A stretch of 28,947 nucleotides of DNA. Source: a virus. Under the pieces are notes generated by a model. The model saw only the letters and a list, made by a program, of their open reading frames with translations. It was not told where the DNA came from and searched no databases. The position numbers were made by a program, and so were the translations under genes. Location of the stretch: the IMG/VR virus record IMGVR_UViG_3300032224_000648, positions 1 to 28,947 of that record. One strand, 5' to 3'. This document shows positions 1-28,947 of this stretch, piece by piece (position 1 is the stretch's first letter; every line of letters begins with the position of its first letter).

Positions 1-3000
1 AGCTATGGTGCTTATATTTCTGCAACTCCTGATAACTCTGCGTTAATTATATCTTCGCCTGGATATGTTAATTCGTCACTTGGACAGGGTGTTAATGTCG
101 ATGTTGGTCGCGTGTACTACTATAGTCAAAGTCTAGTCCGAAATTCTAATAATGAAATCGTAACAGAACTTGCATCTATTAATAGTTGGGAATTAAATGA
201 TTCTGGAAAAATTTATTCCGATTCTGCGATTCCGGCAAATTTCGGAGCAAAGGTACTATATGAATCAAACGATGGATTGTTTATTACAAGTGCGCCAAAT
301 GCAAGTAATGTTAAACTTCAAGTAAACACATCAGAACATGTGGCGCACGGTGTTGGCAATATAGCAGGTAACGGACAAAATTACTGTGGCCTTGTAAAGA
401 TTACAAACATCAATACAATTACAAATTTCCAACAAACACTACAGATTTTTGGTAGTCCTAACGCAACTAGCGGCAGTTTGTTTGGCCAAGCAATGGCTGT
501 GCAAAAACAAGCCGGTAGTAAAATTCTATTAGTAGGTGCTCCCGGAGAAACCGCAGGTCGAGTATATCAGTATACACTATCGGGTACAACTGCAACAAAT
601 GTGAACATTACAGCAACAAACGCTTCTTCGTTATACATTACTACGTCTACTTCAAATGCCCAGTTTGGTTATTCAATATCTGAGTTTGGTGTTACAACAG
701 GCACTGGTGCTGTTTCATATGTCGCAATTGGCGCTCCTGGTGCAGGAACAGTATCAATATACACATTAACAAATACTACCTTACATTTAACACAACTGAT
801 CACAACATCTGCTATCGGATTAGATCAATCCTACGGATTAGGTAAAAAAGTTGTTATGTCTGCAGATGCTAAATTCTTGTTTACATCTCTACCAGACTAT
901 CAATCTGGGAATACTAAAGGTGCTGTTATTGTTTCAACATTGACTAATACTGGTTATGTGGTTAATCAAGTTATTCAATCACCGAGTCAAATAAGTGGTT
1001 TATTATTCGGTTATGATTTTGCTGTAAGTGCTGAAAGTAATACTCTAGTAATATCAGCGTTCGGTAATGCATTTACAAGGAATACATCGTTTGACAAGTA
1101 TTCAACAAGACTAGATGCAACATCAACAACCCCTTACACATTAGATCCGACAAGTTCTCAAAGAACTAATATACCATCGTGGGATTCCGGGGCGACTACA
1201 TTTGTTTCAGTTACAACATCATCCGGGTCTGCATACGTTTATAACCAATACGATAATTATTTTGCATACGGACAACAAATAGAGTCAACACAATTATTGT
1301 CTAGTAGTGGATTTGGTAATAATGTAGCGATAACATCAAACCAAATTATTATCGGCGCACCAACAAGCAAAATTGATGATATTGCGACAGGTCAAGTTGT
1401 AGTGTTCGCTGGAAAAGATGGAACCACAGAAGTATGGAAAACAATTCGTACAGAAAATGATTTGGTTGATCTTGATAAAATTAATAGAATAATTACGATT
1501 AACGATTTTAGTGAAGAAATTCTTGACTATATAGAATACATTGATCCAATCAAAGGAAATATCCCCGGACAAGCAGATCAAGAGTTGCGATTTAAATCGT
1601 TGTTTGATCCTGCGGTTTACAGCATTGGCGTAACTGGCGTTGTAGTTGATACAAATATTAACTGGATCGACGAGCATGTAGGTGAACTATGGTGGGATCT
1701 AAGTGCGGTCAAGTATATGTGGTATGAGCAAGGCGATGCTGAATACAGAAGAAACAACTGGGGAGGTGTATTCCCAGGAAGTACATTTGATGTATACGAA
1801 TGGGTAGGAAGTGAATACTTACCTAGCCAATGGAGTGCGTTAGCAGATACTGCCGAAGGTCTTGCACAAGGAATAAGCGGACAACCTAAATACGCAGATA
1901 ACTCAGTAATGAGTGTCAAGCAAGTATACAATGCTGTTTCAAGCTCATTTACAAACATTTATTATTTCTGGGTCAAGAACAAAACAGTTGTTCCGTCAGC
2001 AACAAATAGAAGAATGAGTGCGTTTGAAGTTGCTAGTTTAATCAGCAATCCACAGGCACAAGGTCTTCAATATGCTATGGTTGTTAGTCCTAATGCGCTG
2101 GCACTAGTAAATTATAAAAATTCTTTAGTGTCTGACAATATTCATCTTTCGATAGAGATGGATACAATTTCTAACCCTACTAAGATCCATACAGAATGGT
2201 TATTAGTGGAAGAAGGTAATCCAGAAAGCATGCCTAATGCTATGCTAGAGCAAAAACTAATTGACAGTATATTAGGTCATGATGTTTTAGGTAATGCAGT
2301 TCCAGATCCTTCACTACCAAGTCGCTTGCAATTTGGAGTTAGTATACGTCCTCGTCAAAGTATGTTTGTTAACAGATACGAAGCGATACGAAATATCTTC
2401 GAATATGCTAACACTATATTAGAAAAAACTCTAATAAAAGGATTACGTAGTTTTGATAATCTAAATGCAATGGAAGAAATTCCAGCAACAAATTTAGGCT
2501 TATATGATACTACAGTTCCCGACGTTGCTACATTAGATTTTATTGTAACTAAATTCTTTGTACAGGCAGTAGTTGATCTTGTCATTGATTCCAACGGACA
2601 TATTGATCACGTTAACATTTTAAACTCTGGATTTGGTTATAACGCAGATAATGCACCGTATCTTGATATTACTGGTGATGGATCTGGCGCAAGAATAAGA
2701 ACTGTAATAAATTCACAAGGTCAAATTTCGGGGTTTGATATTATTAATTCGGGCGATGGATACACAACTGCTTCTGCAGATGTAAGACCGTATTCAATTG
2801 TCGTCGAATCAGATAAAAACAGTAACGGAAATTGGGCGATATACCATTGGAATGGCCCTCGTCAAGTTTGGGATAAAATTAAAACTCAAACGTACAGCAC
2901 ACCGTACTATTGGGATCCGATCGATTGGTATGCCCCGTCATATAATGCACTACAGCCAACAGTAACAACAGTTGATAGTACATACGAATTAGATATTTTA

Positions 3001-6000
3001 AAAACGCTACCAGAGGGCAACTATGTTAAAGTTAGAAATGGCGGTGATGGTCGTTATTTAATTTTAAGAAGAACTGCGGCAAACAACTTAGTTGGCACAT
3101 TTGATGCTGATTGGGATCTAATGGTGAGCGAAAAAGGAACCATTCAGATCAATAATAGATTGTGGAATACAAATAATTCTGTATATGCTTTCGATGAGAT
3201 TTCATCGTGGGATCAAACAGAATTTGACCAAACTCCAGGTACTGAATTATTTTATATTATCGAAGCATTGAGAAAAGATATTTTCATATCTGATTTAAAA
3301 ATACATTGGAACACACTTTTCTTCAAGGCAGTTAAGTATGCGTTTAGCGAGCAGAAGAATTTAGACTGGGCCTTTAAAACCGCGTTTATTGGCGTAACCA
3401 ATCATGCCGGACAATTAGATCAACGTCCGACATATAAACTACAAGACAGTAGTTACTATGAATCTTATGTTAACGAAGTTAAACCATACCACACTAAAAT
3501 TCGTAACTTTACTGTAAATTATACTGCAACTGACTACAGCAGTACATTAGTCACAGACTTTGACTTGCCTAGCTATTGGGATCAAAATCAACAACGATTC
3601 CGTACAGTTGGATTTGGTAACGGAGAACTTTTAGTCGCTCCTTGGAATAATTGGTTCACGAACTATACCTACGGTGTAGGTAGTATAATAATAACCAGTG
3701 GCGGTTCTGGATATCAATTTGCACCAGCAGTACAAATTATTCCGGCACCGGGAGATTTGGGTACTGGCGCAACAGCCGATGCTTATATTTCTAGTGGCAA
3801 AGTTTACAAAATTATTGTAACTAATCCTGGACAAGGTTATGCTTCAACACCGACGATTATAATTACCGGTGGTGGTGGTCCAAATGTTGTAGTAGCTACA
3901 GCATATCCGCAGTTGACAAATAATAAGATTCGTTCAACTAAAGTAACAATGAAATTTGACCGTGTTGGATTTGGTAGAGAAATTGGCAGTAAATATTTTA
4001 CAGATAATTATACAGGTGATGGCAGTAATTACAGATTTCCATTAACATGGGTACCAACTCGAGACAAGGGACTGATTACTTTAACTATCAATGGCATATT
4101 ACAGTTATCAGATTCTTATAATATCAAACTTTCAGAAAGTCCTTTTGTAACTAACACAGGAACTTCTTATAGTATGATTGGAGTAACTGGTCGTTCGACT
4201 ACATATACTCGAGAAGACATAACATATAAAAAACAATTTGCAGTTTTAGAATTGACGGCTGTTCCTGCAATCCAGTCTAAGATAGAAATAACATATCCAA
4301 AAGATATTAGTTTGTTTACAGCAGTTGATCGTATTCAAGATTATTATTCTCCACTATCGGGAATGCCTGGTGCAAATCAGTTAGGACAGTTAATGGTCGG
4401 GTACGACTACCCAGCTGTTAAAGTTGATACATTACCCTACGGCTTTTCGGGAGGATTTGGTGTACTGCCTTACTGGACAACTGCTTGGGATAATTATGCA
4501 CCTAGTGAAAATTACGGAGTTGTTTTAAATCCTCAAAATATTACAAATAATGATACAACATTATTAACAGTTGAACTTCAATCTGCTAATGCAGAAAAAA
4601 CAAGTTTAGATGGACAAATAGCATATCTTAATAATACATTAGGTAGTGTCCCTCAGTTTATATACACTCCAACACCGTTTGGAATCCAACAAGTTCCAAA
4701 TCCTTTCTATTATTCCTTGATATCACAGCTACAGTCTGTACAATCTCAACTAGGTTCAATAATCGGTCAAATTGCAGATTTAAACGCCTTATTAAGCCAG
4801 TTAACTAACGGTAATGTGGCAGTAACGACACCTTTTGTTGTCAACACCGGTACTACTATAAACACATATCTAAATGGTGTAAGGGTTGATAGTATTGCAA
4901 CTGGCGCAATTACATTACCGATCCACGGAACTGGTACAGCCGCAACAGTATACATTCCGCAAAGACTGTTTCTACCTACTACTACCGTTACTAACTTTGT
5001 GAGTAAGATAGCCGAAGGAACAAGTTTTGCAGTTACATTGGGAATCTTTGCCCAACCAACTGTTCCTGTGCTAGGTAATTGGGTTATTGCAGGAAATACT
5101 AATAATCTATATAATGGCACCTATGTAGCAACAACCGCGTCAACAACTACAATTACGCTATCGTACTCGTCTGATCCAGGTACATTCGGTGCCGGCATTA
5201 CTACGATTTCTACATCTAACAATATTGTTGTGTTTAGAAGTGAAACTGATGACGGCACACTAGTTCCAACAGACGAAGAAAGCCTAGATACTTTAATTAG
5301 TGGCGGTAGTTTTGATCAAGGGGTTGTCCTAGGTATTGGTGCGTCTGAAATTGTTGTAGACGGAGATACATATCTGTCAGCTAACGCTAGTCATGCTCCT
5401 GAAGAAATGATTCCAGGAGAGATTCAAGAATCTGTTTCTATTAGTGTGTTTAGTGTCAATCCTATGACAAGTAGTACACAATTTTTAAGTGCTCCTGTTA
5501 TTAAGAATTACAAGTATCAGTTGGACGGGCAGACCCGATCATTCAATATGGGGACCATTGCTAACACTAGCTCGTTAATTGTTGTGGCAGGAAATAAACC
5601 GTTACATTTTGGCGTTGATTATACTCTTGATATCACTAATAACAATTTAGGTTTATTACAACCACTACCCGGACCCGATTACCTAAGTATTAGTTCTTTT
5701 GATGTGGGTGGTATTAATGTACTTGACAAACAGGTAGTTTTTAGCGCGGCCCGTACTATTAATGTGTTATCTACCATCGCATATGAAGACATTGGAAGTG
5801 TGTATGTAACAGTTAACGGTATTCCTGTTCCTAAATTTACAGGCTCCGGTACTCAAACTTACGGTTATACATTATCTAAAGCAGTGGGCCGAGAAGGCGA
5901 AACTAATCCACGTGGCTATCTAAATATTGTTAAACCCGGAATTATTGAAGGAATTAATAATGCCGCGCTAAACAAAACGCAGGTCTGGTATTTTGATGCA

Positions 6001-7755
6001 CCGTATAAAGCCAACGGAGAAATTTATACTCAAGTAATTCCTAGAGCAAATGGTATTCAGTTCGACTTAGAACAACCGCCCGGAGTTGCAGGACCGTATA
6101 GTAGTCAAGTTATTGTAGAATTGAATGGCCGTAGATTGATACCACCTTCTACAATTTATTATATTGTCGGCGATAATTTATCATCGTTCCAATTGACAGG
6201 TACTGGAAAAATTTCACAGTTTAATACTGCCACATCGACTAGTACAGTAATTGCATACCCTGCAGATAACACAAATCCATATCCTCCGGGTTCTACGATT
6301 GTATGGAAAATTATTGATGCACAGGGTTATGGATTAAATCAAGACATTGCATACAATAGAGGGCAAATTGATAATGCTTCATTTGAAGTATGGTTAAATG
6401 GTGTAAAATTAGATCAGACGCCGGTAAACTATTTCTTAAATTCTGCGCAAGGTATCGTACAGTTTCCAACAGGCAGATTACAGAAAGGTGATGCACTTGC
6501 ATTTGTGATATTTGACAAATATGAATATCAAATAGTGAACGACAAATTATTGTTGCAAAATTTAAGTTATAGAGGTCCAAACGATACTATCAGAATAACA
6601 TCCTTTACCAATCACAATGGCGATTTTATTAGAAAAGAAAAATTCTACGGTAATTCACAGAACACCTATGTTATTCAGCGTCCTGTATTTGATACTGCGT
6701 ACATTTGGGTTGAATATAATCAAGAGAGTTTGATTGCAGATATTGATTATACCGTAGGTAATGACGGAAAAACAATTACAGTTAGACCTAGTTACTATAC
6801 CGGACCAGACGATACCGTTGTTATTACAAGCATGAGTCAAAATGCATATATCGGTAGTATGACATATAGAATGTTTACAGATATCCTAGGACGTACAAGT
6901 GTTAAACGAATTGGTGACAATTCGACCACTGCTCTAGTAAATCCATTGTTGATAACAGATACTACAATTTTAGTTGAAGACGGCGCCGTACTAAGTACAC
7001 CTAATCCTGCTAAGAACTTACCAGGAATCATTTATGTTGCTGGCGAGCGCATTGAGTATTTCGCTAAATTTGGTAACGTACTAAGTCAGATAACTCGAGG
7101 TACGTTAGGGACAGGCGCACGGTCTGGATACTCTGCAGGTACAACAGTAATTGATCAGGGTCCGGGAGTCAATGTTCCTGTATCTGAAAAAACGATCACG
7201 CAAACATTTGTATCAACAAATACGAATACAAGTTTTGTGTTAAATCCTGCAGACACCGGTGCAGACAAAATCATCACATTTAACTCGTTGGCGAATCCGT
7301 GGGATCAAGTTGATGTATTTTACGGTGGCCGCAGACTGCTCAAACCTACTACAAATACAGTAGTCACATTTAACCCAGTTACGTATGATTCTAATCAACA
7401 GGACAGTAATGGAAACTCAAGTAACGTAGTTGTCGCACCGGAATTTACGATAACAAATAGTTTAACAACCCCAGCAGTACAGTTAAATATTGATGTTCAG
7501 CTAGGATTAGAACTAGTCGTAAGACAAAAAGTTGGTCAAAGTATGTTCAAACTTTCAGAATTTGCAGACCCTGCACATGCAAGTCGACTAGTATTAAGAC
7601 CAGGACAAGAATTTATAGAATCTGTAAGAGGATTTTTATCGCAAGATACCGCTCAGTTGCCAGATGACAACTACTTTGGCGGCGATGCAGTAATTATTCT
7701 AGAAACAGATGCTGTATTACAAGATGAAGATGGAAGCCCAATTGAAGGTAATTAA
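1..7755 (+). CDS. Giant tail/virion structural protein with FG-GAP-like repeats (5' end outside window)
   Basis: The frame is open from base 1, and the codon at 112 is an internal GTG, so the gene starts before the window; 2584 residues are visible. Up to about base 1440 it holds repeats of the FG-GAP type: FG..V..S, then IGAP or VGAP, then G.V.VY (for example LLVGAPGETAGRVYQY), as in integrin-like beta-propellers. Two stretches (about 2600-2780 and 3670-3890) carry G-V-x-x-I...GGxGY repeats (SGGSGY, NPGQGY, NSGDGY). A coiled coil lies at about 4555-4800. From about 4070 to 6840 there are repeated modules of the form VxVNGxxL...DYxxx. A segment with AGERIEYF and RGTLGT follows, and the C-terminus is acidic. 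Repeat-built proteins of this size are found in tails of T4-like aquatic phages. A role in the tail or adhesion is inferred from the repeats and the fibre genes downstream. No T4 equivalent is recognised. Confidence 0.85.
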   Translation, partial: SYGAYISATPDNSALIISSPGYVNSSLGQGVNVDVGRVYYYSQSLVRNSNNEIVTELASINSWELNDSGKIYSDSAIPANFGAKVLYESNDGLFITSAPNASNVKLQVNTSEHVAHGVGNIAGNGQNYCGLVKITNINTITNFQQTLQIFGSPNATSGSLFGQAMAVQKQAGSKILLVGAPGETAGRVYQYTLSGTTATNVNITATNASSLYITTSTSNAQFGYSISEFGVTTGTGAVSYVAIGAPGAGTVSIYTLTNTTLHLTQLITTSAIGLDQSYGLGKKVVMSADAKFLFTSLPDYQSGNTKGAVIVSTLTNTGYVVNQVIQSPSQISGLLFGYDFAVSAESNTLVISAFGNAFTRNTSFDKYSTRLDATSTTPYTLDPTSSQRTNIPSWDSGATTFVSVTTSSGSAYVYNQYDNYFAYGQQIESTQLLSSSGFGNNVAITSNQIIIGAPTSKIDDIATGQVVVFAGKDGTTEVWKTIRTENDLVDLDKINRIITINDFSEEILDYIEYIDPIKGNIPGQADQELRFKSLFDPAVYSIGVTGVVVDTNINWIDEHVGELWWDLSAVKYMWYEQGDAEYRRNNWGGVFPGSTFDVYEWVGSEYLPSQWSALADTAEGLAQGISGQPKYADNSVMSVKQVYNAVSSSFTNIYYFWVKNKTVVPSATNRRMSAFEVASLISNPQAQGLQYAMVVSPNALALVNYKNSLVSDNIHLSIEMDTISNPTKIHTEWLLVEEGNPESMPNAMLEQKLIDSILGHDVLGNAVPDPSLPSRLQFGVSIRPRQSMFVNRYEAIRNIFEYANTILEKTLIKGLRSFDNLNAMEEIPATNLGLYDTTVPDVATLDFIVTKFFVQAVVDLVIDSNGHIDHVNILNSGFGYNADNAPYLDITGDGSGARIRTVINSQGQISGFDIINSGDGYTTASADVRPYSIVVESDKNSNGNWAIYHWNGPRQVWDKIKTQTYSTPYYWDPIDWYAPSYNALQPTVTTVDSTYELDILKTLPEGNYVKVRNGGDGRYLILRRTAANNLVGTFDADWDLMVSEKGTIQINNRLWNTNNSVYAFDEISSWDQTEFDQTPGTELFYIIEALRKDIFISDLKIHWNTLFFKAVKYAFSEQKNLDWAFKTAFIGVTNHAGQLDQRPTYKLQDSSYYESYVNEVKPYHTKIRNFTVNYTATDYSSTLVTDFDLPSYWDQNQQRFRTVGFGNGELLVAPWNNWFTNYTYGVGSIIITSGGSGYQFAPAVQIIPAPGDLGTGATADAYISSGKVYKIIVTNPGQGYASTPTIIITGGGGPNVVVATAYPQLTNNKIRSTKVTMKFDRVGFGREIGSKYFTDNYTGDGSNYRFPLTWVPTRDKGLITLTINGILQLSDSYNIKLSESPFVTNTGTSYSMIGVTGRSTTYTREDITYKKQFAVLELTAVPAIQSKIEITYPKDISLFTAVDRIQDYYSPLSGMPGANQLGQLMVGYDYPAVKVDTLPYGFSGGFGVLPYWTTAWDNYAPSENYGVVLNPQNITNNDTTLLTVELQSANAEKTSLDGQIAYLNNTLGSVPQFIYTPTPFGIQQVPNPFYYSLISQLQSVQSQLGSIIGQIADLNALLSQLTNGNVAVTTPFVVNTGTTINTYLNGVRVDSIATGAITLPIHGTGTAATVYIPQRLFLPTTTVTNFVSKIAEGTSFAVTLGIFAQPTVPVLGNWVIAGNTNNLYNGTYVATTASTTTITLSYSSDPGTFGAGITTISTSNNIVVFRSETDDGTLVPTDEESLDTLISGGSFDQGVVLGIGASEIVVDGDTYLSANASHAPEEMIPGEIQESVSISVFSVNPMTSSTQFLSAPVIKNYKYQLDGQTRSFNMGTIANTSSLIVVAGNKPLHFGVDYTLDITNNNLGLLQPLPGPDYLSISSFDVGGINVLDKQVVFSAARTINVLSTIAYEDIGSVYVTVNGIPVPKFTGSGTQTYGYTLSKAVGREGETNPRGYLNIVKPGIIEGINNAALNKTQVWYFDAPYKANGEIYTQVIPRANGIQFDLEQPPGVAGPYSSQVIVELNGRRLIPPSTIYYIVGDNLSSFQLTGTGKISQFNTATSTSTVIAYPADNTNPYPPGSTIVWKIIDAQGYGLNQDIAYNRGQIDNASFEVWLNGVKLDQTPVNYFLNSAQGIVQFPTGRLQKGDALAFVIFDKYEYQIVNDKLLLQNLSYRGPNDTIRITSFTNHNGDFIRKEKFYGNSQNTYVIQRPVFDTAYIWVEYNQESLIADIDYTVGNDGKTITVRPSYYTGPDDTVVITSMSQNAYIGSMTYRMFTDILGRTSVKRIGDNSTTALVNPLLITDTTILVEDGAVLSTPNPAKNLPGIIYVAGERIEYFAKFGNVLSQITRGTLGTGARSGYSAGTTVIDQGPGVNVPVSEKTITQTFVSTNTNTSFVLNPADTGADKIITFNSLANPWDQVDVFYGGRRLLKPTTNTVVTFNPVTYDSNQQDSNGNSSNVVVAPEFTITNSLTTPAVQLNIDVQLGLELVVRQKVGQSMFKLSEFADPAHASRLVLRPGQEFIESVRGFLSQDTAQLPDDNYFGGDAVIILETDAVLQDEDGSPIEGN

Positions 7756-7758
7756 AAA

Positions 7759-9660
7759 ATGACAAAAATAACACAACTGCCCGTTGTTACCCTATTAACT
7801 GATCAATCTACGTTTTTAGTAGTTGATGGTGGTATCAGCAAGAAACTCACGTATAGTTTTCTTAAAACTAATCTAACCGGACCCACCGGCGCTACTGGTC
7901 CACAGGGTCCAGTGGGAGATATAGGCCTCCAGGGTGTTGCAGGCCCCCAAGGACCGCAAGGACCTAAGGGAGACCCCGGAGCTTCGTTTATTTTAACAAC
8001 AGCTACCGGTGTACGTCTAGGAGGTGTTAAAATTGGTGCAAATATCGCCATTACACCAGACGGCACGATTAGCGCACAAAATAGTTTTGTCTTAACTACG
8101 GCAACCACAAGTACATTGGGCGGTATTGTAGTTGGGCCGGGCCTATCAATAAATTCCACAACAGGTGTATTAACAGCATCTGCGGTGCCGATAACTCCGG
8201 CAACATCTACAAATTTGGGTGGTGTTAAAGTAGGTACAAGTTTATCCGTAGTTGCTGATGGTACATTAGATGTCTTTGGATCTCCAGTAGTGGCGGCCAC
8301 TTCCACAGCAGTTAGTGTAACTGCTGATTCTGTAACAGGTGCAGGCGGAGTACCGCGTTCAGGCACTTGGAAATTTACTAAAGGTTATATGCCATTGCCT
8401 GTTGGCCTACACCAAGCTAGCGATTTAATTGGAACGACCTTAACATTTACAGGACCATTTACTTATGATTCAGGTGGCGGACCTTACACAACAACAATTA
8501 CTGCGGCAACGCCTGCGGCATATGGAACAGCATTTTATGGCCAACAGTATATAACATGGACTCCGGCAGTAAGTGCGTTTTATGACCCAGTAGTACAAGG
8601 ACAGCCTAACAATCATCAATTTATTGTTGACCCTGTAGGAAATTCAGCCTATGCAGTTGATGGAATTAATAATCAAACTATTTGGGTGGTTAGAGGAAAC
8701 ACATATACCTTTACAGTTAACGCTCAAAATCATCCTTTTTGGATAAACACAGTTTCGGCACCTGGTACTGGCAATGCTTATTCGACCGGAGTTACAAATA
8801 ACGGAACTGAAACAGGAGTTGTTACCTTAGTAGTATCTGCTACTGCACCTAATACTTTATATTATAATTGTCAATACCATCCTAGAATGGCAGGAGTTAT
8901 CAATGTTGTAGACGCCGGAACACCTGCAAATACAACTTATCCTAGCACAGTTAACGCTTATAATACTGCTACCTCTTGGAAGTTAAATTATCAAACCAGC
9001 GTTATTAACACAGTTACAAACAAATTAAGTGTTAAAGGCCAGTTACATCACTCTGCGGGACAGGAAACTGCAAGATTACGTTCCGGAGTTGCTTATAGAG
9101 ACTATGAAACATCGAGCGGTTCAATTGTTCCTGGGACAACAATATACCCGAATAATATTTGGCAAGTAAGAACTTCTAATCCTATTCCTGCAGTAGCTAA
9201 CGGCGGAACTGTAGCAGGAATACCCTATGCAATGACAGTGACTGAAGTGTTTAGTCTAACCAATGCTGTAGGATTCATTGGAATAATTAATCCAGGCCAA
9301 TACGGCCCAACAAGTTTTGATATAGACATTGATGCAATAGAGTATCCTACTACAACATCAACCAATGTTACTCCAGTTCGTTCTTACAGAGCCAAGCTAA
9401 TTGGAACTGCGCTTGCTGGCGGAAAATATAATGTTCAACAGCAATACAGCTTCTGCTCAGATGCAAACGGAAATGCGACTAGTAATATCAACTGGGTATC
9501 GGCCGTTACAGTTACTACAACGACTTATACTGCTCATAATGTAGTTGCATCTTGGGTTCCTCAAAGCACAAATACTAATACTGTGTCAATTATGTACACA
9601 CTTAACGCATTTAAACACCCGTGGACTAACACTCCATTAGGTGGACAGATCGGACAATAA
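7759..9660 (+). CDS. Tail protein with collagen-like stretch and cupredoxin-like domain
   Basis: This 633-residue protein starts 3 bases after the giant gene, with AAGGT upstream of the ATG. A short head domain is followed by twelve uninterrupted Gly-X-Y triplets (G41 to G74), a trimer-forming collagen-like stalk. Three repeats of the LGGVKVG type follow (about 86-175), a module common in phage fibres. Residues about 296-386 look like a plastocyanin/cupredoxin domain: His325 in NHPFWI, then Cys371, His374 and Met377 in NCQYHPRM, which is the ligand order of a type 1 copper site. The C-terminal third is unrecognised beta-rich sequence. Context and the collagen stalk make a virion adhesin or tail-tip protein likely. 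Copper binding is inferred from the ligands only, and the domain may be used just as a beta-sandwich. Confidence 0.85.
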   Translation: MTKITQLPVVTLLTDQSTFLVVDGGISKKLTYSFLKTNLTGPTGATGPQGPVGDIGLQGVAGPQGPQGPKGDPGASFILTTATGVRLGGVKIGANIAITPDGTISAQNSFVLTTATTSTLGGIVVGPGLSINSTTGVLTASAVPITPATSTNLGGVKVGTSLSVVADGTLDVFGSPVVAATSTAVSVTADSVTGAGGVPRSGTWKFTKGYMPLPVGLHQASDLIGTTLTFTGPFTYDSGGGPYTTTITAATPAAYGTAFYGQQYITWTPAVSAFYDPVVQGQPNNHQFIVDPVGNSAYAVDGINNQTIWVVRGNTYTFTVNAQNHPFWINTVSAPGTGNAYSTGVTNNGTETGVVTLVVSATAPNTLYYNCQYHPRMAGVINVVDAGTPANTTYPSTVNAYNTATSWKLNYQTSVINTVTNKLSVKGQLHHSAGQETARLRSGVAYRDYETSSGSIVPGTTIYPNNIWQVRTSNPIPAVANGGTVAGIPYAMTVTEVFSLTNAVGFIGIINPGQYGPTSFDIDIDAIEYPTTTSTNVTPVRSYRAKLIGTALAGGKYNVQQQYSFCSDANGNATSNINWVSAVTVTTTTYTAHNVVASWVPQSTNTNTVSIMYTLNAFKHPWTNTPLGGQIGQ

Positions 9661-9682
9661 AAACAACTGGATAAATATCATT

Positions 9683-10351
9683 ATGGAAGAGATTAATCAA
9701 CAAAACTTAGCTCAAAGTCAGCAAGAACCCCAAGTAGACCCAACACCAGATGAAACAAGTGGTATCTATTTGCGCGGTCATATTAAAATATTCAACCCTG
9801 AAACTGGCGAAGTGTTTATCGATAAACCAAACGCCATTCACTACGAGAACTTTAGTCTAGCACTTGCACAGGCTGTAAGTAATCAAGGACAAGGTTGGAT
9901 CGCTGAAATGTGCTTTGGTAACGGTGGAACACGAGTTGATCCAACTGGAATTATCACATATCTAACACCAAATAGTGCAGGTACTGCGGCTAATTTGTAC
10001 AATCAAACATATATTAAGGTAGTGGATGCAAGTAATCCTCTTGATCTAGACCCTAGTCGCAATTTTATGGATGTGCGCCACATCACAGGCACAGCTTATA
10101 CAGATATTCTAGTAAGCTGTTTGTTAGACTTCGGCGAACCAACAGGGCAACAAGCATTTGATACGGCTACTCAGTTAAACAGTAATTTTGTTTTTGATGA
10201 ATTAGGATTAAGAGCATATGGTCCAAACGGTACAGGAACAGGTAATTTATTAACTCACGTAATCTTCCATCCAGTACAAAAGAGCTTGAACCGTATGTTA
10301 CAAATTGATTATACAGTTCGTGTACAAGCATTAACTAATATAACCGGATAA
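9683..10351 (+). CDS. Putative tail/virion protein, 222 aa
   Basis: This is an unrecognised protein between the collagen-like and fibre genes, so it is probably a virion component. The N-terminal 25 residues are rich in Gln, Glu and Pro. After this come YLRGHIKIFNPETGEVF and NAIHYENFSLALAQA, then a compact beta-rich body containing VFDELGLRAYG and ending in VRVQALTNITG. I recall similar sequences near tail genes of aquatic T4-like phages, but no function is known to me. I chose the ATG at 9683. A GTG at 9641 in the same frame would overlap the previous gene by 20 bases and add 14 residues that look unlike a protein start. Neither start has a strong ribosome binding site. The next gene begins 5 bases after the stop. 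Confidence 0.8.
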   Translation: MEEINQQNLAQSQQEPQVDPTPDETSGIYLRGHIKIFNPETGEVFIDKPNAIHYENFSLALAQAVSNQGQGWIAEMCFGNGGTRVDPTGIITYLTPNSAGTAANLYNQTYIKVVDASNPLDLDPSRNFMDVRHITGTAYTDILVSCLLDFGEPTGQQAFDTATQLNSNFVFDELGLRAYGPNGTGTGNLLTHVIFHPVQKSLNRMLQIDYTVRVQALTNITG

Positions 10352-10356
10352 CCACA

Positions 10357-12303
10357 ATGGCGAATTACAACGTTTTTTATTCTGATCCAGGTAAAACTAC
10401 ACCTGTTGTAGTGGTTGACGGCACCTTAAATCAAACAGATACTAGTCTTAAACTACCGGGACAAAATTATCCAGGATATGGCCCTGCACTATCAGAAGAT
10501 CTAGTGCATCTTCTTGAGAACTTCGCAAGTTCGAGCCCACCTAACAATCCTATTGAAGGTCAGCTTTGGTTTAACACTAGCGATCCGCTGAATAAAAAAT
10601 TGTTGTTGAACGATGGTTCAGCACATAACGCTGTATGGAGTCCGGTAAACGGAGTACATCAATCTGCATTTGCCCCTACTAATGCTAGTATCGGTGATAT
10701 ATGGGTAGACACTAATCAACAACAAATGTACATCTGGAATGGTAGTGCATTTATTTTAGTTGGTCCTAATTATGCAGGATCTAGTAAAACTGGTCCTTAT
10801 GCAACAACATCTACAGATTTAGCAGGCCTAAGTCATAATATCGTTATTAACTATGTTAATGGAAATGCAATTGAGATTGTGTCAGCTGATTCATTTACTC
10901 CGATACAGTCAATAGATGGCTTTTCTTCTATCAAGACTGGAGTTAACGTAACAAATAAAAACTTTGGCACAACACAAAGTCCGTTATATGCATCATTTAA
11001 CGGAACAGCTAATGCGGCCAAGGGACTATTACAAAGTTCTTCAACATCTCCTGTTACAGCAGATGCATTCGCTAGGACAGACATACCAGAAACATTCCAT
11101 AATCCGGTTACATTTAATACTGATCAAGGATTTTCAATAGGTACAGATCCTACATTTACGATTCAACGTCAAAATCAATATGACGCAACATTTTTAAATA
11201 CCTATGGTTCAAAGAACACTTCCGGTGGCCGCTTTGTTTTTAGAGCAATTAAAAATAATATTAACAGTCCTATTGTTGTTATTGATGGAAATTCAAACAG
11301 AGTAGGTATTAATACTCAAATTCCTGCGGCAGATTTAGATGTAGCAGGTTCCTTTCATGTATCAGGAAACGCAACGGTCGAGACACTAGTAGTACAATCG
11401 AGCAGAGAAAATACATCTGCTACAGGAACTAATGCTCTTGTAGTCAACGGCGGTGCAGGCATTGGCGGCACACTGGTCGTTACTGGTGAGCACGTTTTAT
11501 TTGGTCCGCTGACCATCGGTGCTGGCAAGATTTTTACTTCAACTGATAACACATCGGTACTGAATCCAACAACAAGTACTGTTCAATATAGTATTGGTGG
11601 CCCAAATGTATATTGGAATAAAGTTTATGCTGTTAACTATGTCGGTGCGAATGGCGGCCCTGCTACATTTACAGGCAATGCAACATCCGCTGGAAAACTT
11701 TCAAGAACAAGCGATTTTTTAATTCAAGGTGCGTTAGAATCATATAATGTTGCTAGCAACAATCAAGCCCCTGAATCATTTAACGGGTTATCTAACGTTA
11801 CTTTTAACACCAGAGCACATCCAGATTTTGTTTACAAAGTTAAAGGTGGATCAACGTCTACTACTAAGGTATCCGATCAGTTAGTTATCTATAGACAAGC
11901 AGTAGATCAGTATGGTGCCAATGTGCCTGATACAGGTGCCAGCGGTAACGGTACTTTATTAAAGCAACAAAAATCTGATTTCTTAGCAGACTTGTACGAA
12001 GGTTTAATTACCACAGGTTGTGTTATGCCTTTCGCAGGTCCTGCATCATACTCGTACATTAATGATTATTCAAATAATCAAGGTTATCCGGCACTCTACG
12101 GAAAGAAACATCAGTGGCTAGTGTGCGATGGCACAAGTTACAAAACAACAGATTATCCTGCGTTATTTGCAATGATACAATACACATACGGCGGCAGTGG
12201 CACATCATTCAGAGTACCTGATTTACGAAATCAAGGACTAGCATCACCATCGCCGACGAATCCAAGTTCATTCATTTACATGAATTACATAATAAAGACT
12301 TAA
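10357..12303 (+). CDS. Tail fibre protein 1 of four paralogs, collar domain at C-terminus
   Basis: This 648-residue fibre has the N-terminal module shared with the next three genes: NYPGYG, LLENFA, GQLWFNT (to about residue 77), then GDIWVDTNQQQMYIWNG and VGPNYAG (about 110-150). The middle has fibre-type repeats, including NRVGINTQIPAADLDVAGSF and NALVVNGGAGIGGTL, typical of trimeric beta-structured shafts. Residues about 554-632 resemble a phage tail collar domain: MPFAG, WLVCDGTSYKTTDYPALFA, YTYGGSGTSFRVPDLRN. The usual N-terminal AGTIM of that domain is less clear, and an insert with many Asn and Tyr sits between MPFAG and WLVCDG. It is likely a host-recognition fibre subunit. The start is an ATG 5 bases after the preceding stop, with only a weak GGAT upstream. 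Confidence 0.85.
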   Translation: MANYNVFYSDPGKTTPVVVVDGTLNQTDTSLKLPGQNYPGYGPALSEDLVHLLENFASSSPPNNPIEGQLWFNTSDPLNKKLLLNDGSAHNAVWSPVNGVHQSAFAPTNASIGDIWVDTNQQQMYIWNGSAFILVGPNYAGSSKTGPYATTSTDLAGLSHNIVINYVNGNAIEIVSADSFTPIQSIDGFSSIKTGVNVTNKNFGTTQSPLYASFNGTANAAKGLLQSSSTSPVTADAFARTDIPETFHNPVTFNTDQGFSIGTDPTFTIQRQNQYDATFLNTYGSKNTSGGRFVFRAIKNNINSPIVVIDGNSNRVGINTQIPAADLDVAGSFHVSGNATVETLVVQSSRENTSATGTNALVVNGGAGIGGTLVVTGEHVLFGPLTIGAGKIFTSTDNTSVLNPTTSTVQYSIGGPNVYWNKVYAVNYVGANGGPATFTGNATSAGKLSRTSDFLIQGALESYNVASNNQAPESFNGLSNVTFNTRAHPDFVYKVKGGSTSTTKVSDQLVIYRQAVDQYGANVPDTGASGNGTLLKQQKSDFLADLYEGLITTGCVMPFAGPASYSYINDYSNNQGYPALYGKKHQWLVCDGTSYKTTDYPALFAMIQYTYGGSGTSFRVPDLRNQGLASPSPTNPSSFIYMNYIIKT

Positions 12304-12307
12304 GACT

Positions 12308-14167
12308 ATGGCATATACAATTAACAAAACTAACGGTGATATTCTAGCAACGCTACCTGATCAAACAGTTAATCAGGTAAGTTCTAGTTTGACCTTAATA
12401 GGTAAAAATTACAATGCCTATGGTACATACTATAACGATAACTTAATTGGTTTATTAGAAAATTTCGCCAACACTACACCACCGAGAAGCCCACTAACTG
12501 GACAAATTTGGTTTAATACCAGTGCAGGTCGCTTGTATGTGTTTAACGAATCTAAACAACCCCGTCCTGTTGGCGGTCCTATTATTAGTAATCTACAACC
12601 AGTCGGTCCGGTTGCAGGCGATTTGTGGATTGATACAATTAACGGCCAGTTGAAATATTATGATGGTATATCTGGCAATTTTGCCAATGCAGGTAAAAAT
12701 TATTCAGACGCTACTGGCAAGGCTGGGTTTGTTATTGAAACATTACAAGACAACTCACTCGGATCTCATACAGTAGCAAATTTATATAACAACGGAGTAT
12801 TGCTAGCGATTTTAAGTGATACTGCATTTACACTGGCTAACACACTTGGTGGACTAACTTCAGTAGTACAAGGTCTCAATCTTGTAACTACCTCTGTAGT
12901 TAAAGGTACTGCAACCAACGCCGGCGGCGTTGCCGGAGTTGATTCTGCAAAGATTACCGCGTTTTTTAACACAGCAACCGCAGTTGTTACAGGGACACTT
13001 GTTGCAGTTGGCGCAATTGATGCAGTTAACGGCGGCATACAGTTATATAACGATAACTTTACTGGTAACACAATTTCAAGTAGTACATTAGAGCAAGATA
13101 TGACACTTCAAGTGTCAAGTGCGAATCTAGGTGGTAGTGCATCTGCTATTAGAATCAAACCTGCAACTAAACAAATTGGAATCTGGACAGATACTCCGGG
13201 AAAAGATGCTAGTAATAACTATTATGCTTTAGATATTGTAGGTAACACTCGTATCCGAGGCAATGTAGATATCATTAATAATGCAACAAACGTAGAAATT
13301 AAAAATTTACGAATTGAAAATAAACTAATAGAACTTGCATATCCTGCTTTACCTGATGTTAACTTAGATGGTGCAGGTATCGTATTGCATGGATCAACAG
13401 ATCACACGATTCTGTATAGACCAAATAATCCAGGATGGGAATTTAATGCTAATATAAACATTACAAGCCCTAACAGTTTATATATCAATGGTACACAAGT
13501 GTTTACCGCCGGAGGCACTGGGCTGGTTTTAAGTAACATAGTAGGTGCTCCTGATATAACAACTATCGGAACATTGACAAACATTCAAGTTGGCAATATT
13601 ACTATTACAACTTCAACGATTAATACTGTGAACAACGGTGATCTAGTTCTAATGAACAATAATCCTGTATTGGGCAATATTAATATCAGTGGTAAAAAGA
13701 TCATCAATGCCAAGGCAACATTAATTACAGACAGCACAGGTACCCTTGCAACGAAAGGTTATGTTGATAGTGTTCAACAGATTGCGGCAAGTAAAAGATA
13801 TGTGTTTACTGTTGACGTTACTGGTAAGGCAAATATAGATTCTTTTGTTATTAACAATTTCTTGAATGTTATGCTACCTCCAGTAGACCCAGTTAATGCA
13901 CTTTATAATATTCCAGACCAAGCTGAAGCTCGTGTTAATACATTGAATTATATCCTTCCTAGTTTGTTAACCAATGTTACATTTGCAGGTCAATATGTAT
14001 CAGTTGACAAAGGCGGAATACAGAACAGTCAGTCAGTATTATACGGTACCCCTGGTATCACAGTAGCAACTCAACCTGGTCAACAACCAGTGTGCGTTCA
14101 ACACATTTATAGATACTACGTTTCGGGTGCAGTTTGGATACCAGATCCGGGTAATCCAATCGCTTAA
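12308..14167 (+). CDS. Tail fibre protein 2 of four paralogs, unknown C-terminal domain
   Basis: This 619-residue fibre starts 4 bases after fibre 1. Its N-terminus repeats the common module: LIGKNYNAYG, NDNLIGLLENFANTTPP, GQIWFNT, then GDLWIDTINGQLKYYDG. A segment about residues 335-385 (IENKLIELAYPALP, then DGAGIVLHGSTDHTILYRP) matches a domain I know from long tail fibres of T4-like cyanophages. STGTLATKGYVDSVQ at about 478-492 resembles the ATKGYVD motif often placed just before the distal domain in fibres. The last ~120 residues are not recognised and contain no collar domain, so this fibre ends in a different tip from its neighbours. The ribosome binding site is weak, so translation may depend on coupling to the upstream gene. 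Confidence 0.85.
   Translation: MAYTINKTNGDILATLPDQTVNQVSSSLTLIGKNYNAYGTYYNDNLIGLLENFANTTPPRSPLTGQIWFNTSAGRLYVFNESKQPRPVGGPIISNLQPVGPVAGDLWIDTINGQLKYYDGISGNFANAGKNYSDATGKAGFVIETLQDNSLGSHTVANLYNNGVLLAILSDTAFTLANTLGGLTSVVQGLNLVTTSVVKGTATNAGGVAGVDSAKITAFFNTATAVVTGTLVAVGAIDAVNGGIQLYNDNFTGNTISSSTLEQDMTLQVSSANLGGSASAIRIKPATKQIGIWTDTPGKDASNNYYALDIVGNTRIRGNVDIINNATNVEIKNLRIENKLIELAYPALPDVNLDGAGIVLHGSTDHTILYRPNNPGWEFNANINITSPNSLYINGTQVFTAGGTGLVLSNIVGAPDITTIGTLTNIQVGNITITTSTINTVNNGDLVLMNNNPVLGNINISGKKIINAKATLITDSTGTLATKGYVDSVQQIAASKRYVFTVDVTGKANIDSFVINNFLNVMLPPVDPVNALYNIPDQAEARVNTLNYILPSLLTNVTFAGQYVSVDKGGIQNSQSVLYGTPGITVATQPGQQPVCVQHIYRYYVSGAVWIPDPGNPIA
12500..12518 (+). repeat. 19-base direct repeat, copy 1 (fibre 2)
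   Basis: The 19 bases beginning GGACAAATTTGG are identical to 14370-14388 and encode GQIWFN of the shared N-terminal module. The copies are 1870 bases apart and in the same frame, so they are a possible site for homologous exchange between fibre genes. Confidence 0.7.
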
Positions 14168-14177
14168 GGAATAAACA

Positions 14178-16364
14178 ATGTCATCATATCTAATAAGACT
14201 AACAAATAACTCGTTACTAACATCTGTTCCAGACGGTCAGATAGATAATTCTACATCTTTAAGTCTTATCGGCAAAAATGTTTCTGGATTCGGACAGTAT
14301 CAAAACGATAACTTTGTTTGGTTGTTAGAAAACTTCTCAAATAACGGAAGTCCAATAAGTCCACTACAAGGACAAATTTGGTTTAATAATGCCACTAGCG
14401 TACTTAAACCTATGGTCTACGATAATACCAATTGGAGACCGTTAGGGGTAACATTATATAGCACAACATCTACTGATTATACAATAAATCAAAACATAAA
14501 CGGATCTCCGGTCGCGGCTAGTCAACCAGGTGATTTTTGGTTCAAGAGCAATGACCGTCAACTATATATTAACACAACCGCGACCGGCTATCAATTAATT
14601 GGTCCAGAGCGTGTTCCGGGATTCTTAGAAACTAAAATGCGTTCTACTGCGGTGGCCGACAGCACAGGAACTAATCATCCTGTAGTTGAGTTGATCATCA
14701 ACGGCGAGAACATGGCAATCTTTTCGCAAAAAACATTTGCATCTACTTCTTCTTTAGTAGCTACAGGATTTCCAACGATCTATCGAGGTGTTACATTTAA
14801 AAATTATAATGTAGCAAATCGTCATGTAACTACATCAACAGATGTTGCCCTATATGGCATTCCTAATTTACTAGATGAAACATATCCACGTCGTGATCAA
14901 GATGAAACAATCGCAAGTGCTTGGAGTTTCCAGAACGGTATATCGGTTGGAAATACTCCGTCAACATTTAATAATGACGAAACTGATAATTTAAATATTG
15001 TAGCAGGCGGTGCAGGCCTAGGTTTATTTGTAAATGCAGGTGCTAATAAAGTAGCTCAAGTCCTACAAGAAGGTATTATTCCTGCTAATAACAATCGTCA
15101 ACAACTAGGGAACGTAAGTAACATATGGAAAACTGCCTATGCATTAGGAATTAGTGCAGGCGGCGCAACATCAAATGGTACGATCGACGGAGCCTGGCAA
15201 TTAACCAACAACAGCGTAATTTCTCCATTCGCCGACTTAGGTAATAATTTAGGTACATCAGTACTGCGCTGGAATAATGTCTATGCTGGTTCTATTAATT
15301 CAGGATTGCAAACAGGAGTTATCGGCGGCAACTGGAAATTAGATGCCAATAGTGTAATATTACCAAACGCAGATTATGCTAATAATTTGGGTAGTGCAAC
15401 ACAACGATTTGATACAATTAATGCTAGAACATTTAGTGCTGGAGTTAATAATCCCGGTAACTTGATCGGTTCTTGGTTAGTCAGGGGAGATCTACTTCCT
15501 AGTGATGATGTAACCTATAACTTAGGTGCACCGGGATCGTCTTGGGCGGCGGCACACATTGCAGATATAGCTAATACTACATTAAGTACAGACGGCCTTA
15601 CAGCTAAACTAGTATCAATAACCGACCGTGTTAATAATACAATTACTCAGTTTGATAATGATACTGGATTAACAGGTAACTTGGCAGGTCGTGTTCCTAC
15701 ACAGTATGCAGTTAAAACCTATGTCGACAATCGATATAACGACCTACAGAGTCAAATTAATGCACTACGTGACCAATTAAATTCTGCACTTAATGGATTT
15801 ACTGCGGTACCTGCAGGTACAATTATGCACCATGCAGGATCAAATGCACCGTCTGGCTACTTGGTATGCGATGGCGCAAGTTTAATCACTACATCATATC
15901 CGGAATTATTCTCTGCTATTGGTTATACATACGGAGGAGCTGGAGTTAACTTCAATATTCCAAACTTACTGGGCGAATTTATTCGTGGTGTTGATAACGG
16001 CCGCGGTGTTGATATAGGACGTAATCTAGGATCATTACAAAGTGGTGATATCGGCGCACATAAACATTATTTCGATGACGTTTGGTTGATACAGTCAGAC
16101 GCAACTAACCCTATTACAGGCAGTAGAAATCTAGATGGTAGTTATGGATATCCTGCCCGCAACGTCGACGGACAAGCAGAACCAGAAGCAGGTTACGGCG
16201 TGTATGTTCAGCCAATAAATGACACAAGTTATAATGATGGCGGCACGAACGATAACACTATTTGGACTATTAGAAATAAAACAGAATCTGCAGGCACAGC
16301 ACCTGAAGTTAGACCACGCAACGTTGCATTGTTGCCGATAATTAAATTTAGAAACGGAAGTTAA
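14178..16364 (+). CDS. Tail fibre protein 3 of four paralogs, collar domain with HxH motif
   Basis: This 728-residue fibre has AAGGA seven bases before its ATG. The N-terminus has the shared module (LIGKNVSGFG, NDNFVWLLENFSNNGSP, GQIWFNN, GDFWFKSNDRQLYIN). The shaft contains repeats of the NLGxxxxRWxxxYA type, such as NNLGTSVLRWNNVYA and NNLGSATQRFDTINA. A short coiled coil (LQSQINALRDQLNSAL, about 520-536) precedes a clear collar domain at about 545-605 (VPAGTIMHHAG, GYLVCDGASL, YTYGGAGVNFNIPNLLGEF). GAHKHYF follows at residues 626-632, an HxH motif like the one that binds metal in the T4 short tail fibre gp12 trimer. The C-terminus EVRPRNVALLPIIKF is the usual end of collar fibres. This is the most complete receptor-binding fibre in the set. 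Confidence 0.88.
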   Translation: MSSYLIRLTNNSLLTSVPDGQIDNSTSLSLIGKNVSGFGQYQNDNFVWLLENFSNNGSPISPLQGQIWFNNATSVLKPMVYDNTNWRPLGVTLYSTTSTDYTINQNINGSPVAASQPGDFWFKSNDRQLYINTTATGYQLIGPERVPGFLETKMRSTAVADSTGTNHPVVELIINGENMAIFSQKTFASTSSLVATGFPTIYRGVTFKNYNVANRHVTTSTDVALYGIPNLLDETYPRRDQDETIASAWSFQNGISVGNTPSTFNNDETDNLNIVAGGAGLGLFVNAGANKVAQVLQEGIIPANNNRQQLGNVSNIWKTAYALGISAGGATSNGTIDGAWQLTNNSVISPFADLGNNLGTSVLRWNNVYAGSINSGLQTGVIGGNWKLDANSVILPNADYANNLGSATQRFDTINARTFSAGVNNPGNLIGSWLVRGDLLPSDDVTYNLGAPGSSWAAAHIADIANTTLSTDGLTAKLVSITDRVNNTITQFDNDTGLTGNLAGRVPTQYAVKTYVDNRYNDLQSQINALRDQLNSALNGFTAVPAGTIMHHAGSNAPSGYLVCDGASLITTSYPELFSAIGYTYGGAGVNFNIPNLLGEFIRGVDNGRGVDIGRNLGSLQSGDIGAHKHYFDDVWLIQSDATNPITGSRNLDGSYGYPARNVDGQAEPEAGYGVYVQPINDTSYNDGGTNDNTIWTIRNKTESAGTAPEVRPRNVALLPIIKFRNGS
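14370..14388 (+). repeat. 19-base direct repeat, copy 2 (fibre 3)
   Basis: This is the second identical copy of the 19 bases at 12500-12518, in the same codon frame and at the same place in the shared module of fibre 3. Fibre 1 has a diverged version near 10560. Confidence 0.7.
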
Positions 16365-16365
16365 C

Positions 16366-18471
16366 ATGCCATATATATTAAACAAAACAAATGGACAACA
16401 AATTTCTGTCGTTCAGGACGGTAGTATCAATTCTACTACTGCTGACTTAACATTTGTTGGAAAAAATTATTCAGGCTACGGGCAGGTAGTTAATGAAAAC
16501 TTCCTCCAGCTACTAGAAAATTTTGCAAGCCCGACAGGTCCATCAAAACCTGTGATAGGTGAATTATGGTATGATACTGCAAATAAGAAATTAAATGTAA
16601 ACACAAACGGAACAACATCTGGGTGGAAAAAACTAGCGTTAATTAATCCAGTAGAATCTTATTTTCCAATTGATCAAACTATTGGCGATTTCTACTGGGA
16701 TCGTTCTTTACAAAAACTTTATGTATATAATGGTACACAACATATATTAATCGGGCCTGTTGGCACCGGCAGTACACAAGCAAGCGGCGCTATCGTCGGT
16801 ACAATTACTTCTGATTCTGCTGTTAAGAATCCTGTATTGTTACAACAAGTCGCAGGAGATGTTCCTGCGTTAGTATCCGGCTTCAGTTTTGTAACAAACA
16901 GTCAAGATGGCCTTTATTCAAAATATCCAGCAGTAGGTGCTGGTATCACAGTTCGAGGCACTAATCGTATTGGTATATCGGGCGATTATTTGTTCTGGGG
17001 CACTTCAAGTAGCTCGCAAGGACTTGTAAGAAAAACAGAAAATTATAGTACAATACACACAGGTGATGACTACTTATTAAAATCAGAACTTGCAGGTATT
17101 GGCGGTGCAATCAATATTCAAGTAGATGAAGGTTTATATGTTGGTGTAAACAGAATTATTAAACTACATGTTACTGGTAATACTGTTGGTAATTTATCAA
17201 ACATTCAATCTACTAGATTTAATTTTAACGTTACTAAAAATAGCACGTTGACAGAAATATTCCATGTGGACGGTGGCGGCACGACTAACGCTATTCTTCC
17301 AAATTCATCAGCTTCAACAAATATCGGTTCAACTGGTGCCGGAAATTCATTCAATAAAACGTACTCAACTAATTTAATTTCTGCTACATTAACGGCCCCG
17401 GGAGCCACAGAACCTGTCACCCAACCGGCAAGTGGATATGGTGTTATTACAGGTAATTGGACAGTCAACGGACAATTTAGTGTTGCGTCGGGCGCATCTA
17501 TTGCGGCTACTACCTCAGGACTGGCAACAAATGCAGTTAACCTACAGAACGCAACAGCAGACGGATATATTCATGCAAAAACAGATGCATCAGTTAATTC
17601 TATTCTGCAATTAGACGGTGACGGCTATGCAAATGTACGCGGTATATCTGGGTCCAGCAGTCCTAAAATTAAAGGTACATGGACTCTAGATTCTGCGGCA
17701 TCGTTACAGGCAAGTAGTTTAAAAAATGCGGCAGGTGATGCATATATTGGGCCTACGGTATCTGGTGCCACTGATACAATAAAAAATACTATTGTTCAAC
17801 GAGATGGCGCAGGCGGCATAACCGGAGTTGCAATATATGGCGCAACTTTACAGTCTCCAAATTTACGAGCCGGCGCCGGAGCTTCTGATAACGGAACTGT
17901 ATACGGAAACTGGATATTAGGCACAAGTGCAAGTATGCAAGCATCTAGTCTAGCAGGAACTGGCGGATATTTTGCGGCCTCTACAGATGGAGCACAGGCA
18001 AACACTATCGTACAGCGAGACGCAAGTAAAAATGTTTATGTAAACGATTTACATTGTGCAGGGGATGCGTATGCTGGTACATTCCACGGAGTTGCAACCT
18101 CAGCATACTACGCTGACTTAGCAGAAAAATATACGTCAGACTCTGAATACGAAGCAGGCACAGTCTTAGTAATCGGTGGCGAAAAAGAAACTACAATTTG
18201 CGTTGATCGTGCTGTACTAAATTGGGCGGGAGTTGTTTCAACTAACCCAGCTCATTTAATGAATGACGGATTAGAAGGTGTTGCGATTGCACTGAGCGGT
18301 CGCTTACCATGTAAGGTAGTTGGACCTATCAAACGAGGTGATCTACTAGTTACTAGTTCAACACCCGGCCACGCAGAAACATACAGAGATGGAGATAGTA
18401 CACTAGCAGTAATCGGGAAAGCATTAGAAAATGCCCCACCCGGACCCGGAGTGATAGAGATTAAGGTCTAA
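16366..18471 (+). CDS. Tail fibre protein 4 of four paralogs, ADLAEKY-type C-terminal domain
   Basis: This 701-residue fibre starts one base after fibre 3, with GGAAG five bases before the ATG. It carries the shared N-terminal module: FVGKNYSGYG, NENFLQLLENFA, GELWYDT, GDFYWDRSLQKLYVYNG. The shaft repeats GxWxLxxxAxxQASSL and NTIVQRD-type units (for example at about 425-445, 475-490 and 545-560). The last ~120 residues (from about 580) form a distinct domain with YYADLAEKYTSDSEYEAG, GVVSTNPAHLMN, ALSGRLPCKVVGPIKRGDLL and VIGKALENAPPGPG. I recall this domain at C-termini of many aquatic phage fibres. It resembles intramolecular chaperone domains (Peptidase_G2-like), though self-cleavage cannot be judged here. 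It is the last gene of the + strand block and runs into a strong terminator. Confidence 0.87.
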   Translation: MPYILNKTNGQQISVVQDGSINSTTADLTFVGKNYSGYGQVVNENFLQLLENFASPTGPSKPVIGELWYDTANKKLNVNTNGTTSGWKKLALINPVESYFPIDQTIGDFYWDRSLQKLYVYNGTQHILIGPVGTGSTQASGAIVGTITSDSAVKNPVLLQQVAGDVPALVSGFSFVTNSQDGLYSKYPAVGAGITVRGTNRIGISGDYLFWGTSSSSQGLVRKTENYSTIHTGDDYLLKSELAGIGGAINIQVDEGLYVGVNRIIKLHVTGNTVGNLSNIQSTRFNFNVTKNSTLTEIFHVDGGGTTNAILPNSSASTNIGSTGAGNSFNKTYSTNLISATLTAPGATEPVTQPASGYGVITGNWTVNGQFSVASGASIAATTSGLATNAVNLQNATADGYIHAKTDASVNSILQLDGDGYANVRGISGSSSPKIKGTWTLDSAASLQASSLKNAAGDAYIGPTVSGATDTIKNTIVQRDGAGGITGVAIYGATLQSPNLRAGAGASDNGTVYGNWILGTSASMQASSLAGTGGYFAASTDGAQANTIVQRDASKNVYVNDLHCAGDAYAGTFHGVATSAYYADLAEKYTSDSEYEAGTVLVIGGEKETTICVDRAVLNWAGVVSTNPAHLMNDGLEGVAIALSGRLPCKVVGPIKRGDLLVTSSTPGHAETYRDGDSTLAVIGKALENAPPGPGVIEIKV

Positions 18472-18500
18472 AAAAAAGCCCCTTAATTGGGGCTTTTTTT
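18471..18500. terminator. Bidirectional intrinsic terminator between convergent blocks
   Basis: A perfect 12-bp stem (seven A, then GCCCC, pairing with GGGGC and seven T) has a 6-base TTAATT loop. Both flanks supply U-tracts, so it can stop transcription from either strand. It starts at the last base of the fibre 4 stop codon and ends inside the stop codon of the - strand gene, so one element serves both convergent operons. Confidence 0.95.
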
Positions 18501-19080
18501 ATGCTTCAGTTTTTGCTTTCTTTTTTGGGGGATCTATTGCATCTGCTTGTTTACGCAATGTCTGTGCTTGTTTGAATAAAGCATCAGCACGTGAGCGCAA
18601 TTCTGCAGGAGTAAGGTCTAAGCCACCAGTAGTATCTGCGGTACTTCCTGCTTTGCTAGTTGCTGTCTTTTTAGTAGCAACTGTCTTAGCTTCAGTTCCG
18701 TCTGTTACTGCCAGGTCTTCTAAAGCAATTCCTTTTTGTTCAGCGATCAAAAGATTTAGTTCATCTAATTGAATGTGATCGCCATTCAATTTTGGAGTAA
18801 CTACAACGTTTGAAGTAGGAACCTTCTTTAAATGACCGTTGGTATGTAAGAATGCTAACATATTACTACCATCGGCAAATTTGCGAACAGCTAATATATC
18901 AGCTAGCTCATTTGCTTGTTGTCCGCTTTCGCTTTCAACAACAGTCATTAAACCGTCATGATGCATATCGGACAGTCCTTGTGTACCAACTACTAAAGCA
19001 TTGGAAGGATCTCCAGGCAATGTGCGATATACAACGGCAATTCTTGCGCCGTTGTTTTTCATTTTACCAACGTGTTTCAT
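18499..19080 (-). CDS. Conserved T4-like phage protein, 193 aa
   Basis: I recall this as a conserved protein of T4-like cyanophages and relatives; no function is known to me. The N-terminal ~125 residues are a compact domain: MKHVGKMKNNGARIAVVYRT, LPGDPSNALVV, ESESGQQANELADILAVRKF, DGSNMLAFLHTNG, then LDELNLLIAEQKG. A low-complexity Thr/Ala/Lys linker (about 127-150) follows. The tail is a basic, helical LTPAELRSRADALFKQAQTL segment ending in a Lys-rich stretch, which suggests a nucleic-acid or partner-binding tail (inference). The ribosome binding site AAGGAG lies six bases before the ATG and directly follows the stop of the upstream 88-residue gene. It is the last gene of the - strand operon, before the shared terminator. 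Confidence 0.85.
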   Translation of the reverse strand: MKHVGKMKNNGARIAVVYRTLPGDPSNALVVGTQGLSDMHHDGLMTVVESESGQQANELADILAVRKFADGSNMLAFLHTNGHLKKVPTSNVVVTPKLNGDHIQLDELNLLIAEQKGIALEDLAVTDGTEAKTVATKKTATSKAGSTADTTGGLDLTPAELRSRADALFKQAQTLRKQADAIDPPKKKAKTEA

Positions 19081-19090
19081 ATAGGGCTCC

Positions 19091-19357
19091 TTAAGCGTCT
19101 GCTTTTACGCCGTCTGGTGTGCCTTCAGAAGGTGGTAATTGTTGAGGATAAACTGCCTCTAAGAATGAGTTTAGTTTGTTGAAAACTGCGCCAACGGCAC
19201 TCATTTCTGCGGCACGGAATGCGCCACGTTGTGAAGCTACGTCAATAACTGAACGTAGATTTGTAAGATCAGCAATAGTTAATTCTGGGTTAGCGGCTGG
19301 TGCTTGTTCACCTGCTGGTGCTTGTTGTGCTTGATCTTGAGCTTGTGTATCTGCCAT
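19091..19357 (-). CDS. Small conserved T4-like phage protein, 88 aa
   Basis: This is a small protein with an Ala/Gln/Pro-rich, probably disordered N-terminus (about residues 1-23), followed by a helical core LTIADLTNLRSVIDVASQRG and AEMSAVGAVFNKLNSFLEAV, and a Pro-rich acidic end. The core matches a small conserved family I recall from T4-like cyanophages; its function is unknown. A strong AGGAGA sits seven bases before the ATG and is itself part of the last codons of the upstream 93-residue gene, whose stop is one base away. The spacing and the next gene's AAGGAG show these three small genes are translated from one message. Confidence 0.82.
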   Translation of the reverse strand: MADTQAQDQAQQAPAGEQAPAANPELTIADLTNLRSVIDVASQRGAFRAAEMSAVGAVFNKLNSFLEAVYPQQLPPSEGTPDGVKADA

Positions 19358-19358
19358 T

Positions 19359-19640
19359 TTAATATCTCCTATGTAAATGTGGACACGCTAATGTAAGCAT
19401 AGTTATCTCTCTAGAATCCTCAATACCTATTTCTTGGTTTTCTACAAGTTTGTTATTAGAGTCTAATTTAAGACTCTTTTTAATAGCAAACCTGCTGTCT
19501 AGGTTATACATAACCCAGCTTTCCAATGCAGTAGTATCGACCCCATTAATAGACAATTTGGTAAAATTGTCTGGTATATGATCTAACTTTCTTACACCTA
19601 ACGCATTAAGCGCATTAACTTGATTTCTAGCTAGTGCCAT
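19359..19640 (-). CDS. Hypothetical protein, 93 aa
   Basis: This is a soluble small protein with no recognised domain. Visible features are a helical N-terminus (MALARNQVNALNALGVRKLD), a middle DNFTKLSINGVDTTALESWV, a charged segment, and a C-terminus LACPHLHRRY with one Cys and two His. It lies 12 bases downstream of the VWA-peptidase gene and one base upstream of the 88-residue gene, so it belongs to the same operon. The ribosome binding site is weak (AGG about seven bases before the ATG). A TATAAATA box lies just upstream (see separate entry). Confidence 0.75.
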   Translation of the reverse strand: MALARNQVNALNALGVRKLDHIPDNFTKLSINGVDTTALESWVMYNLDSRFAIKKSLKLDSNNKLVENQEIGIEDSREITMLTLACPHLHRRY

Positions 19641-19652
19641 AATGTACCTATT

Positions 19653-20915
19653 TTATTTATAGTAGGCCACATTACCGAAGGGTGGGATTATGGAATCGTT
19701 TCCGTGGATGATAAACAGGGTATCACAGTAATCTTCGTCACCCCAGCTACCGCACGGATATCCGTCTGTAAACATGATAAATTTCTTAGGAATAAGATCT
19801 TCAGTTTTCATGAATTCCCAGTTAGCATCAAAATCAGTACCACCACCGCCTTCACATTTATAATCGTGAATATCGTCCGCAGTATCACCGGTAAAAGACT
19901 GGTAGTTATAAATGCTAGTGTCAAAACACCAAATATCTAATTTAAAGTCTTTGTATTCTTCCATGATACCTTTAACTTCGCTGATAAAGTCATTGGCCAT
20001 TTCGTCACTAATACTACCACTCATGTCAATAGCACATGACACGTCGATAGTTTCTTCGTTCATTAATCCGGGCAATACTGCACCGCACATTTGACTTTTA
20101 CGATTCGGGCGACTAAAACTAAAATTGTTTTTAATAATGCTTTGAATTTGCATACGCAACAACTGACGCCAGTCCATCTTTGGCTCTGTAAGATCTTTAA
20201 TCATACGAGCAATACCTGCAGGAACACGACCGGCACCCGCGGCTTGTGCGGCACTGATCATTGCTTCTTTAATTTCGTCACGGATTTTTTTCTTATCTTC
20301 TTCAGACAACTTTGGACGACCACTGCCCTTGCCATCTTTACCTTCTTTGTCTCCGTCGCCTTCGCCGTCTTGTTCGTCATCGCCGTCCAAGTGATCGTCA
20401 AGCAATTCGCCAAGTTGGCTCAAATCAATCTTAATTGCTTTTTCTTCTAAGTCTGCGTAAATCTTTTCGTAACTCCAACCACGATATTTGTCGTCTTGGA
20501 AAATTTTGATCATGTGTGGCACATCACCAATGCGTTCATCTTTAAGAATTTGATTAGCGGCATAGTCTGCCGCAATATTTGACAACTGGGGATCACGCTC
20601 ATTACGACGGCCCATATGGTCGAACACGTTATGTAGAACTTCGTGCGCAAAACCAAATTCGGATTCACGTGGAGTAAGTTGATCTACAAAGCCTACATTG
20701 TAATAAAAATTACGACCATCTGTAGCAAGAGTTGAACACCAGTTACTTGCATCAATTAATTTCATGCGAGTAGCTAGGTTACCAAAAAACGGATGTTTAA
20801 GCAAAAGACCAACACGGGCAGTAGTTAATTTTTCAATTACTTTATTCTTTTCCGCATCAGTATAGACACGAGTTTTGTCTACTTTTTTAGTTTTTTCTTG
20901 CTTCATCACTGCCAT
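19653..20915 (-). CDS. VWA-domain protein with N-terminal HExxH metallopeptidase-like domain
   Basis: This 420-residue protein has two domains. The N-terminal half (about 20-155) resembles the DUF2201 metallopeptidase domain: HEVLHNVFDH at 91-100 gives HExxH plus a further His, and NIAADYAAN (Asp117) is the likely third metal-ligand region. An acidic Asp/Glu/Gly linker covers about 170-200. The C-terminal half is a VWA domain with an intact MIDAS metal site: DMSGS (297-301), GGGGTDF (Thr360) and FTDG (Asp384). Such proteins usually work with a MoxR-type AAA+ ATPase, and one is encoded just upstream (21188-22273). Together they may remodel or cut a protein complex; the target is unknown. A consensus promoter and GGAG seven bases before the ATG precede it, so strong expression is likely. 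Confidence 0.9.
   Translation of the reverse strand: MAVMKQEKTKKVDKTRVYTDAEKNKVIEKLTTARVGLLLKHPFFGNLATRMKLIDASNWCSTLATDGRNFYYNVGFVDQLTPRESEFGFAHEVLHNVFDHMGRRNERDPQLSNIAADYAANQILKDERIGDVPHMIKIFQDDKYRGWSYEKIYADLEEKAIKIDLSQLGELLDDHLDGDDEQDGEGDGDKEGKDGKGSGRPKLSEEDKKKIRDEIKEAMISAAQAAGAGRVPAGIARMIKDLTEPKMDWRQLLRMQIQSIIKNNFSFSRPNRKSQMCGAVLPGLMNEETIDVSCAIDMSGSISDEMANDFISEVKGIMEEYKDFKLDIWCFDTSIYNYQSFTGDTADDIHDYKCEGGGGTDFDANWEFMKTEDLIPKKFIMFTDGYPCGSWGDEDYCDTLFIIHGNDSIIPPFGNVAYYK
19654..19661 (-). promoter_or_regulatory. Possible T4-type late promoter box TATAAATA
   Basis: The - strand reads TATAAATA, an exact match to the T4 late promoter core. It overlaps the last codons (Tyr, Lys, stop) of the VWA-peptidase gene and lies about 14 bases before the 93-residue gene. 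If used, the transcript would start near 19648, leaving only about eight bases before the first ATG and cutting into its weak AGG. It would therefore serve the 88- and 193-residue genes better. A chance match at a Tyr-Lys-stop end cannot be excluded. Confidence 0.35.
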
Positions 20916-20947
20916 AATTTAACTCCGTTGTTTGACTGTATGTATAT

Positions 20948-20976
20948 ATTATATATTCTTTTTACCAACTTGTCAA
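20948..20976 (-). promoter_or_regulatory. Consensus sigma70 promoter for the VWA-peptidase gene
   Basis: The - strand reads TTGACA (20976-20971), exactly 17 bases, then TATAAT (20953-20948). This is a perfect match to the bacterial sigma70 consensus. Transcription would start near 20941, giving a leader of about 25 bases with GGAG before the ATG at 20915. The -35 box overlaps the stop codon of the 55-residue gene. Strong host-type promoters are typical of early genes in T4-like phages. Confidence 0.88.
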
Positions 20977-21140
20977 TAGTTTTCTTTGACAAAATAGAAC
21001 TCAGGCTTAGGATACTTTTCCAAAAGTTCTTTTTCTTTAATGAACTCATTCATTTTGGGTGCCGTAAAAAACATCTGATGAAATACGGGTTTGTGTGTTG
21101 TTGTTTCTACAATACTAAGGTACCAAGATTTTACAGCCAT
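20973..21140 (-). CDS. Small hypothetical protein, 55 aa
   Basis: A short gene sits between the MoxR terminator and the VWA promoter. It reads MAVKSWYLSIVETTTHKPVF, then HQMFFTAPKMNEFIKEKELL, then a C-terminal EKYPKPEFYFVKENY. It starts with ATG, has AAGGA eight bases upstream, and ends in TGA. The balanced, protein-like composition supports a real gene. The pattern of short beta strands and one helix suggests a small folded protein; no family is recognised. No promoter is seen between it and the terminator, so it would depend on read-through from the MoxR gene. Confidence 0.7.
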   Translation of the reverse strand: MAVKSWYLSIVETTTHKPVFHQMFFTAPKMNEFIKEKELLEKYPKPEFYFVKENY

Positions 21141-21164
21141 TTTATTTTTCCTTTATTTTAAATG

Positions 21165-21188
21165 AAAAAAGCCCCGTAGGGCTTTTTT
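21165..21188 (-). terminator. Intrinsic terminator after the MoxR ATPase gene
   Basis: A perfect 10-bp stem has a CGTA loop, with the arms AAAAAAGCCC and GGGCTTTTTT and a T-tract in both directions. On the - strand it begins in the MoxR stop codon. It would limit transcription of the 55-residue gene to read-through. Confidence 0.9.
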
Positions 21189-22273
21189 TAGTTCTCCATT
21201 GCAACCATTACGTATTTGCCGTAGTTAGTATGGAACCGATCAAAGTTCTTCAACTTACTTGCGTCAAACGGTAGTTGGTAGTTTGTGAGCGCAACTTTGG
21301 AACCCATTACAACTAATTCGGTTGGGAAATTATCCATCATAAATCCGAAGAAGTTATCTGCCATTTCATTCCAGTTCTTAGCTTTCTTTTCCCAAGAACT
21401 TTGGAGTTCGTAGCACATACTAATAGTCAAAGAGTACATCGCTGAGATCTCTTTGACATCCATCTTTTTAATCTTACCATCAAGGATGTCTGAAGGGTTA
21501 GGCATCTGTTTGGCAATCTTGCGGTGCGCCATAAACTTAACAGCAAGACCTTCACCAATTGCACCAGCAACCAAGTCAGTCAACGTGTTTTCTGGCAAAT
21601 CGTCATCACCTAACAAGTCGCTTACGAATGACCAGCTACGTGGAGTAGCAAATGAGCGTGAGCTAGATTTTGGATCATAGTCATACAAGTCTTGTTTAGC
21701 AAAGCCGATGTAACCAACAACTTGCTCGTGCTGTTTGTTTTTAACAGCCCATTCTTGCCAGTCGTCGAAGCTAGGCTTCAATTCCAAGTGCAGGAAACGA
21801 TTAGCCAACGGAGCAGGCATACGATAAGTTACACCCTTATCACCTTCGCGGTTACCAGCGGCAACAATACTAACGCCTTTTGGCAAATGATATGTACCAA
21901 CACGGCGGTTCAAAATAAGTTGATAGGCCGCGGCCTGTGTAGCAGGAGCCGCAGAATTAAGTTCGTCTAAGAACAGAACAGCAGTAGATTCTGGATCACT
22001 TGGCAACTCAATCGGAGGAGCCCAAGTCATTGTGTTTGACTGTACGTTGTAATAAGGAATACCTTTAATATCAGTAGGTTCCCAAAGACTCAAACGTACA
22101 TCGATAACTTCACGATCTTGCTCTGCCGCAATCTGGTGAATAATATCTGACTTGCCAATGCCCGGAGGGCCCCACATGAATACTGGGCGACCAACTTTAA
22201 AGCACTTGCGAATTGCCGCTTTTGCTTCGTTAGGCGATTGTGTACGGTTGGTACTAACTTCTGCTTTTGCCAT
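21188..22273 (-). CDS. MoxR-type AAA+ ATPase
   Basis: This 361-residue ATPase has a Walker A motif GPPGIGKS at 35-42, Walker B VLFLDE ending at Asp103-Glu104, sensor 1 in AAGNREGDKG (Asn141), and a likely arginine finger in APLANRF (Arg159). The order and the LANRF motif fit the MoxR/CbbQ branch. Proteins of this branch act as ring chaperones with a VWA-domain partner, and that partner lies just downstream (19653-20915). The C-terminal ~150 residues form a helical lid without recognised motifs. It has its own promoter, GAGGAA five bases before the ATG, and a terminator at its stop. Homologous pairs are, as I recall, carried by T4-like cyanophages, but their role in infection is not known to me. 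Confidence 0.92.
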   Translation of the reverse strand: MAKAEVSTNRTQSPNEAKAAIRKCFKVGRPVFMWGPPGIGKSDIIHQIAAEQDREVIDVRLSLWEPTDIKGIPYYNVQSNTMTWAPPIELPSDPESTAVLFLDELNSAAPATQAAAYQLILNRRVGTYHLPKGVSIVAAGNREGDKGVTYRMPAPLANRFLHLELKPSFDDWQEWAVKNKQHEQVVGYIGFAKQDLYDYDPKSSSRSFATPRSWSFVSDLLGDDDLPENTLTDLVAGAIGEGLAVKFMAHRKIAKQMPNPSDILDGKIKKMDVKEISAMYSLTISMCYELQSSWEKKAKNWNEMADNFFGFMMDNFPTELVVMGSKVALTNYQLPFDASKLKNFDRFHTNYGKYVMVAMEN

Positions 22274-22331
22274 TTCTGTTCCTCGGTTTAAAAAAGTTAA
22301 ATAGAAAACTTGTAACGCTCACTATGTATAT

Positions 22332-22360
22332 AGTATAACGTCAGTAGACACAAAAGTCAA
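22332..22360 (-). promoter_or_regulatory. Sigma70-like promoter for the MoxR ATPase gene
   Basis: The - strand reads TTGACT (22360-22355), 17 bases, then TATACT (22337-22332), with one mismatch to consensus in each box. Transcription would start near 22325, giving a leader of about 50 bases before the ATG at 22273. The 117-base gap between genes (22274-22390) holds nothing else I recognise. Confidence 0.78.
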
Positions 22361-22390
22361 CAACTGGTTTGTTCAAAATATGTTGTTTAT

Positions 22391-22768
22391 TTACAACGGC
22401 TTTTTACTTTCAGCTTTACTCCAGCCATATTTGTGGAGATCTCCTGAAAAGAGGATTAGTTGAAACGCTGTTTTTTCTTTGTAGCAGTGGAGTGTTTTTT
22501 TGTTTTCCCAATACCACGGCCCGTCTAGGAAACGATCCATCCATATTAGTACTTGATTGGTGATTACGGTATCTGAAGCGAGATCAATCGGATAACATTT
22601 GATATCTATTGACTGTAGTACCTTATGTCCGTACTCAGTTATCCCCCAACCACCCTCTTCTTTATCTCTGGGATTGGACCAAAAAGCATTTTTAAATCTT
22701 GCTAGGGTGTTTGGCTTGACATGAATTTGAGAATATATTTTCTCTGTGAAATCATGTTTTAGTGTCAT
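22391..22768 (-). CDS. Conserved T4-like phage protein, 125 aa
   Basis: I recall this as a conserved small protein of T4-like cyanophages and relatives, without a known function. Features include FKNAFWSNPRDKEEGGWGIT, SIDIKCYPIDL, NQVLIWMDRFLDGPWYW and FQLILFSGDLHKYGWSKAES. It is aromatic-rich, has no membrane segment, and is probably a small soluble factor. Its ATG overlaps the stop of the upstream gene in an ATGA, so it is translationally coupled to it. It is the last gene of the long right-hand operon; no clear terminator follows before the MoxR promoter. Confidence 0.82.
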   Translation of the reverse strand: MTLKHDFTEKIYSQIHVKPNTLARFKNAFWSNPRDKEEGGWGITEYGHKVLQSIDIKCYPIDLASDTVITNQVLIWMDRFLDGPWYWENKKTLHCYKEKTAFQLILFSGDLHKYGWSKAESKKPL

Positions 22769-23052
22769 TGATTAATCTGTTCACCGGTGGTTAGTTTGAA
22801 TACAGCAAAGTCTGTACAGTTAAACAATTTGTTTAATTTCTCTGCCAAATTGAAGGCATGCCCACTGTTTGAAAAACTAACTTTTTTATATTTTGGACCT
22901 AGTTGATGTGCGATCAAACTAGTGGTTTTTAAGTTAACCGGTTGCGACTTATAAAAGACTGCCCAGATGGCTTCGGCTTCCAAAACCTGTTCTGTTTTGT
23001 AATTTTTTTTGTTTGTGATTTCTAGTAAAACTTTTGGCTTAGGTCTAGACAT
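22765..23052 (-). CDS. Conserved T4-like phage protein, 95 aa
   Basis: This small protein contains MSRPKPKVLLEITNKKNYKT, EAEAIWAVFYKSQPVNL, GPKYKKVSFSNSGHAFNLAE and KLNKLFNCTDFAVFKL. I recall similar sequences in T4-like cyanophages; its function is unknown. I chose the ATG at 23052. A GTG at 23079 in frame has no ribosome binding site, whereas GGAG lies 11 bases before the ATG. That site sits in the loop of a 9-bp hairpin that ends right at the ATG (separate entry), so translation is probably regulated. The stop is shared in an ATGA overlap with the next gene. Confidence 0.8.
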   Translation of the reverse strand: MSRPKPKVLLEITNKKNYKTEQVLEAEAIWAVFYKSQPVNLKTTSLIAHQLGPKYKKVSFSNSGHAFNLAEKLNKLFNCTDFAVFKLTTGEQINQ

Positions 23053-23084
23053 AATAAGTGCATCTCCAAATATACGCACTTATT
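23053..23084 (-). promoter_or_regulatory. Hairpin around the ribosome binding site of the 95-aa gene
   Basis: The - strand reads AATAAGTGC, a 14-base loop, then GCACTTATT, a perfect 9-bp stem directly followed by the ATG. The loop holds the only good ribosome binding site, GGAG. The 5' arm overlaps a late-promoter-like box (23081-23088), so a message started there would lack this arm and could not form the hairpin. This resembles the known arrangement of T4 gene e and soc, where early messages are shut off by a hairpin and late ones are not. The structure is seen; the switch is inferred. Confidence 0.55.
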
Positions 23085-23091
23085 TATTATA
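23081..23091 (-). promoter_or_regulatory. Possible promoter core (AATAAATA / TATAAT) before the 95-aa gene
   Basis: The - strand reads TATAATAAATA. AATAAATA (23088-23081) differs by one base from the T4 late core TATAAATA and would start transcription near 23075. TATAAT (23091-23086) is a perfect -10 box but has no -35 box at 16-18 bases. The late reading is preferred, with modest support. Confidence 0.35.
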
Positions 23092-23098
23092 GTTGTAC

Positions 23099-23332
23099 TT
23101 AAAACGTCCCGCCGTTCATTTCAACTTGAATGACTTCTTCTGTTGGGGATTGTTTAATTTGACTTACAATAGCATCTAATTCACCTGCTAAACGTGTCAT
23201 TACAACAGTAAGGCTAGCGGCAAGTTGTTCGGCTTCATCTAGTGGCATATTCACTGCCTTTTGATTCGATTTTGATGCTATTCTGACCTTATTCAGGTAG
23301 TTTTCGATAGGAAAAGTGTTTAAAGGTTGCAT
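23099..23332 (-). CDS. Small conserved T4-like phage protein, 77 aa
   Basis: The protein reads MQPLNTFPIENYLNKVRIAS, then a helical DEAEQLAASLTVVMTRLAGE and an end containing VIQVEMNGGTF. The long central helix suggests oligomerisation (inference). I recall this small family in T4-like cyanophages; its function is unknown. It starts two bases after the stop of the 162-residue gene, with no clear ribosome binding site, so coupling is likely. A possible late promoter and hairpin follow its stop. Confidence 0.8.
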   Translation of the reverse strand: MQPLNTFPIENYLNKVRIASKSNQKAVNMPLDEAEQLAASLTVVMTRLAGELDAIVSQIKQSPTEEVIQVEMNGGTF

Positions 23333-23334
23333 GG

Positions 23335-23823
23335 TTACTTGTTCATAGCCGTTAGCACAGTTTTCATTTCGATCTCTGTTTTAAACGGTCCTCTGTTATC
23401 ATAGCGTTCTAATGTAATAAGTTTCGGGCAAAAGCTCTTGACCCATCCTTTACGGAACTTGATTACATAATAACCTGCACAATATTGGCTCTTAGATTTA
23501 TCGCTCTTTGAGTAAATTGGCAGTTTTTGTCTAACATCATACACTGGACTAAACGGTTTACTAGAACACGGAAAGTCGTAAATTGAGTGGGTAGTTGTTT
23601 CGGCACTTGCCTTTTTAGTGCGTTCTTTTTTGAGTTGGTCTTCGTTAATTGTAATACCGAACAGCGTTTGAAAAACAGCCAAGTCTGCAATGTCAACTTT
23701 CTGACCTTTGCGCATAAAGGAGTAACCTTTTTTCTCCTTGCTCAAGGTGCCTAGTTTTTCGCCTTCTGCTTCTACGATCCAATACTTTCCATCGATTACT
23801 GGTTTAGCTTGTGCTTCTGTCAT
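23335..23823 (-). CDS. Conserved T4-like phage protein, 162 aa
   Basis: This is a conserved hypothetical protein I recall from T4-like cyanophages. The N-terminus (GKYWIVEAEGEKLGTLSKEK) looks like a small beta domain, and a charged Lys/Glu linker lies around 60-75. The C-terminal domain has PFSPVYDVRQKLPIYSKSDK, QYCAGYYVIKFRKGWVKSF and PKLITLERYDNRGPFKTEIE. Three Cys residues are present, but the spacing does not show a zinc site. The start ATG has AAGG five bases upstream, in the 44-base gap after the RNase H gene. Its position next to RNase H suggests a role around DNA replication, but there is no direct evidence. Confidence 0.82.
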   Translation of the reverse strand: MTEAQAKPVIDGKYWIVEAEGEKLGTLSKEKKGYSFMRKGQKVDIADLAVFQTLFGITINEDQLKKERTKKASAETTTHSIYDFPCSSKPFSPVYDVRQKLPIYSKSDKSKSQYCAGYYVIKFRKGWVKSFCPKLITLERYDNRGPFKTEIEMKTVLTAMNK

Positions 23824-23867
23824 ATTATCCTTGTAATTACAATAAATGTGTGTTTGGGCAAGTGTCT

Positions 23868-24857
23868 TTATACTTGCACGTATCTCGAACTAAATGGGTC
23901 TGCATAGCTTTCTATCTGCTCCGTGACTTTAACCAAGTCATAGGTACTAGCAAATTTAATTAGTCGAATTCCAACCTGGGGAATATTTTTCTGTTTACCA
24001 ATTTCAGCCGCAATAGCTTCTGCAATGATAGCCTTAATTTCGTCAGGTTGTGCAGTAAGATCGCATAGCTTTACGTTACGCTGATAGTCATCTAGTACAC
24101 GATGTTCTTTACCTTCGTGGTCGACCCACTTCTGTAACATGAGATTGTTCCAATTATAGCCTTTGGAATTACGATCTGCAAATGCTTCTCTTAGGCCGAC
24201 TTTGTTCTTAGTACCTTTTTCTCTAACGCCGGGGTAAGCAGAAAAGATGTTGTCTGACGTGTCTCCTCGCATACACTTTTCGAATAAGAGCCATTCGGGG
24301 TCTGGAGCAGTCTTGGCAATTCCTGTTTTCTTGTCTTTAACATGTTTTCCCTTTTCATCAAAATATCCTTCATGAGTAATAGTAACACTTGAAACACCGT
24401 TATATTGCTTTACGTTTGGAGCAATTAGTTGTGCAAAATCACCATCTGTCGAGATGATAACATGATTGTCATTTGGATGTGCTTGAATGAAGCCTGCGAT
24501 TAAATCGTCTGCTTCGAGCTGTGGATGTTGTAAGACTGTGCAATTAGTCTTGTCTTGAATAAAGGTTTTAAAGTCATCAAACGTTTCCCAAAAGATTTTA
24601 TCTTCTTCTGCGTCACGCGGACTCAATGCGTCTCGGGCAACTTGCCGATTACGCTTATAAGGTTCATAATGGTCTTTGCGCCAGCTTCGACCTTCGAGGC
24701 AGAATATAACATGAGTTCCATCAAAGTCTTTCCATGCTTTGCGAACAGAGTTTAAAATGACATGTAAACTCATGCCAACTTTCTCACTAATATCGCCACG
24801 TACTACGTGTCTTGCACGGAAGAATGTGTTTGCTGTATCTACCAAAATATATGTCAT
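23868..24857 (-). CDS. rnh: T4 RNase H-like 5'-3' exonuclease (FEN family)
   Basis: This 329-residue protein aligns along its length with T4 RNase H (305 residues), which removes RNA primers and trims 5' ends during lagging-strand synthesis. Metal-binding acidic residues are in place: Asp7 (ILVDTANTFFRA), Glu115, Asp117 and Asp118 (LEADDLIAGF), Asp138 and Asp140 (IISTDGDFAQL), Asp199 and Asp202 (RGDTSDNI). WRKDHYEPYKRNR at 59-71 matches the basic arch region (WRRD...YKKNR in T4), and NVKQY after the TDGD motif is also shared. The extra length is mainly a KDKKTG-containing insert around 168-185. Its ATG overlaps the upstream stop as TAATG, so it is translationally coupled. Confidence 0.93.
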   Translation of the reverse strand: MTYILVDTANTFFRARHVVRGDISEKVGMSLHVILNSVRKAWKDFDGTHVIFCLEGRSWRKDHYEPYKRNRQVARDALSPRDAEEDKIFWETFDDFKTFIQDKTNCTVLQHPQLEADDLIAGFIQAHPNDNHVIISTDGDFAQLIAPNVKQYNGVSSVTITHEGYFDEKGKHVKDKKTGIAKTAPDPEWLLFEKCMRGDTSDNIFSAYPGVREKGTKNKVGLREAFADRNSKGYNWNNLMLQKWVDHEGKEHRVLDDYQRNVKLCDLTAQPDEIKAIIAEAIAAEIGKQKNIPQVGIRLIKFASTYDLVKVTEQIESYADPFSSRYVQV

Positions 24858-25234
24858 TAACTAATTTCCGATCTTCCGTTACCTAAAGGGTTTACATTAA
24901 TATAGCCAGCACCACGACGATCCATAGCAACTTGCTCTTCCATTGCGACATCTCGGCACAAATCTTTGAACCAAGCGTCGACGATTACTTCTTCGCTGTC
25001 ACCTCGATATCCTGCTTCTCTTAATTGTACTATAAAGTAGTCGTTCCAGTCAAGCTCAAAAAAGCCATTTCTAATGTTTTCTTTATTAACATGGGTAGTT
25101 AAAACGGCTATATAAGGTTCTTGCCTAGCAGTAGCGGCTTCCTTTGGATCAAGGGTTTCTGGCTTAATTACGTATTTCTTTGCTTGTTTTCTGCCCTTTA
25201 TTCGAGCAAAAAATTGTTTTATGTTTTCTATCAT
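24857..25234 (-). CDS. Conserved T4-like phage protein, 125 aa
   Basis: I recall this protein as strongly conserved in T4-like cyanophages, but know no function. A basic N-terminus (KQFFARIKGRKQAKKY) precedes a compact domain with EPYIAVLTTHVNKENIRNGF, FELDWNDYFIVQLREAGYRG, DAWFKDLCRDVAMEEQ and GAGYINVNPLGNGRSEIS. I chose the ATG at 25234, which overlaps the preceding TGA and has AAGGA six bases upstream. An in-frame ATG at 25258 would overlap the oxygenase gene more and add eight residues. It is coupled at its end to RNase H through TAATG. Confidence 0.83.
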   Translation of the reverse strand: MIENIKQFFARIKGRKQAKKYVIKPETLDPKEAATARQEPYIAVLTTHVNKENIRNGFFELDWNDYFIVQLREAGYRGDSEEVIVDAWFKDLCRDVAMEEQVAMDRRGAGYINVNPLGNGRSEIS

Positions 25235-25845
25235 CTCATTTCCTTGTGTTGTACACATGTATAATTAGTGGTTAAGACCCAACGCTCCATGTCACTTTGG
25301 CTCGGCTGTGTCCTATGATGTAACCACCCGAAGAAGAACAATACGTCTCCGGTGACTACAGGTATTTCGTGATATTCTTGAACATCGTGGTACTTTGACT
25401 TTTTATGTATACTGTGCATTTCGAACAGCGGATCTCTAAATTCAATGTATCCACCGCCTTCTGGCATTTGTAAATAAGCCGCAATACTTAATACACTCAT
25501 TCCGTGGCTGTGTGACTTCGTTAGTCCACCTTTGCCATGAACATTTACCCATGTATTCGAAATCCAATAAGGTATTGTTTCCGATAGATGCATTGTTTCT
25601 AATAATAACTCACCTGCTTTTTTATGTTGCCAATCGAAAAAATCTCTAAGCTCAGGATGGGCAAGCGGCGGCCGAGTTTGATTAGTAACAGAACTACGAG
25701 CGTCACCTTCCTCTAGCCAAATTGCTCCATCGTCTTTCGCTCCTGCAAGAGCCTGCTTTGCGGCCAATAGTTGTTCTGGTCCAAAGCTGTCGTAATGCTC
25801 TTTAAAGATTACAGGAGTCCAAGGATTGACAACTTCAAATGCCAT
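25231..25845 (-). CDS. Putative 2OG-Fe(II) oxygenase
   Basis: This 204-residue protein fits the phage-type 2-oxoglutarate/Fe(II) dioxygenase family (PF13759-like). Core motifs are ISNTWVNVHGKGG, SHSHGMSVLS (iron-ligand region, His112 and His114), GGYIEFRDP, a turn before a conserved strand (TGDVLFFFGWLHHRTQP, second-site His176), and ERWVLTTNY, where Arg188 is the likely 2-oxoglutarate contact. The substrate is unknown; such enzymes hydroxylate proteins, nucleic acids or small molecules. The ATG at 25845 forms TAATG with the end of queE and has GGGG upstream; an ATG at 25857 is an alternative. The direct coupling to queE may mean shared timing, or a link to nucleotide modification (inference). 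Confidence 0.85.
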   Translation of the reverse strand: MAFEVVNPWTPVIFKEHYDSFGPEQLLAAKQALAGAKDDGAIWLEEGDARSSVTNQTRPPLAHPELRDFFDWQHKKAGELLLETMHLSETIPYWISNTWVNVHGKGGLTKSHSHGMSVLSIAAYLQMPEGGGYIEFRDPLFEMHSIHKKSKYHDVQEYHEIPVVTGDVLFFFGWLHHRTQPSQSDMERWVLTTNYTCVQHKEMR

Positions 25846-26699
25846 TAAGTTCCCCATTCATTTTTAAATAACGGCACCTGTAGTCTGTCACTATAGCGCA
25901 GGCCTGCGTTCATTGCCATAATGGCTACTGCTCTATTATTCAGTGCGTAGACACTTTCAACTCCACCCACTGGCATTAGATACACATGACCTCGAAATCC
26001 TGCCGCACGATACTCTTCAATAGCACGTTGAGCATCAGCAAAGTCTTGTTCAGTAGCAATGACAAATTTCAAATATGCTGTGCCAAAGTCTTCGTATTCT
26101 ACAACACGTTCTGGCATAATAGCATCTTCCCATTTTTCTCCGCTACATGGAAGTTTAGCACTTACACTAAATGTAACTTCTCTAGCAAAATCCATATTAG
26201 GCATTTGCCATTTTACTAGGTATTCTTTAAACGCACTTGTTAAACGCATTGAGCCGTTTGTCTCAAATGTAATTTCTTTTAGTCCTGCCATTTTAGGATG
26301 ATCTAGCAAGTCTGGATAAGCCTTTTGCCAGCCCAGTAACGGCTCGCCACCTGTAATAACCAAATGTGCATCGCCCCATTCGTTATTAGGAAGCATTTCC
26401 ATAATTCGTTCTACAATGCCATCAGTTTCAACCAACGGGCTAAGATGTTTAAAACGGGCATCCCAACTGGCATAACTGTCACAACCAGTTGACACTAGCG
26501 GGAGCTCATTATAATCTTTAAACTCTACAATACGTTCTGCGATAGCCTCACGTTCATTTGATAATTCACCACGTGGCATACCAAACCCTTGACAGGTAAA
26601 GTTACAGCCGAATGTGCGCAAGAAAACAGAAGGGACGCCCATGTAACGTCCTTCGCCTTGTATGCTATAAAATAATTCTGCTAATTTAATCTTGCTCAT
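25845..26699 (-). CDS. queE: 7-carboxy-7-deazaguanine synthase (QueE-like radical SAM enzyme)
   Basis: QueE converts 6-carboxytetrahydropterin to 7-carboxy-7-deazaguanine, on the path to preQ0, queuosine and 7-deazaguanine DNA modification. Evidence is the N-terminal ELFYSIQGEGRYMGVPSVFL and RTFGCNFTC, the GCDSYASWD motif, and ITGGEPLL plus FETNGS of the radical SAM core. The iron-sulfur Cys residues are unusually spaced: C-x3-C, then 36 residues before the third Cys in TGCDSY, because a loop is inserted. Most QueE proteins have C-x3-C-x2-C. At about 284 residues it is also longer than usual. I chose the ATG at 26699, with AAAGAG six bases upstream; an ATG at 26705 has none at the right distance. 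QueC, QueD and a DNA-inserting enzyme are not in this window. Confidence 0.9.
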   Translation of the reverse strand: MSKIKLAELFYSIQGEGRYMGVPSVFLRTFGCNFTCQGFGMPRGELSNEREAIAERIVEFKDYNELPLVSTGCDSYASWDARFKHLSPLVETDGIVERIMEMLPNNEWGDAHLVITGGEPLLGWQKAYPDLLDHPKMAGLKEITFETNGSMRLTSAFKEYLVKWQMPNMDFAREVTFSVSAKLPCSGEKWEDAIMPERVVEYEDFGTAYLKFVIATEQDFADAQRAIEEYRAAGFRGHVYLMPVGGVESVYALNNRAVAIMAMNAGLRYSDRLQVPLFKNEWGT

Positions 26700-26916
26700 C
26701 TTCATCTCTTTCTAAAAACTGTGTTATCTGATCTTCTGCATCTTGTAAGAATTCTGCGTATACGGTAAATGTAGCAATGCCATCTTTAGCACTAATGTCA
26801 AAAGGGTTAGTACCACGGGGTAACCAGTTTGGACCCACCTCACGTTTGATTTCAAACATTTGTAATCGTTTAACACGATTCATTGTTTCGTCAAATATAT
26901 CTTTTGCAGTTTTCAT
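26686..26916 (-). CDS. Small hypothetical protein, 76 aa
   Basis: This acidic small protein has a helical N-terminus (KTAKDIFDETMNRVKRLQMF), a middle GPNWLPRGTNPFDISAKDG, a strand-like IATFTVYAEFLQDAEDQITQ and an Asp/Glu-rich end. No family is recognised with confidence. The ATG overlaps the upstream stop in an ATGA, and GGAG lies three bases before the start, with the longer GGGGAGAG around it. Its stop overlaps the start of queE by 14 bases, so the two are probably co-translated. Confidence 0.78.
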   Translation of the reverse strand: MKTAKDIFDETMNRVKRLQMFEIKREVGPNWLPRGTNPFDISAKDGIATFTVYAEFLQDAEDQITQFLERDEDEQD

Positions 26917-27464
26917 ACTCTCCCCTGTAGTGCATCTACAAGCACTCGTCTTTCTTTATTATACACTTGTTTGCGTAAGAAGTCAAGGAATTCTTCGTGT
27001 TCCATCTTCTCTGCTTTATTTAGAATATTTTGACAGGCCCGCAAATAATATCTGCGTCTAGCGGCTTTGGTAACACCTTTCATATCTTCTACGGCAAATT
27101 GGAAAGTACGTGTCAATGCTTCCGCGGCTTCGCTAGGTTTACCATGCCATTCTACATCACCGTCTTGGGTAATAACCAATACAGGTTTACTATCTTGATT
27201 GTTAAATTGGATAGAGTTATGATTTGGATTGGTTTTGTTAATATGCAACCCGGCCCCTGCAAAAGAAAGACCCGATTGGTAACCTATTGCAGTATTATAT
27301 TGACCTGTATTAAATTGTAAGGCGCTGTACCCAAGTGCATAATTAGAAGTTGCAATGGGTTTGTAGCTAAATGCAACAGGTTTAATCTGCTCTATAGTCC
27401 GGCGAGCGATAGTTGCCCTTGCCTGGGATTGTGTTGCGGACGCCACCGATTGGATCTTCAACAT
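26913..27464 (-). CDS. Conserved phage protein with fibre-like N-terminal repeat; start uncertain
   Basis: The C-terminal ~110 residues are well formed and probably conserved: LVITQDGDVEWHGKPSEAAE, TFQFAVEDMKG, AARRRYYLRACQNILNKAEK, EHEEFLDFLRKQVYNKERRV. They are preceded by NYALGYSALQF and TGQYNTAIGYQSG, repeats like those in trimeric fibre heads, which suggests coding also upstream of 27248. The start is unclear. The ATG at 27464 (GGAAGGG just before it) overlaps the HIT gene by 83 bases. TTG at 27248 has AGGGG five bases upstream and gives 111 residues, but leaves the repeats untranslated. An ATG at 27611 would run through most of the HIT gene and is unlikely. The function is unknown, and a 5' truncation or chimera is possible. 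Confidence 0.6.
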   Translation of the reverse strand: MLKIQSVASATQSQARATIARRTIEQIKPVAFSYKPIATSNYALGYSALQFNTGQYNTAIGYQSGLSFAGAGLHINKTNPNHNSIQFNNQDSKPVLVITQDGDVEWHGKPSEAAEALTRTFQFAVEDMKGVTKAARRRYYLRACQNILNKAEKMEHEEFLDFLRKQVYNKERRVLVDALQGRV

Positions 27465-27777
27465 CGCCCTTCCGACGGGGGATAAGATGAATGTGAGGCC
27501 ACTTGACAGTTTGTCCAGCACATTTGCCCCAATTAAGTCCAATATTGAAACCGTCGCATTCTCCGGCTTCCACCAATTTTTGACCTTCTCTAAGTGCATC
27601 TTCAAACGCATCTTTAAGTACTCCTATCGTATTATACTGTGGTACAAATAACATATGACCCTGCGTTACAGGGTAGCCATCTTTGTATACTGCTACGTGA
27701 AAATCTCCTCGAACACGGTGTTCCCAAGGTACTTCGACTTCTTCTATGTGGTCTGGACCATCAAATATTTTTTCCAT
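27382..27777 (-). CDS. HIT-family nucleotide hydrolase/transferase
   Basis: This 131-residue protein fits the histidine triad family, which cleaves nucleotide phosphate linkages such as diadenosine polyphosphates or AMP conjugates. Evidence is GHMLFVPQYNT after the first strands, GFNIGLNWGKCAGQTV, and the active-site segment WPHIHLIPRRKGD (93-105). The classic H-x-H-x-H-x-x triad has Trp93 in place of the first His, while the likely catalytic His95 and His97 are kept. I recall this WPH variant from phage HIT proteins. GAGGAA lies five bases before the ATG, which overlaps the preceding kinase gene by 17 bases. Its location next to nucleotide-sugar genes may point to control of an activated nucleotide (inference). 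Confidence 0.85.
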   Translation of the reverse strand: MEKIFDGPDHIEEVEVPWEHRVRGDFHVAVYKDGYPVTQGHMLFVPQYNTIGVLKDAFEDALREGQKLVEAGECDGFNIGLNWGKCAGQTVKWPHIHLIPRRKGDVEDPIGGVRNTIPGKGNYRSPDYRAD

Positions 27778-28540
27778 TTATTTCCTCTAATTTTGGCGCA
27801 TAATTTCCTAAATGCTGAACTGTAATAGCACTAGCATTGATAGCAAAAGTAATTGCATTATGCATGTTTTGAGTATTTAGGTATTCGTATGTTAGTGCAG
27901 ATAAGAATGTGTCACCGGCACCGCATACATCTGCTACTTCTACAGTTCTTGCCCCGAACGCAAACTCATCATATACAACTCCTAGTTCTCCATAAGTGAC
28001 GATTAACCCAGACGGAACCCCTGTTGGGAAACTAGTAGCACGGCTGTGTTCGAGTTCATTAATCTTAATAAAACAACCTTCTAATCTTGCTAGGTCTGTT
28101 TTCTTTGTATCGACAAAAATGGGACCAGAGAAGTTACAACGTAGCTCTTTGATAAGTTCGTAGCTAACAGTACCTTTATTGTAGTCGCTAATAACAATCG
28201 CATCGTATTCTAATAAAGGTATTTCTATAGTAATAGGTGCTGACTTTATATCTTTGTCAATTCGAACTATCTGTTGTTTACTACGAGTGTCGATAAGTCT
28301 AGTCTTGGTAGAACTTTCCCCGTGTAAAAATTTTACATCGCATCCTAGTGCTTCTAGGTTCTTACGCACATTACCGGCCATACCGTCTTTGACAATGTCG
28401 TACTTTGGTACAAACACCGGGACTGGTGCTTCAGGACTAATACGGTCTACGCTACCGTATTTGTAGACATCGGTACAATCATCCCCGACTAATAATATCT
28501 TGAATGATTTTTGTTGTTGAGTATTCATCGATTCTGTCAT
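27761..28540 (-). CDS. PfkB-family sugar kinase, HldE kinase-domain-like
   Basis: This 259-residue kinase resembles the kinase half of HldE (RfaE), which phosphorylates D-glycero-D-manno-heptose 7-phosphate on the way to ADP-heptose. The HldE signature RISPEAPVPV is at 33-42, followed by GMAGNVRKNLEALG (53-66), AIVISDYNKG, VDTKKTD, and the PfkB signature CGAGDTF with catalytic Asp210. In the sugar-binding segment, MAGNV replaces the usual GGAANV. It is about 60 residues shorter than the HldE kinase domain. The gene follows its nucleotidyltransferase partner, the reverse of the domain order in fused HldE. The ATG at 28540 overlaps that gene by 62 bases; ATG at 28528 is an alternative. The exact sugar cannot be fixed from sequence. 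Confidence 0.85.
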   Translation of the reverse strand: MTESMNTQQQKSFKILLVGDDCTDVYKYGSVDRISPEAPVPVFVPKYDIVKDGMAGNVRKNLEALGCDVKFLHGESSTKTRLIDTRSKQQIVRIDKDIKSAPITIEIPLLEYDAIVISDYNKGTVSYELIKELRCNFSGPIFVDTKKTDLARLEGCFIKINELEHSRATSFPTGVPSGLIVTYGELGVVYDEFAFGARTVEVADVCGAGDTFLSALTYEYLNTQNMHNAITFAINASAITVQHLGNYAPKLEEINGKNI

Positions 28541-28880
28541 ACCAAAAGATCTCTTTTACATATTGTTCTGCTACTATGCTCTTACCTTTCCAGTCACTAC
28601 CTTTAACCATAATGTCTGGTTTATAAAGTTCAAACAATTTAATTAGTTCTTCTGTGCTGTTAAAAAATTCTACAATATCAACAGACTTAAGATTCTGTAG
28701 CATAACTTTTCGGAAGACCTGATCATTGATAGGACGATTGGAACCTTTTAATTCTTTAACACGACGATCTGTATCAATGCATACAATAAGATAGTTGCCT
28801 AAACTACGGGCTGTGTTTAACATTGCTACATGCCCCGGGTGCAGGATATCAAAAGTACCATTAACTATTACAGTGGTCAT
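28479..28880 (-). CDS. Heptose-1-phosphate nucleotidyltransferase (HldE C-domain-like)
   Basis: This 133-residue protein is a close match to the adenylyltransferase half of HldE (RfaE2), which makes ADP-heptose from heptose 1-phosphate and ATP. It has NGTFDILHPGHV with the HxGH motif at residues 14-17, GSNRPINDQVFRKVMLQNL, the KGSDWKGKS segment, and the C-terminal STTKIIQDI. The related cytidylyltransferase branch (TagD) is less likely because of the RPIN, KGSDWKG and STTKII motifs. The gene is separate from its kinase but overlaps it by 62 bases. Its ATG overlaps the stop of a cut upstream gene in ATGA. ADP-heptose is normally used for LPS core, so a role in phage glycosylation or altered host surface is possible but inferred. 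Confidence 0.9.
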   Translation of the reverse strand: MTTVIVNGTFDILHPGHVAMLNTARSLGNYLIVCIDTDRRVKELKGSNRPINDQVFRKVMLQNLKSVDIVEFFNSTEELIKLFELYKPDIMVKGSDWKGKSIVAEQYVKEIFWYDRIDEYSTTKIIQDIISRG

Positions 28881-28947
28881 TTTTGACTGTCACCTTTGCC
28901 TACACGATAATTGTCTTCTACAGAGTCTGGAGTAGATACTTCAATAA
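28877..28947 (-). CDS. C-terminal end of an unidentified protein (5' end outside window)
   Basis: The last 22 codons of a gene enter from the right edge, reading IEVSTPDSVEDNYRVGKGDS and then Gln-Lys-stop. Its TGA overlaps the ATG of the nucleotidyltransferase gene. This makes the two co-translated, and by context the gene could be another sugar-pathway enzyme. The fragment is too short to assign a family. Confidence 0.6.
   Translation of the reverse strand, partial: IEVSTPDSVEDNYRVGKGDSQK

Follow-up and report, generated by a model that had tools for sequence, protein, structure and literature searches.

The window analysed here, a stretch of 28,947 nucleotides corresponding to positions 1 to 28,947 of the IMG/VR virus record IMGVR_UViG_3300032224_000648, contains two neighbouring genes on the same strand, one for a MoxR-type AAA+ ATPase and one for a VWA-domain protein with a metallopeptidase-like N-terminal domain. 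The source is an uncultured jumbo phage of the PA5oct/Atu_ph07/RaK2 type, which can be called T4-like, as a sequence-only reading of this DNA had done, in the broad sense only; a megablast search with the region found no match among known phages. The features of the locus, with (−) for the complementary strand, are:

21188–22273 (−): MoxR gene, 361-aa ORF, MoxR-type AAA+ ATPase
19653–20915 (−): VWA gene, 420-aa ORF with a DUF2201_N metallopeptidase-like domain, a linker and a C-terminal VWA domain
20973–21140 (−): 55-aa ORF between the MoxR and VWA genes
21164–21187 (−): terminator-like hairpin AAAAAGCCCC TAC GGGGCTTTTTT, directly 3' of the MoxR stop codon
22332–22360 (−): sigma-70-type promoter of the MoxR gene, TTGACT-17-TATACT, 10/12 consensus positions
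20948–20976 (−): sigma-70 promoter of the VWA gene, TTGACA-17-TATAAT, perfect 12/12
19654–19661 (−): TATAAATA, a T4-late-type motif that overlaps the VWA stop codon, 3' boundary of the locus

The sequence-only reading had described a compact two-gene system. The genes are indeed neighbours on one strand, but the 55-aa ORF and the hairpin, which was read from the sequence and was not reported by an automated scan, lie between them. The 55-aa ORF is missing from most relatives, and of 80 close ones only a minority gave a tblastn match to it (38–93% identical); the usual MoxR-VWA gap in other lineages is about 80 nt. The gene that follows the VWA stop codon (19359–19640) lies downstream of TATAAATA, and in the window the pair adjoins tail-fibre genes on the opposite strand.

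The MoxR protein matched the Pfam families AAA_3, AAA_5 and AAA and the PHROG family phrog_1297 (ATPase, E=3e-102). The top PDB fold matches of its AF2 model (pLDDT 86.5) were NorQ, in NorQ-NorD complexes, and CbbQ2, which agrees with the earlier assignment of the pair to the MoxR-VWA ring chaperones, and the protein probably forms a hexameric ring. Its motifs are located as follows:

22148–22171 (−): Walker A GPPGIGKS, residues 35–42
21962–21967 (−): Walker B D103-E104, conserved in relatives
21797–21799 (−): arginine finger R159, in 211/211 covering sequences
22019–22063 (−): helix-2-insert β-hairpin, residues 71–85, with strands 72–76 and 81–85 by DSSP of the AF2 model

The Walker A lysine, K41, has zero substitutions in 210/210 covering sequences, and Walker B, sensor 1, the arginine finger and sensor 2 are all present and essentially invariant among relatives. 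A helix-2-insert hairpin is the defining feature of MoxR clade 7 (PMC13036017), and with this motif set and the modelled β-hairpin near the pore loop the protein, as judged from the AF2 model, belongs to that clade. The helix-2-insert motif of NorQ, GRXLL/IXXXXT (PMC13036017), is absent; the window has GIPYYNVQSNT, of which only the G and the P are conserved within the phage family.

The VWA protein matched DUF2201_N (PF13203; E=1.7e-43, 149.6 bits against a curated cut-off of 23.2) and the VWA-like DUF2201 (PF09967; E=2.9e-16, 60.1 bits against a curated cut-off of 26.4). The peptidase-like domain read as fused to the VWA partner is present. The AF2 model of the protein has a pLDDT of 77.5, and its VWA part gave structural matches with Z up to 12.9; in Foldseek and VIA searches with the full model VWA folds fill the match lists, so that the absence of the metallopeptidase part from these lists is uninformative. 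The relevant sites are:

20631–20645 (−): HEVLH, residues 91–95, on predicted helix 82–97
20565–20567 (−): D117, putative third ligand of the metal, within predicted helix 109–126, in 220/220 sequences
20301–20435 (−): acidic linker, residues 161–205, low model confidence, poorly conserved
20049–20219 (−): candidate NorD-type finger, residues 233–289, directly before VWA strand 1
20013–20027 (−): MIDAS DMSGS, residues 297–301; D297, S299 and S301 in 214/214 covering sequences
19836–19838 (−): MIDAS T360, 214/214
19764–19766 (−): MIDAS D384, 212/212

H91 and H95 are found in 220/220 sequences and E92 in 218/220. From the sequence and the predicted helix placement, a zincin signature appears to be present, with the HExxH helix and a third acidic ligand on the following helix, and the predicted zincin domain may bind metal and carry out proteolysis. 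A profile search against solved structures gave weak matches, spanning residues 51–108, to MJ1213 (E=0.009) and an M48 peptidase (E=0.35), which were not used as proof. The linker has pLDDT values below 50 at residues 178–198, contains 15 acidic and 6 basic residues, and has a mean conservation of 0.50 as against 0.70 in the domains. The candidate finger occupies a position analogous to that of the NorD finger and has the same conservation as the VWA domain (0.70), with low model confidence (53–60) at residues 261–290. The MIDAS (DxSxS-T-D) is complete and lies within the predicted VWA fold.

Both ORFs are thus present as first read, with their named motifs intact, and dN/dS values of 0.06–0.13 for both genes indicate purifying selection; motif conservation and these ratios together place the pair far beyond chance. 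In 231/231 IMG/VR loci with both genes, the two share a strand and MoxR comes first. Every one of nine apparent single-gene loci runs to a contig edge; in one of them MoxR is followed by an inserted radical-SAM-like gene, and the contig breaks off behind that. Among reference phages of podovirus and myovirus groups, MoxR was found in 23/23 and DUF2201_N in 22/23, both together in 22/23, so that the frequent loss of one gene, which the sequence-only reading had named as evidence against a two-gene system, was not seen. The two proteins are matched by 753 and 824 phage records, and the pair is kept in hundreds of unrelated phages with very different hosts. No cellular relative was found in a contig scan with a single protein query, the reach of which is close relatives, and a control search of E. 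coli gave no DUF2201_N match.

The pair had been presented as unnoticed, which does not hold; it has been known since 2021, when Iyer et al. reported a MoxR/metallopeptidase-VWA pair from jumbo phages, with virion assembly and processing as its proposed role (PMC7824862), and N4 gp24/gp25 are listed as core genes of N4-like phages (PMC4193335). The group 2.2 jumbo-phage pair of the former study (Atu_ph07 ASV44729.1 and ASV44728.2) has the same genes, order and domain fusion and aligns over 91–93% of each window protein, whereas in the window lineage extra DNA, the 55-aa ORF and separate promoters lie between the two. The Atu_ph07 VWA protein carries HQILH in place of HExxH, and therefore proteolysis is not needed everywhere. 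N4 (Schitoviridae) gave the top hit of the set for phrog_1297 with gp24 and for DUF2201_N with gp25, and the two genes stand in the same order; identity to the window proteins is about 27–31%, and N4 uses phage-encoded RNA polymerases. The p618/p892 proteins of the archaeal virus ATV are likewise a viral MoxR-VWA pair, from an unrelated virus and without a peptidase domain (PMC7824862).

Among cellular systems, NorQ-NorD resembles the phage pair in combining a MoxR ring ATPase with a VWA/MIDAS adaptor in which an N-domain and a linker are followed by a pre-VWA segment, but the NorD N-domain is replaced in the phage adaptor by the predicted zincin domain (DUF2201_N), and the window contains no nor genes. 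CbbQ-CbbO, the rubisco activase, is also an AAA+/VWA pair, with another adaptor N-domain and a rubisco-linked context that the phage pair lacks; E. coli RavA-ViaA is comparable by its two-gene AAA+/VWA arrangement and differs in that the phage adaptor carries DUF2201_N. Since NorQ and CbbQ are the closest folds, the pair might supply a metalloenzyme of the phage or the host with its metal, in the way that NorQD serves nitric oxide reductase, the HExxH handling or delivering metal and cutting no peptide. The stricter retention of H91, H95 and D117 than of the catalytic E92, as in Atu_ph07, would fit such a role, but the near-invariance of E92 is a better fit to catalysis than to metal carriage, no metalloenzyme gene consistently accompanies the pair in the loci inspected, and we regard metal insertion as improbable.

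Of the strong host-type promoters attributed to both genes, that of MoxR is kept in 74/74 close relatives at 10–12/12 consensus positions, 10 being reached by about 5% of shuffled upstream regions; that of the VWA gene is present too, but as a strong separate promoter it occurs mainly in lineages with extra intergenic DNA, with a weaker site elsewhere. Among 84 distant loci a sigma-70 site is recognisable before MoxR in only 31. PA5oct and Atu_ph07 showed no clear promoter. Before MoxR, UB and RaK2 have a perfect sigma-70 site, and CBB has a TGAAACG-type promoter, present in 21 copies in 378 kb and found mainly near DNA-synthesis genes according to the CBB authors (PMC5259590). TATAAATA was absent before MoxR in 148 close and 84 distant loci. 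MoxR is preceded by a host-type promoter and no T4-late motif also in loci where structural genes surround the pair; some structural neighbours of the pair in CBB have ATAAATA motifs. N4 gp24/gp25 are middle genes (PMC4193335). These promoter motifs suggest early/middle expression of the pair.

Two further elements were considered as promoters and rejected. Of 137 close relatives, 117 carry TATAAATA at the VWA stop codon and 0 carry it on the opposite strand; the motif is not abundant in this lineage. As a genome-wide late promoter it is suggestive only: in one relative 9/14 sites precede an ORF, and permuted controls give 27%. The TATAMTATATACATA box 3' of both promoters, the two copies of which are the only perfect matches in the window, varies among relatives and was therefore not taken for a promoter specific to the phage.

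Strong host-type promoters similar to those of the pair form dense clusters elsewhere in related genomes, a likeness that would suit a counter-defence or host-takeover module directed at a host complex. However, typical counter-defence genes are patchy and fast-evolving, unlike this conserved core pair of phages with very different hosts, and a PADLOC defence-system search gave generic AAA matches only; we consider such a module distinctly improbable.

In the published proposal, which draws on an analogy with the Acidianus two-tailed virus, the pair assembles the particle and the metallopeptidase cleaves structural proteins (PMC7824862). The MoxR ATPase gp265c was detected in phAPEC6 virion preparations (6 peptides, 49.52 kDa; UB orthologue 49.5 kDa), the PA5oct MoxR ATPase is annotated with an ESI-MS/MS note, and in RaK2-like phages the pair sits between structural genes and thymidylate synthase; these observations, like the tail-fibre genes in the window, favour a virion role and count against the reading that we prefer. 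Early promoters are also compatible with an assembly role, since gp31 and gp57A, which serve T4 as assembly chaperones, are made early as well. Thymidylate synthase and exonuclease are also among such virion-preparation detections. A purely late virion role is argued against by the sigma-70 promoters without T4-late motifs, the middle-gene status of N4 gp24/gp25, the absence of the VWA protein from both virion tables checked (phAPEC6 and CBB, the latter lacking both CBB_216 and CBB_217) and the group I introns that interrupt the MoxR gene in Vibrio N4-like phages. The pair is moreover common to unrelated virions (the podovirus N4 group and jumbo myoviruses). In favour of an intracellular role, genes for DNA polymerase, helicase or RNA polymerase, or nucleotide genes, frequently flank it, as judged by eye. 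On balance the virion assembly and maturation role seems rather unlikely. Of the two roles suggested by the sequence-only reading, reshaping of an intracellular complex fits the early/middle promoters better, and virion processing is weakly supported.

Our preferred reading, to which we give a probability of about one half, is an early/middle NorQD-like remodelling machine with a zincin-bearing adaptor and an intracellular target rather than only late virion proteins. Made early or mid-infection from host-type promoters and acting inside the cell, the MoxR AAA+ hexamer would drive the VWA adaptor as in NorQ-NorD, possibly through finger-in-pore contact; the MIDAS site would hold the target protein, which ATP hydrolysis would twist or stretch. 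The zincin (HExxH...D), in place of the NorD/CbbO N-domain, would be tethered via the flexible acidic linker, and we therefore propose that the target is remodelled and possibly clipped. The target would most likely be a complex for phage replication/transcription, or a host complex.

ClpXP, Lon and FtsH have their peptidase chamber under the ring. It is a tentative and unlikely extension of the remodelling machine that the pair is an ATP-driven protease of a distinct kind, with the peptidase on the VWA adaptor and the ring twist coupling cutting to NorQD-type remodelling, at an early/middle, non-assembly intracellular step in hundreds of unrelated phages. Adaptor-borne proteolysis, if true, would join the MoxR chaperones to a new AAA+ motor-peptidase coupling.

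What is new here is the evidence against a purely late virion role, the pair itself having been described before. Among the uncharacterised gene pairs in large and N4-like phages it is one of the more broadly conserved, and laboratory phage N4 has it too. With its strict pairing, its class of promoter and the comparison of virion proteomes, the sole published hypothesis, late virion assembly/processing, becomes testable in E. coli K-12 via N4 gp24/gp25. Half of the pair is filed publicly under another name: the VWA protein matches phrog_1314 (E=7.8e-107), the family label of which is 'HNH endonuclease', as in RefSeq. We rejected this label, Pfam giving DUF2201_N and DUF2201 only at E up to 0.1. 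It is a widespread wrong label of the protein in public records, and according to a note in the RaK2 record the name derives from a Roseovarius phage annotation.

The sequence-only reading had claimed a phage MoxR and HExxH-VWA two-gene system at 19653–22273, and two minus-strand open reading frames are indeed present at that place. The VWA protein matches the Pfam families DUF2201_N with 149.6 bits (cut-off 23.2) and DUF2201/VWA-like with 60.1 bits (cut-off 26.4). In PHROGs the MoxR and VWA proteins are assigned to phrog_1297 ("ATPase") and phrog_1314 ("HNH endonuclease"), respectively. The features are as follows:

Upstream of MoxR, minus strand: putative MoxR promoter, TTGACT-17-TATACT
21188–22273, minus strand: MoxR ORF, 361 aa, AAA families by Pfam
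20973–21140, minus strand: uncharacterised 55-aa ORF in the interval between the two genes, 38–93% identity in some relatives
Upstream of VWA, minus strand: putative VWA promoter, TTGACA-17-TATAAT
19653–20915, minus strand: VWA ORF, 420 aa, DUF2201_N plus DUF2201/VWA-like by Pfam
19654–19661, minus strand: TATAAATA, T4-late-type, overlapping the VWA stop codon, 13 nt ahead of the next gene

The 55-aa ORF is missing from most relatives, and the strong separate VWA promoter accompanies it. The window, an IMG/VR fragment, is 28,947 bases long; its plus strand up to 18471 carries tail-fibre and baseplate-type genes. Besides the pair and small unknown genes, the minus strand has genes for a 5'-3' exonuclease, a 2OG-Fe(II) oxygenase, a nucleotidyltransferase and a QueE-like protein. 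A sub-threshold Rfam match to sraL (27.7 vs 39 bits; 18469–18560, minus strand), close to where the convergent genes end, is probably due to chance. Among named phages, the closest relatives of the pair are in Sinorhizobium phage Phosso, the PA5oct group and Agrobacterium phage Atu_ph07.

Both genes were found in 231 IMG/VR loci (a count that includes some contigs fetched twice), with MoxR preceding VWA, both on one strand, in 231/231 and a spacing, measured between open frames, of mostly <100 nt. Nine one-gene loci all stop at a contig edge, some with a partial partner there. The 23 reference phages span Schitoviridae, Vequintavirinae, RaK2-like phages, PA5oct, Atu_ph07/Phosso, Bacillus phage G, Thermus phage phiFa, Planktothrix and other phages; MoxR is present in all of them and DUF2201_N in 22, two of these matches scoring under the Pfam cut-off, and the one exception is Staphylococcus phage UFV_DC4, in which DUF2201_N was not found. 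Frequent loss of one gene, which by the sequence-only reading would refute the two-gene system, was seen neither in the IMG/VR loci nor in the reference phages. The arrangement varies: the MoxR and DUF2201_N matches are far apart in the 636-kb uncultured record LR756504, and in SSE121 and APECc02 the genes lie some kilobases apart on opposite strands. In PA5oct (locus L002, 7428–8924) three small genes and an annotated homing endonuclease lie between MoxR and VWA, and in one relative (L116, 2930–4004) a radical-SAM-like gene is inserted straight after MoxR.

In the VWA alignment (221 rows, of which 15 are named references, some duplicated as loci), H91, H95 and D117 are kept in 220/220 proteins covering them and E92 in 218/220, both exceptions being Atu_ph07 with HQILH. 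This natural E-to-Q change (L085, 6001–7218) is accompanied by G replacing the otherwise constant N113. No substitutions occur in the alignments at the VWA MIDAS residues D297, S299, S301, T360 and D384, or at the MoxR Walker A K41, sensor-1 N141 and arginine finger R159, and Walker B and sensor 2 differ in isolated sequences only. This conservation, together with dN/dS of 0.06–0.13 for both genes against five close relatives, argues that both proteins are maintained as functional.

The AF2 models have pLDDT of 86.5 for MoxR and 77.5 for the VWA protein, the latter with a low-confidence stretch at 178–198. For MoxR, the top Foldseek ranks go to CbbQ2 and to the NorQ chains of NorQ-NorD complexes, and its hairpin 72–85 matches the helix-2 insert that defines the AAA+ clade of MoxR (PMC13036017). 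The modelled C-terminal domain of the VWA protein matches VWA folds with Z up to 12.9 and an rmsd of 2.4 over 135 residues, whereas its N-domain matched no structure in these fold searches, whose hits were confined to the VWA part. HEVLH lies on predicted helix 82–97 and D117 on predicted helix 109–126, placed as would be expected for the predicted metal site of a zincin. That the pair itself inserts metal seems improbable. In NorD, an N-domain is followed by a disordered linker, a finger that reaches into the NorQ pore and a MIDAS-bearing VWA domain; when ATP is hydrolysed, the VWA domain is twisted and the linker stretched (PMC9976466, PMC13036017). The phage protein has the same order: predicted zincin domain, acidic low-confidence linker 161–205, segment 233–289 and VWA. 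Segment 233–289 equals the VWA domain in conservation (0.70 vs 0.50 for the linker), has low model confidence in its C-terminal half, and by analogy is a candidate NorD-type finger. Because phage MoxR lacks the NorQ-specific GRXLL/IXXXXT motif, the pair is classed only as working like NorQD and not as a member.

The MoxR sigma-70 site scores 10–12 of 12 in 74/74 close relatives, a score of 10 being reached by ~5% of shuffled upstream regions. Perfect sigma-70 sites, often in dense clusters, number 6–27 per record in eight records of 130–330 kb vs 0–1 in the reversed control, which marks them as a genuine class in these genomes. RaK2 and UB have a perfect site ahead of MoxR, and CBB has a TGAAACG-type promoter (1 of 21 in 378 kb), a class that the CBB authors located chiefly ahead of a region with many DNA-synthesis genes; the ATAAATA class that they describe precedes structural genes (PMC5259590). 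ATAAATA sites occur on some structural genes in the RaK2, UB and CBB pair loci. A recognisable sigma-70 site was found in only 31/84 distant loci, and no clear promoter site was found ahead of MoxR in PA5oct and Atu_ph07. None of 148 close and 84 distant loci has TATAAATA ahead of MoxR. Over the VWA stop codon it is kept in 117/137 close relatives (homologous sites L004–L171), and TATAAATAA is used in 117 of ~124 genes ending Tyr-Lys, well over codon usage; TATAAATA at this place may be a late promoter at an early/late boundary. N4 gp24/25 are middle genes (PMC4193335), and together with the motif classes this suggests that the pair is early/middle in several lineages, even where it is part of a structural cluster. 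A counter-defence function seems improbable.

The same pair with an N-terminal metallopeptidase fusion was reported in group 2.2 jumbo phages, with Atu_ph07 cited, by Iyer et al. 2021, so the window pair is of a kind already described; virion assembly and processing was proposed by analogy with Acidianus two-tailed virus (PMC7824862). In phAPEC6 virions, gp265c, a 49.52-kDa "ATPase" with 6 peptides (PMC7247149), is taken as orthologous to MoxR on the grounds of its mass (49.5 kDa in UB) and of the neighbouring thymidylate synthase, which is 35.51 kDa in both phages; gp264 is not mentioned anywhere in PMC7247149. The PA5oct record has an ESI-MS/MS note on MoxR and none on the VWA protein, and the CBB virion table lacks both CBB_216 (MoxR) and CBB_217 (VWA) between CBB_214 and CBB_224. 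Detection extended to thymidylate synthase in phAPEC6 and to an exonuclease in PA5oct, so MoxR in virion preparations is probably carry-over. We regard a role in virion assembly or processing as rather unlikely. The favoured reading, with a probability of about one half, is a NorQD-like machine of the early/middle class that would remodel an intracellular complex and whose adaptor would bear a zincin. To the published description we add the range of the pair in N4-like, rV5-like, Bacillus G and Thermus phages, its near-perfect pairing, the loss of the catalytic Glu in the very phage cited as example, the promoter class, the virion-proteome comparison and evidence of group I introns in MoxR.

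Essential genes are frequent sites of homing elements. MoxR is split in two N4-like phages, Vibrio phage JA-1 (L086, 1474–4269) and pVco-5 (L275, 1704–3708), apparently by group I introns: the Rfam RF00028 match in JA-1 scores 52.2 bits and that in pVco-5 is sub-threshold, and HNH ORFs are annotated between the JA-1 exons. As in phrog_1314, the VWA protein itself goes under the name "HNH endonuclease" in many phage records of RefSeq (NC_008720 gp25 and NC_071039 gp144 among them), a name to which the sequence lends no support, with no HNH domain detected. In the RaK2 record it goes back to an earlier Roseovarius phage annotation, and a single early annotation seems to be the source of its spread.
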